DNA of 64,000 nt from Rubripirellula amarantea (GTDB lineage: Bacteria > Planctomycetota > Planctomycetia > Pirellulales > Pirellulaceae): assembly GCF_007859865.1 (NCBI RefSeq), contig NZ_SJPI01000001.1, forward strand, positions 2,294,001-2,358,000. The letters are read 5' to 3'. A program made the position numbers and the translations under genes. Below the pieces are notes generated by a model. It saw only the letters and a list, made by a program, of their open reading frames with translations. It was not told the origin of the DNA and ran no database searches. Below, one piece after another: positions 1 to 64,000 of the stretch. Within the stretch, counting starts at the first letter, position 1, and the number at the start of each line of letters is the position of its first letter.

Positions 1-548
1 ATTGCTCTTAACATTCGAAGCCGATCTTCCCCAAATCGTTGATCAGGGGAACCGATCGTCCGCAGCAATCTTCGATCCAAGTCCGCTCGACCATCGACGT
101 AATCGATGATGGAGCGAGTCAGCGGGTCATAGAACAATCCATTGATTGTGAAATCTCGCCGCAACGCATCCGCATGCGCGTCGCCATAATGCACAGAATC
201 GGGACGACGCCCATCGCTGTATTCCCCATCACTGCGAAAAGTGGCCACCTCGGTTGCCGAAACCGCGGTTTTAGCCGGCATTGCAGCGTTTCGCGGCGGC
301 AACACGCCGATCACTCCGAAAGAGGCTCCGAATGCGAGCGTGTTCTTTTTTCCGAAAACTTCACGGACGGCTTCAGGAGTCGCATTAGTGGCAACGTCGA
401 AGTCTTTGGGAGGCTTTCCTAGTAACGCATCTCGCACACATCCGCCCGCCAAGTAGGCGACGAAGCCACGCTCACGCAGGACACTGATGATTCGAATGGC
501 TTCGGCTGCATCAGGATTGGAAAGCAATGTTGTCGAAGTAGAATCCAT
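1..548 (-). CDS. CCA tRNA nucleotidyltransferase / poly(A) polymerase, N-terminal part (cut by window start)
   Basis: Class II nucleotidyltransferase that adds CCA to tRNA 3' ends or A tails to RNA. Read from an ATG at 548, the frame stays open to base 1, so only about 182 residues are present. Residues 25-60 hold the family signature: LAGGCVRDALLG followed by KDFDVATNA, whose DFD aspartates bind the catalytic metals. Further on are RRDFTINGLFYDP and GEDRLRMLRA, the head/neck motifs of the family. The part that would separate CCA-adding enzymes from poly(A) polymerases is outside the window. It is divergent from the Nudix gene at 592, with 43 bp between them for both promoters. Confidence 0.93.
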   Translation of the reverse strand, partial: MDSTSTTLLSNPDAAEAIRIISVLRERGFVAYLAGGCVRDALLGKPPKDFDVATNATPEAVREVFGKKNTLAFGASFGVIGVLPPRNAAMPAKTAVSATEVATFRSDGEYSDGRRPDSVHYGDAHADALRRDFTINGLFYDPLTRSIIDYVDGRADLDRRLLRTIGSPDQRFGEDRLRMLRA

Positions 549-591
549 GCGTGCGATTGTCACAGTTGAACGGTTTATCTAAAAGGCATCT

Positions 592-1110
592 ATGAGTCAT
601 TCAAAACGCCACACGAAGATCGGGTCAAGTCAATCCGAACTCGATTCGAGTTCCATCAGTGATAACGTAACTGCGCCGCTACACCTGAATGTTCCGGTTT
701 CACAAATCGGCAAGAAACGAGGTGTGGTGGGCGTGATTCTTCGCGAGGACAAGTTTCTCGTGATTCGCCGTTCGCAAACCGTCACCGCACCTGGGAAGCT
801 ATGTTTGCCAGGCGGGACGATGGAAAAAGGGGAGAGCGAAGTCGACACGCTGGTTCGCGAGATGCGAGAAGAATTGACGCTTGACGTGACTCCCGTGCGA
901 TTGTGTTGGCGCAGCGTTACTCCGTGGGGCACTACCTTGGCGTGGTGGTTAGCACAAATCGAAGACCATGTGGTTCCGGTGCCTGACCCAATCGAGGTCG
1001 CTGAGTATTTTTGGATGACTCACGAAGAGGTCTATACCGCCAAAGACGCCCTGCCGAGTTTACCGGCATTCATCGATGCAGTTTCGGCCGGCGAAATTCA
1101 GATCGTTTGA
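592..1110 (+). CDS. Nudix hydrolase
   Basis: A 172-residue Nudix-fold pyrophosphohydrolase. The Nudix box is clear at about residues 80-103: G-x5-E, seven residues, then REMREEL. The usual final Gly is Thr. The first 40 residues are hydrophilic and Ser-rich and lie outside the domain. The protein begins at an ATG and the domain starts near KKRGVVGVIL. The substrate cannot be read from sequence; 8-oxo-dGTP or another nucleoside diphosphate derivative is possible. It stands alone, divergent from the nucleotidyltransferase, and is followed by a long non-coding stretch. Confidence 0.88.
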   Translation: MSHSKRHTKIGSSQSELDSSSISDNVTAPLHLNVPVSQIGKKRGVVGVILREDKFLVIRRSQTVTAPGKLCLPGGTMEKGESEVDTLVREMREELTLDVTPVRLCWRSVTPWGTTLAWWLAQIEDHVVPVPDPIEVAEYFWMTHEEVYTAKDALPSLPAFIDAVSAGEIQIV

Positions 1111-1964
1111 GATCGCCAATTAGTAAAATTCAAGAAGTGAAACTGATCAGTGGAGCCAATCAGCGAATGGCCCATGGCGATGCGGCGAGGCATTTGCGGC
1201 GCGATTAGTGACGCGATTAGTGACGCGATTAGTGACGCGATCGAGCAAGTGACGCGATCAAGCAAAGGAAGCAGTGAAACACTGCAGACAAGCGAATCAC
1301 CTTCGCGAGCGTCCGCGGCCGGGTACTCCTGCACCCGGCCCGTGAGGAATCATTGGTGTTGATCAGACGAATCTGACCAAAACCGACGACGTCAGCCCGT
1401 GGCCGCAAGCTGACCGCGTTTCCCTCACGCAAGGCGAACTCGCGGAGACGATATCCACTCGAGCAAGCGATCAAGAGGTAACATTTCGGTCACGAAACGC
1501 ACCAAAAAAGGCATTTGCCCGAGATTAGCTAACCTTAATGCTGTCAATGACTTGCATCTCGGCTAATCCTTGTCTGGGGGTTGGAGGGCGGAGTCGTAAA
1601 ATTTACAGATGCTCTGCCTTCGGTAGTGTTAGATTACGTCCTCGCGAACTTCGGTCAACGGCAGATTTTCCGTTTTCATACCCTTCGATCAGGCTCAGGG
1701 TCGTTAAAGCGTTGACGCTACCCGGGTTAGAAATTTTCGCCTTTTTTAGGACGAGTTTTTCCTCGCCGCGATCGCCCCAAAACGGGCCTTCGAAGGTGAC
1801 TCCGTGGGTAGTGATCAACTGCTCATTCGCTGGAGCCTCGTGACTTTCTCGCAGGCTATTCAAGCGTTACGCTAGCAAGTTCCCCACCCTTCCAGCGTTC
1901 AGTCCGCTTAATCCCCGTTTTCCTACCCCCCCCTACCCTTTCGCTCTTCGCAGGCAGCCCCATC
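1111..1964. other. 854-bp intergenic region without a convincing gene
   Basis: No ORF here has a recognisable domain. Visible elements are a short 12-bp tandem repeat (1199-1240) and a GC-rich inverted repeat at 1317-1340 (GGCCGGGT, 8-nt loop, ACCCGGCC) without a U tract. There is also a 260-bp AT-richer segment around 1600-1863 with small palindromes such as AGCG-TCAA-CGCT. An open frame on the minus strand at 1603-1863 has no RBS or family match that I recognise. The last 100 bp, pyrimidine-rich with a run of C, would hold the promoter of rhaB. Confidence 0.5.
1199..1259. repeat. Short tandem repeat, unit GACGCGATTAGT
   Basis: Three near-perfect 12-bp copies run from 1199 to about 1236. 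A partial fourth follows, and the GTGACGCGATC core recurs at 1249-1259. It lies in non-coding DNA, and copy number probably varies between strains. Confidence 0.8.
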
Positions 1965-3473
1965 ATGACCGACTCTGGCACCCGTACCCGTCCAGTACAC
2001 CTCGCGGTCGACCTGGGCGCTTCGAGCGGTCGGGTGATTTCAGGCGGGCTGGAAGGCGGGAATCTACACATCGAGGTGCTCCATCGGTTCGCCAATGATC
2101 CGGTCTGGGTTCACGACTCGATGCAATGGAACCCGCTTGGATTGTGGTCAGAGATCCAGGCTGGGCTGGCCAAGGCCGGGAATCTCCATTCCGACATCCG
2201 TTCGATCGGAGTTGATACCTGGGGTGTCGATTACGGTCTGGTCAATTCGCAGAACCAATTGGCCGGTCCCGTACGGCATTACCGCGACCAGCGAAACGTG
2301 GGCATGATTGAAGAAGCTTGCCAAACTGTATCTCGCAGTGAGATCTTCCAAGCGACGGGGCTGCAATTCATGGAGATCAACACGCTCTATCAATTGCTTG
2401 CTGCCAAGAAGGCCGCCGATCCCGCGCTCGTCGACGACAATGATTTCTTGATGATGGGCGACCTTTTTCACTGGCTGTTAACGGGTGAACGAGGTGTCGA
2501 GATGACCAACGCATCCACGACACAACTTCTTGATCCGCGAACCCAAACGTGGCACGAAGGTTTGATTGAACGATTCGGGTTGCCTCGCGGCATTTTTGGA
2601 AACTTGGTTCAGCCCGGAACACATTTGGGCAACACCACCGAAGCGGTGGCGAGGGTGACTGGATTACGAGATGTGCCGGTGATTGTCCCAGCCACGCACG
2701 ATACCGCGTCCGCCGTGATTGCAGTTCCCGCACGCTCGTTCGCGCCGGCGAAGCCGGACTGGTGCTACATCAGTAGCGGAACATGGTCCTTGATGGGCTG
2801 CGAGTTGCCTCGTCCGATGATCAACGAGCGATGTCAGGAGCTGAACTTCACCAATGAAGGTGGCGTCTTGGGCAGCACTCGTTTGCTTAAGAACATCGGC
2901 GGGATGTGGGTGTTCCAACAAATTCGCGCCGCGATGTTGAAACGAGGAACCGAGCGAACTTGGGACGATATGGTCTCACGAGCCCGTGCTGCGGATCCGT
3001 TTTCGTGTTTGATCGACCCCGATGACCCAGCCTTCGCCGCCCCGGATGACATGGTTGATGCGATTCACAAGCGAGCCGAAGACACCGATCAACCGATTCC
3101 CCACGATGAAGGTCAACTGTATCGAAGTTCTCTCGAAGGTCTTGCGCTAAGGTATCGAGTCTGTTTGGGAATGTTGGAATCACTCGTGGAGCAACCAATT
3201 TCCACAATCCATATCGTTGGCGGGGGAAGTGTCAACGCACTGCTTTGTCAGATGACGGCGGATGCCTGCAACCGGACGGTAGTCGCTGGGCCGGTCGAAG
3301 CGACGGCGATTGGCAACGTCCTGATGCAAATGATAGGGACCGCACAGATATCGTCGATCGAGGAAGCTCGCGAACTGGTGTGCCGCAGTTTCGACACCAA
3401 AACCTATCACCCGCAGGATTCATCGGCCTGGGACGAGCCGGCCAAGCGTTTCGCTTTATTGTCAAAACGCTAA
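1965..3473 (+). CDS. rhaB: Rhamnulokinase (FGGY family)
   Basis: Phosphorylates L-rhamnulose to L-rhamnulose 1-phosphate. At 502 residues it has the normal length for the family. The N-terminal ATPase-fold phosphate-1 motif is AVDLGASSGRV (about residues 14-24). SIGVDTWGVDYGLV (about 81-94) is typical of RhaB, as are the YISSGTWSLMG segment and the GGGSVNALLCQMTADACNR adenosine-binding segment near the C terminus. No rhamnose isomerase or aldolase is adjacent, so the rest of the pathway must lie elsewhere. Planctomycetes commonly degrade rhamnose- and fucose-rich algal polysaccharides, which fits this gene. Confidence 0.93.
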   Translation: MTDSGTRTRPVHLAVDLGASSGRVISGGLEGGNLHIEVLHRFANDPVWVHDSMQWNPLGLWSEIQAGLAKAGNLHSDIRSIGVDTWGVDYGLVNSQNQLAGPVRHYRDQRNVGMIEEACQTVSRSEIFQATGLQFMEINTLYQLLAAKKAADPALVDDNDFLMMGDLFHWLLTGERGVEMTNASTTQLLDPRTQTWHEGLIERFGLPRGIFGNLVQPGTHLGNTTEAVARVTGLRDVPVIVPATHDTASAVIAVPARSFAPAKPDWCYISSGTWSLMGCELPRPMINERCQELNFTNEGGVLGSTRLLKNIGGMWVFQQIRAAMLKRGTERTWDDMVSRARAADPFSCLIDPDDPAFAAPDDMVDAIHKRAEDTDQPIPHDEGQLYRSSLEGLALRYRVCLGMLESLVEQPISTIHIVGGGSVNALLCQMTADACNRTVVAGPVEATAIGNVLMQMIGTAQISSIEEARELVCRSFDTKTYHPQDSSAWDEPAKRFALLSKR

Positions 3474-3586
3474 GCTATTGAGCAGCTGGACTTCGACGTT
3501 CCTGTCTTCCCTTGTTTAATCGTATTGCCCTGCTTTCCTTGCCCTGCTCTTCTTGCCATGGGCCCACTCCATCTTCTCTGCATGCC

Positions 3587-4183
3587 ATGACCATCGATCC
3601 TAACGAACTAAAGAATCAAATTCGCAAAGCTGCTCACGCCAATCGCAAGGCTCAAGAGAACAAGGAAGAAGTGAGTCAGCGTATTACTGACCGCGTGATG
3701 GAGCTTGATGAATACAAGAATGCCAAATGTGTGATGTGGTACGTCGATGTGCGTGATGAAGCTCGCACACGACACGCACTGCCCGGTGCGGTTGCCAGTG
3801 ACAAGAAAATCGTGATCCCGTTTTGCGTTGATGGGGAACTGGAATTGTTCTTGCTTGAATCCATGGATGAACTCGAGCTCGGGATGTACAAGATCCTTGA
3901 ACCACGTGAAGAACTTCGCGACGTGCCTGAAAAGCGAGTCGACGTCAAAGATCTCGACTTGATCCTTGTTCCGGGCGTTGGCTTTGACGCCCAGGGAGGC
4001 CGAACGGGTCACGGCAAAGGATATTACGACAAATGTCTCGAGAACGCTCGTCCTGAAACACCTTTGGTAGCGTTGGCGTTTGAATGCCAAATGTTTGACG
4101 AAATTCCCATGCAAGACCATGACATCTTCATGGACAAGGTTGTGACCGAGGACAAAGTTTACGAAGGCAAAGGCCGCTCTTAA
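3587..4183 (+). CDS. 5-formyltetrahydrofolate cyclo-ligase
   Basis: Converts 5-formyl-THF to 5,10-methenyl-THF using ATP. I chose the ATG at 3587 (198 residues, beginning MTIDPNELKNQIRKAAHANR). It puts the family's N-terminal Lys/Arg-rich helix at the start and matches the usual length of about 190 residues. The frame is open up to 3512, but the extra 25 residues are Ser/Cys/Pro-rich and look untranslated. The C-terminal family motif LVPGVGFDAQGGRTGHGKGY is intact. The next gene is an H4MPT-linked formyltransferase 45 bp downstream, so this is a one-carbon transcription unit. Confidence 0.9.
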   Translation: MTIDPNELKNQIRKAAHANRKAQENKEEVSQRITDRVMELDEYKNAKCVMWYVDVRDEARTRHALPGAVASDKKIVIPFCVDGELELFLLESMDELELGMYKILEPREELRDVPEKRVDVKDLDLILVPGVGFDAQGGRTGHGKGYYDKCLENARPETPLVALAFECQMFDEIPMQDHDIFMDKVVTEDKVYEGKGRS

Positions 4184-4228
4184 TCCTGATCGTTTCTCGT
4201 TCTATCCTTTCACCTTGCGGAGTCTCCG

Positions 4229-5149
4229 TTGACCAATTTACGTGAACTTGTTGAAGACACCTACGCTGAAGGCTTTCGCAGTATCTACGGTGAAGTTCTC
4301 ATCACGGCTCGCGATGAGCGATGGCTGCGTCATTGCGTTGCCGCCGTCACGGGGCACGCGTCTAGTACGATCCTGTGTGACTGCGAAGCTGGCGTGTCAC
4401 GATGGATTAGTGCCGATGAAGCGAAGGCGGGCGCGACCCCTGACGGACGACTGGGCGCGATTGTCCAATTTCATGTTCCTCGGTTTCGAAAGGATCGCCG
4501 CGAGCATCTCGAGAAGGTAATGCTCGCCCGTATTAGCCAGAACGTCTTGACGTGTCCGACTGCTCGCTGCTTCAACCAAATTGATTCGGAAGATTACTTC
4601 AAGCTCGGACGCAAAATCGCTTTGTTTGGCGATCGCCACCAGTTTCGGGACACGCATCATGGCGAGCCCGGTTGGGTCATTCCAATCTTGGGTGGCGAGT
4701 TCTTTTTGTCACGACGCTTCGGGTACCGCGATGGCGTGATGGGTGGAAACTTGTGGTTCTTTGGCCCAGACGAATCGATCGCGTTGGACGCCGCCGAAGC
4801 GGCATCGTTGGCGGCCGAAGCGACGCCAGACGTGATAACTACCTTCCCGGGCGGTGTTGCCGCTAGCGGATCCAAGGCGGGTAGCAGTTACGATTTTATG
4901 ATTGCGTCGACGTATGCAGAGTTTTGTCCGACCCTGCGAAACGAACTTGGCGAGAAGTCCAAAGTGCCCCCGGGCGTCGGCAGCATCATGGAGATCATCG
5001 TCAATGGGCGAGACTTAGAATCCCTGCAGGCGGCCACAAAGAACGCCATTCACGCAGCAGCAAAGACTGAAGGTCTGCTGAAAATCAGCGCGGGCAATTA
5101 CGGCGGACGACTTGGCAAGACCTTTATCCATTTGCATGAGCTGCTGTGA
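4229..5149 (+). CDS. ftr: Formylmethanofuran--tetrahydromethanopterin N-formyltransferase
   Basis: Transfers the formyl group between methanofuran and tetrahydromethanopterin (H4MPT) in the archaeal-type C1 pathway. This pathway is also known in methylotrophs and planctomycetes, where it serves formaldehyde oxidation. The product has 306 residues, close to the roughly 297 of the family. The motif FPGGVAASGSKAGSSYDFM and the C-terminal ISAGNYGGRLGKTFIHLHEL are characteristic. The start is a TTG at 4229 with GCGGAG six bases upstream, and the alignment with the family begins there. Its stop overlaps the GTG of the next gene. No mch, mtdB or fhc genes are adjacent. Confidence 0.92.
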   Translation: MTNLRELVEDTYAEGFRSIYGEVLITARDERWLRHCVAAVTGHASSTILCDCEAGVSRWISADEAKAGATPDGRLGAIVQFHVPRFRKDRREHLEKVMLARISQNVLTCPTARCFNQIDSEDYFKLGRKIALFGDRHQFRDTHHGEPGWVIPILGGEFFLSRRFGYRDGVMGGNLWFFGPDESIALDAAEAASLAAEATPDVITTFPGGVAASGSKAGSSYDFMIASTYAEFCPTLRNELGEKSKVPPGVGSIMEIIVNGRDLESLQAATKNAIHAAAKTEGLLKISAGNYGGRLGKTFIHLHELL

Positions 5150-5652
5150 AGTCCAAACGCCAAACGACCGATGCGCCTGTCTTAACACCTTCTCAATTGG
5201 AATCGTCGCGCGAACTCAAATGGGTCGATAGCTTCACGCGAACGTTGGACACAAAGTTGCGTATCCCAGGCACCAATGTCCGTTTCGGAGTGGACTTCAT
5301 TCTTGGACTCGTTCCCGGTGCCGGCGATTTACTTAGCCTTGGATTGTCCGGGATCTTGATCGCGACGATGGCCAAGAACGGCGCCAGCGCTAAGCTCGTG
5401 ACCAAGATGCTCGGCAACGTCTTGCTCGATACGATTGTCGGAACAGTACCCGTGCTGGGTAATTTGTTTGACTTGTTCTTTAAGGCAAACTACCGAAATC
5501 TCGAGTTGATGCGCGAGTATTACGATGAAGACAAGCACCGCGGCAGTGTTTGGCCGATGATGCTTGGTATCACAGCAGTCTTGCTTATCATCGCAGTCGC
5601 ATCGATTTGGCTACTGGTCAAGTTGTTCAGCATGATCATCGCGTCGTTCTAG
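5146..5652 (+). CDS. DUF4112 family membrane protein
   Basis: A 168-residue integral membrane protein of the DUF4112 family, whose function is not known. The domain covers about residues 28-120 (RIPGTNVRFGVDFILGLVPG to FDLFFKANYRNLELM). Its two hydrophobic segments each end in a glycine/proline turn (LGLVPGAGD and VGTVPVLGN). A strong C-terminal transmembrane helix spans about residues 136-160. The start is a GTG inside the ftr stop (GTGA overlap), so it is probably translationally coupled to ftr. Any functional link to C1 metabolism is only suggested by that coupling. Confidence 0.85.
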   Translation: MKSKRQTTDAPVLTPSQLESSRELKWVDSFTRTLDTKLRIPGTNVRFGVDFILGLVPGAGDLLSLGLSGILIATMAKNGASAKLVTKMLGNVLLDTIVGTVPVLGNLFDLFFKANYRNLELMREYYDEDKHRGSVWPMMLGITAVLLIIAVASIWLLVKLFSMIIASF

Positions 5653-5676
5653 TGCCCCGACTGTTGATACGGTTTA

Positions 5677-6483
5677 CTAGCCGGTGTTGGCACCAACCTG
5701 CATGCCATCGGGTGCATAAATCGAACGTCCACCATCAACCGGCAAGCAAACCCCATTGATGAAATCGTTCTCGCACAAAAACTGGACCGCGTGCGCGATA
5801 TGCCCTGCCGTTCCAACACGATTGACGAGAGTGCTGGCAGCAATTTGCTTCGCTCTAGCCTCTCCAACGTCATCGGCCAACAAAACAGGTCCAGGCTGAA
5901 TGCAGTTGACGCGGATCTGGTCATGAAGTTGCGACAATTCGACCGCTAGCGAACGAGTCATGACCTCGATGGCGCCCTTGCTTGGGAAATAAGCGGCATG
6001 ATCCAAGTAAGGTCGAACGGTTGCCCAGTCACCGATGTTAACAACGCAGCCACCACGGTCTTGTTTGGCCATCATTACACCGGCAGCACGTGCAGCCAGG
6101 AATGAAGAAAGCGTGTTAACGGTGAAGTACCTTTGGACTTCGGCTGCCTCAATATCGGCAAACGGCGTAGGATGCCAAATTGCGGCGCTGTTGACCAAAA
6201 CGTCAATGCGCCCGAACTTTCCCACCGTTTCATCGACCAAACGCGACGCTGTTTGAGTGTCCTCGAGTGAACCAAGCGTGACCAAGGTTTCGACTTCAAA
6301 TTTGTCCGCGATCGACCTTGCGGCCTCGTCGGCTTCGTCAACGGAAGTGTTCGCGTGCAAGGCGATATGGCATCCCAGCGACGCCAAATGTTCTGCAATC
6401 GCCCGACCAACGCGCGGAGCGCCACTGCCGGTGACCAAGGCAACAGGATGAGTCGTGGCAAAGTTTTGCTGAAGCGTCGTCAT
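5677..6483 (-). CDS. Pteridine-reductase-like short-chain dehydrogenase
   Basis: NAD(P)H-dependent SDR-fold oxidoreductase of 268 residues, from the ATG at 6483. The frame extends to 6582, but that would overlap the upstream UbiD gene, and the extra residues lie outside the fold. The cofactor loop is TGSGAPRVG (residues 18-26), a one-residue-longer variant of the TGxxxRxG loop of pteridine reductases. Tyr165 and Lys169 form YxxxK. The usual SDR serine is absent; instead Asp152 lies 13 residues before the Tyr, as in the Asp-Tyr-Lys triad of pteridine reductase PTR1. RVNCIQPGPVLL also resembles that group. A pterin or folate substrate is therefore plausible, given the one-carbon genes next to it, but not proven. 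Confidence 0.82.
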   Translation of the reverse strand: MTTLQQNFATTHPVALVTGSGAPRVGRAIAEHLASLGCHIALHANTSVDEADEAARSIADKFEVETLVTLGSLEDTQTASRLVDETVGKFGRIDVLVNSAAIWHPTPFADIEAAEVQRYFTVNTLSSFLAARAAGVMMAKQDRGGCVVNIGDWATVRPYLDHAAYFPSKGAIEVMTRSLAVELSQLHDQIRVNCIQPGPVLLADDVGEARAKQIAASTLVNRVGTAGHIAHAVQFLCENDFINGVCLPVDGGRSIYAPDGMQVGANTG

Positions 6484-6535
6484 AAGAGTTAAAATGGTTG
6501 AAGCAAGGAGGGCATCATCGAATGGAATTGCAGCA

Positions 6536-8383
6536 CTATAAGTATGCGGCGAGCTTACCACCGCGTGCAGCCATGGCGTCAATCTTCTTGGTCACCTCGG
6601 GGGCTTCGATCAGCGGCGGTGCGTGGTGTGGTTTGACACGAGCGTCGATGATTAACGATCCGCGAGTCCCCCAATGCTTTTGTTGAACAAAGGAATCAAT
6701 CCCGTCGATGTCGATCGCGGGGTTACTGCGAGTGAACGTTGTCCACAGCCAATTCGACAAATTTCTTGACGCAAAATCGCTGTCGTCTACAAGGGTGATA
6801 AGCGGGAATGCGTTGATCGGTGCGCTCGTGTCAAAATACTTTGCGAACCGAGATAGATGTTCGCGGTCCGACTCGCTACGGCAAGCTGGTGATTGGATCG
6901 CGAGCACACCTGGGGCGACGACTCGTGGATTAGAAAAGCCATCGGGCAACGAAAGAGTTGCGGGAACCTCCATCGGCAGTTCACGGATCGGATCCCCCGT
7001 TGCGGCGATTACGACCTTCGAACCCTGATTGAAACCCGTGCCACTGTAGTCCAGCGTGTCAATTGTGGTCTTGGTTTGAAAGTGCAAGTCACGCCGCCAG
7101 TCGACACGACGAAGCATGTGCTGAAGGAACGCATCGAGATCATGAATCTTAAGCCGATCCTCGCGATCATCAGTGATCCATAAGTACTTGGCGAGTGACA
7201 GTTGACCATTGCCCAAAATTGCATTGGCTTGTGTCAGAAGTTCTTGCGGCTCAGCAGGCTTTAAATGTGGCATGTAGCGTTCGCTTCCGATCGCCAACAA
7301 CAAAGGATGGACGCCCGCAGCATCGACCGCATGAACGGCTTTGACGCCCGGAATCACCGAAGGGAGGATCGGGTCGGTCAATTCGTGAATCAGTTGACCA
7401 AAGGTGGTGTCTTCTTGAGGCGGACGTCCCACCACCGTGAACGGCCAAATCGCTCCGTCGCGATGCCACACCTTTTCGACCTGCATGACTGGAAACGAAT
7501 GTCGCAGGCTGTAGTAACCCAAGTGATCGCCAAACGGTCCTTCGGGTTTGGCATCCCCCGGTGATATCGTTCCCACGATTGCAAAGTCGGCATCGCCATA
7601 AACCGGCGCGTGATTGCCGCGGATCATTCGCATACGTCGACCCGCCAACGCACCGCCAAATGTCAATTCAGTCAACCCTTCGGGCAACGGCATCACCGCA
7701 GCAAGTGACATCGCTGGCGAGCCACCGACGGTGATCGCTACTCGAAGCGATTCGCCTCGGTCAAGCGCGGCGCGGTGGTGGACGCCGATGCCTCGATGGA
7801 TTTGATAGTGCAGCCCTACTTCGCGGTCAGTCTCGTAGTCGTTACCAGACAACTGCACGCGATACATTCCAAGGTTCACTCGCATCAAGTTGCCGGGTGC
7901 CGAAGGGTCGTCGCTAAGCACTTGCGGCAACGTTACGAATGGACCGCCGTCATCGGGCCAGCACTTGATAGGGGGCAATTCCGAAAGCCGACATTGATTC
8001 GCTTGGACCGGACCTCGACGGGTACCTCGCGGTAGCATTGTCAAAGCCGTCCATGGAACTCCCGCGTATCGGAATGGACGCTTGGGAAGTGCCGAGGGAT
8101 CCACTTTTACTTCGATCACGCGGCGAACCGATTCCAGCGTATCGCGAAACAGGTATCTCGCCTGTTCTAGGGAAGCAAACAGATTAGAAGCGGCCGGGAA
8201 TTGGCATCCGATAAGATTCTTGAACAGCAGCGCCGGACCATTTGACGCATAGACCCGACGTTGGATTTCGGCAGCTTCCAAGTTGGGATCCACCGGTTCA
8301 TCGATCTCAATCAGTCGTTCGGCACGGCGTAGATCGTTGATCACTTCGCGGGTAGAGCGGTGCTTCACAGGTTTTTCAAACAA
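6536..8383 (-). CDS. UbiD family prenylated-FMN decarboxylase
   Basis: 615-residue member of the UbiD family of reversible aromatic or unsaturated-acid decarboxylases that use prenylated FMN. The signature region KPEGPFGDHLGYYSL, with the conserved Glu and an Arg/His-rich neighbourhood, is present near the middle. It is preceded by GGSPAMSLAAVMPLPEGLTE, typical of the 4-hydroxy-3-polyprenylbenzoate/menaquinone-type members. Length is greater than E. coli UbiD (about 497 residues) because of extra C-terminal sequence. The UbiX partner that makes the cofactor is not in the window. It could act in quinone biosynthesis or aromatic-acid turnover. It is upstream of, and probably co-transcribed with, the SDR gene. 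Confidence 0.88.
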   Translation of the reverse strand: MFEKPVKHRSTREVINDLRRAERLIEIDEPVDPNLEAAEIQRRVYASNGPALLFKNLIGCQFPAASNLFASLEQARYLFRDTLESVRRVIEVKVDPSALPKRPFRYAGVPWTALTMLPRGTRRGPVQANQCRLSELPPIKCWPDDGGPFVTLPQVLSDDPSAPGNLMRVNLGMYRVQLSGNDYETDREVGLHYQIHRGIGVHHRAALDRGESLRVAITVGGSPAMSLAAVMPLPEGLTELTFGGALAGRRMRMIRGNHAPVYGDADFAIVGTISPGDAKPEGPFGDHLGYYSLRHSFPVMQVEKVWHRDGAIWPFTVVGRPPQEDTTFGQLIHELTDPILPSVIPGVKAVHAVDAAGVHPLLLAIGSERYMPHLKPAEPQELLTQANAILGNGQLSLAKYLWITDDREDRLKIHDLDAFLQHMLRRVDWRRDLHFQTKTTIDTLDYSGTGFNQGSKVVIAATGDPIRELPMEVPATLSLPDGFSNPRVVAPGVLAIQSPACRSESDREHLSRFAKYFDTSAPINAFPLITLVDDSDFASRNLSNWLWTTFTRSNPAIDIDGIDSFVQQKHWGTRGSLIIDARVKPHHAPPLIEAPEVTKKIDAMAARGGKLAAYL

Positions 8384-8531
8384 GGTGCGAGTACGAAATG
8401 CAGCGGGAACGGGAAGCCAGACGGAATGATTTGGTCACGCGTTCGTCGGGTAGGATAACCGCGTTGGCCGCGCTAGACTAACCGGTCACACTACCATCGT
8501 TTTTTCTCTTGATGGCTTAACCTGAAAACCT

Positions 8532-10016
8532 ATGAAAAACACAAAATTGCCTTCTCTTAGCCTAGCGTCCGGGGCACTCGACGGATCCAGCGATTCCTCA
8601 TCGGTCGAAATCATCGTCGTTGGTTTGGCTGCCGAAAACACGCCGTCGCCAACCCTCAAAGCAATTGACTCGGCAACCGGTGGTTGGATCGGTCGCTTGA
8701 TCGAAGGCGGACAACTCCGCAGCAAGAAGGGCGAAATGAGTTTGCTCGCTTCGCCTTTGGCCACGGGGCCCACCATGATCTTGGTCGTGGGATTGGGAGA
8801 GAAGGAAGCCAAGCGATCCGATGCGTTTGAACTCGCAAGTTCAGCGATTCGAAAGCTTACCGATCGCGAACGAGGCACGATCGTGATCGCGTTGGCCGAG
8901 TGCTTCGATAAAAGCTTGCATGATGGAGTCGTCGCCGGTGCGCTCTATGGACTCGAAGGTCAATCGCTCTACCAAGCTGAACCCGCAGCCAAGATGCCAG
9001 TGGCGATTCAGTTCGCCGGAATAGATAAAGCGGTCCTGGATCGCGGAAAACAAATTGGGGAAGCAATCAACGCCACCAAACGATTGGTCAACGAACCGGC
9101 ATCGGAAATCTATCCCGCCAGCTTCGCTGATCGAGCGGTGGCGATGGCTAACGAAGCGGGACTCGAAATAGAAGTGTGGGACGAAACAAAGTTAGCCGAC
9201 GAAGGTTGCCGTGCCATCCTTGCCGTCGGCCGAGCTTCGGCGTGTCCACCGCGTTTGGTGATTTTCCGGCACAACGGTGGTGGAGACGAGGCACCGCTTG
9301 CGATTGTTGGCAAAGGCGTCACCTTCGATAGCGGTGGTTTGTCATTGAAGCCGAGTGACGGCATGGTAGACATGAAGTGCGATATGGCGGGTGCCGCAAC
9401 TGTATTCGGCGTCATGCAAGCGATCGCAAAACTGGGAATCAAACAGAACGTCATCGGGCTTTGCGGTTTGGCTGAAAACATGGTGGCCGGAAACAGCTAC
9501 CGTCTCGGCGATGTGATTGAAACTCGTAGCGGCAAAACGATCGAGATCCTTAACACGGACGCTGAGGGAAGAGTCGTGTTGGCGGATACGCTTGATGTTG
9601 CCATTGAGAATCATCCACGAGCAATGGTGGACTTAGCGACGCTGACGGGAGCGTGCATGGTAGCGCTCGGCAACGATGTTGCTGGGTTGATGACCAACGA
9701 CGATTCGCTTTGTCAGACGTTGGCAAAGGCAGCGTCACAAGAAGGCGAACATGTTTGGCAACTGCCAATGTTCAAACTGTATGACGAGAAAATTAAGAGC
9801 AAGGTTGCAGACATCAAGAATGTTGGCGAGGGCCGTTGGGGCGGCGCGATCACGGCGGCGAAGTTCTTAGAGAACTTTGTGGGCGATGTGCCTTGGGTCC
9901 ACATCGACATCGCAGGTCCGGCATTCATGGATTCACCCAAACCCCATCGAGACGCGGGCGCCACAGGTGTCATGGTGCGGACCTTGCTTCGTTGGATCGA
10001 AAACAACGAAGCGTAA
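8532..10016 (+). CDS. pepA: Leucyl aminopeptidase (M17)
   Basis: Cytosolic two-metal aminopeptidase of 494 residues, full length for PepA. The N-terminal macro-like domain covers about residues 1-170. The catalytic domain begins near VGKGVTFDSGGLSLKP, with the metal-binding Lys/Asp set in GMVDMKCDMAGAATV. The M17 signature NTDAEGRVVLADTL is intact, followed by ATLTGACMVALG. The C-terminal WVHIDIAGPAF is also typical. It is monocistronic and convergent with the pilus gene cpaE, with a terminator hairpin between them. Confidence 0.96.
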   Translation: MKNTKLPSLSLASGALDGSSDSSSVEIIVVGLAAENTPSPTLKAIDSATGGWIGRLIEGGQLRSKKGEMSLLASPLATGPTMILVVGLGEKEAKRSDAFELASSAIRKLTDRERGTIVIALAECFDKSLHDGVVAGALYGLEGQSLYQAEPAAKMPVAIQFAGIDKAVLDRGKQIGEAINATKRLVNEPASEIYPASFADRAVAMANEAGLEIEVWDETKLADEGCRAILAVGRASACPPRLVIFRHNGGGDEAPLAIVGKGVTFDSGGLSLKPSDGMVDMKCDMAGAATVFGVMQAIAKLGIKQNVIGLCGLAENMVAGNSYRLGDVIETRSGKTIEILNTDAEGRVVLADTLDVAIENHPRAMVDLATLTGACMVALGNDVAGLMTNDDSLCQTLAKAASQEGEHVWQLPMFKLYDEKIKSKVADIKNVGEGRWGGAITAAKFLENFVGDVPWVHIDIAGPAFMDSPKPHRDAGATGVMVRTLLRWIENNEA

Positions 10017-10069
10017 GCGAACGACAACCAAGCGCAAGCAAAAAACAACTAGGTGTAAGCAAAAAACAA

Positions 10070-10098
10070 CAGGACGCTCTGCGATGCAGAGCGTCCTG
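10070..10098. terminator. Perfect 13-bp hairpin between convergent pepA and cpaE
   Basis: CAGGACGCTCTGC and GCAGAGCGTCCTG form a perfect 13-bp stem with a GAT loop. It sits 54 bp after the pepA stop and 33 bp after the cpaE stop. For the minus-strand transcript the segment beyond the stem reads GTTGTTTTTT, a U-rich tail. For the plus strand the tail is only weakly U-rich (GACTGTTTG). It therefore best serves the cpaB-C-E transcript and may act in both directions. Confidence 0.8.
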
Positions 10099-10130
10099 GA
10101 CTGTTTGTGCGTCTAGATGTGGGTGACGGG

Positions 10131-11348
10131 CTAGGCTTTAGCGCCCGGCCAGAACTTCTTCCACTTACTTTCGCCTGCCGCGACCGATTCTTCGTCGGCC
10201 TCTTCGCCTTTTTGAGCACCGCCTTGCAGTTTCTCTGCAAGCTCTCGGATACCCTGAGTGATAGCCGCCTTGGGTGCCTGGGTGATGAGCGGAACGCCGT
10301 TGTTGCGAACTTCGACCATCGTGCGATAGTCATTGGGTAACAACGAGAAAATTTCGCGTCCGAGCGTTTCCTTCGCCTTCTTCAAGCTGATTTGGCCTGA
10401 GTCGAGACCCGCACGGTTGACGACGATTTCCACTTTGCTGGACAAACCTTCGATTTCTTCGAAGCTCATCATCAAGCGAACAACATTTCTCAAACAGGGC
10501 AAGTCAAGTTGAGTGACCAGGATCACTCGCGTAGCACTTTCAATCGCAGCCATATCTATGGCGCTATAGGTCTTTGAAAGGTCAACGATGAGGTGAGTGA
10601 ACGAAGCCTTCAAGAGGCCAATCACCTTGCGAATGCTGTCCTCGGTAATCGACAATGAATCATGCAGGTCGACCGGGCGCGGCAGCAAGTACAATCCGCT
10701 GCTGTGCTTTGTGAGCGACCGCTTAAGTAGTTGAATATCCAACCGCGACACGTTCTGCACCACATCGGCGAGCGTGTAATCCGGGATCGAATCAAGGAAA
10801 ACATCGGCGTCGCCAAGGGACAAGTCCAAGTCTAACAACGCCACGCTATTGTGTTGGTTTTGGGCAAGCACGCATCCAAGGTTGACCGCCGTGCTGGTCG
10901 TTCCCACACCACCGGTAGCACCGGCGATGGCGTAGATCTCGCAACTTCTTCCACCTGATTCGGACGAACCAAACTTCTGCTGGCTGACTCGTTTGAGCGC
11001 AGCATCCAAGTCATCTTTGGCAAGCGGAAGTGTCAAGAACTCACGAGCGCCCGCTCGCATGGTCTTCAGAATCAGTTGGCCATCCGTACTCTGGCTGGCG
11101 GCCAGGATCGCCGTATCGGGTGCGGACGCAGCAATCTTGGAGATCAGTTGGATTGATTTTTCGGGGTCAGCGTCCAATGAGATCACGCCAACGTCCGGAG
11201 CGGTTTGCTCGATCACGTCGGGGAAGAACTCGTAGCGTGAACAGTCGGCTTCGAGCCAAACAGTGTCCATGCCTAACAGCATCGCTTTGAGCGATTCACG
11301 TGAAGCGTCGTTGGGGTCGACCAACGCGATTCGAAGCACATTGCTCAT
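10131..11348 (-). CDS. cpaE: CpaE/TadZ-like Flp pilus assembly ATPase-family protein
   Basis: 405-residue Tad pilus localisation factor. Residues 1-125 form a receiver-like domain (IALVDPNDASRESLKAML, with TLPLAKDDL near its end). Residues 137-380 are a MinD/ParA-type domain. The P-loop region reads GATGGVGTTS (143-152). Both lysines of the deviant Walker A (KGGxGK) are replaced by Thr, as is common in CpaE/TadZ, so nucleotide hydrolysis is doubtful. The A' motif is VALLDLDLSLGDAD. The C terminus is charged (Glu-rich then Lys/Trp). It is last in the cpaB-cpaC-cpaE series. TadZ proteins are known to place the pilus machine at the pole; that role is inferred here. Confidence 0.88.
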   Translation of the reverse strand: MSNVLRIALVDPNDASRESLKAMLLGMDTVWLEADCSRYEFFPDVIEQTAPDVGVISLDADPEKSIQLISKIAASAPDTAILAASQSTDGQLILKTMRAGAREFLTLPLAKDDLDAALKRVSQQKFGSSESGGRSCEIYAIAGATGGVGTTSTAVNLGCVLAQNQHNSVALLDLDLSLGDADVFLDSIPDYTLADVVQNVSRLDIQLLKRSLTKHSSGLYLLPRPVDLHDSLSITEDSIRKVIGLLKASFTHLIVDLSKTYSAIDMAAIESATRVILVTQLDLPCLRNVVRLMMSFEEIEGLSSKVEIVVNRAGLDSGQISLKKAKETLGREIFSLLPNDYRTMVEVRNNGVPLITQAPKAAITQGIRELAEKLQGGAQKGEEADEESVAAGESKWKKFWPGAKA

Positions 11349-11424
11349 AGGTTAACTTTCGTCCGATAGTACATTGTTTGTTGGGGAAGCCGATTCACCA
11401 CGATTCGATCGTGATGACCGCTCA

Positions 11425-13014
11425 TTAGTTCTGTGGCGACGAGATCGTGATGCCTTCGCTGACCACAATCGGTTCGTTGCCTGGGACGATGGCTCCGGCC
11501 GGGATTCCCGATGGGCTGATCACAGCACCTCCGTAAATCTCTTGCCCATAACTAGGTGCGACGGAGGTTGCCGATCCGTAGCATTCGCTTGTTCCGCACG
11601 AGCCATTGCTTAGTCCACCGCCTTCGATGGTGCATCCGCAATCACCGAGCATGTTGGGGACTTCGATGTGGCCCTTCAAGTAAAGTTCCTTGTCGTTAGG
11701 CGAAGCACTGTTGAGGCCTGGCCCACCGCGGGGAACTTCATGAGGATCCATCGCAGCGACGAATTCCGGTGTAACAGTGATTAGAAGTTCGATGTCGTTG
11801 CGTTTCTCGCGAACCTTTCGGAACATGGTTCCGATGTAGGGCAATTCCCCAAGCAGCGGTGTCGCCTTGGTCTGCGACTCGGTTCGACTCTGCAGCAATC
11901 CTGCGATCGCGAACGTTTGACCGGCTTGCAGTTCGACAGCCGTCTCGACGTAGCGGGAACGGAAACCGACCACCTGGGCTCCTGAAACCGTCAAGCTAAG
12001 TGACGAGTCAACCTCGGAAACCTCAGGCCGTACTTCCAAACGAACACGTCCCGGACCCACAACGAAGGGCAGGAAGTCGATGGACGTTCCGAACTCTTCA
12101 TACTGAACTTGGACTTGGCCGTTGTTGCCCGGCACGATGTAAGGCACGCGGCCGCCGACGTTGAAACGAGCAGGACGTCCGTGAGTGGCCACGACTGTTG
12201 GTTCAGCCAAGTACTTGACCAAGTCCTGTTGCCGAAGAGCCGAAATCAAAGCCGAGAAGTCACCGTTGTTGACGAACAGGCGATTGGTCGTGTCGACGCC
12301 CGAAGGAATGTCTCCCGCTACGGTACTTTGCCCGATGTCAATCAACCCGCCAGGCGACGAGTAGAAGAATGCGTCATCAGTGAAGCTACCCCAGTCAATG
12401 CCGAGTTCACGCAACTTGGTGCGTGAGACTTCCATGATGCGAGTGTGCAGAAGAATTTGTTGAACGCCAACCACTTTGATGTTGTTGACGACGGTCGCGT
12501 AGAACTGTTCAACGATTGCGACGGCGCGGTCCACGTCATCCACGTTGGTGACGGTGCCCGAGATAATCGCACTGTTGTTGACCGGAAGCACCTTGAGCGT
12601 TGCGTAAGGCAACTGAGTTCCCAAGATACCTTCGACTTCGCGAGCGTCGGGAATGACCGTCACATCAACGGTATACAGTTTGTCGTTGGTGTCCCAAAGA
12701 TTTAGCTGCGTGGTACCAGGTGCCTTCGCAAAAATCTGGATTTGATTTTGCGAAACGGGAGTGGCATCAAGCAACGTCTCGTTGTGTACTTGGAACTTTG
12801 GAATGCGATCTTCCAAGGTCAAGATGCGACTGCTTTTGACGAGCATTTCAACTCGTTCAACAGTCTGCGAAATACTGCGGTTGACCGCTGACTCCGCTGA
12901 CGTGAGTTGGACCGGTTGCTGTTGCGCCGAGGCTGAATTGGGAGTGATCCCAGCGGTGCCTAATAGCAACAGTGCCGAGGCTGCCAACGAGATCTTAAAA
13001 CGAGATGTTTCCAT
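11425..13014 (-). CDS. cpaC: Tad/Flp pilus outer-membrane secretin (CpaC/RcpA)
   Basis: Forms the outer-membrane channel of the Tad pilus. 529 residues with a signal peptide (residues 1-30, ending SASA before QQQPV). An N-terminal pilus-assembly domain follows (about 50-130), then a BON-like segment (STVTN to QQILLHTRIMEVSR). The secretin core covers about 250-420 and contains VPYIVPGNNGQVQVQYEEFG, QAGQTFAIAGLLQSRTESQ and PLLGELPYIGTMFR. The tail is Cys- and Gly-rich (about 455-475: GDCGCTIEGGGLSNGSCG), unusual for this family. It lies between cpaB and cpaE, 207 bp after cpaB. Confidence 0.92.
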   Translation of the reverse strand: METSRFKISLAASALLLLGTAGITPNSASAQQQPVQLTSAESAVNRSISQTVERVEMLVKSSRILTLEDRIPKFQVHNETLLDATPVSQNQIQIFAKAPGTTQLNLWDTNDKLYTVDVTVIPDAREVEGILGTQLPYATLKVLPVNNSAIISGTVTNVDDVDRAVAIVEQFYATVVNNIKVVGVQQILLHTRIMEVSRTKLRELGIDWGSFTDDAFFYSSPGGLIDIGQSTVAGDIPSGVDTTNRLFVNNGDFSALISALRQQDLVKYLAEPTVVATHGRPARFNVGGRVPYIVPGNNGQVQVQYEEFGTSIDFLPFVVGPGRVRLEVRPEVSEVDSSLSLTVSGAQVVGFRSRYVETAVELQAGQTFAIAGLLQSRTESQTKATPLLGELPYIGTMFRKVREKRNDIELLITVTPEFVAAMDPHEVPRGGPGLNSASPNDKELYLKGHIEVPNMLGDCGCTIEGGGLSNGSCGTSECYGSATSVAPSYGQEIYGGAVISPSGIPAGAIVPGNEPIVVSEGITISSPQN

Positions 13015-13078
13015 CGCAAATGCATCCTTGCGTGACCGATGACGTTCCCAAGCCTACGAAGGCTTGAGGCAGCTTCTC

Positions 13079-13119
13079 ATTCGCTCATCGACGACAATCC
13101 ATTGTCTAGACGAGCGAAT
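13079..13119 (-). other. Nested inverted repeat between cpaB and cpaC
   Basis: ATTCGCTC (13079-13086) pairs with GAGCGAAT (13112-13119), and inside that GACAAT (13093-13098) pairs with ATTGTC (13101-13106). The structure lies 65 bp upstream of the cpaC start in the 207-bp cpaB-cpaC gap. A smaller hairpin (AAGCCT-ACGA-AGGCTT, about 13050-13065) is nearer the start. There is no U tract, so a processing, stability or attenuation element fits better than a terminator. Confidence 0.5.
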
Positions 13120-13221
13120 CAGTCCGTGCGGGTAAAAACAGTAGTGTAAAAGTCGTGAACGTTAGATGTGAGTGACGTGGCTGCCGATGAGGCCGCCTTC
13201 TTCTTGCACTCAAACCTTGAA

Positions 13222-14307
13222 TTAGTAGCTTGATTGACGCGGTTGTTCGTTGATCGAACCACTGCGCTCAGGTGGTGGTTGAAACAGAGGGCTGTCTTCG
13301 CCATTGAGGTAGCTGTACTCGCCTTCATCCTTCGTGTCACGCGGTTGGGATCGCGACGTTGAACTATCAGTACTGGACGAATTCATGGACCCAGTGTCAT
13401 CGCCGCCAACTTCGCCGATCTTAACCGGCAGTTTTCCGGGGACGATCCAGTACTCGACCATGCGGCCTTCCACCATCTTGATCATGGAGAAGCCATCTTC
13501 CTCTTCTTTTTTCTCTTCCTTCGGCTTCGGCATCATGGTGACGCGTGAGCGATTTCGCGAAGCGTCTTTGTCTCGTTTTGCCTGGTTCGCCGCTTGCTGC
13601 TGGGCTTCGCGATAGTCGTCAAGCCATCCCAGGAATTCCGCAGCGGCTTGATTCGAGCCATCTTCGGTGCTGTAGTCGGCGTCGCTTCCCAAGGCCAATT
13701 GGATCTTGCCGAGTTCGCCGGCGTAGGCCCAAGCTTGTTGGTCTTTCTTGTGAATCAGAAGCTGGATGTTTTGAATTCGTTTGGGCCGGTCATCGCCAGC
13801 TCGTCGTTCGGTATCACCATCAAGGGCGTAGACTCGAACGCCCATCAGCACGGTCTTCAGCATGCTTTGCGGAACCAGTTCGCTCTTTTCAAAGAACGCC
13901 AACACGTCCACCCGGTCGCCTGGTTGAATCAAGTTGGCGATGCTGACGTCGGATGCCTTCATTGCAACCACACTGAAGTTCTTAGGAACCGTAGTCCAGT
14001 TGTCGTCCATTAACTTCAGCGGCATGATCGGTTCGCCGGTATAGAAGCGTTGCTTCGCGTATTTCTCTTCGAGTCCTTCAAAGTCACCGGTGGAACCTTC
14101 GGGGATCTTGTCGATCGGCCATTGTTCCAAGCGGACTTTCTCGGGCGTGATTTCTTCGCCGATATCAATCGCCACGGACGCCACGAAAATTTCGGCGACC
14201 TGCTGATCGGCTTCGCCACCTGTGTTCGCGGTCAGGATTTGATTGGCGACCACGGTGACGATGGTGCCAACAAACAGCGCGATGAGGAGAAAAGCTGACT
14301 TTTTCAT
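13222..14307 (-). CDS. cpaB: Flp pilus assembly protein CpaB/RcpC
   Basis: 361-residue periplasmic Tad component anchored by an N-terminal transmembrane segment (residues 4-24). The SAF domain (about 40-110) holds VASVAIDIGEEITPEKVRLEQWP and YTGEPIMPLKL. The RcpC domain follows (FSVVAMKASDVSIANLIQPG, then GDRVDVLAFF). After residue 220 comes a Lys/Glu-rich and Ser-rich region without predicted structure, including KPKEEKKEEEDGFSM, then a Pro/Arg tail. It probably starts a second transcription unit, because a terminator and a structured leader separate it from the prepilin peptidase gene. Confidence 0.9.
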   Translation of the reverse strand: MKKSAFLLIALFVGTIVTVVANQILTANTGGEADQQVAEIFVASVAIDIGEEITPEKVRLEQWPIDKIPEGSTGDFEGLEEKYAKQRFYTGEPIMPLKLMDDNWTTVPKNFSVVAMKASDVSIANLIQPGDRVDVLAFFEKSELVPQSMLKTVLMGVRVYALDGDTERRAGDDRPKRIQNIQLLIHKKDQQAWAYAGELGKIQLALGSDADYSTEDGSNQAAAEFLGWLDDYREAQQQAANQAKRDKDASRNRSRVTMMPKPKEEKKEEEDGFSMIKMVEGRMVEYWIVPGKLPVKIGEVGGDDTGSMNSSSTDSSTSRSQPRDTKDEGEYSYLNGEDSPLFQPPPERSGSINEQPRQSSY

Positions 14308-14353
14308 AGCGATCCAGGAGCCTTAAAGGCACGAGGTAAGGAGAGTCGGGTAA

Positions 14354-14492
14354 ATTCGGAAGTTCCGAATGTCAAAACGAGGCGACTCAACATGGATGTT
14401 CGGTGGTTGGATGCTTCTCACTGCACCCCACACGATCCCGGGGGAATGACCATTACGATCATTCAAGTTCGCGCAGGCTCGGTAGCCTACGC
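14354..14492 (-). promoter_or_regulatory. Structured leader and palindrome upstream of cpaB
   Basis: Three inverted repeats lie between the terminator of the upstream unit and cpaB. ATTCGGAA-G-TTCCGAAT (14354-14370) is a perfect 8+1+8 palindrome 47 bp before the start, suited to a dimeric regulator or a hairpin. GAATGA-N9-TCATTC lies at 14444-14464. GCGCAGGCT-CGGT-AGCCTACGC lies at 14471-14492, with one mismatch. Such spacing suggests a regulated promoter or a structured 5' UTR. I do not recognise a named RNA family in it. Apart from these and the terminator, nothing else is evident in the 339-bp gap. Confidence 0.5.
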
Positions 14493-14573
14493 AGTCGCTA
14501 AGGTTTGACAGGGACTTTGTCGTCCGAGCGTTGATAGGTTCCCCATCGGTTGGCTGCACTCACTTTGACGACG

Positions 14574-14611
14574 AAAAAAAGGGTGGCCAAGAAATCATTT
14601 CCGGACCACCC
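14574..14611 (-). terminator. Rho-independent terminator after the prepilin peptidase gene
   Basis: In the minus direction the sequence reads GGGTGG ... CCACCC followed by TTTTTTT. The arms are 14606-14611 and 14581-14586, and further pairs inside (GAAAT/ATTTC) lengthen the stem. It lies 36 bp after the stop of the prepilin peptidase gene, so the flp unit probably ends here. Confidence 0.85.
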
Positions 14612-14646
14612 CCGCATTATTCGTTGATGACTGATTAGTCAGCCGC

Positions 14647-15213
14647 TTACATCAGCATGCCAGCCAAGGCGAAGTAGGCGATGGAGCCGATAGCCATTGG
14701 GATTCCGTAAGGCAGCAAGTACATGTTTGGCTTGCGTTCACGAGCGATCTCGGCGAGCTTCTTCGGTTGGCGAACATCTTTCCATTCGGCCAAGATTCGG
14801 TGAGCCATCGCGAAGTGATGTTCCCAGTTACCGCTCTTCCAGATCATGTAAGCCGCCATGACACCGCCGACAACGGCTGTCGCTGCGAAAGCATACAGTG
14901 TGATCACGGTGCCAAGCCAAGCTCCGACACCAGCGAGCAGTTTCACATCGCCAGCGCCCATGCCGCCTACGTTGCGAAGCACAAGCAACAGCATCATGCC
15001 GACTACGGTTCCAGCAAGACTGAACAACAAACCGTCGGAGCCGAAGCCACCTTGAACGGTCCAGTGAATCCAGCCCGAGATAATGAATGGGAAGGTCAGC
15101 CAGTTTGGCACCTTCAAGATTTTGCCGTCGATGACAGCGGCCACGACCAATACGATCGAAACGAACCAGACGACCCAGGTTTCAGCGGCGATGGATGCAG
15201 TGGATTGAAACAT
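14647..15213 (-). CDS. Prepilin peptidase (A24 family, TadV/CpaA)
   Basis: Membrane aspartic peptidase that cleaves and matures the Flp prepilin. 188 residues from the ATG at 15213, which has GGGGAA eight bases upstream; the open frame reaches 15267, but those 18 residues are polar. The two catalytic aspartates are Asp29 (AVIDGKILKVPNW) and Asp89 (GMGAGDVKLL, the GxGD motif). About five or six transmembrane helices are visible. It lacks the N-terminal methylase part, as usual for TadV/CpaA. A soluble insert at about 125-160 (HHFAMAHRILAEWKDVRQ) sits between helices. Confidence 0.92.
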   Translation of the reverse strand: MFQSTASIAAETWVVWFVSIVLVVAAVIDGKILKVPNWLTFPFIISGWIHWTVQGGFGSDGLLFSLAGTVVGMMLLLVLRNVGGMGAGDVKLLAGVGAWLGTVITLYAFAATAVVGGVMAAYMIWKSGNWEHHFAMAHRILAEWKDVRQPKKLAEIARERKPNMYLLPYGIPMAIGSIAYFALAGMLM

Positions 15214-15408
15214 GATTGTTCCCCGTGATGTTTTGTTAATGCGGTAGGTTGGTGCTGCGCGAGACAACGCTTCCGTGGTCGGTAGGCAGCGGGTGGGAGG
15301 CGACGCGAGCGTGTGCGATGCTCTGCGAAGCCGGTTGGGTAGGTGGGGACGGTTTCAACAGGTTGTTGATAGGTCGCCAAGGTTGCCGGAATGAATTCAG
15401 CGGCGAGG

Positions 15409-15519
15409 TTATCGAGGTCCGATCATCCAATTGAGAATCGCGAATACCAAAGTCACGACACAGCAGGACAATTGCCACGCATAGGCAGCGGCGTCAACTG
15501 GTAGCAGAGGGTAATTCAT
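15409..15519 (-). CDS. 36-residue putative membrane peptide in the flp unit
   Basis: An ATG at 15519 opens a 36-codon frame ending in TAA at 15409. AGGAT lies eight bases before the ATG. The peptide is MNYPLLPVDAAAYAWQ followed by one hydrophobic helix (LSCCVVTLVFAILNWMI) and GPR. It lies between flp and the prepilin peptidase gene on the same strand. I recognise no family. The position, the RBS and a clean transmembrane pattern favour a real small protein; the short length means chance cannot be excluded. Confidence 0.45.
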   Translation of the reverse strand: MNYPLLPVDAAAYAWQLSCCVVTLVFAILNWMIGPR

Positions 15520-15565
15520 AGTGCGAAATCCTAGACATGACGATCAACCGATGTTCACAGCGTCA

Positions 15566-15593
15566 GCACGCATCCCATGGAAGAGATGCGTGC
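15566..15593 (-). other. Strong hairpin just after flp
   Basis: GCACGCATC (15566-15574) and GATGCGTGC (15585-15593) form a 9-bp stem with a 10-nt loop, 61 bp after the flp stop and upstream of the small ORF. There is no U tract. Such hairpins after a pilin gene can protect its mRNA or partly attenuate read-through, giving more pilin than assembly proteins. Confidence 0.6.
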
Positions 15594-15654
15594 CAAGACG
15601 CATAGAACGTTTGTAGGAAACGATGGCAGGCCTGCCAGCATTTCCAGATCGCAA

Positions 15655-15834
15655 TTAGTTGGTGGCGATCTTGTCAGCAACTTCTTGGAACTTGGCGTTG
15701 GCGTTTTGGCCAACCAAGCTGATCGTTCCAAGACAGAAGATAACGATCAGAGCAAGCATAACTGCGTACTCAACTGCAGTTGGGCCATCTTCTTCTTTAA
15801 GGAATTCTACGACGCTGGTTGCGAAATTCTTCAT
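15655..15834 (-). CDS. flp: Flp/Fap-type pilin
   Basis: Major subunit of the Tad pilus, 59 residues, starting at the ATG at 15834 with GGAGAGAG as RBS. The Flp pattern is clear: a short leader (MKNFATSVVEFLKEEDG), then the processing region GPTAVEYAVMLALI with the conserved Glu and Tyr at +5/+6 after the Gly, then a hydrophobic helix. The C-terminal tail is short and polar (about residues 43-59). The prepilin peptidase is in the same unit. It is preceded by a c-di-GMP-I riboswitch. Confidence 0.95.
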   Translation of the reverse strand: MKNFATSVVEFLKEEDGPTAVEYAVMLALIVIFCLGTISLVGQNANAKFQEVADKIATN

Positions 15835-15996
15835 GTGTCTCTCTCCGGAGTGAGATGCACGCCTAGGGCGTGCGATGACTAAGGTAGTGGGGCAGTTCTA
15901 CATGAACCAACTCCCGGCTTAGGCAGCCCGTCTTTCGACTTTCGTCCGACTAGCCTTGGCTGATCAACAACGAGAACTCGTCGTTAACCGTTCCGT
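15835..15996 (-). promoter_or_regulatory. flp leader downstream of the aptamer (expression platform)
   Basis: The 162 nt between the GEMM aptamer and flp hold more structure. GCACGCC-TAG-GGCGTGC (15857-15873) is a 7-bp hairpin just before the RBS. A branched element near 15918-15958 (in minus direction GGCTAGTCGGACGAAAGTC and so on, closed by AAGCC) contains GNRA-like GAAA loops. None has a U tract, so control of translation or RNA stability is as likely as termination. The segment ending AAGCCGGGAG looks like the 3' arm of a GEMM element and might be a degenerate second aptamer. Confidence 0.5.
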
Positions 15997-16082
15997 GGCA
16001 GCCCGGCTATCCTGAGGTTCTCACCAAACGGTGTTACCCACGGATCCGTAGCTTTGCGCCCCGTTTTCTCAAACGGTTTGCC
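15997..16082 (-). promoter_or_regulatory. c-di-GMP-I (GEMM-I) riboswitch aptamer
   Basis: Read on the minus strand from 16082, the element has every GEMM-I landmark in order. GGCAAACC is the 5' core. CCGTTT-GAGA-AAACGG is a stem with a GNRA tetraloop. GGCGCAAAGC is the conserved joining region (consensus GGACGCAAAGC). A variable second arm (CACCGTTTGGTG) comes next. GGATAGCCGGGCTGCC is the 3' core and closes against GGCA. It matches the layout of the Vibrio Vc2 aptamer with few changes. It precedes the pilin gene, which is a known kind of target for this class. Ligand binding is inferred from the motif. Confidence 0.78.
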
Positions 16083-16397
16083 TTTGTCTTGGAAAGCAAG
16101 GCTGACCGAACGATCTGGCCAACGGTTGTCACACCACTGGAAGAACACTCGGCAGCAGATCGAACACCGATCCGCTCACTTCTACAGGAAACCTATGACA
16201 TTCCTAAGCAGAGTCAAAAAACTCCGGCCGAGGAAACCTTAACGATCAGCGAAACTATCCACCTGTGCCGTTTCTGACGGTTACGCAGGGGGTTGGGCCG
16301 TTTTTCAAATCAGAAGTCAATCTTTCAATCCAGTTGCTCGGCCCTTTTAACGACAAGCGTAGAGCGACGTCTGTCACCGGAGATCGACGTTGGCGGC
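16083..16397. other. 315-bp gap between truB and the riboswitch
   Basis: It should carry the promoter of the flp unit on the minus strand. A weak sigma-70-like TTGACT-N16-TAGGTT can be read near 16195-16225, but the -10 is poor. No coding sequence or other repeat is evident. Confidence 0.4.
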
Positions 16398-17414
16398 TTA
16401 ACGATCATCGTCCTTAGCGTCCAAATGTGGACGTTGTTCCTTACTTGGCCACTGGTCTGACCTTGGGAAAACACGAAACGGCCACCATGCTCCTTCGCGA
16501 CGTTTGACAATCGCCAGCAACTCGTTCTGCCAAATGGCAGCCACCTCGGTTTCGTCCATTACCGTATCCAGGCTTGCTGGCCTCGAATCACCAGCCCGAG
16601 TGTCCGAATCATAATGCTGGTTCGACGGCAACTCACCCACGATCTCGAGGCCATGCAATAGCCGCACTGCATCGCCATCATTTACCGTTAGCTTGGGCAA
16701 CGTCGCGGCCCCCTCGACCGCCAGTTTTAGTTTCGTGCGAGGATCACACTGTCGGATTTCTTCCACGCTCAATGCATCTTCTTCCGAAAATACCCCAATC
16801 CGATAGCGACGCAGGTACTTCATCACGCCTACCGAGCCAACGGCCTTAGCTAGGTCCATACCAAGGGTGCGGATGTACGTTCCCGATCCGCACACAATAT
16901 CCAGATCCACTTCGGGAAATTCGTATCGCGTTACCTCGAACCGGTAAACGTCGACATCCCGCGAGGGCATCTTCACTTCTTCGCCAGCTCGGATGCGTTG
17001 GTAAGCTCGCCGACCATCGACTCGGATGGCCGAGTGCGCGGGGGGGATCTGGGATATACGTCCCGTCAGATCGCGGGCAGCCGATTCGAGCTGGGCAAGC
17101 GAGGGAACCGGCAGATCAGGTCGCGAGATCACCTCGCCCTCTAAATCACCCGAAACACTTGTCTGTCCCAACAAGAACGTGGATCGGTAGTGTTTTCTTT
17201 GTTCCTGAACATAGGGAACCAATCGCACCGCTCGGCCAACCCCAAGTACCATGACCCCTTCGGCCAACGGATCAAGTGTCCCCGCGTGGCCGAGTTTGAT
17301 TTTTGGTTCGTTGCTATCCCTAGTCTCGCGGAATCGTTTTGCCACAATGTTGACAAGATCGCGAGAAGTCATCCCCACCGGTTTGTTGCAATTTAGGAAT
17401 CCGAACGCGGTCAC
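16398..17414 (-). CDS. truB: tRNA pseudouridine(55) synthase
   Basis: Makes pseudouridine 55 in the T loop of tRNAs. The catalytic aspartate is Asp48 in GHAGTLDPLAEGVMVLGVG. The N-terminal NCNKPVGMTSRDLV (about 8-21), PPAHSAIRVDGRRAYQRIRAG and CGSGTYIRTLGMDLAKAVG are all typical of TruB. 338 residues is slightly long. The last 90 residues (from about 250) fit poorly: a PUA-like segment with an Asp-rich linker and a tail ending DAKDDDR. It is monocistronic, on the same strand as the pilus unit but upstream of it. Confidence 0.95.
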   Translation of the reverse strand: MTAFGFLNCNKPVGMTSRDLVNIVAKRFRETRDSNEPKIKLGHAGTLDPLAEGVMVLGVGRAVRLVPYVQEQRKHYRSTFLLGQTSVSGDLEGEVISRPDLPVPSLAQLESAARDLTGRISQIPPAHSAIRVDGRRAYQRIRAGEEVKMPSRDVDVYRFEVTRYEFPEVDLDIVCGSGTYIRTLGMDLAKAVGSVGVMKYLRRYRIGVFSEEDALSVEEIRQCDPRTKLKLAVEGAATLPKLTVNDGDAVRLLHGLEIVGELPSNQHYDSDTRAGDSRPASLDTVMDETEVAAIWQNELLAIVKRREGAWWPFRVFPRSDQWPSKEQRPHLDAKDDDR

Positions 17415-17655
17415 TGAGTTACTAAGGGGTCATTTGGTGGCGGCTGAACGGCAACTAGGTCAATTTTCAACCATCGAAATGCCGGGCTCAATCAAAGGCG
17501 CTTGGATCAAGAGTACGAGTAGGACGATTCGTTCATCGACGGTCTCTTGATCGGTGGTGCTGAATTGGCCTGCGAATGCCTGACATTTTGACGGCCCTTT
17601 GACATCCTCGATAGACCCTTCACTTCAAACCATCCAACCAGTAGCTGGCACGACC

Positions 17656-18192
17656 ATGAAACCAGAATCCGAAGAGATCGTTTTGCGAGGTGAGCGATTC
17701 GATGTGTATCGCATGACACTCGCCGGAAGCGACGGGCAATCCTACCAACGCGAAGTGATTCGACATCCTGGCGCGGTTGTCTTGCTGCCGCTCATCGATG
17801 CCGATACCGTGGTCATGATCAATAACGGCCGACCCACGGTGGGGGAAACGTTATTGGAACTGCCCGCCGGAACTCGCGACCCCAACGAGTCGCCCGACGT
17901 CACGGCGCATCGAGAGTTGATCGAGGAAACCGGTTATCGCGCCGGATCCATCGAGTGCATCGCTGAATTTTTCTCGGCGCCCGGCATCAGTGACGAACTA
18001 ATGTCGCTGTATGTCGCTCGCGACTTGACGCAAGGTCAGCATGCCCGCGAGGCCGTTGAGCAAATCGAGAATCGCGTAGTGCACCGAGACGAAGTCGCTC
18101 GACTTTTGCACGATGGGGAAATTCGTGACGGCAAAACTTTGATCGGACTCTATGCCTTTCTCTACTCGCCTCGTTTGAACCCAACAACGTAA
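17656..18192 (+). CDS. Nudix hydrolase, ADP-ribose pyrophosphatase type
   Basis: 178-residue hydrolase, probably acting on ADP-ribose or a nucleotide sugar. The Nudix box is perfect: ELPAGTRDPNE, seven residues, RELIEETGYRAG. The domain is preceded by VVLLPLIDADTVVMINN. The sequence ISDELMSLYVARDL after the box is typical of the ADP-ribose group. I took the ATG at 17656; a TTG 19 codons upstream at 17599 is possible but adds a Thr/Ser-rich segment outside the fold. Its stop overlaps the ATG of the aquaporin gene (TAATG), so the two are coupled. Confidence 0.88.
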   Translation: MKPESEEIVLRGERFDVYRMTLAGSDGQSYQREVIRHPGAVVLLPLIDADTVVMINNGRPTVGETLLELPAGTRDPNESPDVTAHRELIEETGYRAGSIECIAEFFSAPGISDELMSLYVARDLTQGQHAREAVEQIENRVVHRDEVARLLHDGEIRDGKTLIGLYAFLYSPRLNPTT

Positions 18193-18881
18193 TGAAGACA
18201 CCACTTATCAATCGTTCGTTGGCCGAATTCCTTAGCACTTACTGCTTGGTGCTGATCGGTTGTGGTGCGATGGTCGTCAATGGCGAAACGCAGGCGCTCA
18301 CTCACGTGGGCGTGGCGACGGTGTGGGGGTTAATTGTGATGGTGATGATCTACGCGGTTGGACCAGTCAGCGGTGCGCACATGAATCCCGCCGTTACCAT
18401 CGCGTTCACTGTCGCCAGGCGTTTGCCGCTCAAAGACGCGATTGCCTATGTGCCGTCGCAGTGTGCCGGCGCGATCGCCGGTGCAGCGTCACTAGCGATC
18501 GTTTTTGGTAGCCAGGCGTCATTCCTGGGCGCCACGCTAGTCCAACTCGAATTGACGCCACAGGCCGGCTTTGCAATCGAAGCAATGATGACGGCAATTT
18601 TGATGTTTGTCGTGATGGGCGTTTCCACAGGTGCCAAAGAAGAAACGATTACCGCTGGCCTTGCCGTGGGGGCCACGATCGCGATGGAAGCCTTCGTCGC
18701 CGGACCCTTGACCAATGCGTCCATGAATCCAGCGCGAAGTTTGGGGCCCGCGATCGTGTCGGGAATGACCACTGATCTATGGCTCTACATCGCGGCACCC
18801 ATCGCCGGCGCGTTGATCGGTTGCGGCCTGCACCGGTTAATCAAACCTGGCTCAACAGACTTAACTATTCTTGAAGTTTAG
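18192..18881 (+). CDS. Aquaporin (MIP family)
   Basis: Six-helix membrane channel for water or small solutes, 229 residues. The first NPA box is GAHMNPAVTIAFTVARRLPL (about residues 62-80) and the second is NASMNPARSLGPAIVSG (about 177-193). The N-terminal FLSTYCLVLIGCGAMVVNG is a typical first helix. The long Asp-containing loop of glycerol facilitators is missing, so water or ammonia/small neutral solutes are more likely than glycerol. It is coupled to the Nudix gene. The last 17 bp overlap the convergent MazG-like gene. Confidence 0.93.
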   Translation: MKTPLINRSLAEFLSTYCLVLIGCGAMVVNGETQALTHVGVATVWGLIVMVMIYAVGPVSGAHMNPAVTIAFTVARRLPLKDAIAYVPSQCAGAIAGAASLAIVFGSQASFLGATLVQLELTPQAGFAIEAMMTAILMFVVMGVSTGAKEETITAGLAVGATIAMEAFVAGPLTNASMNPARSLGPAIVSGMTTDLWLYIAAPIAGALIGCGLHRLIKPGSTDLTILEV

Positions 18882-19221
18882 GATTGTCACGGTGACGTGT
18901 TAAGTCTCGTCGGGTCTTCTTTTCTAAATTGCGTTTGAGCGCTTCGGAAAGATCGATGCCTGACTGGTTGGCCAAGCAAATCGTAACGAACATAACGTCG
19001 GCAAGTTCGTCGCTGAGTTCACCTAGCGTTGAACCTTCGCGTGTGGATTGCTCACCGACGGTTCGCGACAAAATGCGAGCGACCTCACCAACCTCTTCGA
19101 CCAATTGCGCCAAGTTGGTGAGTTCCCCAAAGTAACGCACGCCAATCGTTTGGATCCAATCATCCACGATTGCTTGAGCTTGACGAACGGTTAGATCCTG
19201 GGTGGGGTCTGTTTTGCTCAT
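18865..19221 (-). CDS. MazG-like nucleotide pyrophosphohydrolase
   Basis: 118-residue all-alpha NTP pyrophosphohydrolase of the MazG/dCTPase-like group. The metal-binding EExxE and ExxD motifs are present: LVEEVGEVARILS (about residues 41-53) and ELSDELADVMFVTICLA (about 68-84). The C-terminal NLEKKTRRDL helix is common in this group. Expected role is hydrolysis of non-canonical or excess nucleoside triphosphates. Its ATG overlaps the stop of the upstream FG-GAP gene (ATGA). Confidence 0.88.
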   Translation of the reverse strand: MSKTDPTQDLTVRQAQAIVDDWIQTIGVRYFGELTNLAQLVEEVGEVARILSRTVGEQSTREGSTLGELSDELADVMFVTICLANQSGIDLSEALKRNLEKKTRRDLTRHRDNPKLQE

Positions 19222-20525
19222 CGAGACCGAATCAGGTAAGTGCCACTCTTGCCAGCAACTGCGATGTCCGCTCGGCCGTCGCCGTTGAAATCTTCAGTTA
19301 CGATCTGCAGCCCAACACCAACGTGTCCTTCGTCAATGGTGTACCGAGTGAACTTATTGGTGGATGGATCCCATTGATAGTAGTAAAGGCATGGCATGTC
19401 CATTCCTCCGGGGTCATTGCCGTTGTGGGCAAAGTAGCGTTTGCCGGCGATCAAGTCCGGGCGTTGGTCGCCATCGATGTCGGCCCAAGCAAGTGAGTGA
19501 GGTTGGCTAAAGCTGCTGTCAATTTCATGTTCAGTCCAACTGATTTTACCAGTCTCATCAGCCCCATCATTTTGCCACCAATACAAACCGTAGTCGTGGC
19601 CATTGCCAATCACCAAGTCATGGTCGCCGTCTTCGTCGAGATCGACGACTAACATCGGCAGACTCGAATGAAGATCCCAATCGGGATGAAACGCCCATGG
19701 TTGCGTCCACGGTTGTGAAGCTGGTTGCTCGTACCACCCCTGTCCAACCAAGACGTCATATCTGCCGTCGCCACTGATATCGCCAACGGCGAGCCCGTGG
19801 CCATTCCCCTTGGGTCCAAGTTCGTGGCCCACCATTTTGTAGGCAGCCGGTTTTGATGCATCGGCTTGGCTTGGTTTCGCTGAAGCACCAGATGAACTTC
19901 CATCCGACGCACCTCCATCCGATTTGGCTTCACCGGATTCGATCGGCTCCAGTCGCCAAACCATCATGGGCACGTCTTTGGTCCAGCTATTGACGATCCA
20001 TTCCGGTCGGCCATCGCCATCGACATCTTCTAACAGTTGCCCTTCGTTCGTTTTTCTTTCGGTATCGACAAGCACATGCTTGGGCCAGAGTTGCCCCAAT
20101 CGCAAGCCTTCGTCGCCTGGATTCTCGAACCAATGCACTTCGGAACCCATGAAAGATCCTGCGATCACATCGAGGCGTCCGTCTTGATTGATATCCATCA
20201 CGTAGTCGCCGTTGCTTTCGACGTAGCCGTTCCAGTCCTCGATCAATCGCAGCGGTCGCGGAGCCCAGTCGCCACCGCGAAACCATGATCGGCCAGCGAC
20301 CAAGTCCGTGATTCCGTCGCCGTCAACATCGCCAGCGGCAATGCCTTCGTTGGAATCGAGCGCCAACAACTTGATCTCAAAGGAACAAGGTTTGCACGTA
20401 TCCTTGGGTCCAGAGCTGCCATCGGCATGTGATTCCTGCGACCCCGCCTGAGGCTCTTGGGCACAGATTGGCATGCTCATTAGGGCGGGAAATGTCAAAA
20501 AAACTAGGAAAATCGTGTTTTTCAT
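19218..20525 (-). CDS. Secreted FG-GAP/VCBS repeat protein
   Basis: 435-residue exported protein with a signal peptide (MKNTIFLVFLTFPALMSMPICAQ, cut near residue 22). Repeats of the form D-x-(D/N)-x-DG with GD start units recur through the chain: GDVDGDGITDLVAGRSW, DINQDGRLDVIAG, DVDGDGRPEWI, DISGDGRYDVLVG, DLDEDGDHDLVIG, DIDGDQRPDLIAG, DFNGDGRADIAVAG. They form a calcium-binding beta-propeller. A Ser/Ala/Asp-rich linker lies at about 207-225. The function is unknown; such proteins often bind ligands or polysaccharide at the cell surface. The coupling to a MazG-like enzyme is probably incidental. Confidence 0.85.
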   Translation of the reverse strand: MKNTIFLVFLTFPALMSMPICAQEPQAGSQESHADGSSGPKDTCKPCSFEIKLLALDSNEGIAAGDVDGDGITDLVAGRSWFRGGDWAPRPLRLIEDWNGYVESNGDYVMDINQDGRLDVIAGSFMGSEVHWFENPGDEGLRLGQLWPKHVLVDTERKTNEGQLLEDVDGDGRPEWIVNSWTKDVPMMVWRLEPIESGEAKSDGGASDGSSSGASAKPSQADASKPAAYKMVGHELGPKGNGHGLAVGDISGDGRYDVLVGQGWYEQPASQPWTQPWAFHPDWDLHSSLPMLVVDLDEDGDHDLVIGNGHDYGLYWWQNDGADETGKISWTEHEIDSSFSQPHSLAWADIDGDQRPDLIAGKRYFAHNGNDPGGMDMPCLYYYQWDPSTNKFTRYTIDEGHVGVGLQIVTEDFNGDGRADIAVAGKSGTYLIRSR

Positions 20526-20745
20526 TTCGAGAAGTCTCGGTGGCGGGCGGTGGTGGGTAATTATTCTGGTGGGGCTAGAAAAGCAAACGGGGATGGGAGC
20601 AACGATTGCGGGGCGAGCGTTGCCAGCAACGTCAACCCGATCGGATTAACGATTCGCTTGAGGTCTTAGTTTTTAACTTTCACGAGGAAGTGATCTTTTG
20701 ATTATCGAGTAAACCGGGCATGATGTCCGCGCAAACTATTCGCAA

Positions 20746-21390
20746 GTGAGTTTGGTTTGTCTCTCACAAGACTGCACTATATCCGTTGAGATCGCCTTGG
20801 AAATTTCGCAGACACCCGTTTCATCGAGAACTCATTCTCCGCTCGCCTCTACCGAAACCGGCGGTTCCGATGCGGCTCAGGTCCAGCCATTGTATCTGGA
20901 GGACATGAACGTTGGTGACCGCTGGATGAGTGAAAGTCGCGAGATTACCGCCGACGATGTTGCCGACTTCGCTATTTTAACCGGCGATAACGATCCGCTG
21001 CACACCGAGGCTGGGGCTAGTTCGCCCTTCGGTGAACCCGTCGCTCACGGATTGTTGGGTTTGAGCGTCCTTGCGGGGCTGAGCTCTCAGAAACCTAAAG
21101 TCGCAACGTTGGCCTTGGTCAGTATTGCCGAGTGGCAGTTTGAAGCTCCTATTTTCTTTGGTGACGTTGTCCGCGTTTGCACAGAGATTGAAGAAATTGG
21201 TCAACATGGTCGACGAGCCGGGCGTGTGACGTGGGTGCGATCGCTAATCAATCAACATGGACGCGTTGTTCAACGTGGCCGGTTCGTTTCTCTGGTTTCT
21301 ACCCGAGCTCGAGCTCGGCGATTGTCAAACATTGAGAACGAGGCACCGACCGACGACACCTCTTCGCGTGGAACGCTTCCTGCAAGGTAA
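20746..21390 (+). CDS. MaoC-like hotdog dehydratase
   Basis: 214-residue protein with a MaoC/(R)-specific enoyl-CoA hydratase-like hotdog domain at about residues 48-185. It starts LYLEDMNVGDRW and holds ITADDVADFAILTGDNDPLH, which has the catalytic Asp and His of the D-x5-H motif. EPVAHGLLGLSVLAGLSS follows. It probably hydrates a 2-enoyl-CoA or ACP. The GTG at 20746 is used as start, but the first 45 residues are low-complexity and the true start may be another non-ATG codon nearer the domain. It precedes the RNase HII-like gene by 39 bp. Confidence 0.75.
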   Translation: MSLVCLSQDCTISVEIALEISQTPVSSRTHSPLASTETGGSDAAQVQPLYLEDMNVGDRWMSESREITADDVADFAILTGDNDPLHTEAGASSPFGEPVAHGLLGLSVLAGLSSQKPKVATLALVSIAEWQFEAPIFFGDVVRVCTEIEEIGQHGRRAGRVTWVRSLINQHGRVVQRGRFVSLVSTRARARRLSNIENEAPTDDTSSRGTLPAR

Positions 21391-21429
21391 GTCCGAAGTC
21401 GCCGGGCCATACGCCGCCTCGTTCAAATC

Positions 21430-22386
21430 ATGTTTATCATCGCCACCGACGAAGCGGGCTACGGACCCAAGCTTGGTCCGCTCGTCATCGCGGCCTCGAC
21501 TTGGCAAGTTCAGCTGCCATCAAATCAGCCCAATGACGAAGCGGCTTTGTCCTTGGCGTTTGCCCCGCTCACGCAACCGGTAGCGATCGGCAAACTCAAA
21601 GTCCGAATCGACGATTCCAAAGCCATCTTCAAATCCGGTAGCGGGTTGGATGGATTGCACGCCATTGTTTGCGCAAGCCACATGGCTTGCGGGAAACGTT
21701 TTGGCAGCGGACGCGAGATGATCGAGTACGTTGCGGATACCGACTTCGAAGAAATTTTCGCCACGCCTTGGCTCAATCGCGATTGTTCGAGCCCGTTATT
21801 GGATGACGCCTCAACCGCCAACGCTATTGCCCAGTGGCAATCCACCGGTTGCCTTTTGTTAGATGTGAAAGCGCGAGTCATTACGGCCAAACGGTTTAAT
21901 CAATTTTGCAACGAAGGAGCCAACAAGGCAGATTTGCTCTCTCGGTCTACTTTGCAACTAGTCCGCAACTCGGTTGAGGCTACCTCGGAAACGGACATTC
22001 GAGTGTTTTGCGATCGGCACGGCGGTCGGCGATACTACGCAGGTGTCATTGCGCACATTTTTCATGAGGGTAGTGTCGCTGTTGTATCGGAATCGCAATC
22101 AGAGAGTGTCTATCGTTGCGATTGGCAAGGAAAACAAATTCGCTTGGCTTTCACCGTAAAGGGTGACCGTTTCACTCCTGTGGCAATGTCGTCACTGCAC
22201 GCCAAGTATCTGCGAGAACGAATGATGGCGTCTTTCAATCTTTACTTCGCGGAAAACTATGTCGGCGAGAGTCCTCTGAAGCCAACGGCCGGTTATCCCG
22301 TGGACGCGGATCGTTTCCTCACTCAAACAGCAGCACTACGCCAGCAGTTGAAGATCATTGATCTGGACCTCGTGCGGCAACGGTAA
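21430..22386 (+). CDS. Divergent RNase HII-like protein
   Basis: 318 residues. The N terminus FIIATDEAGYGPKLGPLVIAA matches the DExGRGP opening of RNase HII/HIII, with Asp7 and Glu8. DDSK (61-64) fits the LNDSK segment. A later acidic position, Asp195 (VFCDRHGG), and KGDRFTPVAMSSLHAKYLRE (244-263, Asp246) match the KAD-x-AVAAASIxAKxxR motif. The four acidic residues of the active site can therefore be placed. It is longer than RNase HII (about 200 residues), with an insert at about 75-185. RNase H activity is inferred and the substrate may differ. It has its own ATG just after the MaoC-like gene. Confidence 0.65.
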   Translation: MFIIATDEAGYGPKLGPLVIAASTWQVQLPSNQPNDEAALSLAFAPLTQPVAIGKLKVRIDDSKAIFKSGSGLDGLHAIVCASHMACGKRFGSGREMIEYVADTDFEEIFATPWLNRDCSSPLLDDASTANAIAQWQSTGCLLLDVKARVITAKRFNQFCNEGANKADLLSRSTLQLVRNSVEATSETDIRVFCDRHGGRRYYAGVIAHIFHEGSVAVVSESQSESVYRCDWQGKQIRLAFTVKGDRFTPVAMSSLHAKYLRERMMASFNLYFAENYVGESPLKPTAGYPVDADRFLTQTAALRQQLKIIDLDLVRQR

Positions 22387-22564
22387 GGAAGTCGCTTACG
22401 AAGCGATCCGGTTGCGAAAGCCAGGGGCTCGGAACGCTCTGCTTACTATTGGGCTCATTCGCATCGCATTCTTGCGGGCGTCAGTCCAATTCGAAAGCCT
22501 CATTAACGTGGATTCCCAAGACGATACAATGATTCAACTACCGTCACTCCTCGTCTGATTAATC

Positions 22565-23152
22565 ATGTCCACCTACAGGCTTCCCGACGATCGACGATTT
22601 CAGCTAGGTGGAGCGTTGTTCTTAGGATCACTGTTCGTTTTCTTCGTCAGCAGTATTCTGCTCTATGGGTTCTACGCGTATTCCCGACGCGATGATCCTC
22701 AAAGCAGTGCAACGTTGCCGAGCAGCTTTTTGATCAGCACGGTCTGTTTGTTGGTCATCAGCATTCTGGTTCATCTGGCCACACGAGCGGTTCGTCGCGA
22801 TCGAATGAACGCAACTTGCGGACTGCTGGCCGTTAGCGGTCTTGCTGCAACTATCTTCATGGGAGTGCAGTTCTTTGCCATGAGCGAAATGCTCGGTGGG
22901 CCAGCGATGCGAGAGGGAACTGGGAAAGGGGTTGCCGGCATGGTGGCCGTTCTGGCTTTCCTGCATGCACTGCACGTTGCTGGCGGAGTCATCTCGCTAG
23001 GAATCGTCTCGGTACGTTCCTGGCAGGGCAAGTACGATCATGAACGTCATTGGCCGGTCGACTTCGCTGCGCAGTATTGGCACTTTCTTGATGGCGTGTG
23101 GCTATGCATGCTCGCAGCATTCTGGTTCACGACGGGCGGGTTCGCCTGGTAG
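22565..23152 (+). CDS. Heme-copper oxidase subunit III-like protein
   Basis: 195-residue membrane protein with five predicted helices, matching bacterial cytochrome c oxidase subunit III. Helices lie at about 14-40, 55-75, 85-110, 122-150 and 168-192. The helix IV-V segment HALHVAGGVISLGIVSVR and the C-terminal AAQYWHFLDGVWLCMLAAFW carry the conserved His and Trp residues. An adjacent catalytic subunit I is missing, so the gene is isolated from the main oxidase operon or is an extra copy. It starts at an ATG after a 178-bp gap. Confidence 0.85.
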   Translation: MSTYRLPDDRRFQLGGALFLGSLFVFFVSSILLYGFYAYSRRDDPQSSATLPSSFLISTVCLLVISILVHLATRAVRRDRMNATCGLLAVSGLAATIFMGVQFFAMSEMLGGPAMREGTGKGVAGMVAVLAFLHALHVAGGVISLGIVSVRSWQGKYDHERHWPVDFAAQYWHFLDGVWLCMLAAFWFTTGGFAW

Positions 23153-23170
23153 CGGCGTTTGATTCAAGAC

Positions 23171-23839
23171 TTACTGTTTTGAGCTCAAATCTTTCAAAAT
23201 GCTCGTTACTTCCGTCGCGTTATCAATCACGGCGGACCAGTTCTGATTTTGAATGATTCGTCGCGGAGCAATCCATTCGCCGGCAATGCAAAGCACATCG
23301 TCGTGGCTTAAGTAGCGTCGCAGGTGCATCAATGACATCCCGCCACCGATCATGAACTTCACGCCCAGGTGACTGTACGCATCTCGGATTGAGCGGAAGT
23401 AGTCGATTCCGCCGATAGGCTCCATCGGAAACAAATGCAGATGGCGGCACCCTAACGAGACGGCGGATTGGATCTCGCTGGGAGTCATCACCCCTGGAAT
23501 GAACGGGAAGTTCAGATGATCTGCTGCTTCGATGACCGCTCTGTCGGTTCCAAAGGATGAACCGTAAGAAGCCCCCGCCTCTTTCGCTTGACGAAGCTGA
23601 TCTTCAAAGACCACTCCTGCGGCCCCTACCAAGCATTCCGGAACATTGGCGCGAAGCTTCGCAATCGCTTCAGACGCGGCTTTGGATTGAAAGGAAACCT
23701 CTATCGCTTTGATCCCGCAGGCGAGCAAAGCTTTTCCAAGCGGAATCGCATCGTCGGGACGGTCGATCGTGACCATCGCCGTTACCTTCGTGTCGGACAG
23801 CCGTTCTTCAAGGTCAGTAGGAAATACAAATGTGCTCAT
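23171..23839 (-). CDS. KDPG/KHG aldolase-like protein lacking the Schiff-base lysine
   Basis: 222-residue TIM-barrel protein of the Eda family (2-keto-3-deoxy-6-phosphogluconate / 4-hydroxy-2-oxoglutarate aldolase). The barrel entry AIPLGKALLACGIKAIEVSF contains the conserved Glu47, and FIPGVMTPSEIQSAVSLG is typical. The class I aldolase lysine belongs in the (L/F)-K-x-F-P-A-E segment. Here that segment reads HLHLFPMEPIGG, with His135 in the place of Lys. Either the enzyme works by another mechanism or it is a non-catalytic relative. The phosphate-binding region FMIGGGMS is present. It is alone on its strand apart from the next gene 102 bp upstream. Confidence 0.8.
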   Translation of the reverse strand: MSTFVFPTDLEERLSDTKVTAMVTIDRPDDAIPLGKALLACGIKAIEVSFQSKAASEAIAKLRANVPECLVGAAGVVFEDQLRQAKEAGASYGSSFGTDRAVIEAADHLNFPFIPGVMTPSEIQSAVSLGCRHLHLFPMEPIGGIDYFRSIRDAYSHLGVKFMIGGGMSLMHLRRYLSHDDVLCIAGEWIAPRRIIQNQNWSAVIDNATEVTSILKDLSSKQ

Positions 23840-23941
23840 GGCAATCGATAGCAGGAAAAAACAGGCCGTGGAACACCAGCGAGTTTAGAGATATGCGAAC
23901 TCGGACCGAAGTCACGAAGGACTTTGCGAATCAGGGATGCC

Positions 23942-25228
23942 TTAGTCTAGCAGTCTCGCATCACCTTCGTCGTTGAACGAAAGAGGATAAAGAGGCGTGA
24001 TCGGATCCAGTTGACTGGACTGTTGAGCCTGTTCCAACAAAGCTTCGCTGCAGATCATTTCGCCAAGTGACAGTGTGTCTCGAATCGACACCCATTTGAT
24101 TTCGCTTGGTGGCCTTGAGTTCATCTGAGATACCGCGGCTTCGAAAACTTCCAGGTCACTGTCGAACGTGAGCGGAATGCGACCGGCGGTGACATGATCG
24201 CTGGTAATGCAGTTGATTCGAGTCTTGTTTTCGTCCAGTTCATTCACGACACGACGATGGCAGTATTCTGCGATTCCGATGCCGGCCGCGTTACCCGCCG
24301 TCTTGGGACTCAACGACCGGACATAGATCTGTTTAACCTTGGGCCATTCGTTCGCGTCGGCGATGTTGTCGTTTGACTTTCGTCCGATCACATTGGTGTC
24401 CATTCCGGTACCGCTGATTTCTTTGCCAATTCGATCGATGATTAGCAGGTCGATTTCGTCGAATGGCAGCCGAGGCATTTGCATGGTTGCCATCGCTAAG
24501 AGTTCCGGTTCTCTTGCGAGCCAGTCTTTGCCCGCGACCGCCTCGACGTGCGAAGTTTGGTCGGCGGCATCCTCGATGACGGCTAAACCCATCAGGATTG
24601 GCAATTCACGAACAATGTGTTTGACAATGGGGACCGCCATGTTTTCCAGACGGTAGTGATAGCGACCCATCACTTCGTGGTAGGCACTCGCACCGGCTTG
24701 TTTCCCCAGACCAATCAACAACATTTTGACCAGTCCGCTTTGCAGAGTTCCGGTTATCCGCGTATGTGGCTTAACTCGGTTGACGACGATGATTTGGTCC
24801 GCATTCGCCGCAAACTCGTCGAAGCGAATATCGAAGCCTTCGTCCGTTTGTCCCAGCGAGATGGTTTCCATCGACGAATGGATCTCGCAGTTCATCGTTT
24901 GTGGGTTGATGCTAAGCGAGTTCAGTATTTCCGTTTGTCCTTGGGCCGTTGCCCCGCCATGGCTCCCCATCGCCGGAACGATAAACGGAGTTCCGCCAGC
25001 GGCAACGACGCAATCGACAACTTGGCGAACAATCTGGGGCAAATTCGCGATTCCGCGGCTACCTACCGCTATCGCGACCCGTTGCCCTGGCTTGATAGCT
25101 TCAAGTAATTGCGATTGTTCGATGGTGTCGGCAACTGATTTTGGGACGTCAGGTAATGGCCGCTCAAACAAGTCTTGACGAACGCGAAAGACTTTTGGGA
25201 ATCGAATCGTTGCATCCGAGGTGTTCAT
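23942..25228 (-). CDS. DUF2088 (LarA N-terminal-domain-like) protein
   Basis: 428 residues. The region from about 45 to 215 matches the DUF2088/lactate racemase N-terminal fold: KPGQRVAIAVGSRGIANLPQ, PFIVPAMGSHGGAT, VNRVKPHTRITGTLQSGLVKMLLIGLGK. LarA is the known nickel-pincer lactate racemase. Here the motifs are only distantly similar and the nickel ligands cannot be assigned from the sequence alone. The C-terminal half has no known domain. Its ATG overlaps the stop of the upstream HExxH-LRR gene by four bases, so the two are translated together. A second DUF2088 protein lies at 49811. Confidence 0.75.
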   Translation of the reverse strand: MNTSDATIRFPKVFRVRQDLFERPLPDVPKSVADTIEQSQLLEAIKPGQRVAIAVGSRGIANLPQIVRQVVDCVVAAGGTPFIVPAMGSHGGATAQGQTEILNSLSINPQTMNCEIHSSMETISLGQTDEGFDIRFDEFAANADQIIVVNRVKPHTRITGTLQSGLVKMLLIGLGKQAGASAYHEVMGRYHYRLENMAVPIVKHIVRELPILMGLAVIEDAADQTSHVEAVAGKDWLAREPELLAMATMQMPRLPFDEIDLLIIDRIGKEISGTGMDTNVIGRKSNDNIADANEWPKVKQIYVRSLSPKTAGNAAGIGIAEYCHRRVVNELDENKTRINCITSDHVTAGRIPLTFDSDLEVFEAAVSQMNSRPPSEIKWVSIRDTLSLGEMICSEALLEQAQQSSQLDPITPLYPLSFNDEGDARLLD

Positions 25229-27030
25229 TGCGGCTCTCGCAGTTCCAAAGGATTGATCGCCAATCTAGGCCGCAGTTCCTTCAGCCGAGTGAGCCCTTGA
25301 TGGCTGACGCTTGTCCGTTGCACGTCAACGCTTTCTAGCTTCTTCATCTTTGCAATTTTTTCGATTGAATCATCGGTGACTTTGGATCCTGTTAGCCATA
25401 GCGTTTCGATTGGCGCATCATCATTGATGGCTCGCACCGTTTCGTCTCCGATCCTTGTCCAGCTTAGGTCGAGTTCGTGAAGGTTGTTAAGCTTGGTCAG
25501 CCATGAAGCGACGGCGTCATCGATTTGAGTGGCTTCCAAATTAAGCTGTTCGAGTTCAGCAGGACGCGGAGCTAAACGCATCACCGCCGCCGAGTCAATC
25601 TTCGATCGTGACAGGTCGAGCCATTGCAGATGATCGAGTCTTTCGAGCGTTCGCAGACCGGATGATGTTATCTCGCAACCAGCAAAACAAATTTGTCGAA
25701 GGCTTCGTTGCGATGGATTTCGAATCAAGTGATCGTCATCCACCGACAAGAATGATTGCATCGCATCAGGGTCATGGACCAGTGGCGAGGCTTCAGCCCG
25801 GGGCTCAGCAAAGTCAGTTCTTAGTTGGTAAAGCGTGGCCAATTGATCGTAGATCCATTGACGAGTGTCTTGATCGCCTCCATCGAGCAAGCGATGGGTG
25901 TTGGCGATCGCGTGCGCGTACCACCTTGGCAGGTCCGTTCGCATCTGAGCCGTTTCGCGGCTATCACGACGCAGTTCAGCCATTGGCATCCGATCGCCAC
26001 TGGCGAGAATCCGATAGCGGGCAAATTGTAGTCTTGGCGAATCCCAACCTCCGAGCGTGACACACCCGTTGATGCTTACCATCGATTCAAAGTAGCCAGC
26101 AATTCCCTCCACTAACCAGAAGTCCTGATCGTTGCCTGGGGAATTCGCTGACTTATTGGTCGTCGCTTCACGAAAGAGTTGATGAACGACCTCATGTCGG
26201 AGCGTTGCAAGCACCTCATCCGAATTGCCCGGGTCATTCGCTGACAACTTCGGAGCAAACAGGAACGTTATTTTTCTTTCGTCGTTATAAAATCCCGTCG
26301 ATCGTTCGATGCCTGGGATATCAACTCTGAGCGACTGGGCATATTCCGTTGCATCTCGAAACAAAACGACCTTCATGCGTTTCTTTGTGGTGACTCGCTT
26401 ATTGATCGTTCGTAAGTAGTCGGTGATAGATTGCACGTTGTCAGGGGACGCTAGTTCCGAACCGGGAAATGCATCGAAGTGTGATGAGACTTGCGGTGCG
26501 GCTTCCCAAAAAGGAAAGCACAACTGAGTCCATACCCAGTAACACTGCTCAAGCGTCTCGGCGACTTGTGTGCTGGTTTCGCGGTCACCTCGGCTGTAAA
26601 TCACAAAGTGATTGGACTGGATTTCGGCGTAAGAACCTCGCTTCCATTTCAATTCGGCGGGCGCTGAGCGTCCGCGACGAATGTCGAGACGATAGTTTTG
26701 ATTCGGATCCCGATCGTTAGTCGCGAAACCGAAGTATCGCCGTATGTCTTTGTCATCGGGGGCGTGGTAGTGGGATCGCCATAACATCATGTACCGATGC
26801 CATGCCGAACCTTTTCCCGCGTGAGGGAACGAAGCAAGCAATTCGTCCGGGGTGGCATAGGAGGGCAAGGGAGTCGCCGGAGCAGTGTCAGTTTCGCCCT
26901 CGACTGACTGCGGAATAAAACAAAGTACTCGGTCGCCGCGGGTGGGTTGCGAAGCGACGATGACAGTCGGTTGCCCAAGGACAAAGAGCAAGCCAATCGC
27001 GACAATCACGGTTTGAACAGACAATGGCAT
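25225..27030 (-). CDS. Secreted HExxH metallopeptidase-like protein with LRR tail
   Basis: 601 residues with a signal peptide (about 1-26). The middle (about 135-320, DUF1570-like) holds RHEVVHQ, the zinc-binding HExxH at His279-Glu280-x-x-His283. Glu308 (LVEGIAGYFE), 25 residues later, is a likely third ligand, giving a gluzincin pattern. The last 170 residues form five or six leucine-rich repeats, such as LRTLERLDHLQWLDLS, LEQLNLEATQID and LHELDLSWTRIG. The layout suggests an exported peptidase whose LRR selects its target. It is coupled to the DUF2088 gene. Enzymatic activity is inferred. Confidence 0.8.
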   Translation of the reverse strand: MPLSVQTVIVAIGLLFVLGQPTVIVASQPTRGDRVLCFIPQSVEGETDTAPATPLPSYATPDELLASFPHAGKGSAWHRYMMLWRSHYHAPDDKDIRRYFGFATNDRDPNQNYRLDIRRGRSAPAELKWKRGSYAEIQSNHFVIYSRGDRETSTQVAETLEQCYWVWTQLCFPFWEAAPQVSSHFDAFPGSELASPDNVQSITDYLRTINKRVTTKKRMKVVLFRDATEYAQSLRVDIPGIERSTGFYNDERKITFLFAPKLSANDPGNSDEVLATLRHEVVHQLFREATTNKSANSPGNDQDFWLVEGIAGYFESMVSINGCVTLGGWDSPRLQFARYRILASGDRMPMAELRRDSRETAQMRTDLPRWYAHAIANTHRLLDGGDQDTRQWIYDQLATLYQLRTDFAEPRAEASPLVHDPDAMQSFLSVDDDHLIRNPSQRSLRQICFAGCEITSSGLRTLERLDHLQWLDLSRSKIDSAAVMRLAPRPAELEQLNLEATQIDDAVASWLTKLNNLHELDLSWTRIGDETVRAINDDAPIETLWLTGSKVTDDSIEKIAKMKKLESVDVQRTSVSHQGLTRLKELRPRLAINPLELREPQ

Positions 27031-27481
27031 GAATCACGAGAGAGTATTGGTCAAGCTTGCGAAATAGCGAGAATCAAGGACTGCTATCTAGTAGTAGCGT
27101 ACGCACTTTTGTTCGTGCGCGACGTGTTTGCGACGCTCATAACTTCACATTGATTCGTTATGGTCGTGGTAACCGGTCGAATCGCGTTAAGCCGTTGGTG
27201 GTCATTTGTTTAGTTGCGATAATTTCGGAAGGTTTTAGTGGCGAATTGGTCGCCCTTGTGACCGGGTTTCGTGCACGAGTATGTAGGAATTGCCGGTAAA
27301 ATCGGTTCTCTAACCCCCTGAAGGTGCTGTCGTGTTATGGATCTGAGCGATTGACAACAGTGCCCTGAGGCAGCCAATCTGAGCGTCTGAAATGGATGCC
27401 CGCGCAGGTGATTTTGATTTGGCAGTGATGCCACGATTGAAATTCGGCGTCGGGCTTTTTTGACTCAATGAGATTCAATGC
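27031..27481. other. 451-bp intergenic region before rpe
   Basis: It lies between the divergent HExxH-LRR gene and rpe and must hold both promoters. A TTGACA at about 27351 followed 17 bp later by a weak -10 might be one for rpe. I see no ORF, RNA or repeat worth naming. Confidence 0.4.
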
Positions 27482-28180
27482 ATGTCGAGAGCTTCACTCG
27501 AAGCGATACGTTCAGCGACACCGGCAGTTTTGCCGAGTCTGCTGTTGTGCGATTTTGGAGACCTCAAGGGCGAAGTTGCTCGGCTGGCTGACGCTGGTAC
27601 GAAGGTTTTGCACCTTGACGTCATGGATGGCCACTTCGTTCCTAATATGACCTACGCGATGCCAATCGTCGAAGGGCTGCGGCGTCACACGGACATGCCT
27701 TTGGATGTCCATTTGATGATCAGCGATCCATTGGCCTATGCCAAAGCGATGGTGGACGCGGGCGCGGACATGCTGACGTTTCATGTCGAAGCAGTCAAAG
27801 ACGCCGCCGCGGTCGCTCAAGAGATCTCAGATCTCGGCGTCAATGTCGGGATCGCTTTAAATCCTGAAACGCCTTTGGCATTGCTTCGTGAATCGTTGCC
27901 GCACGTCGACATGGTTTTGGTGATGAGCGTCGAAGCGGGATTCGGCGGCCAGAAATTCAATCCAGTAGCGTTGGAAAAGCTGCAGGTCCTTCGTAAGGAA
28001 TTTCCAGACCTTCTGCTTCAAATTGATGGTGGAATTGACACCAGCACGATTGGACCTGCTCGCGAGGCAGGTTGTGACCTGTTTGTCGTAGGGTCGGCTA
28101 TTTTCAAGAAGGACGATTACAAGGCCGCGATCGCAGAACTAGATGACGCGATTGCCAAAGCAGAAGGAACTGCATCATGA
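27482..28180 (+). CDS. rpe: Ribulose-phosphate 3-epimerase
   Basis: Interconverts ribulose 5-phosphate and xylulose 5-phosphate. 232 residues, normal length. The TIM-barrel motifs are intact: SLLLCDFGDLKGEVARL, HLDVMDGHFVPNMTY (metal-binding His and catalytic Asp), DVHLMISDP, MSVEAGFGGQKF, and QIDGGIDTSTIGPAREAGCD (the second catalytic Asp). VVGSAIFK binds the phosphate. The stop overlaps the ATG of the next gene (ATGA), so both are translated from one message. Confidence 0.96.
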   Translation: MSRASLEAIRSATPAVLPSLLLCDFGDLKGEVARLADAGTKVLHLDVMDGHFVPNMTYAMPIVEGLRRHTDMPLDVHLMISDPLAYAKAMVDAGADMLTFHVEAVKDAAAVAQEISDLGVNVGIALNPETPLALLRESLPHVDMVLVMSVEAGFGGQKFNPVALEKLQVLRKEFPDLLLQIDGGIDTSTIGPAREAGCDLFVVGSAIFKKDDYKAAIAELDDAIAKAEGTAS

Positions 28181-28761
28181 TTGCGCTAAAATCACTCGCC
28201 AATGCACCGGTGCTGTTGATCCGTCCTGGTTGCACCGAATTCGACGAGCAGCGTCGCATCAAAGGGTCGCTTGATATGCCCCTTAGTGAAGCCGGTCATC
28301 GTCAAGTCGAATCCATGACTGGCATGATCAGCGACTTTAGGCCCAAGATCATCTACACCGCACCTTGTGAGTCGGCTGTTCAAACTGCCGAACGCTTGGC
28401 GAAGGTTGGGCGATCCAAGGTAAAGATCGTCGACGCTCTTCGAAACGTCGACCATGGACTATGGCACGGCAAGCTGATCGAAGAGCTTAAGCGGAACAAT
28501 CCCAAGCTCTATCGGCGTGGGCAAGAGTCACCTGATGATATTTGTCCGCCCGGTGGCGAATCATTCTTGGACGCTCGATTGCGCATTGAAAAAGCTGTTC
28601 GCAAACTGCTGAAGAAGTCAGGCGGTCAGTTGGTGGCAATTGTTGTCCCAGACCCACTCGCGCAGATTGTTCAGAACCTGCTCAGCGGCGAAGACATGTT
28701 TGACCTTTGGCAGGCCGAAACCGACTCGGGTCGCTGGGATCTTATCGAACCGGTGACCTAA
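28177..28761 (+). CDS. Histidine-phosphatase-fold protein lacking both catalytic histidines
   Basis: 194 residues with the phosphoglycerate-mutase-like fold: LIRPGCTEFDEQRRIKGSLD (about 14-33), MPLSEAGHRQVESM, YTAPCESAVQTAERLA, HGLWHGKLIEEL, and PPGGESFLDARLRIEKAV. The phosphorylated histidine of the RHG motif is Pro17 (RPG). The second one, normally in a SHG segment, is also replaced (VVPDP, Pro158). It is therefore very unlikely to be a phosphatase or mutase. Because the rest of the fold is well kept and the gene is coupled to rpe, it may regulate or bind a sugar phosphate. Confidence 0.82.
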   Translation: MIALKSLANAPVLLIRPGCTEFDEQRRIKGSLDMPLSEAGHRQVESMTGMISDFRPKIIYTAPCESAVQTAERLAKVGRSKVKIVDALRNVDHGLWHGKLIEELKRNNPKLYRRGQESPDDICPPGGESFLDARLRIEKAVRKLLKKSGGQLVAIVVPDPLAQIVQNLLSGEDMFDLWQAETDSGRWDLIEPVT

Positions 28762-28919
28762 GATCTCCGGCATCTCAACAAGAGGATCCATCGGCATCGC
28801 CGAAGTTCGAGTGGTCGCGGATGGCACCCAGGTCCTTAGACGCGACGAGGTCCATCGGCGAACGTTACGTAGCGAAGGATCGCGTAGTCGAACTTCGTAT
28901 AGCCAGACGCTACGTACGT

Positions 28920-30551
28920 TTAGTAGGCACCTTCTCGCATCAGAAGTGTCCGCACGGTTCGCAATGCAATGTAGGCGTCTAGCCAGATTGACCAGTTAGT
29001 CACGTAGTAGCAATCCAGATGTACCCTCTGGTTATAGCTGGTGTCGTTCCGCCCGCTGACCTGCCAAAGACCTGTGATTCCTGGCGTGACTCGTAGGTAG
29101 AACGAGTACATGTCGCCGTAACGAGCCACTTCGCTTTGCACGATCGGGCGTGGACCCACCAAGCTCATTTCACCAACCAGGACATTCCACAACTGAGGCA
29201 ACTCATCCAGGCTCGACTTACGAAGAAAGCCTCCTATACCGGGAATGATGCGTGGGTCGTTCTTCAGCTTTTGGTCCTCGATCCACTCATGGCGGGCATC
29301 GGGGTTCGATTCCAAATAGTCGTCTAAGACACGATCTGCGTTCACCACCATCGTTCGCAATTTCCACGCTTTGAAACGCCGGCCACCCCGCCCAATTCGC
29401 GTGTGGCCATAAAACGCAGGTCCCGGGCTGTTTTTCTTGATTAGCACCACGAACAGGGCAATTAATGGCGAAAGAAGAAGCAGCGCGAGTGCGGCAATGA
29501 TGGTGTCCGCGAACAACTTGAACAATCTCGCGAAGGGCCGACGTAAGTGATCGGTAATGTGGACTCCGAGTACGCCCGCGCAGTCTTTGGAGTGCGACCA
29601 CAGCGAAGGAATTAGCAACGGCGACGGAAGCACAATCAGGTTTCCAATGCGCGAGCAACATCGCATCACATCATCCATTTGAATTTCTTCGCCGTTTGCT
29701 GGTGCGACAACACCCCAACGAAGGTCGTAGTTGACGGAAAGCTGTCCCACATCTTGCAACGTCCCAAGCAACGGAACGTCTGAATTCGTAGCCGCGAAAT
29801 GACTGGTAGCGAAAGTGTCTGTTGGTTCGGCTTGGTGATTCCCTGGTTCATCAGATTGGGGTCTTTGCAGGTCTATCACACCGATGGGTCGGAAGCCTCG
29901 GCCAGCAGCACGTCGATAGTACGAATAAATCGCTCGGGCTCGGCTGCCACTTCCAATGATTAACCCCCGTTCACCCCACCACGCGCAGCGTCCGAGGTGA
30001 TACCGACCGAGTGACCGAGCCAGTGGCAACACCACCGCTGCGACCGCCGTGCAGGCAAGACCGACAATTGCCTCTCCCAGGCTCAGGTTGGCTACCAAGC
30101 GGTTTGACAGCAGGATTAACAGAAACGCCATCGTTGATGATCGCACCAACTGGCGAACTTCGAGGACCGGTGACATCATCGTTCCCGGAAACAACCCCAA
30201 CAATTGGCCAATTCCCACGTAGGCAATCAACACTGCTATCGCCTGAACCCACATTCGACTGTGAGCGGGAACACCGATCGCAACGAGCAATGTCGTTGCG
30301 ATAGAGATACTAAGCAAGATCGCCAAGCAATCAATGATGACCAGCGGAATCACCGTGTTAAGCAATTGCTGCTGTGATGATCGAACTGGGAATTTCGGAA
30401 GCGGTCCGGCGAATGACGAACGAGATGGCTCGATCGCAGTTTCATCTTTGGTCCAGCCGACGGACTCGCGAGCGTGTAACGGATGTTTTGCGGGAGGAGC
30501 AAAATGCTCGATAACGTCCGCTGAAACAACACCTACTGGAATCTGAGACAT
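28920..30551 (-). CDS. Polyprenyl-phosphate sugar-1-phosphate transferase (WcaJ/WbaP type)
   Basis: Starts the repeat unit of an exopolysaccharide by placing a sugar 1-phosphate on undecaprenyl phosphate. 543 residues. Four or five N-terminal transmembrane helices (about 75-185) are followed by a CoA-binding-like Rossmann segment (GERGLIIGSGSRARAIYSYY). The C-terminal sugar transferase domain (about 340-543) has FKAWKLRTMVVNADRVL, SSLDELPQLWNVLVGEMSLVGPRP and YYLRVTPG-like residues (FYLRVTPGITGLWQVSGRND). It is the first gene of the exopolysaccharide locus and is divergent from the beta-helix gene. Confidence 0.93.
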   Translation of the reverse strand: MSQIPVGVVSADVIEHFAPPAKHPLHARESVGWTKDETAIEPSRSSFAGPLPKFPVRSSQQQLLNTVIPLVIIDCLAILLSISIATTLLVAIGVPAHSRMWVQAIAVLIAYVGIGQLLGLFPGTMMSPVLEVRQLVRSSTMAFLLILLSNRLVANLSLGEAIVGLACTAVAAVVLPLARSLGRYHLGRCAWWGERGLIIGSGSRARAIYSYYRRAAGRGFRPIGVIDLQRPQSDEPGNHQAEPTDTFATSHFAATNSDVPLLGTLQDVGQLSVNYDLRWGVVAPANGEEIQMDDVMRCCSRIGNLIVLPSPLLIPSLWSHSKDCAGVLGVHITDHLRRPFARLFKLFADTIIAALALLLLSPLIALFVVLIKKNSPGPAFYGHTRIGRGGRRFKAWKLRTMVVNADRVLDDYLESNPDARHEWIEDQKLKNDPRIIPGIGGFLRKSSLDELPQLWNVLVGEMSLVGPRPIVQSEVARYGDMYSFYLRVTPGITGLWQVSGRNDTSYNQRVHLDCYYVTNWSIWLDAYIALRTVRTLLMREGAY

Positions 30552-31106
30552 AGGATGGTCGTGGGGAATGCCGGTCTTGAGACGAAGCGATTCACAAGAG
30601 CACAGCGATGTCAGAGCACCTAGTCACTCCGACACACCTGAAGCTTCCCATGGCAATCGCAAAATGCAGAATCACAAAGAAAGCCGCCATGGACATGACG
30701 CAAGGACGTCGTAGCCCATCTTCCTATTAGCGGAATAGTAATCGTACGGCGGAACCAAGCAATTCCGATTTTGCTGTAAATTTCATGTCGGCAAACTATG
30801 CGGCTTTGTCATCTACTAAGGTCAGGATTCCAAGCCATCGCGGCGATAAAAATTTCAATAAGCCGTTTGGGAAATTGCCCCCCACTTAACGTCCGTTTCT
30901 TTGCTCGGGTGTAAGCAAAATGTATTTTTCTGCGTGCAATGGCAGCGATTCAGACGCTACGCGGAACTAGCGATGGATCCGACGACCCGAATGCGATTTC
31001 ATCGCTCGTATTTGCCGTTACCACGCCGTTCGTTGAGCATGGCTACAGATCGAATGCACACTTGTGGGCTGTGGTACTCTCGTGGTTGTGACTTTTCGAT
31101 CCCACG
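30552..31106. other. 555-bp divergent promoter region of the exopolysaccharide locus
   Basis: It separates the glycosylphosphotransferase (minus) from the beta-helix gene (plus). It is AT-richer than its surroundings, especially 30720-30900. I found no ORF with a domain, no clear sigma-54 site and no strong hairpin. Confidence 0.4.
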
Positions 31107-32924
31107 ATGAGTGCTGCAAATATGTTCAATAGAAGGTTTGGTTTTTTACGGACTTGCCTTGGGCCGGTTGCCGCGGTCGCGATTGCAGGCTTGGCTCAGT
31201 CGCAGAATCTTGAGCTTTCTCAATCTTATGCGGATCGCACGCTTTCCGATGGTCAGCATGAAGACTACATCGCTAGGGTTGGAGTGGACGCCGTTTCACC
31301 GGCATGGCCCGTCCACGATGACGATGACGTTGTTATCCGATCTGCGTTAGTCAAACCTGCCGAAACGATCACAGTGGTTCGTCGTCCACCTGTATCGCAA
31401 ATAGGCAAATCAGAATTCCCGGGTCCAAGTGAGACGCAAAGTGGTGACCTCGATCGTGATTACAACTTGACTCGCGAGATCCAACAATGGTTTCAAATGG
31501 CGAGCGAAGGAAACCTCCGAAACATCTGTTTACCTGCGAATCGGAACTACCACCTTCGACCTAAGCAACCAGGCGGACGCCATCTGTTGATTGAGGGGTT
31601 ACGCGACTGCGTTGTTGATCTGAACGGTTCCACTCTTTTTTTCAGCAGTGTCGGTCCAGGACTTGTCCTGAAAGACTGTCAACGTGTTCTCATTCGCGGT
31701 GGCGAAATCCAGGGAGCATCCACGTTGGCTACGATCGCTCAGGTAGTGAAAAACCATAACGGCTCAGGTAGGTCGCTGAAGGTCTTGCCTGAGTTCGTCA
31801 ATGCACTGCAAGCAGACTTTCCTGATGGCAAAGTTCCGTTATGGACTATTGCAGCGATTCAAAAACAAACGGGGAGTAGTCCAGGATGGCGATTGTCTCA
31901 GCCTGTTTATCAAGACTGGTTCGTGAATCGAAGGACACGTCAGTGGGTGTTTAATGCCGAAACGCAGTCGTTCGTACCCACGAAGTTTCACTCAGTTGAT
32001 GCGTCCTTGTTATTGGACGACTACGTGATGTTGGTGCATCACAACAACGAAGGCCATGCCATCATGCTCGACAATCGAGATGGGCAGGGACTAGAAGACA
32101 TCACCTTTGAAGATATGACGTTTCGCAACATCCCCGGCATGATGATCGCGGGTGAACTCAACCGAGGGCTTCATTTGCGTCGGGTTCAAACACAATTGCG
32201 GTCCAATGGTTCACCAGGGCTTCTTTCGGTCGCGTCGGATACTGTTCACATCAATTCGGTTCGCGGCGACATCATCATCGAGGATTGCAGTTTCAACGCT
32301 AGCTTCGATGACAAGATAAACATCAAGTCGAATTATTGGCGAATCGCTGAAGTCGCTGGCAATGAAGTGACGGTTCATCCGGCTGGACGACCAGTCAGTG
32401 TCAAATCTTGGGGAAAGAAGAACGATCGAATCTTGGTCGTGGGCGATGATCTAGAAGAGATTTCGCAGTCCCGTTTGGTTGTTGATTCCGAGCGACTCAA
32501 AGGTAAGCAGCATCTGCTGCGGTTGGATAAATTCGATGCATCATTGAAGGCGGGGCAGTTAATTTTCAATGCCGACACTGCGGGCGGAAGAGTAGTGATT
32601 CAGAACAACCGGTTCTTGTCCACGCGGGCGCAGGGTGTGTTGGTGCAAACGAGTCACGTGTTAATCCGAGGCAATATCTTTGACGAAATTGCGGGACCGG
32701 CAATCTCGGTTCGATTTGGGCTGAACGACTGGTACGAGTCGATTGCACCGAGCAATATCGTCATCGAGCAAAATCGTTTCGGAGCGGTTGGGTTCGACCG
32801 CGATAAGGCAAACGCTGCGATCGAGATCAAACAAAAAGGAAGCGGCGGTAGCCCGGTTTCCATCATCAGCAACGTTCGAATACGCGATAACGAGCTGCTT
32901 TCACCGCCTGTTGATGGCCAGTAG
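31107..32924 (+). CDS. Secreted right-handed beta-helix protein of the exopolysaccharide locus
   Basis: 605 residues with an N-terminal signal peptide (about 1-30: hydrophobic stretch ending near AGLAQSQ). From about 165 onward the chain shows parallel beta-helix repeats: LLIEGLRDCVVDLNGSTLFF, LVLKDCQRVLIRGGEIQG, LEDITFEDMTFRNIPGMM, GDIIIEDCSFNAS, GRVVIQNNRFLSTRAQGVLVQ, SHVLIRGNIFDEIAGPAISV, SNIVIEQNRFGAVG. Proteins of this fold include polysaccharide lyases and epimerases. No catalytic set can be named, so a role in polymer trimming or modification is inferred only from location. Confidence 0.78.
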   Translation: MSAANMFNRRFGFLRTCLGPVAAVAIAGLAQSQNLELSQSYADRTLSDGQHEDYIARVGVDAVSPAWPVHDDDDVVIRSALVKPAETITVVRRPPVSQIGKSEFPGPSETQSGDLDRDYNLTREIQQWFQMASEGNLRNICLPANRNYHLRPKQPGGRHLLIEGLRDCVVDLNGSTLFFSSVGPGLVLKDCQRVLIRGGEIQGASTLATIAQVVKNHNGSGRSLKVLPEFVNALQADFPDGKVPLWTIAAIQKQTGSSPGWRLSQPVYQDWFVNRRTRQWVFNAETQSFVPTKFHSVDASLLLDDYVMLVHHNNEGHAIMLDNRDGQGLEDITFEDMTFRNIPGMMIAGELNRGLHLRRVQTQLRSNGSPGLLSVASDTVHINSVRGDIIIEDCSFNASFDDKINIKSNYWRIAEVAGNEVTVHPAGRPVSVKSWGKKNDRILVVGDDLEEISQSRLVVDSERLKGKQHLLRLDKFDASLKAGQLIFNADTAGGRVVIQNNRFLSTRAQGVLVQTSHVLIRGNIFDEIAGPAISVRFGLNDWYESIAPSNIVIEQNRFGAVGFDRDKANAAIEIKQKGSGGSPVSIISNVRIRDNELLSPPVDGQ

Positions 32925-32945
32925 CTATAGCGGATTATCGCCGTA

Positions 32946-33001
32946 GTGCTCTGGTGCCCCGGTGCTCTGGTGCTCTGGTGCTCTGGTGCTCTGGTGCTCC
33001 G
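32946..33001. repeat. 8-bp tandem repeat, unit GTGCTCTG
   Basis: Seven tandem copies of GTGCTCTG (one GTGCCCCG, one GTGCTCCG) fill the 93-bp gap between the convergent beta-helix and flippase genes. No coding role is apparent. The number of copies is likely to vary. Confidence 0.9.
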
Positions 33002-33017
33002 GTCCAAGCCAGAGCCA

Positions 33018-34409
33018 TCACTGCGACGCTTGGGCGTGGTTTCGCATGTCAAAGATCCAAAAACCTAGTCGCTTCTTCACAGCGCTTACTGCTAGCGCGT
33101 TTTGCAAAGTAAGGGCGATCGCGGTAGCCGCCGCGGCGCCTGGTGCGCCCCATTGCCAAGTCAGCACAGCAGAAAGCAGCACCGCCGTCGTCGCAGAAAG
33201 AAAGCAGATGTGTCGAAGTGTCCGTTCGTCGTCGCTCATGGTCATTAGTTGATTGACCGCACCGGTGATAACGTTGATGTACTGACCGATTGCATAAATC
33301 ACAAGGATCATTGCTCCACCGGTGAAGTTGCTTCCAAACACCCCCATGATTTTTTCCGACAAGATCAATACAGCGATTAGCAGTGCCGTCCCCAGACCCA
33401 CCAGAAGCCTCGAGCATCGGGCAACCGAGTTGCGAAGTTCGTCCACTCGGTTGGCTGCCCAATGCTTTCGGAACTTAGGCGCGAATGTAAACGCCACGAC
33501 GATCAGCAGGAAGTTGATCAGGTTGCCAGCCCGCTGCGCGACGTTAAGCTCAGCCAAGTCCGATGGGATCAAAATCGCACCGGCGACAATGATGGGTGCC
33601 CAGTTCATCACTAGTTGAAAGCCATTGAGAGACCAAAGATCGATGCAGACGCGCCGCACGTCACGGTCTCGGAAAAACGCAAATGGTGATGGTCGGGCGA
33701 ACTGGTTCTGATCAGGCTTCACTGGGCCATTAGAGGCTGGTGGAAATCGCATGGGGCGAAAGTAAGCGAGCCAAACAAGCAGTGAAATCGCGGCGGTGAT
33801 GACGGTGGCCAGCGTGTGCAGTTGAATCACCGTCGCGACGGTCTTCGTTTCAACCGTGAACAACATCAGCACGGTCAGGCTTGGGATCGCGATGTGAGAA
33901 AAAGTGATGGACGTCGCTAGCTTTCCGGTTCCGTGAAGATGCGAGGCAACGGCTAAGCTCACGCCTGCGAACGAGGCCGCAGCAGCGAGCCAAGCGGCCT
34001 TTCCAGAAAGCACGACCACTTCATTTGAAAAGAAAAAATCGAGGCAAAGTGCAATGGCTAGCACGACACTCGCCGTGACCGCGAGTGTGCACAGGTTCAT
34101 GCGTATGAGGCCCTGTCCCAACATTGCTGACTGTTGGTTGTCATCAGATCCGGCCAACTGACGCATCGCATAGACAGAAGTCCCTAGCAACAGAAGCGGC
34201 GAAATTACAGTGAACAACGTGAGGTAGAATAGAAACTCACCGGATTCACTCTTGGGTAAGTGATGCGTCACAGCCAACGCTAGAGCCACTTGGCTAATCG
34301 CCCCTAAACCGCGAGACATGGCTGTTCTCGCCAACGGTATCGCGTTTTCAAGTCGCGGCATCAAGCAACCTTTGAAGCCAAGGATCTGTTGTGAGGATCG
34401 TTCAGACAT
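33018..34409 (-). CDS. Polysaccharide flippase (Wzx-like)
   Basis: 463-residue membrane protein with about 12 to 14 predicted helices (polysaccharide transporter/MATE-like family). It carries lipid-linked repeat units across the inner membrane. Typical features are an N-terminal RTAMSRGLGAISQVALALAVTHHL segment with a charged loop (KSESGEFLFYLTLF), and late-helix motifs such as LLVGLGTALLIAVLILSEK. A start at M17 (34361) is also possible. It lies between the glycosylphosphotransferase/beta-helix genes and the Wzc-like kinase, divergent from the latter. Confidence 0.85.
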   Translation of the reverse strand: MSERSSQQILGFKGCLMPRLENAIPLARTAMSRGLGAISQVALALAVTHHLPKSESGEFLFYLTLFTVISPLLLLGTSVYAMRQLAGSDDNQQSAMLGQGLIRMNLCTLAVTASVVLAIALCLDFFFSNEVVVLSGKAAWLAAAASFAGVSLAVASHLHGTGKLATSITFSHIAIPSLTVLMLFTVETKTVATVIQLHTLATVITAAISLLVWLAYFRPMRFPPASNGPVKPDQNQFARPSPFAFFRDRDVRRVCIDLWSLNGFQLVMNWAPIIVAGAILIPSDLAELNVAQRAGNLINFLLIVVAFTFAPKFRKHWAANRVDELRNSVARCSRLLVGLGTALLIAVLILSEKIMGVFGSNFTGGAMILVIYAIGQYINVITGAVNQLMTMSDDERTLRHICFLSATTAVLLSAVLTWQWGAPGAAAATAIALTLQNALAVSAVKKRLGFWIFDMRNHAQASQ

Positions 34410-34671
34410 CGACGATCCCGGTTTGCAAACCGAGATGCGCTTTCAACGATCACTCCCGTGTTTTTCATCAGCAGATGCTAATCCAATTGCGAATTGGGTT
34501 CACGACGGAAGTAACGATTTTCGACTGAGTCCAAAATCTCTCCCTTGCTATAGCCTAAGGGACGGTTGTTTGCTTTCGACAAAGACATAGTGGAGTTTGT
34601 TTGACGTTCTTCGATCGGGATATCAAACTGCAGTTCGCAATGGCAGATCCCTCCCAAGATGGACGTCCAAA

Positions 34672-37110
34672 ATGAACTCTTCCAATGGCCCTTCGAGCAA
34701 GGGTATGACGTCACGGCTTTCTAAAGTTGAAGCAGCCAAGGCCCACTATGCTGATGAATCCCCTGCGACAGCACCGCAGTCAAGACGAGGAGCATCGTAT
34801 TACGGGTACGGGTATGAGCAACCGAAGTGGGGCGAAACCATCAACCCACTTTCGATAGTAAGACGTCGATGGAAATGGATCGCTGGATTTGCGTGCCTGG
34901 GGATTTTGGCAACTGCGATTTATCTTAGCCAGACACCTCCGACGTTTCGAAGTCAAGCAAAGATTCTGGTCAATCCCAATCGCGTCGAAGTCGGGGATTC
35001 TGACACGAGTAACGATGTTGTAGACGAGGACGTTCTGGCCAATCACGTCGAGCTGATCCGAAGTCGCAGGACTATCGAATCGGCCCTCAATCAAGCCGGT
35101 TTGATTGCTGAACCTTCGATTGTTGCCAAGGCTGAACCACCTGAAGATACGGTGACCTACGTCGCCAGCAACTTGCGCATCGACCGTGGTGGATTGGGGG
35201 CGGCTAAGAAGGCACGGAGTTTGACCGTCACATTTGACCACAGCGATCCAGTTGTCGCGCAGCAAGTGCTGCAGGCGGTGATTGACCAATACCTTCAGAC
35301 GTTGTCTCAGAAGGTCGACGAGATTCTCGAACGATCTCATCGTGTAGTTTTGGACACCCAGCAGCAACTCGCTGCTAAAATCGGCGAATTAGAACAACGG
35401 CAGAAGCTTGCGCGCGACCAAGCTCCCATTTTGTTCGACGGCAGCAACACGACGAACGTTTACGAGGAAAGATATCGATCGCTGCAGTCCGAATTGGTTA
35501 GCGCGGATCTTGAAGTATCAAAACTTCGTTCGCGTTTGGAGCAGGTCAATAGCACCATCGAGCAGATTGCGGCCTCGGATCGTAAGTCTGATCACATCGA
35601 TAAACTTGCACTCATTGATGTTGAAAGTTTGCAGCGAATGGGCGTGTTTACGGACATGCAACGAGATGCGGCCAGTTCCACCGAAGCACGAGCTGAGCTG
35701 CCTGGTGAAGTGGAGCGAGCTCGAATCGAGATTAGTCAGGTTCTAGAACTCAGTTCCGAGCGGCAACGGTTAGTTTCGGTTTTCGGTTCAAAGCACCCCA
35801 AAGTTGCGGACATCGAAAAGCAGATCACGTTGACCAAGCAATTTTTGTTCGATCAAGCTAAACGCGAAGAGGATTCAAGTCAGGCTTCGTCGCCAACGCT
35901 CGATCCCGAAGCGATGCTGAAGGCGTATGTCGGGTTTTTAAGAAATGACTTGGCATCGCATTTAGAACGCAAAACCGAGCTGCAGCGTCTGGTTGAGCTT
36001 GCCGAAGAACAGGCAAGGGAGTTCGTCGCCTTTGAACGTTCCGATCGGTTATTGCAGAACGAGATTGATCGTCAGCGGGCTTTGTTTGATGGAGTCATGG
36101 AACGCGTGGTGAACATGAACTCAGCAGGCGATACCGCCAGTTTTACTCAGGAGATACTCGAAGACCCTCGCGTAGGCGAATTAGTGTGGCCCAAGCCGCT
36201 ACTGTGTTTGGCACTGGGGCTACTGGGAGGCGTCTTGGTGGGATCTGGTGTGGGCGTGTCGCGGGAATTCATGGATCAACGATTTGCATCGGTTGAGCAA
36301 TTTGAAACGGCGCTAGGCTTACAAGCATTCGGCGTGATTGATGATCTTAGCGGTATCGAATTGTCCACGTCCCCGAAGGCGACGGGCAACGCCAAGGGAT
36401 CACGAGAAACGTTTCGTTTGACTCGAACCATCTTGGCTCAATCTATTCAATCGCGTGGCATTCATTCGATGGGGATCACCAGCCCGACCCCAGGTGACGG
36501 GAAATCAACGATGGTGTCGCACCTGTCGACTTCATTCATTCGATCGGGAATGCGAGTTTTGCTGATTGATGCTGACCTGCGACGTCCCACCATTCATAAG
36601 CTTTTTGGTTTGCCGAATGAACTCGGCTTGTCACAATTTATCTCTGGAAGTGCAACGCTTGACGAGGTGATTCAGAGTACGAAATCGGACGACTTCAAAG
36701 TCATCACTTCCGGAGAGATCAGTCTCGATTCGCCCGAGTGGCTGCAAACTGCGGCTCTTGAGGAGTTGCTGCGTCAAACGGAAGACTTCGATTTGGTGTT
36801 GTTCGACCTGCCGCCTGTCTTGGCGGTTTCGGACGCGGCGGTCGTACTTCCACGTCTCGACGCGTCGCTCTTGGTATCTCGCGTCGCAACCAACAAACGC
36901 CATCAGGTCATCAACGCGGCAAAACGAATTGATGCCGCCGGTGGGCAATGGATTGGTGCGTTGTTAAATATCGTGCAGGCGCCTAAGGAGTTCCACGAGC
37001 AAGGTTATGGTTACCAATCTGATAGCTACCGATCGCGGATTCCGGTGAAGTCTCAACCGTCGAAGATGGCAGCGATACGCTCGTTTGCTGCCGAAGAGTC
37101 GGTCATCTAA
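34672..37110 (+). CDS. Polysaccharide co-polymerase / tyrosine autokinase (Wzc-like)
   Basis: 812 residues from the ATG at 34672; a TTG at 34597 would add 25 residues outside the fold. Controls chain length and export of the exopolysaccharide. A Wzz domain begins after a Gly/Tyr stretch: SIVRRRWKWIAGFACLGILATAIYL is the first membrane helix. A long periplasmic coiled coil follows (about 200-480). The second helix is at about 520-535 (PLLCLALGLLGGVLVGSGVG). The BY-kinase domain has Walker A SPTPGDGKSTMVSHL, A' VLLIDADLRRPTIH and B LVLFDLPPVLAVSD. Few tyrosines remain at the C terminus (GYGYQSDSYRS), so the usual Tyr cluster is short. Confidence 0.93.
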   Translation: MNSSNGPSSKGMTSRLSKVEAAKAHYADESPATAPQSRRGASYYGYGYEQPKWGETINPLSIVRRRWKWIAGFACLGILATAIYLSQTPPTFRSQAKILVNPNRVEVGDSDTSNDVVDEDVLANHVELIRSRRTIESALNQAGLIAEPSIVAKAEPPEDTVTYVASNLRIDRGGLGAAKKARSLTVTFDHSDPVVAQQVLQAVIDQYLQTLSQKVDEILERSHRVVLDTQQQLAAKIGELEQRQKLARDQAPILFDGSNTTNVYEERYRSLQSELVSADLEVSKLRSRLEQVNSTIEQIAASDRKSDHIDKLALIDVESLQRMGVFTDMQRDAASSTEARAELPGEVERARIEISQVLELSSERQRLVSVFGSKHPKVADIEKQITLTKQFLFDQAKREEDSSQASSPTLDPEAMLKAYVGFLRNDLASHLERKTELQRLVELAEEQAREFVAFERSDRLLQNEIDRQRALFDGVMERVVNMNSAGDTASFTQEILEDPRVGELVWPKPLLCLALGLLGGVLVGSGVGVSREFMDQRFASVEQFETALGLQAFGVIDDLSGIELSTSPKATGNAKGSRETFRLTRTILAQSIQSRGIHSMGITSPTPGDGKSTMVSHLSTSFIRSGMRVLLIDADLRRPTIHKLFGLPNELGLSQFISGSATLDEVIQSTKSDDFKVITSGEISLDSPEWLQTAALEELLRQTEDFDLVLFDLPPVLAVSDAAVVLPRLDASLLVSRVATNKRHQVINAAKRIDAAGGQWIGALLNIVQAPKEFHEQGYGYQSDSYRSRIPVKSQPSKMAAIRSFAAEESVI

Positions 37111-38356
37111 GTTCCGGCCGTTCTTGGATAAACCGCTGGGATAGCATGCGAAGTGGGATGGCCAGTAAGGCGGGCATCATCACGATGGCGAGCTTGTCGA
37201 TAGACTCAACATAGTTGCCCGCCAACGAAGCAAACCAAGTGATGCTAATCAAGTAGCACCAGTAGGATTGCGGATCACGCATCCGCCTGAGCCACTGATC
37301 GAGCAAGCCGAGCACAATGCCGTAGCCCACTGCAACGATCGCAAGGCCCCACCATCTGCCCGCGATCCAGGCTGTACCGGGGACCGTCGATCCAAACCCA
37401 ACACCACGGCTGTATTCTTCGGCAAAGTAGTAGTTCATGAAGGTGTCCCGCGAGCCTCGAACGAGAACACTCGGTTTGCTTTCGCCTTCGTAGGTGTTCT
37501 GAATCAAAGTGAAGTTTGAAAAACCGTCGAAGTTTCTTCGTTCGAATACCTCAGCAGCCCCACGTCCCAAATCAACGTCCTGGTCAAACTTAACAGAATT
37601 GAGCAGTCGATCAGCGAACGCGATCACTGCGATGCAAAGGATGGCTGCACTCACATTCGTCGGCGTGAACAACCGCCTGCGGTCCGTGGACAAGTAGACG
37701 ACTGCGGACATTAGCGGAAGTAGAAAGCGGCCTCTAGCACCCGTCATCATCACCGGGGCACCGAAGAAAACCAATACCGCAGCGGCGACGAAGTATCGTT
37801 TCCGCCTCAATGACTCGCCAAGCATAAAGGCGAACCCATAGGCACCAAAATACATTAGCGAGGTCAACACTTTACCGCTGGTGGTTTTTACCAACTCCGA
37901 ACGCATCATGTCGCTCGAAAGATTTTGCTGGCCCAGGTAGATCACCGCCCCTGTTCCGACGATCAGGCAAATGAGAGCGTAGAGTTGGTCGCTGGTTGAC
38001 AACGCGCGATCCATTTCCAGTTCGACCGTGCGATCTTGCGTTGTTGTTCCTAGGGACTGAACCAGTAGCGCCACCATCATGGTGATGCTTAAGAAGACGA
38101 TTAGCGCGATTTGCGACTGAACAGCAAACTGCAAGCGAGTCTGTTGATCGTACTGCTCAAGTCCAACCAAAAAACCGTCGGAGGCTAAAAAGTAGACCTG
38201 TGGAATACCGAACCATCCGCCGTAAAAGACTGCAACCCAGGCGATCGGATGAAACCACTTGCTTCTGTACTGCGTGCGAATTGAAGTCAGCACACCGGAA
38301 ACCATGGCTAGTCCTGCCGCTTGGACTAGAAGCAGAACAATGAACCAAGCCAACAT
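37103..38356 (-). CDS. O-antigen polymerase-like membrane protein
   Basis: 417 residues, about 11 predicted transmembrane helices, and a large polar loop in the second half (DTFMNYYFAEEYSRGVGFGSTVPG). This is the topology of Wzy-type polymerases, which join repeat units at the periplasmic face. Sequence identity is normally very low in this family, so the call rests on topology and location. I chose the ATG at 38356 because it overlaps the sulfotransferase stop by one base (TGATG); the open frame begins at 38383. Its 3' end overlaps the convergent Wzc-like gene by 8 bp. Confidence 0.65.
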   Translation of the reverse strand: MLAWFIVLLLVQAAGLAMVSGVLTSIRTQYRSKWFHPIAWVAVFYGGWFGIPQVYFLASDGFLVGLEQYDQQTRLQFAVQSQIALIVFLSITMMVALLVQSLGTTTQDRTVELEMDRALSTSDQLYALICLIVGTGAVIYLGQQNLSSDMMRSELVKTTSGKVLTSLMYFGAYGFAFMLGESLRRKRYFVAAAVLVFFGAPVMMTGARGRFLLPLMSAVVYLSTDRRRLFTPTNVSAAILCIAVIAFADRLLNSVKFDQDVDLGRGAAEVFERRNFDGFSNFTLIQNTYEGESKPSVLVRGSRDTFMNYYFAEEYSRGVGFGSTVPGTAWIAGRWWGLAIVAVGYGIVLGLLDQWLRRMRDPQSYWCYLISITWFASLAGNYVESIDKLAIVMMPALLAIPLRMLSQRFIQERPELR

Positions 38357-39267
38357 CAGGACTGGTGTCCATTGACTTCGCAATCTTTGCCAATCCAGCC
38401 GTCCCCGATCTGCTGTTCAAGCCATTCTTGCTGTGGACGGAAATCGAACTGTTGAACCATTTCTTTGGCCTTGGAACGCAGGTCCGCATCGGCATTCTGT
38501 CGGTAAAGCCACTTGTTGTTGCGCACGAGCTTGCGAAGGCTGCGGGGTGTCAGTAGCCGAAAATGTTTAGTCAGGAATGCGATCACGCGGTTCCTTGGGA
38601 TTGCTGAACCATAGACACGTCGATTCACTTGTTGCTCAACCCAGTCTTCCGTCAACCAATCTGGGTCGTCGTTAATAAACTTCGCAATCACGTCGCGGAA
38701 CCATTTTGCGTCCCGAATTGGAAACGGCACTACGGCAAGAAAATCGGGGTTAGCAGACAACCACCGTTGTGTGTGGACGTCGTAAAGCGAGTAGCTTTCG
38801 GCATCCTCGGCTACCTGTCCCGACAGTTCGGTGTCACTGGAATCATCATTGTTGATCCAGAATCGACCTCGTCCGACGCTGTGTAATAAGTCCGATGCGG
38901 CTCGATCATAAGGATCTCGCACGAAGATGAGCACGCGAACACTGTTAGCCAAGTTTGAAAGGCGCTCGGGGCCTTCGTGGCAATTCAGGTACGAGGGAGC
39001 AATTTCGATTGGTCGCTTGCAATCGGACTGAAAAAGCTTTGCATACCAAGAAACGCCACGATGATACTCGCGATCAAGAAAGAACGTTTCCTTAACGCCG
39101 ACCGGGAACCGTTCAGGCATTTGTTCACGCAATATCGCATCCAACCAAGTCGTGCCGCACTTCGGCGATCCCACGCAAACAGCGAGCGAATCAAATCTCC
39201 TCTCTGAGGTTTGAGCACCATCGGTTTGGCCGATGGGACACTCAGACGCAGTTGTCACGATGTTCAT
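38356..39267 (-). CDS. Sulfotransferase
   Basis: 303-residue PAPS-dependent sulfotransferase. The 5'-phosphosulfate loop VGSPKCGTTWLDAIL (about 32-46) and the 3'-phosphate-binding RVLIFVRDPYDRAASDLLHS (about 110-129) are intact. Between them is KETFFLDREYHRG, typical of carbohydrate sulfotransferases. It is coupled to the polymerase-like gene, so it most likely sulfates the exopolysaccharide or its lipid-linked precursor. The acceptor residue cannot be seen. No PAPS synthesis gene is in the window. Confidence 0.9.
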   Translation of the reverse strand: MNIVTTASECPIGQTDGAQTSERRFDSLAVCVGSPKCGTTWLDAILREQMPERFPVGVKETFFLDREYHRGVSWYAKLFQSDCKRPIEIAPSYLNCHEGPERLSNLANSVRVLIFVRDPYDRAASDLLHSVGRGRFWINNDDSSDTELSGQVAEDAESYSLYDVHTQRWLSANPDFLAVVPFPIRDAKWFRDVIAKFINDDPDWLTEDWVEQQVNRRVYGSAIPRNRVIAFLTKHFRLLTPRSLRKLVRNNKWLYRQNADADLRSKAKEMVQQFDFRPQQEWLEQQIGDGWIGKDCEVNGHQS

Positions 39268-39676
39268 GACGCGGTTCCTTTGGCTCGATTGCAGGTCTTA
39301 ACTAGTCCCAAAATAGACGACCCAAGTGTTTTGTCATCTAGGTTTGGGCTTCAAATCCTCAGCAGCGATGTCAGGGGATACCAAACTGACAATCAAGCGT
39401 TGATAGGGGCAGTCCATTTTCCAACGCTCAACGAATTATTTTCACGAATGGTAAAACGTTTTCAGACGACGAACGCGAAGCACAGCTCGACACGCTTGTG
39501 TTTCTCGCTCGATGCAAAGAAAAGTTTGCACGCAGCGGTAGCGAGACTGACCTTACCGGCAAGATGTCGTCGTCGATCGTTCCAACATCAGATTTGCGAA
39601 GTAGTTCACGATTCCATTTAGCAAAATCACGTCTAACATTTTGAAAATACAGTCTATGTGGTATTGGAGAATTCGT
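39268..39676. other. 409-bp divergent promoter region
   Basis: Between the sulfotransferase (minus) and the GT4 gene (plus). It ends in an AT-rich stretch with the RBS GGAG seven bases before the GT4 start. No ORF with a domain or strong inverted repeat was found. Confidence 0.4.
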
Positions 39677-40858
39677 ATGACAACGATTTGCCACATCGTA
39701 GAATCCTTCGCCTACGGAACGGCGAAAAGCGTTAATCAGCTTTGCAGATTCCTGGCGGACGATGCATGTGTTCAGGTTTATTATGGTAATCGACAAGGAA
39801 CCGAATTGGATCTTGTGGATTGCGATCCGCGAGTGACTTGGGTTCCGTTACCGGGGATCGGTAAGACGGCGCACCTTCAAAACGTTTCCTTCCTCGCCCG
39901 TCGGTTGAGACGTGGGGTGGACGTTGTTCATGGGCATAGTGCCTACGGTGGCATGTATGCCAAGATTCTGCACCGGAGTACATCGGCGAGGGTTGTTTAC
40001 TCGCCCAGGGGTTATGCCTTTCTTCGACGTGACTTCAAGGCATTGACTCGCCAACTGTTTTGCGCGATGGAGCGAATGACGGCGGATCATTGCCTTACGA
40101 TTGGGTGCGGGCGGTTTGAATCGACGTTGGCTCATCAACTCGGTGGGTTTGCTCTTCAGATCAACAACGGATTTAGCGTCCATGATCCTGAGCCTGTGGA
40201 TCGACTGGACAACGTTGTCGTTGGCGCGGGCCGAGTCTGTTTTCAGAAAGGATACGACCATTTTCTTGATGTCGCGCGTCGAATGCCACACGTATCGTTT
40301 CTTTGGGTGGGCGATGCCGAAGACGGTGAGCCGATGGCAAAGTTGCCTGTGCCTGATAACGTTCGCCGCGTTGGGTACATGCCACATTCGGAATTGCTCG
40401 ACGTGATCCGGCGTAGTCGATGTGTCTTTCTGCCCTCGCGTTGGGAAGGTCTTTCTCGCTTTCTCATTGAGAGCATTGGATATGCTAAAGCGATTGTCAC
40501 CAGTCAGTTTGGCGGTAACTTGGATTGTCTTGATGGTCATCCTGACAAACAAGATCTAATGCGTTTTCGCAATGGATTTGCAGCCAACTCCGTTGACGGT
40601 TGGTGCACGGCGATTGACGAGATGATGTCACACGACACGATGGTGGACGATATGCAACAGTCGAGTCATCAACTCGCAAGCGAGCACTTTGACATCGACA
40701 AGATTGCAGTTCAGTGGCAACGGCTTTATCACGAGCTTGCCAGTGGCTATTCGCTCCATTCCATGGTCAATTGCTGGAACGCGCCGTCGGACGATCCACG
40801 GTTTCGATGGGAATCCAAAGAATCTCAACCGCAGACTTCGCCGTCCGTGTCAGTTTGA
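39677..40858 (+). CDS. Glycosyltransferase family 4
   Basis: 393 residues with the GT-B fold of GT4 retaining transferases. The start at 39677 has GGAG seven bases upstream and begins MTTICHIVESFAYG, right at the fold; a TTG at 39641 is less likely. The N-terminal domain includes VDVVHGHSAYGGMYAKIL. The C-terminal nucleotide-sugar-binding domain has GAGRVCFQKGYDHFLDVAR, FLWVGDAEDGEPM, GYMPHSELLDVIRRSRCVFLPSRWEGLSRFLIESIGYAKAIV with the ExF-ExxG type motif, and NGFAANSVDGW. It probably adds a sugar to the exopolysaccharide repeat unit. Confidence 0.92.
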   Translation: MTTICHIVESFAYGTAKSVNQLCRFLADDACVQVYYGNRQGTELDLVDCDPRVTWVPLPGIGKTAHLQNVSFLARRLRRGVDVVHGHSAYGGMYAKILHRSTSARVVYSPRGYAFLRRDFKALTRQLFCAMERMTADHCLTIGCGRFESTLAHQLGGFALQINNGFSVHDPEPVDRLDNVVVGAGRVCFQKGYDHFLDVARRMPHVSFLWVGDAEDGEPMAKLPVPDNVRRVGYMPHSELLDVIRRSRCVFLPSRWEGLSRFLIESIGYAKAIVTSQFGGNLDCLDGHPDKQDLMRFRNGFAANSVDGWCTAIDEMMSHDTMVDDMQQSSHQLASEHFDIDKIAVQWQRLYHELASGYSLHSMVNCWNAPSDDPRFRWESKESQPQTSPSVSV

Positions 40859-41164
40859 ACATGTTGAGTGAACACATCCTTGATGCATTCCCAAAGCAGA
40901 TCCTCACACTGCCAAAAAGTAATTGTGGTAAACCCCTGAGAGTTCTCTCGTGGTTTGCCGCATGTGCACGACGTGATTGTTAAGCAAGCTGAGATTCGGC
41001 TGGCTGTTGATGCGAGACCCAACCAAATCAAAAGTAAGCTTTCCATCTGGCATTGGTGCGCGGACACAATGCAACGCCGTTAGTTAGCACACGCCCGCGT
41101 GAAGGTTTTCACCAACGATCGAACTTTTGTTTTGCTGAGAACTCGGGCTTAATTGCCGACGTAC
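40859..41164. other. 306-bp intergenic region
   Basis: Between the convergent GT4 and PEP-CTERM genes. Two modest inverted repeats may act as terminators, but none has a convincing U tract. I see no ORF or other element. Confidence 0.4.
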
Positions 41165-41839
41165 TTACTTTTTGCTCGATCGCTTGCGACGAAAGCGATA
41201 GACCGCATATCCCAACGGAAGTAGCGCCAGCGAGGTGCTTGGCTCGGGGACTGCTGACACTCGGAAGTTCAACGTGTAGCTAGACGATGGCCCGGTTTCT
41301 TGCAGGTAGACGGTGTAGTTGCCTGCATCAAGCGAGTTTTCTGATCCAATCAAGAGATCAAACAAATTCGTTCCGCTATCGGGATCACTTAACGCATCGT
41401 CTACATCATCAGGCTCTCCGATCGTTCCCCATGTCGACATGTTCGCCGTTAGGTTCGCGGACGTGACCGTTGTGTTGATTTGGGTAGACGAGTACTGAAA
41501 TGTGTTCTGATCGTCGATTGCCATGAAGATCAGGTTCGAGGAACTCGTGAAGCTTCGCAAGAATATTTCGTTGATGCGCGTGCCAGCCGCTACTTCAAAT
41601 GAAAAAATATCGGCACCTTGAAAGTCGACCCACGTCCCCATGAAATCCTGGCCGACCTGCGTAACGGTTCCTTGGACGGTGTTGTTACCGATTTCTAAGG
41701 TTCCAAGATTGGTGGGAACTAAGTGGTTTGATGAAAGCTCATTCCCACCGGATTCCATAAACGTAACTGGCGCAGCAAGTAAGGGTGACCCGCTAAGAAC
41801 GGCGACGCAGATAGCCGAGACGAGAAACAAGGACCGCAT
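41165..41839 (-). CDS. PEP-CTERM sorting domain protein
   Basis: 224-residue secreted protein from the ATG at 41839 (the frame opens at 41890, but only this start gives a clean signal peptide, MRSLFLVSAICVAVLSGSPLLAAP). The C terminus has the sorting signal VPEPSTSLALLPLGYAVYRF followed by basic RRKRSSKK: the PEP motif, a hydrophobic helix and a positive tail. The middle is a beta-rich region of about 150 residues without a known family (NLFDLLIGSENSLDAGNYTV). Exosortase would cleave it and probably attach it to the surface; no exosortase gene is in the window. It flanks the exopolysaccharide locus, as is common for such proteins. Confidence 0.88.
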   Translation of the reverse strand: MRSLFLVSAICVAVLSGSPLLAAPVTFMESGGNELSSNHLVPTNLGTLEIGNNTVQGTVTQVGQDFMGTWVDFQGADIFSFEVAAGTRINEIFLRSFTSSSNLIFMAIDDQNTFQYSSTQINTTVTSANLTANMSTWGTIGEPDDVDDALSDPDSGTNLFDLLIGSENSLDAGNYTVYLQETGPSSSYTLNFRVSAVPEPSTSLALLPLGYAVYRFRRKRSSKK

Positions 41840-41964
41840 GATTGGTGTCCAGACAGTTATAGATAAGGAAAACGCCCGATCAAGCAGCATACTTCAGTAG
41901 ATATGTCGTATCTACCAGTTCTATGAGGGGGCAAAGGCACAGGGGAAGGCATAGGCGAAGGCAC

Positions 41965-42031
41965 AGAGCGGTGGCACAGAGCGGTGGCACCAGAGCGGTG
42001 GCACAGAGCGGTGGCACCAGAGCGGTGGCAC
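41965..42031. repeat. Tandem repeat, unit AGAGCGGTGGCAC
   Basis: Five copies of the 13-mer AGAGCGGTGGCAC, two pairs being separated by an extra C. It lies in non-coding DNA between the PEP-CTERM gene and the DUF1549/DUF1553 unit. Confidence 0.95.
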
Positions 42032-42179
42032 AAGGCAATCGGAATCGAGCGACGGGCCTAGTAAGTAGCCAGGACCGGCCAATAACGCTACGTACATGCG
42101 AAGTTTGTCAACTGCGTGTGTTTTTGAGATCAAACTTGGTTCCAGAGGGCTCGGTCGAATAGAATCGGGGTGTCAACAC

Positions 42180-42217
42180 TTCCTTAGGGTACGCATGGTT
42201 CCTTGGGGTACGAATGG
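42180..42217 (+). promoter_or_regulatory. Two 19-bp direct repeats upstream of the DUF1549/DUF1553 gene
   Basis: TTCCTTAGGGTACGCATGG (42180-42198) and TTCCTTGGGGTACGAATGG (42199-42217) are 17/19 identical, contiguous, and end 22 bp before the gene. Such adjacent repeats may bind a regulator or reflect a recent duplication. Confidence 0.5.
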
Positions 42218-42239
42218 CCGTTGAAAGCGTTCTAATTGC

Positions 42240-43949
42240 ATGCTCACCGCCCTATCTATGGATTTCCGTATCGTTATGCCGCGAACTCCTCTTTCTCTAG
42301 TCGCTCTTTTCGCCATCTGGGTGGTTTCGCTGGTTTCACCGCACTCTGCGTTGTCTCAGCCGCCTCGCCAGCATCCTGTCGTTGCAATGATCGACGAAAA
42401 AATCGAGCAGGGTTGGACCGACTTTGAAGTTCGGCCCGCTGCCGAGGCTGACGACCTAACTTGGTGCCGACGGGTGTTTTTGGATGTGATCGGAAGAATT
42501 CCGACAGTCGATGAGCTTAAGGAATTTGCGTCGGATCGAAGTGCGGACAAGCGGGCGATCTTGGTGGATCGTTTGCTCAACGACGATCGCTACACCGAGG
42601 AGTATGCGGGGCACTGGGCGACCATTTGGTCGAATCTTTTGATCGGCCGAGGTGACAACGATCGCCGATCGATGGTGAACCACGATGGCATGCAGAAGTA
42701 CCTGCGTGATAGCTTCGCCAGCAACAAGCCCTACGACGTTATGGTTCGCGAGTTGGTGACTGCGACCGGTTCGTGCAAGCCTGGTACACCTGGGTTCAAT
42801 GGTGCCGCCAATTTTCTGATTAATAAAGTCAACGAAGAGAATGCGGTCTTGGCGACCAGCAGCACGTCGCGGATTTTCTTGGGGCAACAGGTGCAATGCA
42901 CGCAGTGCCACAACCATCCTTTCAATCAATGGAAGCAACAACGGTTTTGGGAGTTCAATTCGTTTTTTCGACAGACCCGTGCTCTGCGTCGATTCGTCGA
43001 CGGTACCAACGACGTCGACTATGGCGAATTGGTTGACCAGGACTTCGCGGGCGAAGCGGGTGATGCCGAGAACGCAATGATTTTTTACGAACTGCGGAAC
43101 GGTTTGACCAAAGCGGCCTATCCGAAGTTCACGGATGGGGAACGTGAAGTCGAGATTGGAAACAGCGGTTTCGTCAGCGACGTCAATCGTCGTCAGGAAC
43201 TTGCCAAAGTGATGCTCGAAAGCGATGACTTTGATCGCATGATCGTCAATCGTATGTGGTCGTTATTTCTTGGCTACGGTTTCACCAAGCCCATCGATGA
43301 CCTTGGGCCTCACAACCCATCGACTCATCCTGAATTGCACAGCGAATTAGCAAAGGCGTTTCGTGAATCGAGCTATGATCTCAAGCAGTTGATCGCGTGG
43401 GTCACAGCGAGCAAGCCCTATCAATTATCTGCGGTGCTGAGCGGTTCGAACAAGAGCGATGATCCGACCATTGGCGAAACGCCGAAGTTTTCGCGGTTCT
43501 ACCTGCGGCAAATGAGTGCCGAGCAACTATATCAATCGATGATCGCCGCAACCGGTGCCAGTGGTAGCGGTAGTTACGAAGAGCAAGAGCAGCAGCGACG
43601 GCGTTGGCTACAACAATTCGTCGTTGCTTTTGGCACAGACGAAGGGGATGAAGCGACGACCTTCAATGGTTCAATTCCTCAAGCCCTAATGCTCTTTAAC
43701 GGCGAGTTGACCCAAAAGGCAACCGCCACCGGACAAGGGACTTTCCTGGACAAGGTGGCTTCGACAAGTCGAAAACCAAATGATGCCCTTCAGCAATTGT
43801 TTTTGGTTGGTTTGGCTCGCAAGCCCACACGTGCAGAGACGACTGCTGCGACCGCGCTGTATCGTGCCACCGGCGGCGATCAATCCATGATGCTGCAAGA
43901 CATGTGGTGGGCCATCATCAATAGCAACGAGTTCATTTTTCAACACTAA
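42240..43949 (+). CDS. DUF1549/DUF1553 secreted protein with CxxCH motif
   Basis: 569-residue planctomycete-type protein with an N-terminal hydrophobic signal segment (about 17-38). The DUF1549 domain begins near FEVRPAAEADDLTWCRRVFLDVIGRIPT and contains QCTQCHNHPFNQWKQQRFW, with CxxCH at Cys220-Cys223-His224, a motif that can bind heme c. The DUF1553 domain starts near residue 300 (NRRQELAKVMLESDDFDRMIVNRMWSLFLGYGF). The function is unknown; neighbours of this type often occur with DUF1501 proteins. The first of four genes; a start at M13 (42276) is also possible. Confidence 0.85.
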   Translation: MLTALSMDFRIVMPRTPLSLVALFAIWVVSLVSPHSALSQPPRQHPVVAMIDEKIEQGWTDFEVRPAAEADDLTWCRRVFLDVIGRIPTVDELKEFASDRSADKRAILVDRLLNDDRYTEEYAGHWATIWSNLLIGRGDNDRRSMVNHDGMQKYLRDSFASNKPYDVMVRELVTATGSCKPGTPGFNGAANFLINKVNEENAVLATSSTSRIFLGQQVQCTQCHNHPFNQWKQQRFWEFNSFFRQTRALRRFVDGTNDVDYGELVDQDFAGEAGDAENAMIFYELRNGLTKAAYPKFTDGEREVEIGNSGFVSDVNRRQELAKVMLESDDFDRMIVNRMWSLFLGYGFTKPIDDLGPHNPSTHPELHSELAKAFRESSYDLKQLIAWVTASKPYQLSAVLSGSNKSDDPTIGETPKFSRFYLRQMSAEQLYQSMIAATGASGSGSYEEQEQQRRRWLQQFVVAFGTDEGDEATTFNGSIPQALMLFNGELTQKATATGQGTFLDKVASTSRKPNDALQQLFLVGLARKPTRAETTAATALYRATGGDQSMMLQDMWWAIINSNEFIFQH

Positions 43950-44074
43950 GCGAGTCAGTTTCAGGATTTTGGCGATAGGTATCAGGCGTCATTGATACAT
44001 ATTGCCGGCGACTTCTACGATTTCCTGTCACCTGAAACCTGTTTTCCGAAACTTATCACCCGAGATTTCTACCA

Positions 44075-45343
44075 ATGGTTTGGCAAACTCCCCGAGGAAT
44101 GTCCCGACGACACTTCATGCAGCACTTGGCTGGTTCGAGTGCTGCGGTAAGTGCATCGCTCACCATGGGCAATGCGATTTACGCCCATGCGGATGAGCTT
44201 AAGAAAAACTGGAAGTCTGCCATTTTGCTTTGGATGGGTGGTGGACCATCGACGATCGACATCTGGGACATGAAGCCCGGTGCACCTACGGGAGGTCCTT
44301 TCAAGCCAATCTCGACGACCGGCGATGGGCAAATTTGTGAACACATGCCGTTGATGGCGCAACAGATGAATCACATGTCGATCGTGCGTAGCATGTCGAC
44401 GCGGGAAGCCGATCACAACCGAGGTCGCTACTACATGCACACCGGCTTTGTTCCTAATCCCAACATCGAACATCCAAGCTACGGAAGTGTGATTGCACAC
44501 GAACTGATGGACCAACGTCCCGAGCTTGAAATACCGCCTTTTGTTTCTGTTGGTGGTGCCAGCGCTGGACCGGGGTTTCTAGGAATGGCGTGGAGCCCTT
44601 TCTCGGTTACCAGTAACGGTCGAATTCGCAACTTGGAAATGAAACTGGACGACATGCGACTGCGGCAACGCATGGAAGCTCTCAAGACGATCGAAACTGG
44701 TTTTGAAAAACGCACCCGTGACCTTCCAGCGATGGAACATGCCAAGGTCTTGAAGAAGACATTCGATTTGATGACCAGCGAACAGATGGAAGCATTCCGC
44801 GTTGAGAAGGAACCTCAAGCGGTGAAGGACCGGTACGGCACGGATAACTTTGGCCAGGGATGCTTGTTGGCTCGACGTTTGGTTGAAGCGGGGGTTCCGT
44901 TTGTTGAAGTCGACTTGGGTGGCTGGGATAACCACAACGGCGTTCACAACATTTTGCAGAACCAAAAACTTCCGCAACTCGACAACGCGATGAGTGCGTT
45001 GATCGAAGATCTTGCTCAGCGAGAACTGCTCGACGACACGGTGGTGATCTGGATGGGTGAGTTCGGACGCACGCCTCGAATCAACCAAAATGCTGGTCGT
45101 GATCACTTTGCCCGAGCTTGGTCATGCGTGGTTGGCGGTGGCAATTTGAAGGGTGGATTGGTGGTCGGCGAGACGTCGAGCGATGGCTCGGCGGTTGAAA
45201 CCGAACCGTATAGCAGCGAAGATTTGATGTCGACGGTTTGCAAAGGTTTGGGAATTTCGACCGACAAGACCTTCACTAGTAAGAATGGACGTCCGATGAA
45301 GATTGCTGGCGGCGGGAAAATCATTACCGATTTGGTGGCTTAA
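44075..45343 (+). CDS. DUF1501 exported protein
   Basis: 422 residues, DUF1501 family, related to alkaline-phosphatase-fold hydrolases and sulfatases. The N terminus MSRRHFMQHLAGSSAAVSAS (RR then hydrophobic core) looks like a Tat signal. LLWMGGGPSTIDIWDMKPGA holds the family Asp, VSVGGASAGPGFLGMAWSPF follows, and VDLGGWDNHNGVHNILQNQ plus VIWMGEFGRTPRINQNAGRD form the conserved core. Enzymatic activity is not established for the family. It lies 125 bp after the DUF1549/DUF1553 gene and 6 bp before the sigma factor gene. Confidence 0.88.
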   Translation: MVWQTPRGMSRRHFMQHLAGSSAAVSASLTMGNAIYAHADELKKNWKSAILLWMGGGPSTIDIWDMKPGAPTGGPFKPISTTGDGQICEHMPLMAQQMNHMSIVRSMSTREADHNRGRYYMHTGFVPNPNIEHPSYGSVIAHELMDQRPELEIPPFVSVGGASAGPGFLGMAWSPFSVTSNGRIRNLEMKLDDMRLRQRMEALKTIETGFEKRTRDLPAMEHAKVLKKTFDLMTSEQMEAFRVEKEPQAVKDRYGTDNFGQGCLLARRLVEAGVPFVEVDLGGWDNHNGVHNILQNQKLPQLDNAMSALIEDLAQRELLDDTVVIWMGEFGRTPRINQNAGRDHFARAWSCVVGGGNLKGGLVVGETSSDGSAVETEPYSSEDLMSTVCKGLGISTDKTFTSKNGRPMKIAGGGKIITDLVA

Positions 45344-45349
45344 TTAGCG

Positions 45350-45919
45350 GTGTCAGTGCCGAAGACCTATAAAGAGAGTGCAACGCCGGAGCCCGATGGC
45401 GAGGAGCAACTCGGCCCGACGGCGCTGATTGAGCGTCATAGTCGGGGCGTTTGGCGGTATCTGCGGATGCTCGGGTGTGATTGTTCGACCGCCGATGATC
45501 TGACCCAGGAAACATTCTTGCGGGTCCTCAGACGCGACACCTTTGTGCAGCACAGTGAGTCGGCAACCGCGAGTTACCTCAGGCGAACCGCGTACAATCT
45601 TTTGGTGTCCGATCATCGCAAGCACAAGCGAGTGCGGACCGTTGCCGAGGCATCGGTGATCGACGAAATTTGGGATCGTTGGGCGGGTAAGGATCTAGCG
45701 GGCGATCAGGCCATCGAAGCCTTGAAAGTTTGCTTTTCTCAGTTGACTGACCGAGCACAATTAGCATTGCAGATGCGTTTCAAAGAGGAAGCCAGTCGAA
45801 TAGAGATAGCGGATGCGCTGGGGATTTCTGACCATGGCGCTCGCAATTTGATGCAGCGAGCAAAGGCCACCCTGAAAGAATGCGTTGAAATCCAGGCACA
45901 GAGGATAGATTCGAAGTAA
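45350..45919 (+). CDS. ECF sigma factor
   Basis: 189-residue extracytoplasmic-function sigma-70 factor, with GTG start at 45350 immediately after the DUF1501 gene. Region 2 is at about residues 26-90 (SRGVWRYLRMLGCDCSTADDLTQETFLRVLR, ATASYLRRTAYNLLVSDHRKHKR). Region 4 is at about 120-180, with SQLTDRAQLALQMRFKEEASRIEIADALGISDHGARNLMQRAKA providing the helix-turn-helix. The final gene of the unit follows 6 bp later and is a membrane protein, an arrangement usual for sigma/anti-sigma pairs. Confidence 0.95.
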   Translation: MSVPKTYKESATPEPDGEEQLGPTALIERHSRGVWRYLRMLGCDCSTADDLTQETFLRVLRRDTFVQHSESATASYLRRTAYNLLVSDHRKHKRVRTVAEASVIDEIWDRWAGKDLAGDQAIEALKVCFSQLTDRAQLALQMRFKEEASRIEIADALGISDHGARNLMQRAKATLKECVEIQAQRIDSK

Positions 45920-45925
45920 AGACCA

Positions 45926-47902
45926 ATGAACCAGCGTGATGACGAAACGACCGAACCTTCTGGAAAGGAACTATCGCCCGCCGAATTGGTGGCGATGGAT
46001 GCTTGGTTGGAGGAAATATTAGCCCAGGAGGCACCACCTGAGCTAACCAGTCGTATCCTTGATCAATATCACAAGGAATCCATCGTAACGGTCAAACGCA
46101 GTCCCCGACCAACGGCTTCACGAGCGTCAAAGAACGCTGGTGCCGATCATCGGCGATGGTGGATTGGGTTGATCGCTGTGGCAGCTTCGTTAGTCCTGAT
46201 GGTGGCTGCATGGCAGTTCCGAAATCCTGGTGCCGCGAAGAACGCAACAAACAGCACTGGTGATGGCAACGCATTAATCGTTGGAAAGCCGAAGAAGAAA
46301 ATTGACTCGGCTATCGTTTCAAAGTCGATCAACGATCCGGTAATGCCAACCGAATCACTCGAACCGAAGAGCGTTGATGCGGCGGATCCCACTACCCCCA
46401 AACGCAAACCGCAAGGCGTGGTGTTGAAGCTGCCCGACGACGCCGAGTTGTGGAACATGAGTGATCGTTCGGCGAACGGCCAACTCGCCGATCGCGATCG
46501 TGGTGCAACAGGACCGCTCTTGGATGTGGCTCTAGTTTCCAAGCGGATTGAAAACCATCTTCATGAGTTCTGGAACGCCTCTGACACTCAGCCAACTCCT
46601 TCATCAACTCTTGCGGAATCGGCTTCAAGACTGTCGATTCAATTGGGGGTAGACGTTCCGGTTGAAGTGCTTGAAAGTCCCAGTGCGGTTCAAGCATGGA
46701 TGAAAGATGACGACATCGCGCGGGCAATTGCGAATGAGTGGCTGTATGAAATTTCGGCGAGGCGATTCAAGCAACTGAGTGATCAATCGAAAGAGGTCCT
46801 CGTTAATGCCATTGGAAAGTGCATCTCGTCATCGGATCCCATCGACGAGTTAATAGCCGATTGGTTGAGTGGACGAGGCATCGGTTCGAACGAGTTTATA
46901 ACGGCGCTTGGTCCTGAAGAAAGTTCGCCGAAAGATCCCGTGAGAATCGCAAATTTGGCGTCGCTGACTTTGAGCGTCGACTTGCAGTGTGCGAGATGTC
47001 ACGACGCGTTGGTCGATACGAAGCCAAGCCAACAGGAATACTGGAACTTTGCTGCATTGGTTTCAGCTAGCGTATCGAGGTATCAGGATGGGCTGCTCCG
47101 AGTGAACGAGATCAAACCCAACGGTAGCGAGGCCTTGTTTTTCGAACTGCCCGATCGTCGGCAACGCGCAGCGGTACCGAGGGTGGCGAATCAGTGGCTT
47201 AACCGTTCGGACGTGCGTTCGCTACATGATCTCGCCGACGCGCTCCGTGGCTCGCAGCCTTTGGCGAGCGGAATTGTAAACTCGCTTTGGAAGCTTGTTC
47301 ACGGTCGACCTTTGCGTGGTCACGTCGGACATCCAATGAGTGCACCGATGACCGAAGAACTTGCCAAGTTGGAACAAGAGCTGATTGACGATTTGATTCG
47401 CTCGAACTTCGACTTTCGACGTACGCTCGCCATGATCATGACGTCGGCGACGACCCGTCGAAGTGTGCCGGATTCGGTGCGAGATGTTTGGGCGGCTGAT
47501 ACATCCGATGCTCATCGCAAGGCGATTGCGTTTGCGGGAGCTTTGCCGAGCGAAAAGCCGCTCTACCTAGCTGATCGACTGGATCAATCGCTGCGTGCGA
47601 TCGGAGCCAAGTTGGAATCCTCTGATCGAGAGTTGCTGGCTCAATTGGGCGACAATTCGGAATCACTGGGCAGTGGCGGAGCGGTAAACACGCTGGCTTG
47701 GGATTTTCCTGATCGTGCAGACGGGCCACCGGTCCAATGGCTCGCTTCGTTGGATGACCTAAATAGTAAAGTCGAGCACTTGTGTTATTTAGCGGGGCAC
47801 ACACAGGTGCCGGCGGTTGTTGATCGATGTGTTTCTGCAATGCAGGACGCCAAGCTTAATGATGCTACGCTTCTGCATCGGGTTTGGTGGATGCTGCAGT
47901 AG
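45926..47902 (+). CDS. Single-pass membrane protein with DUF1549/DUF1553-like ectodomain, candidate anti-sigma factor
   Basis: 658 residues. Residues 1-75 are cytoplasmic and helical-charged (LSPAELVAMDAWLEEILAQE); residues 78-97 are one transmembrane helix (WWIGLIAVAASLVLMVAAWQ). The outer part (about 200-658) resembles the DUF1549/DUF1553 protein two genes upstream. LQCARCHDALVDTKPSQQEYWNF has CxxCH at Cys355-Cys358-His359, and SGIVNSLWKLVHGRPL with SNFDFRRTLAMIMTSATTR match the DUF1553 segment. No HxxxCxxC zinc motif is seen. An anti-sigma role is inferred from the position after the ECF gene and the topology. Confidence 0.75.
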   Translation: MNQRDDETTEPSGKELSPAELVAMDAWLEEILAQEAPPELTSRILDQYHKESIVTVKRSPRPTASRASKNAGADHRRWWIGLIAVAASLVLMVAAWQFRNPGAAKNATNSTGDGNALIVGKPKKKIDSAIVSKSINDPVMPTESLEPKSVDAADPTTPKRKPQGVVLKLPDDAELWNMSDRSANGQLADRDRGATGPLLDVALVSKRIENHLHEFWNASDTQPTPSSTLAESASRLSIQLGVDVPVEVLESPSAVQAWMKDDDIARAIANEWLYEISARRFKQLSDQSKEVLVNAIGKCISSSDPIDELIADWLSGRGIGSNEFITALGPEESSPKDPVRIANLASLTLSVDLQCARCHDALVDTKPSQQEYWNFAALVSASVSRYQDGLLRVNEIKPNGSEALFFELPDRRQRAAVPRVANQWLNRSDVRSLHDLADALRGSQPLASGIVNSLWKLVHGRPLRGHVGHPMSAPMTEELAKLEQELIDDLIRSNFDFRRTLAMIMTSATTRRSVPDSVRDVWAADTSDAHRKAIAFAGALPSEKPLYLADRLDQSLRAIGAKLESSDRELLAQLGDNSESLGSGGAVNTLAWDFPDRADGPPVQWLASLDDLNSKVEHLCYLAGHTQVPAVVDRCVSAMQDAKLNDATLLHRVWWMLQ

Positions 47903-48087
47903 CTCAAGCGGCTATCCAATACGACCACGATAATCGTCACTTTCGGTAGACCTTGTCATGGCATTTGGCGAACTCGCACCAACGCGTCGCAAGTCGATGC
48001 GTTGACCATGTCTTTTGTGATGCATGTTTGTGTATCCGGTGCAATCGTCACGTTGCGTCGGAAACCTAAACCGACTTGGGCATCACG

Positions 48088-48951
48088 ATGAGCGTCGATT
48101 CAATAACCGATTCAAACGTCACTGACGAAATTTACGCGGCACCAGTGAGTGTCGAAGAGCTGCGACCCCAAACCGAGCATGAACGGGTCATCAGCACGAT
48201 TGATCAGACGCTCGGTTTGATTGCCGAAGCTAACGATATCGCAGCGCTAAGATTGCCTGTGAAATCGTACGACATCTCGATCATCGTCCCCGTTTACAAC
48301 GAGCGTGAGACGCTGCCAAAGGTATTGCAGCGAATTGAAGAAGTTATGCCGGTGGCGACTGAGATCATTGTGGTGGACGACGGCAGCACCGATGGCACCC
48401 GCGAATGGCTGAAGCAGTTACCGGAAAAAGCCGGGCTTACCGTCCTTTGTCGGCGCAAGAACCACGGCAAAGGATCGGCGGTAAGATTGGCGATCCGACA
48501 CAGCCAGGGGCACGTCGTTGCGATCCAGGACGCCGATTTGGAATACGATCCAGCAGACCTGCTTCGAGTGATCTGGCCGATTCTTGATGGTGATGCCGAA
48601 GTGGTCTACGGATCGCGGTACTTGGGTGAAAGTGGCGACGGATCGTTCACGCATCGACTTGGAAATTGGGCGCTGACCACGGCATCCAATCTGCTGACCG
48701 GCTTGCGACTGACAGACATGGAAACTTGTCACAAAGCGTTTGACGGTGATTTGCTTCGATCGATCAGCTTGCGTGAATGTCGATTCGGATTTGAGCCTGA
48801 AATTACCGCTAAGATTGCGGCTCGGGATTCCATCATTTTGGAAGTTCCAACCGGGTACGACAGCCGTGGCTACGATGAAGGCAAGAAGATTGGCTGGCGT
48901 GACGCTGTTTCAGCACTCGGCTGTATCTGGCGTTACCGTCGCGGTGAATAA
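48088..48951 (+). CDS. Glycosyltransferase family 2 (dolichol-phosphate mannosyltransferase-like)
   Basis: 287 residues from the ATG at 48088 (a TTG four codons upstream is possible). The GT-A domain starts near ISIIVPVYNERETLPKVLQRIEEVM and holds EIIVVDDGSTDGTREWL, KNHGKGSAVRLAIRHSQGHVVAIQDADLEYDPADLL (DxD-type metal site), GSRYLGESGD and TDMETCHKAFDGDLLRSI. There are no C-terminal transmembrane helices, as in soluble DPM1. It would transfer a sugar to polyprenyl phosphate or a similar acceptor. It is monocistronic, far from the exopolysaccharide locus. Confidence 0.9.
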   Translation: MSVDSITDSNVTDEIYAAPVSVEELRPQTEHERVISTIDQTLGLIAEANDIAALRLPVKSYDISIIVPVYNERETLPKVLQRIEEVMPVATEIIVVDDGSTDGTREWLKQLPEKAGLTVLCRRKNHGKGSAVRLAIRHSQGHVVAIQDADLEYDPADLLRVIWPILDGDAEVVYGSRYLGESGDGSFTHRLGNWALTTASNLLTGLRLTDMETCHKAFDGDLLRSISLRECRFGFEPEITAKIAARDSIILEVPTGYDSRGYDEGKKIGWRDAVSALGCIWRYRRGE

Positions 48952-48955
48952 AAAA

Positions 48956-48984
48956 GGCCGGCGACCTCGATGAGATCGCCGACC
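48956..48984. terminator. Bidirectional terminator between convergent genes
   Basis: A 13-position stem with two mismatches, GGCCGGCGACCTC-GAT-GAGATCGCCGACC, lies just after the GT2 stop. It is flanked by AAAAA on the left (U run for the minus strand) and TTGTTTCATTTT on the right (U-rich for the plus strand). Confidence 0.85.
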
Positions 48985-49010
48985 TTGTTTCATTTTCGTT
49001 CGTGCCTGCT

Positions 49011-49565
49011 TCAGTGAGGCAAGTCGCGGCGATACTTAGGCCGCTCGCTTGGTGGCATCCTAACGTCGTGCTCTTCTTGGTAACGTCGACGTTCAACTGC
49101 ATCGGCGTAATAGCGAAGCCACGTGTCGGTGTCTTCGAAGCAACGCCACTCGAGGAACTTTCCGGGGATCTCAACCTTCTTTTCGCAGCATGGCAAGATG
49201 TCGCGATAGATGATTTTGTAGAGTTCACGATTGGAAAGGTGGTCGGTGAATCGAAGCACTACCTTTTGGGAGTACAGCTTCTCGATGGTCGCCGACAACA
49301 GTTCGTTTAGCGAGTCGTCATCAAGTGAATCCGGTGGGGGTAGCTCCAAGACGGGAGTGAACCAGCTTGCGATCGGTAATGCGGGAGCCCGTTCCCAGGC
49401 CAACATCGAGGCCAAGTATTCGTTCTCGGTACGAAGGTTCATTCGTCCCGTAGAGGTGTCGATTGACTCGTCGCGGTACGGCTCAAGCTCGTCGCGCAAG
49501 CGGGCATTGGCCAACAGCAAGTCGACTTCGTCGATCGTAGGTTGACTTGTCTCGCTCATATCCAT
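49011..49565 (-). CDS. Conserved-looking hypothetical protein
   Basis: 184 residues from an ATG at 49565 with a GAGGCGA RBS; the frame extends to 49616, but the added 17 residues are Pro/Gly-rich. It is highly acidic at the N terminus (EVDLLLANARLRDELEPYRDE). After residue 90 it shows a charged helical region, LYSQKVVLRFTDHLSNRELYKIIYRDILPCCEKKVEIPG, with a Cys pair, then an Arg-rich tail. I do not recognise the family. The terminator shared with the GT2 gene suggests it is a separate unit. Confidence 0.6.
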   Translation of the reverse strand: MDMSETSQPTIDEVDLLLANARLRDELEPYRDESIDTSTGRMNLRTENEYLASMLAWERAPALPIASWFTPVLELPPPDSLDDDSLNELLSATIEKLYSQKVVLRFTDHLSNRELYKIIYRDILPCCEKKVEIPGKFLEWRCFEDTDTWLRYYADAVERRRYQEEHDVRMPPSERPKYRRDLPH

Positions 49566-49810
49566 CGGTGATTCGCCTCGGTCGGCTTTGGAGGGTCCTG
49601 GGTTGGTGGCGGGCAAACGGAACGCCCGCGGCTGAATTAGCCTTCAACCACCATGCATCCGATCCTATCCGTCGCCCGATTTCACTCAACGGACAATTGA
49701 GCCAAATTAGGCCTTTGCCGAGAAATTTGGCGACCTCAGCATCCCCTGATCGTTACGAGCGGAACCTTTTATCAGGATTTGCGCCGATGCTGGCTTTGCG
49801 TGTTTCCCGC

Positions 49811-51115
49811 CTAGCCGTTTTGAGGGGTCAAAGGTGCCAGGAACTGGGCTCCGCCAAGCACCAAGCACTCGTCGAATGATCCGCTGAGCCGAGTCCATTG
49901 CTCGATGGACTCAATCACGCCAAAACCCGTGTTTTCCACCACTTCGGCGTCCAATTTACTGCGGAGCATCAGTCGGTAATCAGCCGCGATTTGCGCCAGC
50001 GTTTCTCTAGGAGCCTGCATCAGATCGAGCTTCGGGAACTCTTCGTCGTCGGCCGTCACCAGTCCGGTTACCTCATCGCGTTGCCCGATGGTGCCATTCG
50101 TTGAACGATCGTTGGAGTCTTCGTCGAGATTGTTTTCGGGATCGTCGTCGAGGTCATCGTTCAGGTCATCGTTCAGGTCATCGTCCAGGTCATCATCGAG
50201 GTCATCGTCCGAGCGAGCCATGACTGGATCAATGCCGTGGTCGATCGACGTCCACAAGACAATGGTTGCGTCGGGGTTGGCGTGGATGGATGCTGCCTTC
50301 GCAGCACGAGCCGCATTGGCCCAGGTTTGGTTGTCATCTCCAGTCAAGCCAACAAGCACCAAGTCCGACGTCTCAGGTTCATTGGTGGGAATCATCGATT
50401 GCAAATGCCGGTCGATCGTAAAAGCCGTGCCGCAAAGCAACCCTTGAAGGTCTCCGTCGTCCGTTGGTATCGCAACAAGCATCATCTGCACACCCAGCAA
50501 CCATGACGCAGGAGGGTCTTTTTCGTCGCTTGCCGATTCTCGGCGCGCGACAGTGCGTTTCATCGCTCGTTTTCGCGAAGCCGAATCTACCAACATGGGA
50601 TAGATGCCAGTCGCATCAAACGAGTCCTCGGACGAACCCAGGTGACAGGCAGCAATAGGAATCACCAAATCAGCGTCGACAAGCAAACGATTCAAGTAAA
50701 CGGGGTGACCACCCTCGTCGGCGGCTAGGTAGCGTACGTCGCGACGACTGGCTCCCTGGTGGCGAACGACTTTGCTTGTGGGACCGATCTCCGCTGCGAT
50801 CTTTTCCGCTTGCGCATCAGAGGCCTCGTCCCAAAGCACGACGTCAACGCGTCCTGCTTCCGTCTCGCTAATCGCTCGCATGACTCCGGCAACGACTTCA
50901 ACAATGCGGGGCACATTCGGGTCGATCGCCAGCACCACATGATCGCCCGGAACAACGGCATCCGTGAGTGAGGGGAAGTCAATCGGCGAAAGCAACGACG
51001 AATATGCAGCCGTCTCTACGTCTTCATTTCGGGACGCATCAAACGGTGAGACATGCACGATGGACGCAGACGCAGTGCTTGAGATTGCGGCATCAAAGGT
51101 ATTAGATTCGGGCAT
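49811..51115 (-). CDS. DUF2088-type protein with acidic tandem-repeat insert
   Basis: 434 residues from the ATG at 51115 (the frame opens with a TTG at 51175). The region at about 40-170 has the DUF2088/LarA-like pattern: DFPSLTDAVVPGDHVVLAIDPNVPRIVEVV, then VDADLVIPIAACHLGSSEDSFDATG. The nickel-pincer ligands of LarA cannot be assigned. At about residues 320-345 the chain carries an Asp-rich insert made of SDDDLDDD- and DLNDDLND-type repeats, encoded by 12-bp tandem DNA repeats. No other domain is recognised. The protein is a distant second member of the family of the gene at 23942. It is monocistronic. Confidence 0.7.
   Translation of the reverse strand: MPESNTFDAAISSTASASIVHVSPFDASRNEDVETAAYSSLLSPIDFPSLTDAVVPGDHVVLAIDPNVPRIVEVVAGVMRAISETEAGRVDVVLWDEASDAQAEKIAAEIGPTSKVVRHQGASRRDVRYLAADEGGHPVYLNRLLVDADLVIPIAACHLGSSEDSFDATGIYPMLVDSASRKRAMKRTVARRESASDEKDPPASWLLGVQMMLVAIPTDDGDLQGLLCGTAFTIDRHLQSMIPTNEPETSDLVLVGLTGDDNQTWANAARAAKAASIHANPDATIVLWTSIDHGIDPVMARSDDDLDDDLDDDLNDDLNDDLDDDPENNLDEDSNDRSTNGTIGQRDEVTGLVTADDEEFPKLDLMQAPRETLAQIAADYRLMLRSKLDAEVVENTGFGVIESIEQWTRLSGSFDECLVLGGAQFLAPLTPQNG
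50151..50210. repeat. 12-bp in-frame tandem repeat, unit AGGTCATCGTTC
   Basis: Five 12-bp copies inside the DUF2088-type gene, each encoding four acidic or Asn/Leu residues. As 12 is a multiple of three, gain or loss of units keeps the frame and changes only the length of the acidic loop. Confidence 0.85.
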
Positions 51116-51194
51116 CCGTTCAGGGCGTTTCGTAAGTAGGAAGGTCTTGGGCGAGAAAACAGTATTGCGTTCCAACCTCGAATCGCCGAGCCCC

Positions 51195-51974
51195 TTACGA
51201 GGGCAGTCGTCTCTTATATCGCCATGTCACCGTCGCGAGAACGCCAAGGCACAACGCAACCGTCGTGGAGGGCTCCGGAACACCGACAGCCAACGACATG
51301 ATTTGGTTGCTGTTTAGCGCTTGATCGTACAACCGGACGTCGTCGATCAAGCCATTAACCTCTCGTACCGATCCGGACGAGTTTCCGCCATAAGAGGCCC
51401 CGATTCGCAATTCGCGACCAGACGCCATGGGAGTACCAGTGAGCGTCGACGAATCTTCGAAGGATCCATCGATATAAATGCTGAGGGTGTTGCCATCTAA
51501 AACCCCAGCGACATGGTGGAATTGGTCGTCATCAATAACAGTGGTTGATCCCACACCGAAAAAGCTACTACCGTTGCCATACACAAACGCGATGGTTCCG
51601 CCGGGGTCAGTTTGCAGAGCCCATCCCGCGAAATCACCAAATCCGTGGCTGCTATCGACCACCAGTCTTTGGCTTTGTCCGGTGTCGCCCATTTTGACAA
51701 ACGCGGCGATGGTGATGGTTGACGGTTCTAAAGTCAAAGCATTAGGGATGGAAACGTAGTCGTTGTTGCCGTCAAACAGAAACGCATCACCGATCACTCC
51801 CGTCGCAAACGTGGTGTCATCATGCAAAGTTCCGTGGTGACCGTTTCCCGACGCATCGTTGGCAGTTCCGTCGCCGGTCCAGTGGGCAACCAAAGCGGCT
51901 TGGCAGGTCGGTGACATTGCCCCCCAGCAAAACAGAACGGCCCCCAAGCATGCCCAAATTTGTGTCGTCTTCAT
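51195..51974 (-). CDS. LamG-domain PEP-CTERM protein
   Basis: 259 residues from the ATG at 51974 (signal peptide MKTTQIWACLGAVLFCWGAMSPTCQA). A LamG/concanavalin-like domain covers about 27-225: HWTGDGTANDASGNGHHGTL, FLFDGNNDYVSIPNALTLEP, WALQTDPGGTIAFVYGNG, HHVAGVLDGNTLSIYIDG and NGLIDDVRLYDQALNSNQI. The C-terminal sorting signal is VPEPSTTVALCLGVLATVTW, then YKRRLPS. A carbohydrate-binding surface or matrix protein is probable. It is the second PEP-CTERM protein in the window. Confidence 0.9.
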   Translation of the reverse strand: MKTTQIWACLGAVLFCWGAMSPTCQAALVAHWTGDGTANDASGNGHHGTLHDDTTFATGVIGDAFLFDGNNDYVSIPNALTLEPSTITIAAFVKMGDTGQSQRLVVDSSHGFGDFAGWALQTDPGGTIAFVYGNGSSFFGVGSTTVIDDDQFHHVAGVLDGNTLSIYIDGSFEDSSTLTGTPMASGRELRIGASYGGNSSGSVREVNGLIDDVRLYDQALNSNQIMSLAVGVPEPSTTVALCLGVLATVTWRYKRRLPS

Positions 51975-52184
51975 CACCGGTGTCACCTTGATTCTTGAGT
52001 TTGATATCAATTGCGAAGGCCCCTCCGTAGGTTGAGACTAAACGTTCATTGGGGTGGGGTCAAATCTTTATCGAGAATCTCACGCGAACCATGTACCGAT
52101 GTTCATATCGTGCGAGAGCGGTGCGACGAGTCGAGCGGCCATCACCGAGATGAATCTTTCGCTCGCGGGGGACGGATCGTTACG

Positions 52185-53558
52185 ATGCCTCGCATGAACC
52201 TCAACCGACGACACTTTTGTATCGCTACTTCCGCACTCGCCGTTGCCGGTTGCGGACCCTCAGTAACACCGGAAACTCCGGTAACATCCGAGACACCGGG
52301 AACGCCAAGACTTTCCGGTGAAGTAACTACGGCTTCCTACCGCGTCGGTGACGCCGAGGAGTTTCTGCAGGCAGTCTTTTTTCGGTACCGGGGCGCGACG
52401 TCGTACCACGATCGCGGACGCGTTCGATTGACTCAGGTTCAAGATCGCAAACCGGTAACACGAACCGCACCGATGCGAATTTGGCTGGATCGAAGCGAGT
52501 TGGACTTAGCGGTTTACGATGTGCGGATCGCGGTTGAAAGTTCTCGAGTGATGGCATGGATCATTGACGAGTCGACCCAGGACTTCGATTCGCAGGTTTT
52601 CCTTGGCACCAGTAAGGCTGAACGTCCGCAACTCAGCCAAGCTTTGGCGGATCCTATCCTGGCCGAACGAATTAGTGCGGGGCTAGCCGGGCCTCCGCCT
52701 CAGGTCGAATGGTTATTCGCGGCCGAGCCAATGAAGTCGTTATTTGATTCACCCTATCAGTTCCGTTTCTTAAATGACAAAACGGTTCAACGTCGTTTGT
52801 GCCGATGTGTCGAAGTGTCCGATGGTCGTGATTCTTACCGATTTTGGGTCGATCCCAGGGCTTCGTTGATTCGTGAAGTTAATTTGCCACCGATCGTGGT
52901 GCCTGATCCGCAAACGGGGCAACCTCAATCACTTTCGATAGCGATTGAACTCGTAGACGCGTCCTTTGATCGACCGACTCAACGCGAGCCTCGCGACTCG
53001 TTCCCCAAGACTCCTCGGTACGTAAGTGAATTCGTCCCGCTTCCTCCGCCATCACCACCTCAATCATGGGGACGACCGGCTCCACGGTTCGATGTCACCG
53101 ACTCGCGGGGGCAATTCCGGTTGTCCTGGCGGGGCCATGATCGCGATGTTGCGATCGTGATGCGATTCGATGGTGACTCTGCGTCGATGAGTTCATTGGC
53201 AATGCTTGATCATTGGATCAAACAATCGCCTCAATCATTCCGCGAGCGAATTCGTGTATTGGTGGCGGTAAGCCAAGATGCGAGGCTGCCCGATGGTGTC
53301 AATCTTCCGTGGGCAATTGATTCGCGCGGTGAGATCGCCGGTGCGCTGGGGATTTCTAGCGGTGCCATCGCCATGATCGATCGGACGGGAACATTGGCTT
53401 GGACCGAACCGATGATCGGGCCGGGAAATATTGCGGCTGTATCCGCCGTCGCCACTGATGTGGCAGACGGCGTTGACGTGCCTAAACGTTTGCGAGAACA
53501 GTGGGAACAAGAAGTCGCTCGGTATCGCAAGGCCGTTCTCAAGCGAGCAGTTCGCTAA
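52185..53558 (+). CDS. Lipoprotein with thioredoxin-fold-like C-terminal domain
   Basis: 457 residues from the ATG at 52185; a TTG at 52011 opens the frame but precedes the signal. The N terminus MNLNRRHFCIATSALAVAGC (M4 onward) has an RR pair and a lipobox (AVAGC), so it is probably a Tat-exported lipoprotein. The central region (about 60-280) resembles outer-membrane lipoprotein-sorting beta-sheet proteins only in pattern. The last 150 residues look like a thioredoxin/AhpC fold: DVTDSRGQFRLSWRGHDR, then LLWAIDSR-like NLPWAIDSRGEIAGALGISSGAIAMIDRTG. The redox cysteines are missing. The function is unknown. Confidence 0.65.
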   Translation: MPRMNLNRRHFCIATSALAVAGCGPSVTPETPVTSETPGTPRLSGEVTTASYRVGDAEEFLQAVFFRYRGATSYHDRGRVRLTQVQDRKPVTRTAPMRIWLDRSELDLAVYDVRIAVESSRVMAWIIDESTQDFDSQVFLGTSKAERPQLSQALADPILAERISAGLAGPPPQVEWLFAAEPMKSLFDSPYQFRFLNDKTVQRRLCRCVEVSDGRDSYRFWVDPRASLIREVNLPPIVVPDPQTGQPQSLSIAIELVDASFDRPTQREPRDSFPKTPRYVSEFVPLPPPSPPQSWGRPAPRFDVTDSRGQFRLSWRGHDRDVAIVMRFDGDSASMSSLAMLDHWIKQSPQSFRERIRVLVAVSQDARLPDGVNLPWAIDSRGEIAGALGISSGAIAMIDRTGTLAWTEPMIGPGNIAAVSAVATDVADGVDVPKRLREQWEQEVARYRKAVLKRAVR

Positions 53559-53617
53559 TCGCCGCTCGCTAGTCGTTGCTCACTAAACGCTGCTCGCTAA
53601 ACACTGCTCGCGAACTG

Positions 53618-55159
53618 TTATTCGTCGCTTGGAACAAACAGCAGTCGTTGGTTTCCACGCCGGACAATCATGCGAACGGCACGGCCCAAACGCGAGGCTT
53701 CACTGGCGATTGCCCCAAACTGCTCGGGCGACTTCATCGGTACTCCAGCAACGGACTCAATCACGTCGCCCACTTGCAGTTCCATTCGATCAGCGACGCC
53801 TCCATCGTCAATGCTCGTCACGATCAATCCGCTGCTGAGTCCTTCGTAGCCAAATTGGGCTGCCGTTTCGGGGGTTACGGGAACAAGCCTTGCTCCGAAC
53901 GAGGTTTCCCGATTCGGCAAGAACATAGCCATGGCTTCGTCGGTTCGTTCCTTCAACTGGACCTCCACTTGCGACATCACGCCATTGCGATTGACGTCCA
54001 TCTTGATGGTGGAGCCCGGTCGACGGCTAGCAATGTAGTTGCGTAGTTGAGTTCCCCCGATCACTGGTTTGCCGTCGGTGCTGACCACCACGTCGCCGGG
54101 TTGAAGGCCCGCCAAAGCTGCTGGTTGTCCCTCGAGCACGCCGCCGATTAGGCCGCCACGTTTCACCTTCAAGTCGTACTCTGAAACGGCTTTGGGTGTC
54201 ACATCAACCACCGATGCGCCCAGGAAACCGCGTTTGACTTCACCAGTCTCGATGATCGAGTCGAGCACGGGCAACGCAATCGAAACTGGAATAGCAAAAC
54301 CGATACCGGCGCTACCGCCGCTGCGCGACAGGATCGCGGTGTTGATACCGACAAGTTCGCCTCGCAAGTTGACCAGGGGGCCGCCTGAGTTGCCCGGATT
54401 AATAGCCGCGTCGGTCTGTAGAAAGTCTTCGAAACCATCGCCATCGTTGATGATTCGCTGCACTCGGTTCTTGCCGCTGATGATGCCAGCAGTCACGGTT
54501 TGATCGAGGCCAAAGGGACTTCCGATTGCCAGCACCCAATCACCGACTCGGATGTCGTCAGAACTACCGAAGGGGGCGGGACGCAGACCGGTTCGATCGA
54601 CCTTCACTACCGCCAAGTCCGTTTGCGGATCCAATCCTACAACTTCACCGGGCAAAGTGGTCCCATCGCTCAGTTCTACTTTGACATCGTCAGCACCCTC
54701 GACCACGTGGTTGTTCGTCAGGATAAATCCATCTTGTCGAACGATCACACCGCTTCCGGTGCCTTCGGATTCGCGTTGGCGAGGTCGTCGCGTACGACCA
54801 AAGAAGTCTTCAAAGCTCGGTTGGACTTGTTGCACCGACTTCGTCGTTATCGCGACAACACTTGGACGCATGGATTCGGCCACTTGGCGAAACGCGTTCG
54901 ACAATGCATCAGCGGCGATAAGGCTTCCCGGAGCAACATTCGCTGTGCCTCCACCTGCTTGTGCAGCAGTGCGGTTGGGAAAGGCATCTTGAGCGAGTGT
55001 GAGATTGTCGCTGAAAATTTGGCTTGCCAGCAGTAGCGTGACCATGATTTGAGGCATCAGCACTCGGATCAATGACGCCGGGGTAGCTGGTAACACATGG
55101 CTATTGAGTGACGCCGGGGTAACCGTGACTTGGGTAAATGGGGATCGCATTTTACTCAT
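53618..55159 (-). CDS. DegP/HtrA-family periplasmic serine protease
   Basis: 513 residues from the ATG at 55159 (frame open to 55189). An N-terminal hydrophobic segment (about 33-48) exports it. The trypsin-like domain has the triad: His in LTNNHVVEGADDVKV, Asp in DLAVVKVDRTG, and Ser in PGNSGGPLVNLRGELVG. Two PDZ domains follow (about 290-385 and 410-500), with KRGFLGASVVDVTPKA and LQVGDVIESVAGVPMKSPEQF. It degrades or refolds damaged envelope proteins. It is divergent from the acyltransferase gene. Confidence 0.95.
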   Translation of the reverse strand: MSKMRSPFTQVTVTPASLNSHVLPATPASLIRVLMPQIMVTLLLASQIFSDNLTLAQDAFPNRTAAQAGGGTANVAPGSLIAADALSNAFRQVAESMRPSVVAITTKSVQQVQPSFEDFFGRTRRPRQRESEGTGSGVIVRQDGFILTNNHVVEGADDVKVELSDGTTLPGEVVGLDPQTDLAVVKVDRTGLRPAPFGSSDDIRVGDWVLAIGSPFGLDQTVTAGIISGKNRVQRIINDGDGFEDFLQTDAAINPGNSGGPLVNLRGELVGINTAILSRSGGSAGIGFAIPVSIALPVLDSIIETGEVKRGFLGASVVDVTPKAVSEYDLKVKRGGLIGGVLEGQPAALAGLQPGDVVVSTDGKPVIGGTQLRNYIASRRPGSTIKMDVNRNGVMSQVEVQLKERTDEAMAMFLPNRETSFGARLVPVTPETAAQFGYEGLSSGLIVTSIDDGGVADRMELQVGDVIESVAGVPMKSPEQFGAIASEASRLGRAVRMIVRRGNQRLLFVPSDE

Positions 55160-55200
55160 CTCTCGTTGTCCTATCGTCGGGTTGGGCAAATCATCCTTAC

Positions 55201-55253
55201 GAGCGGGACCGTAGGGTTGTCCGCTCGCTGCACTGCCGCGATCAACGGCAGTG
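55201..55253. other. Two adjacent hairpins upstream of degP-like gene
   Basis: GAGCGG (55201-55206) can pair with CCGCTC (55221-55226). CACTGCCG (55231-55238) pairs perfectly with CGGCAGTG (55246-55253) over a 7-nt loop. They lie in the 258-bp divergent gap, nearer the protease. They may belong to a leader or be binding sites; there is no U tract typical of a terminator. Confidence 0.45.
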
Positions 55254-55417
55254 CGTATTTTAGAGTAACTGTCGATCGGGGCGATGGGAGATATGGCAAA
55301 TCCGACGGGTCGATGAGTTTCACACGGATTTGACGTTCCCTGAAACGCGTTCTATCTGCTATTTCAGGGTTGATCCGTCACTTAGCAACTATCTCATTCA
55401 ATATTCTTGAGCGACCT

Positions 55418-56098
55418 ATGCGTTTTCTTTTGGCTTGGACCATCGGCCTGACGATGTATGCCATCCGTTTGACGTGCCGCCATCGAACTCACAATGACCA
55501 GCGGGCTGACCTGCTAGCTTCTGGGAAGACTTACATCTACGCCCAATTGCATGCTCATCAAATCGGTGCCGGCATGTTTGGTGAACCCGGTACTGTCGCC
55601 ATGGTTTCTCGATCTGCTGACGCGAGCATGGTTGTCCCCATGCTCAAGCTATTCCGAAAGATCGTTGTCCGAGGCAGCAGCGGAAAGGCTACCAAGGGCG
55701 GTGCATCAGCGCTTCAGCAACTCATTCGTAAGGTCAAAGACGGCCATCAAGCGGTGATTGCCGTGGATGGTCCGCGGGGTCCACGGGGAAGCGTTCAAAA
55801 GGGAATCGGTTTGCTCGCCAAGAAAACGGGAATGCCAATTGTTCCGGTTGTGGTGGTACCAACCCGTCGTTGGATCTTCGCAAAAACTTGGGATCGGTTG
55901 CAGATTCCTCAGCCGTTTTGCCGGATCGACTTCTACTTCGGCGATCCCGTATTTGCGAACGAGGAAACGGACCTGCACCAGCTCGCCGAAGACCTTCAGG
56001 CCACGTTGCATGATCTCGAATCAGAACACGATCCTTCGGAAAGAGCTCCGCGAGAAGCCGAGTCAGTGTCGTCTGAGCCAGTTTTGCGAGCAGCGTAG
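55418..56098 (+). CDS. DUF374 lysophospholipid acyltransferase-like protein
   Basis: 226 residues from the ATG at 55418 (a TTG at 55370 opens the frame). One N-terminal transmembrane helix (MRFLLAWTIGLTMYAIRL) is followed by the DUF374 core: AMVSRSADASMVVPMLKLFRKIVVRGSSGKATKGGASAL and AVIAVDGPRGPRGSVQKGIGLLAKKTG. This resembles acyltransferases that finish lipid A or phospholipid. The His of the HxxxxD motif may be the one in QLHAHQIGAG. A lipid-modifying role is inferred. Confidence 0.82.
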   Translation: MRFLLAWTIGLTMYAIRLTCRHRTHNDQRADLLASGKTYIYAQLHAHQIGAGMFGEPGTVAMVSRSADASMVVPMLKLFRKIVVRGSSGKATKGGASALQQLIRKVKDGHQAVIAVDGPRGPRGSVQKGIGLLAKKTGMPIVPVVVVPTRRWIFAKTWDRLQIPQPFCRIDFYFGDPVFANEETDLHQLAEDLQATLHDLESEHDPSERAPREAESVSSEPVLRAA

Positions 56099-56266
56099 TG
56101 TTACGCGGTCCACGGGGTGGCGTTGCGGTGTGCGGCGTTTCATCGTCGCGGCACTGTGTGATCGCCGAATAGTTCGCTTGCTGCGGGGGGACTGCCTGCT
56201 CACTTACTTTCCTCAATTCGTCCAGTCGGTCATTGACACTCGCGTAGGGTGTTCGACGATAAGGGG

Positions 56267-58816
56267 ATGAATAAGCCCGCCACGTCAGATCGTCCACCCA
56301 TTGAGCTCCTTGCACCCGCCGGGGACTGGGAATGTGTGTCGGCGGCAATCGAGAACGGGGCCGATGCGATCTACTTTGGATTGGATTGCGGCTTCAACGC
56401 ACGGTTTCGTGCCCAGAACTTTGGCGTGCGAGATCTGCCTCGCCTTACCGAGACCTTGCGATCGCGAGGCGTGCGGGGCTATGTGACGATGAACACGCTT
56501 GTGTTCCCCTCTGAGATGCCGTCGCTAGTCGATACCATCGCGGCGGTTGCCGAGGCTGGCATTGATGCCGTTCTCGTGCAAGATTTCGGAGTCGCCCGGA
56601 TTGTTCGTGAAGTTTGTCCGCAACTAGAAATTCACGCTTCAACTCAGATGAGTTTAACCAGCGCCGAAACCATTGAGGTTGCTAAGCAGCTTGGCATCAC
56701 TCGCGCGGTGCTGGCACGCGAATTGTCTATTGCTGAAATCCGCAAGATTGCAGCGGGCACGGATATGCCATTAGAGGTTTTCATTCATGGTGCACTTTGC
56801 GTTGCGTATTCCGGGCAATGCTTGACCAGTGAATCGCTGGGCGGACGTAGTGCCAATCGTGGTCAATGTGCGCAAGCGTGTCGCTTACCCTACGAATTGA
56901 TCTGCGATGGCGAAGATGTGCCGCTCGGGGAAGTTAAGTACTTGCTCAGTCCTCAAGATCTAGCTGGCTACGCTGCTATTCCGGATCTGATCGATGCCGG
57001 CGTCGCGTCGATAAAAATCGAAGGCCGTTTGAAAACTCCTGAGTACGTCGCCAACATCACGAAGCATTATCGACAGGCGATTGAACAAGCGACACAGACC
57101 GGGTTGGTCGCCATCGCGGATCGTGATCGTCAGGAAATGGAACTCTCCTTTTCTCGAGGCTTCTCTCCGGGTTGGCTCGAAGGCAACGACCACAAACGGT
57201 TGGTCCCCGGAATCCACAACGCCAAACGAGGCATCGAGCTGGGGCGTGTCTTGCAAGTTGGCCATCAACAGATTCAGGTCAAACTTAAAGCCGACGTTCA
57301 ATTGGGTGATGGCCTTGCGATTCAAACTCCCGCCGACGAAAGCGAAACCGAGAATCGTGGTCAGGGTGGTCGAGTTTATGGACTTACCGATTCGCAAGGA
57401 CGCTCGCAGAAGTCGTTGTCGGCGGGAACGATCGCTTGGATTGAATTCGGCCGCGGTGCGATCGATTGGACACTTGTCGATGAACACCAAACGGTTTTCA
57501 AGAATGATGACCCACAACTCAACCGGCGGTTGCGTCACAGTTTTGAGCAAAAGTCACCGGCTCAAACTCGTCCAATTGATCTATTGGTAAAGGCTTCCGT
57601 TGGGCAACCGCTCGAAGTCACCGGAGAAGTGACGGATGGGGGAGCGAGGAACGTATCCGCTAAGGTTGTTGGTCCAGAGCCGCTGTCAGCCGCCAACAAT
57701 AGACCGATTACCGAAGACGTGTTGAGAGACAAACTCGGGCGAATGGGTGGCACAGCGTTTAAGCTTGGCAAATTGACCATGGACATCGATGGTGGACCAA
57801 TGGTGCCGATGGCTATGCTTAACGAGACGCGGCGTCAATTGGTTTCGTTGCTCGAAGAAAAATTGCGGCATGCACCCGTTAAGGTTGTGAATGCCGAAGC
57901 TGGACGGCGCTTGCTCGACGCCATTGAATTGCCCTCGCCCAACGAGTCAGCCACGAATCCCAAGATCGCGGTCCTGTGTCGAACGTTGGAACAGGTTCGT
58001 GCAGCGTGCGAAACGAAAGCCGACTACATCTACACCGACTTCGCCGACATTCGACGCTATGGCGATGCCGTCGAGATCGCGCATGCTAAACAGTGTCCGA
58101 TCGCAATTGCGACGGTGCGGATGCAAAAGCCTGGGGAAATGGGATTGATGAAGGTGCTCACTCGGCACAACCCAGACGCGATTCTGGTTCGGAACTTAGC
58201 GGCGATTGAATATTTCCGCGATAAAGCTCCTGCGATGATCGCTGACTTTTCGCTAAACATCGCGAACCACCGGTCGGCTCAATGGTTGATGAGTTTGGGA
58301 GTAAGTCGCTTCACCGCATCGTACGATCTGAACCGCAATCAATTGATGGAACTTGTGGGCTCCATTCCGTCATCATGGTTGGAGGTGGTTATCCACCAAC
58401 ACATGCCAATGTTTCATATGGAGCACTGCGTTTTCTGCAGCGTTCTTTCCCCAGGGACCAATAAGACCAATTGTGGTAGGCCATGCGACGACCATGTCGT
58501 GCAACTTCGCGATCGCGTGGGGGCTGAGCACACGCTGCAAGCGGATGTGGCATGTCGCAACACACTATTCAACTCGACCCCACAAAGCGGGGCTGAAATA
58601 GTCTCGGAATTGCGAGAGAACGAAGTGGGGTGGTTCCGAATTGAACTGCTCGAAGAAGATGCAGCACAAGCCAACACAACGATATCGCTTTACCGTCGTC
58701 TGCTAAACGGAGAAATCGACGGTTCGAACGTGTGGCAACAACTCAACGCATCGAACCGAGTCGGCGTAACGAGAGGAACGCTGGAAGAAAAACGAAATCC
58801 GCTGACGATCCTGTAG
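56267..58816 (+). CDS. U32 peptidase family / RlhA-like 23S rRNA hydroxylation protein
   Basis: 849 residues from the ATG at 56267 (a GTG at 56249 is possible). The N-terminal U32 domain starts IELLAPAGDWECVSAAIENGADAIYFG. ASTQMSLTSAETIEVAKQLG, PLEVFIHGALCVAYSGQCLTSES, and RGQCAQACRLPYELICDG (Cys-rich) follow. A C-terminal DUF3656-like part contains MEHCVFCSVLSPGTNKTNCGRPC, a second Cys cluster. RlhA of E. coli, in this family, hydroxylates a 23S rRNA cytidine and depends on Fe-S chemistry. The two Cys clusters fit that. The protein is longer than E. coli RlhA (about 650 residues). Confidence 0.87.
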   Translation: MNKPATSDRPPIELLAPAGDWECVSAAIENGADAIYFGLDCGFNARFRAQNFGVRDLPRLTETLRSRGVRGYVTMNTLVFPSEMPSLVDTIAAVAEAGIDAVLVQDFGVARIVREVCPQLEIHASTQMSLTSAETIEVAKQLGITRAVLARELSIAEIRKIAAGTDMPLEVFIHGALCVAYSGQCLTSESLGGRSANRGQCAQACRLPYELICDGEDVPLGEVKYLLSPQDLAGYAAIPDLIDAGVASIKIEGRLKTPEYVANITKHYRQAIEQATQTGLVAIADRDRQEMELSFSRGFSPGWLEGNDHKRLVPGIHNAKRGIELGRVLQVGHQQIQVKLKADVQLGDGLAIQTPADESETENRGQGGRVYGLTDSQGRSQKSLSAGTIAWIEFGRGAIDWTLVDEHQTVFKNDDPQLNRRLRHSFEQKSPAQTRPIDLLVKASVGQPLEVTGEVTDGGARNVSAKVVGPEPLSAANNRPITEDVLRDKLGRMGGTAFKLGKLTMDIDGGPMVPMAMLNETRRQLVSLLEEKLRHAPVKVVNAEAGRRLLDAIELPSPNESATNPKIAVLCRTLEQVRAACETKADYIYTDFADIRRYGDAVEIAHAKQCPIAIATVRMQKPGEMGLMKVLTRHNPDAILVRNLAAIEYFRDKAPAMIADFSLNIANHRSAQWLMSLGVSRFTASYDLNRNQLMELVGSIPSSWLEVVIHQHMPMFHMEHCVFCSVLSPGTNKTNCGRPCDDHVVQLRDRVGAEHTLQADVACRNTLFNSTPQSGAEIVSELRENEVGWFRIELLEEDAAQANTTISLYRRLLNGEIDGSNVWQQLNASNRVGVTRGTLEEKRNPLTIL

Positions 58817-58826
58817 TTTGTTTGGA

Positions 58827-60827
58827 TTACACGCTGACCGGAGGCGAACTATGACCGTCTGCGGTGGGCAAAGGTATCATCGGTTGGGATTGGCGAAGCA
58901 AACGCATTCCTTCGCTTCGACTGGGGTCCGCTAGAAACCTTTTCAGCTCGTCTGGACTGAGCGGAGGTGAAAAGAGGTAACCCTGAGCTGCGTCGCAGCC
59001 CCATTGTTGCAGTCGACGCAATTGTTCGACCGATTCTACGCCTTCGGCCACAATCTTGGCGTTCAGATGATGGGCCAATCCCACAATCGCTTCAGCGATG
59101 ACTGCGTGACTGTGATCCGACGCGATCGAACGTGTAAAGCTGCGATCAATCTTGACTGCTTCAATCGGAAAAGTTTGGAAGCACATCAAAGACGATTGCC
59201 CTTTACCAAAGTCATCGATTTGAATGCCAACCCCTGATGCATGCAAACTTAATAACGTTCGCCGAACTTGGTCGACATGCCGAATGTCGTGCGCTTCATT
59301 CATTTCCAATTTCAATCGGCGTCGATCCAGTTTCTTCCGCAACAAGATTTCATCAAGGCGTTCGACAAAGAACGGATCGGACAGTTGTCGAGGTGAGGTG
59401 TTGAATCCGAGGTAGAAGTCATCTTGGACCACCGATGGGGCCGTGTTTTCGATGCCGCCCAGGTCGCTCATGGCGTGTTCGAATACCCATTCGCCAACCT
59501 GTTGAATCAGTCCAATCTCTTCGATCATCGGAATGAACTCGCTCGGCGAAACGTATTCGCCGCTATCATCTCGCCAACGCAGCAGCACTTCGACACCTTG
59601 AATCTTGGCCGTGTGCAGGTTGAATATGGGTTGATAGTGCAATTCGAAACGATCGTCCTCATGGGCGCGACGCAGTTGGCTTTCTCGTTCCATTCGTCGA
59701 ACGACGTCGTCGTGCATCGTTCGATCGAAGACCGCAATGCGTCCCTTGCCTGCATTTTTAGCCCGGTACATCGCAGTGTCTGCATTGCGAAGCGCCACAT
59801 GTGCATCGACGATTTGATCGTTGATAAAAGCGACACCGACGCTCGTACCGACGTTGACCATTCGTTCGCACAGCGAAAACGGTTCTGAAAGACGCTTGAC
59901 GATTCGGTTGGCCACCTCAATCGCGTCGCAACGTTCGTTTAGGTTTTCGAGCAGAACAACAAACTCGTCACCACCAAGGCGTACCGTTTCGTTCTCGTCA
60001 TCGATCATACGAGTCGCTGTGTCATGTTCACGCACGCATTGCTGCAATCGTTTGGCAACTTGGTTGAGAAGATCGTCACCCGCTTCGTGCCCAAGCGAGT
60101 CGTTGATGATTTTGAAATTGTCGAGATCGAGGAACAGCACGGCGTCTTCGATTTTCGAGTCAGGTTTTCGCGATCGAATCAGTTTCTCGAGTTTTTCTAG
60201 CAGGTAAGAGCGATTGGGCAACGAGGTGAGCGCATCGCGGTGCGCCATCTGTTTCATTTGTTTCTCTGCGCCGCGGCGACGTTGAATCTCGCGACCAAGG
60301 TCTTCCACCTTTTGCCGCTGGATTTTTGCCATGCGAGATTTCTCGCGAAGGGCAAATGCCAACTGCCGAGCTTCATCGGACTCAAATGGCTTTTTCAACA
60401 GCAGTAGCCGATCAGTGCATCCAAGGCGTTCCAGGACTTCGTTCCAACTGTGATCGCTGTACGCGGTGCAGATCACAATTTGCAAATCGGGATCGACCGT
60501 CCAAAGTGCTTCTGCGGTTTCGATTCCGTCCATTCCCGATGGCATTCGCATGTCGACAAACGCGACTGAGAATCCATTCTCTTGGTCAATTGCTCGTTGA
60601 GCTTGTTCCACGGCATCCGCACCACAGGACACGTGCGTCAACTTGTATCGACTTAGCTTTGAATTGAGTTCGAATTCGCTCGTTTGCCGCCCACCGAGAA
60701 AACGGTTTTCAAAATCGTTCAGCGCATGATCTTCACGAACAGTCTGACCAAATATTCGGTCAAAGGTGTCATGGATTTCTTGTTGGTCGTCAACGATCAA
60801 GATTTGGCTATCGTTCATCTCATTCAT
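58827..60827 (-). CDS. Response regulator with GGDEF and EAL domains
   Basis: 666 residues from the ATG at 60827 (GGAG ten bases upstream). The REC domain (about 7-150) contains ILIVDDQQEIHDTF, the phosphorylated aspartate at about residue 92 (AFVDMRMPSGMDG), and the Lys of LLLKKPFESDEA. A coiled linker follows. The GGDEF domain has RLGGDEF at about 283-289, the intact active motif, so c-di-GMP synthesis is possible. The EAL domain has EVLLRW (413-418), HDIRHVDQVRR, DDFGKGQSSL and EGVES, the set for phosphodiesterase activity. Which activity dominates is not known. It lies 5 bp downstream of a histidine kinase gene, its likely partner. Confidence 0.93.
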   Translation of the reverse strand: MNEMNDSQILIVDDQQEIHDTFDRIFGQTVREDHALNDFENRFLGGRQTSEFELNSKLSRYKLTHVSCGADAVEQAQRAIDQENGFSVAFVDMRMPSGMDGIETAEALWTVDPDLQIVICTAYSDHSWNEVLERLGCTDRLLLLKKPFESDEARQLAFALREKSRMAKIQRQKVEDLGREIQRRRGAEKQMKQMAHRDALTSLPNRSYLLEKLEKLIRSRKPDSKIEDAVLFLDLDNFKIINDSLGHEAGDDLLNQVAKRLQQCVREHDTATRMIDDENETVRLGGDEFVVLLENLNERCDAIEVANRIVKRLSEPFSLCERMVNVGTSVGVAFINDQIVDAHVALRNADTAMYRAKNAGKGRIAVFDRTMHDDVVRRMERESQLRRAHEDDRFELHYQPIFNLHTAKIQGVEVLLRWRDDSGEYVSPSEFIPMIEEIGLIQQVGEWVFEHAMSDLGGIENTAPSVVQDDFYLGFNTSPRQLSDPFFVERLDEILLRKKLDRRRLKLEMNEAHDIRHVDQVRRTLLSLHASGVGIQIDDFGKGQSSLMCFQTFPIEAVKIDRSFTRSIASDHSHAVIAEAIVGLAHHLNAKIVAEGVESVEQLRRLQQWGCDAAQGYLFSPPLSPDELKRFLADPSRSEGMRLLRQSQPMIPLPTADGHSSPPVSV

Positions 60828-60832
60828 GGTTT

Positions 60833-62110
60833 TTATTCTCCGCCCGCATCCGTTGATGTCTCGCAAAGTACTGTGCGTCGAGCTTTATTGAGGGACTGCT
60901 CCATTGGCAGTCGAATGGTGATGGTCGAGCCTTGCCCCAGACCGTTACTTGATGCTGCGATGGTTCCCCCGCAGCGTTTGAGCGCAAGCGCACAGAAATG
61001 CAGACCTAAACCAGATCCCGATTCTCGAGTGGTAAAGTGTGCGTCAAAGACATGGCCGAGTGTCTCGGCGGCCATGCCGCATCCGCTGTCTTGAAAATTA
61101 ACCACCACCGAATTGCCTTCGGCGTGCAATTTCACAACGATTTGTTGCGGATTGTCACTGGATGTTTTGATGGCTTGCCGGGCGTTGGTGATAACATTGA
61201 TCATCGTTTGCAGCACCAGCGAGCGATCAGTTCGCGTGACGAACGTGTGTTGATGGTCCGTGACACGGCGAACGCGAATTCGATCTTCGGTCAAATTGGC
61301 TTGGCAGCACGAAATCGCTTCGTCGATTAACTCGTTTATATCGACGCGGTGGAGTGAAACGCGCTGCGATGCATGCTTGTGCTGATCACGAATCACGCTG
61401 TCAATATGACGCACATTGTCGTCTAGTGTTTCAAGAAGTTCCGAAAGATCGCGTTGATCGGATTCCAGTTGGGTTGCAAGTCCCTGCAGATAACTAGGTG
61501 TGGCGGCCAGCAGGTCGTGTTTATCGGTTCCTTGTTCAAGCTGCTTGGCAAGTTGGTGCAGCGGAGCGACACGAAGTTTTTCGACTCGTTTGTTGGCTGT
61601 GTCGATGAGGCTATTCACGTTCGTCAGTACATTGCCAACGTTGTGAATTACCGTTGCTGCTACTTCGCTGCGGCCGTTGGCTTCGGAGGCGTCGGCCAGC
61701 TTTCGTTGCGCTTCCTTCAATCGTTCACGCATGTCGTGGAACGTTTTTGCCAGATCCGCAATTTCGTCGTTGCCTGCGATCGGACGGGCCTGTTCGCCGT
61801 GGTTATTGCCTTGGAATGCGGCGATTTGATGTTTGAGGTCGGCAAGGGGTTGAACGACGATGCGGTGCAGCAACAACCACAAAACCATCAAGGCCGAGAC
61901 ACTGAAAAGCAGGAATGAGCGACGCTCAATCGCCTCCATTTCACTCGAAAACGAAGCCCGCTGAACGACTTCATTGATTCCCAGGAAGATCAGAAAGACG
62001 ATGGCCAGCGACAATACCATTTTACTGCGAATCGAATTGTTGATAGCGCAGCAGTCACCGTTGAGATTCTCGGAGGACTCGGACGACGAAAGCTGTGAAT
62101 CGGGAACCAT
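60833..62110 (-). CDS. Membrane sensor histidine kinase
   Basis: 425 residues. Two transmembrane helices (about 31-49 and 65-83) flank a very short periplasmic loop, so the signal is perhaps sensed in the membrane. A HAMP domain covers about 84-135 (IVVQPLADLKHQIAAF). The dimerisation segment contains the phosphorylated His156 in AATVIHNVGNVLTNVNSLID, a variant H box. The HATPase domain has INVITNARQAI (N box), FQDSGCGMAAETL (G1), and GSGLGLHFCALALKRCGG (G2). It is followed by the GGDEF-EAL response regulator, so it probably controls c-di-GMP. Confidence 0.92.
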   Translation of the reverse strand: MVPDSQLSSSESSENLNGDCCAINNSIRSKMVLSLAIVFLIFLGINEVVQRASFSSEMEAIERRSFLLFSVSALMVLWLLLHRIVVQPLADLKHQIAAFQGNNHGEQARPIAGNDEIADLAKTFHDMRERLKEAQRKLADASEANGRSEVAATVIHNVGNVLTNVNSLIDTANKRVEKLRVAPLHQLAKQLEQGTDKHDLLAATPSYLQGLATQLESDQRDLSELLETLDDNVRHIDSVIRDQHKHASQRVSLHRVDINELIDEAISCCQANLTEDRIRVRRVTDHQHTFVTRTDRSLVLQTMINVITNARQAIKTSSDNPQQIVVKLHAEGNSVVVNFQDSGCGMAAETLGHVFDAHFTTRESGSGLGLHFCALALKRCGGTIAASSNGLGQGSTITIRLPMEQSLNKARRTVLCETSTDAGGE

Positions 62111-62295
62111 GAAGGCTCTTTCTCGATGTTAGGGCAGACAATCAGTTGTCAAACCCTAGGTTTGCCGGTAATCGGCGGCTGCAATCGTCGTGATATGTGT
62201 ACCGGTCTGCACTGATCTCATGCCGCGTTTGCGGGTTAAACCGGTTGAAGCGGTTCTTGCGAAGTCAGAAGTCGTCGTTTGACGAGACGGCGTCA

Positions 62296-64000
62296 CTACT
62301 TGGCAACACTTTGGTAGTAGCGACGTGCGGCTGGATGAAAGGCGAGTCCCTGCCACTCAGCCGCCCTTCGGCGAGGAATTAGGTCGCTGCGGGGTGGTGG
62401 ATCAGCGTACAAAGCTTCCAGCATCGCAGTCACGAGATCCGCGGGGGCATCGTCACGGACGGTCAAGAATGCGGTGGTCCCAACGGTTGCAATCGTGTCG
62501 ACGCCGCCCGGTAACGTCAACGCGGAATAGTCACCCGAGGGAATGGACATTGGTCGAAGTGTGGGGTGTTGCAACGCGATTTCAACACCACTTTCGATTG
62601 GCAGCAATCGCCATTTGCCGCTGGCAAGCAAACGCGCAACCAAAGAACTTTGCCGCCCCATACAGATCATCGCGGCATCCGGGGGATCGTCAGCAAAGAG
62701 TTGTTCCCAGTCCATCGTTTGGCATTGCACTTGGGACTCGTTCAGGTTCAACGAATCAAGTACCAATTCGGCTGTTGCTCGCGAACCACTGCCCGCCGGT
62801 CCGACCGCAACACGATGACCTCGAAAGTCGTCAATCGTTTGGATCGATGCATCAACTTGCACCAATACATGCAGCACTTCATAGAACAGTGGCGCAACGA
62901 CCATCAAATGGTCACCACTAATAGCGGTCGCTTGCAACGGCGCGAGGTCAATTTGCCCTGAAAGCAATTGTTGGTGGTTGTCGAGCGAACCTTCGGAAAC
63001 CGTCACGCTTGTTTTGACGGAATGTTTTTCTGATAACCGTCTGGCCAACTCATTAGACAGCTCGGTGTAGATCCCTCCTTCGAGACCTCCTGCAAGTCGC
63101 ACCAAGGCTGGCATTCGATCGTGATAGCTGCGAATCGTTGTCATCGCAGCGATGGTGAAGATCGGAACCAGCAGCATGATTAACAGCATTGCTGCCTGAA
63201 ATCGTCGATGAGACTGCGACGAATGCAAGACTCGTCTGCCTGTTAACGCACCCACCAAGGGCACGCCTTCGATCCAATGCCAAGTCTTCATCGCTACCGA
63301 TCGAGGACGAGCTTCAATCGGTCGGTCTTCAAGGAAAGCGTCCAGTTCGTCAGCAAGTTTGGCGGCGGATAGGTAACGTTTGTTTGGTTTCTTTTCAAGG
63401 CATTTTGCAACGATCGTTTCCAAGTCCACAGGTGTATCGCTACGGATCGAACGCAGACCCGGAGCGGGTTCGTGGGCGACTTTGGTAAGCGTCTGCATTA
63501 CCGTTTCGCCAACCAACGGAGGGCGGCCCGCCAAGGCTGCGAACAAAACGGCACCGAGCGAATACACGTCGGTTTGGCAGGTCGCTCGATCACTTTGGCC
63601 AATGGCCTGTTCGGGGGCCATGTAGTGTGGCGTCCCCACAGCATCACCGCTGGCGGTCACACTGCTGTCGCAGTCCAGGTGTTTGGCCAATCCAAAATCC
63701 GTGACATGAATTTGGTCGTCGTTGTCAATCAAGACATTGGCGGGTTTCAAGTCGCGATGCAGCACGCCTTTCTCGTGAGCATGATGAATCGCCCGAGCGA
63801 CATCGCGAACATAGGTTGCCGCTTGAATCGGATCGAGTTGCTGAGCGTTGATCTTGCGTTGCAAATCCGTTCCACGAACGTATTCCATGGAAAAGAAGTG
63901 ATGTCCGGCTCGCTGCCCAAATTGAAAGACCGATACAATTCCCGGATGATGCAATCTCGCGGCCGCCTGTGCTTCGGTATAGAACCGCTTGACTTCCGCT
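62296..64000 (-). CDS. Ser/Thr protein kinase fused to a TAXI-type solute-binding domain (cut by window end)
   Basis: Partial, at least 568 residues; the reading frame is open to base 64000, and AEVKRFYTEAQAAARLHHPGIV reads through the TTG at 63954, so that is not the start. The kinase part has HRDLKPANVLI, VTDFGLAKHL, GTPHYMAPEQ and DVYSLGAVLFAALAGRPPL. A transmembrane helix follows (about 255-275 from 63954, AAMLLIMLLVPIFTIAAMTT). The outer C-terminal domain (about 290-552) matches TAXI-family TRAP solute receptors: LVRLAGGLEGGIYTELSNELA, TVSEGSLDNHQQLLSGQIDLAPLQ, VAVGPAGSGSRATAELVLDSL. The kinase may thus read a periplasmic ligand. The N-terminal lobe is outside the window. Confidence 0.88.
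   Translation of the reverse strand, partial: AEVKRFYTEAQAAARLHHPGIVSVFQFGQRAGHHFFSMEYVRGTDLQRKINAQQLDPIQAATYVRDVARAIHHAHEKGVLHRDLKPANVLIDNDDQIHVTDFGLAKHLDCDSSVTASGDAVGTPHYMAPEQAIGQSDRATCQTDVYSLGAVLFAALAGRPPLVGETVMQTLTKVAHEPAPGLRSIRSDTPVDLETIVAKCLEKKPNKRYLSAAKLADELDAFLEDRPIEARPRSVAMKTWHWIEGVPLVGALTGRRVLHSSQSHRRFQAAMLLIMLLVPIFTIAAMTTIRSYHDRMPALVRLAGGLEGGIYTELSNELARRLSEKHSVKTSVTVSEGSLDNHQQLLSGQIDLAPLQATAISGDHLMVVAPLFYEVLHVLVQVDASIQTIDDFRGHRVAVGPAGSGSRATAELVLDSLNLNESQVQCQTMDWEQLFADDPPDAAMICMGRQSSLVARLLASGKWRLLPIESGVEIALQHPTLRPMSIPSGDYSALTLPGGVDTIATVGTTAFLTVRDDAPADLVTAMLEALYADPPPRSDLIPRRRAAEWQGLAFHPAARRYYQSVAK

Follow-up and report, generated by a model that had tools for sequence, protein, structure and literature searches.

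Does c-di-GMP control production of the Flp/Tad pilus by acting directly on the pilin mRNA? The question is raised by a short segment upstream of the flp gene of Rubripirellula amarantea. The window, which is the whole 64-kb stretch of DNA analysed here, contains a Tad-pilus cluster that is headed by flp and has its downstream genes on the same strand (Table 1). The original prediction, made from the sequence alone, placed a c-di-GMP-I (GEMM-I) riboswitch directly before flp and pointed to a REC-GGDEF-EAL protein encoded in the same window. That protein is indeed present and might supply or remove the ligand. The distance from its gene to the aptamer is about 44 kb; in three relatives (G178, G188 and G189; loci L156, L157 and L160), a similar gene shares a contig with the flp aptamer, at a distance of 22-24 kb. 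On the tadZ side of the pilus cluster, positions 5677-10131 encode an M17 aminopeptidase, a UbiD-like protein and a short-chain dehydrogenase, and not tadA, tadB or tadC.

A cmscan search of the whole window returned a single above-threshold match, a c-di-GMP-I-class aptamer. The best model was RF03167 (c-di-GMP-I-GGC), at 67.4 bits (E 9.1e-14, minus strand 16091-15993) against a gathering threshold of 59 bits, and RF01051 (c-di-GMP-I) matched the same site at 61.9 bits (minus 15994-16092, E 2.8e-11 for the genome) against a threshold of 35 bits. When the genome was searched, the aptamer before flp was the only place over the RF01051 threshold, with a runner-up at no more than 16 bits, and the RF03167 runner-up stayed below threshold at 15.6 bits. 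Two other candidates, RAGATH-24 (18.8 bits, threshold 45.3) and sR10 (13.2 bits, threshold 45), scored far too low and were discarded. On the minus strand, GGCAAACC is read from 16082 and is followed by a P2 stem capped by a GAGA loop (GNRA type), GGCGCAAAGC, a variable P3 arm and GGATAGCCGGG-CTGCC, and all of the ordered hallmarks on which the prediction had relied are in place. The extent given by the prediction was 15997-16082. Its 15997 falls on the final C of CTGCC, the Rfam match is 4 nt longer there, and conservation extends over a much larger unit. The 163 nt that it gave as the distance to flp agrees with the 162-163 nt measured from 15997; from the end of the Rfam match, it is 158 nt.

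Sequence-only MAFFT alignments were made of 35 flp leaders from six genera of the window's own group (A2) and of 25 leaders from 18 genera of another group (A1, group B). In A2, 99.4% of the P2/P3 cells are paired, with two-sided changes in 8 of 18 pairs (38 cells), and in A1 95.8% are paired, with such changes in 11 of 17 pairs (43 cells). The covariation score was reached by 0 of 500 shuffles in either alignment, and slid versions of the stems were only 15-49% paired. P2 and P3 covary across the 60 flp leaders and 24 genera. The two checks proposed with the prediction, a significant covariance-model score and paired covariation among relatives, both came out in its favour.

The position before flp is kept in relatives. 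Within the genus, RF03167 matches in 21 of 22 genomes (20 over threshold), and within the taxonomic family RF01051 matches in 128 of 241. Flp itself is matched in 217 of the 241 family genomes at E ≤0.01 (202 over the Pfam cut-off), so that at least 89 Flp-bearing genomes have no aptamer match; the link between aptamer and flp is common, not universal. Among 134 family aptamers extracted from the matches listed, mostly the higher-scoring ones, the next gene is flp in 60 (24 genera), a secreted EEDWEL-like protein in 18 and a REC protein in 11, with 12 more fitting a loose TadE/G pattern and 33 outside any assigned class. In the order as a whole, a match is found in 122 of 246 genomes, 89 of these outside the family, and of 18 loci sampled outside the family, all of them among the best matches, 16 precede flp. 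In five genomes (G203, G206, G207, G208 and G214), two tandem flp genes are separated by about 0.7-1.1 kb, and the aptamer stands in this interval, ahead of the second flp. An odd GEMM-like match (L079, G174:C98:1463-1538), with GACGCCAAACC and GACGGAAAGCC, precedes a small secreted protein; it may be contamination, which is listed at 8% for that assembly.

For each of three other contexts, one neighbourhood was annotated with Pfam. The aptamer is followed in one by the secreted EEDWEL gene and then Tad-like and TadE genes (L163, G177), in another by a REC gene and then MCP, CheA-like and REC-DUF4388 proteins (L164, G170), and in the third by TadE, TadE and Tad. For two of these riboswitch-headed neighbourhoods, only distant counterparts were found in the window's genome, with 26-30% identity for the Tad-like protein and at most 39% for REC.

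The aptamer is part of a larger folded flp leader that is common to relatives, as judged from leader comparison. Leaders of the genus share a downstream block, CCAAGGC...GACGAAAGTC...GGCTG, and an upstream element, GGTCAGCCTTGC. In the window, the sequence GGGCTGCC occurs twice, once as the aptamer's 3' end and once in the block, and both copies can pair with GGTCAGCC. In the window's group, the helices termed state A (GCCTTG/CAAGGC, the P1 extension and the GAAA hairpin) have two-sided changes in 8 of 16 pairs (14 cells), and 0 of 500 shuffles reach their score. State B, in which the upstream element and the P1 strand pair with the block, has such changes in 3 of 14 pairs (7 cells), figures reached by 283 of 500 shuffles for pairs and 16 of 500 for cells; its covariation is weak, and its upstream strand is nearly invariant.

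Table 1. Features of the flp leader and its surroundings in the window.
Feature	Position	Strand	Basis or remark
c-di-GMP-I aptamer: core of P1, GAGA-looped P2, and P3	15993..16091	-	RF03167 and RF01051 scores, P2/P3 covariation
G at position 20, ligand-reading base	16082..16082	-	Position by script
A at position 47; the RF03167 model has G there	16055..16055	-	RF03167 alignment and position by script
Upstream element GGTCAGCCTTGC	16096..16107	-	Identical in 19/20 genus leaders; candidate partners are the aptamer's GGGCTGCC or the downstream block
P1 extension 5' strand TTTCC; possible alternative partner, GAAAG of the downstream block	16091..16095	-	Leader sequences
GGGCTGCC, first of two copies, aptamer 3' end	15997..16004	-	Sequence
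Predicted hairpin after P1 (AACGACGAG-TTCT-CGTTGTT region)	15966..15985	-	Folds
GCCAAGGC, complementary to the upstream element's GCCTTG	15953..15960	-	Leader comparison
Hairpin GTCGGACGAAAGTCGAAAGAC with a GAAA loop, within the conserved downstream block	15930..15950	-	Leader comparison
GGGCTGCC, second copy, in the block; candidate rival partner for the upstream element	15922..15929	-	Leader comparison
Hairpin GCACGCC-CTA-GGCGTGC before the ribosome site; both stem sides change within the genus	15857..15873	-	Leader comparison
Shine-Dalgarno-like GGAG	15843..15846	-	Sequence
flp, Flp/Fap pilin	15655..15834	-	PF04964, E 2.5e-8
Prepilin peptidase (TadV-like)	14647..15267	-	PF01478
RcpC/CpaB-like protein	13222..14307	-	PF16976
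Secretin (RcpA/CpaC-like)	11425..13014	-	PF00263
TadZ/CpaE-like ATPase	10131..11348	-	PF01656; PF16968 under its cut-off
REC-GGDEF-EAL protein	58827..60866	-	Candidate ligand source or sink

Long-range helices outside the aptamer were first suggested in the other group by a consensus fold of 21 leaders. Helix X1 joins GGCCTGCC with GGCAGGCC, X2 joins GCCTC with GAGGC, and X3 joins the 5' strand of P1 (TCCTC) with a GAGGA that adjoins X2's partner. On the 25 leaders of A1, which overlaps in sequences with the alignment from which these helices were proposed, 13 of 18 pairs have two-sided changes (28 cells against 13.4 in shuffles), 81.2% of cells are paired against 39-45% in slid versions, and each of five measures is reached by at most 1 of 500 shuffles. 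Fifteen distinct, previously unused leaders from outside the family give moderate support to such helices there: the longest exact complement between the upstream 28 nt and the downstream part averages 7.7 against 6.2 when shuffled, and it falls in the X1 stretch, with changing letters, in 10 of the 15. In 5 of these 15 leaders only, it is reached by no more than 5% of shuffles. A candidate helix between the block's GAGACG and a CGTCTC ahead of the ribosome site was dismissed on visual inspection, since the partner stays unchanged in leaders with GGAAACG, and an RNAduplex comparison of upstream and downstream parts from own and foreign genomes proved too noisy.

The outcome of folding varies with the chosen segment ends. 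For a segment that starts with the upstream element and stops where the block ends, all 20 genus leaders have state B in their free minimum fold, and state A comes out worse by 4.2 to 17.9 kcal/mol in the 19 leaders that yielded a score. With the full leader, about 30 nt longer upstream, the upstream element is predicted to pair mainly with the aptamer in 11 of the 20, including the window's own, with the downstream leader in seven and further upstream in two. Barring the aptamer from outside pairing, which is a crude stand-in for bound ligand, raises the predicted pairing between upstream region and downstream leader in 17 of the 20. In the other group, the same treatment mostly lowers the predicted long-range pairing, and the long-range helices occur in only a minority of single-sequence folds.

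Two familiar outputs were considered. Compared with and without the aptamer, predicted Shine-Dalgarno accessibility rose by more than 0.05 in 11 of 60 leaders and fell by as much in 5 (mean +0.018), and direct masking was rejected on account of this inconsistency. A terminator scan found no intrinsic terminator on the minus strand in the window's leader. Terminator-like sites are present in 16 of the 60 leaders, against 7.4 expected from shuffles, and the window's is not among them; an intrinsic terminator was therefore rejected as a general output, and may serve in a few relatives.

The aptamer might bind c-di-GMP while the surrounding helices are not switched by it and form a fixed scaffold, which would lend stability to an abundant pilin mRNA. 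Such a scaffold would fit the unresponsive Shine-Dalgarno accessibility, the closing helix that spares P2 and P3 in the segment folds, and the P1 extension, for which no covariation was found in the 25 group B leaders. It sits poorly with a P1 5' strand that joins a covarying alternative helix and with a single upstream element that has two rival partners, the aptamer and a near-copy downstream, an arrangement that suggests a switch. We regard a fixed scaffold as rather unlikely. It is scarcely credible that the aptamer is a non-functional relic: it is present once here, against up to four copies in other matching members of the genus, but its score is high, its core intact and its stems covary among flp leaders.

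A different doubt concerns the ligand, since the aptamer could belong with the -GGC relatives or another variant and sense a different dinucleotide, such as 3',3'-cGAMP. Positions 20 and 47 (Vc2 numbering; 16082 and 16055 here) are the ligand-reading sites, and a G at the A47 equivalent is presumably the mark of the -GGC class, judging from the model consensus and the meaning of its name. The window aptamer has G at 20, A at 47 and CC on the 3' side (15998-15997). RF03167 does outscore RF01051, but in its alignment the model's G between CGC and AAGC faces an A in the window. The same A is found by script in 133 of the 134 family aptamers, and the lone exception is misregistered and is an A by eye. 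At position 20, the script read G in 125, A in four and C in one; of the four unread, three proved on inspection to have G, and the fourth is a degenerate match. On account of its ligand-reading bases the window aptamer is classed as an ordinary c-di-GMP-I aptamer, by sequence, despite the higher RF03167 score. The class name given in the original prediction is upheld by these bases, but the top Rfam model is the -GGC relative.

In one study, the A20G change makes a cGAMP-selective RNA selective for c-di-GMP, and Hypr cyclases have Ser/Thr in place of the GGDEF signature Asp (PMC6456294); another treats position 20 as a selectivity factor more than a hard filter (PMC9262584). All nine GGDEF domains found in the window's genome are GHxxGD, with the usual Asp, and none has the Hypr Ser/Thr, the GGDEF type being the cGAMP maker covered. 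A20 or C20 in the same leader of genus relatives speaks for a different dinucleotide, which nevertheless appears improbable for the window. Those relatives have A20 in the flp-leader aptamers of G180, G188 and G189 (L049, L050 and L057) and C20 in that of G178 (L054); in G154, A20 is found in an aptamer before an EEDWEL gene (L118). Seven GGDEF domains were found in all in the four genomes with deviant flp leaders, three of these assemblies being at most 92% complete, and all seven are GHxxGD, with no Hypr-type cGAMP source among them. The A20/C20 relatives would offer a natural experiment on a change of ligand choice.

The reading that we prefer, and consider likely, is that the flp mRNA leader carries a cis-acting c-di-GMP-I riboswitch, with the ligand deciding how the leader folds. 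Computation gave the aptamer, its conserved place before flp and the covarying long-range helices in related leaders; we infer the binding of c-di-GMP, the competition, the output step and its direction. Without ligand, the upstream element would invade the aptamer and pair with its GGGCTGCC end and GGCAA stretch. With c-di-GMP holding the aptamer together, the element would be released and could form base pairs with the other GGGCTGCC copy, the one in the downstream block; that the ligand acts in this way is suggested by the two copies of GGGCTGCC and by the rise in pairing when the aptamer is blocked. The output step might lie in translation, in the stability of the RNA or in Rho-dependent termination. 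Since attachment is what Tad pili are for, high c-di-GMP would be expected to give more flp expression, as in an ON switch. Pilus production is probably tuned by the mRNA's direct sensing of c-di-GMP.

The aptamer itself belongs to a well-known class, and its gene context fits that class. What the leader adds is a link, open to direct testing, from c-di-GMP to Flp/Tad pilus production, in a bacterial group for which a literature search, thin on subscription papers, found no report of a c-di-GMP riboswitch linked to flp or of the extended leader (planctomycetes, Rhodopirellula). A Rhodopirellula-1 motif is listed in a table of a 2010 paper (PMC2864571). The same aptamer class before TadE/Tad genes and a chemosensory cluster in related genomes points to an RNA-based surface regulon, and the leader suggests a large c-di-GMP expression platform of unusual design. 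A more far-reaching proposal, possible and on balance doubtful, is that flp leaders across the order are a large structured RNA outside Rfam, in which c-di-GMP picks long-range folds without a terminator or Shine-Dalgarno masking, and that one genus has changed G20 to A or C though only ordinary GGDEF domains were found there.

Compared with known systems, the window aptamer has the P1/P2/P3 plan and GNRA loop of c-di-GMP-I (RF01051), and also its G20, A47 and 3'-side CC. In that class, the GNRA loop on P2 docks into a receptor in P3; the window has GAGA as this loop. It differs in lying inside a larger conserved leader with long-range helices and without a visible terminator. With c-di-GMP-I-GGC (RF03167) it has in common the best Rfam score, over threshold, and differs in having A for the model's G. 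The gene context of c-di-GMP-I includes surface structures (PMC7266159), which matches the window. The GEMM-Ib c-AMP-GMP riboswitches have A20, whereas the window has G20 and no Hypr GGDEF was found in its genome; that of Geobacter pilM acts via a terminator, and none was found in the window's leader. The scaffold is nevertheless the same and is likewise placed before pilus genes, and the pilM riboswitch is described as an ON switch (PMC6456294, PMC9262584).
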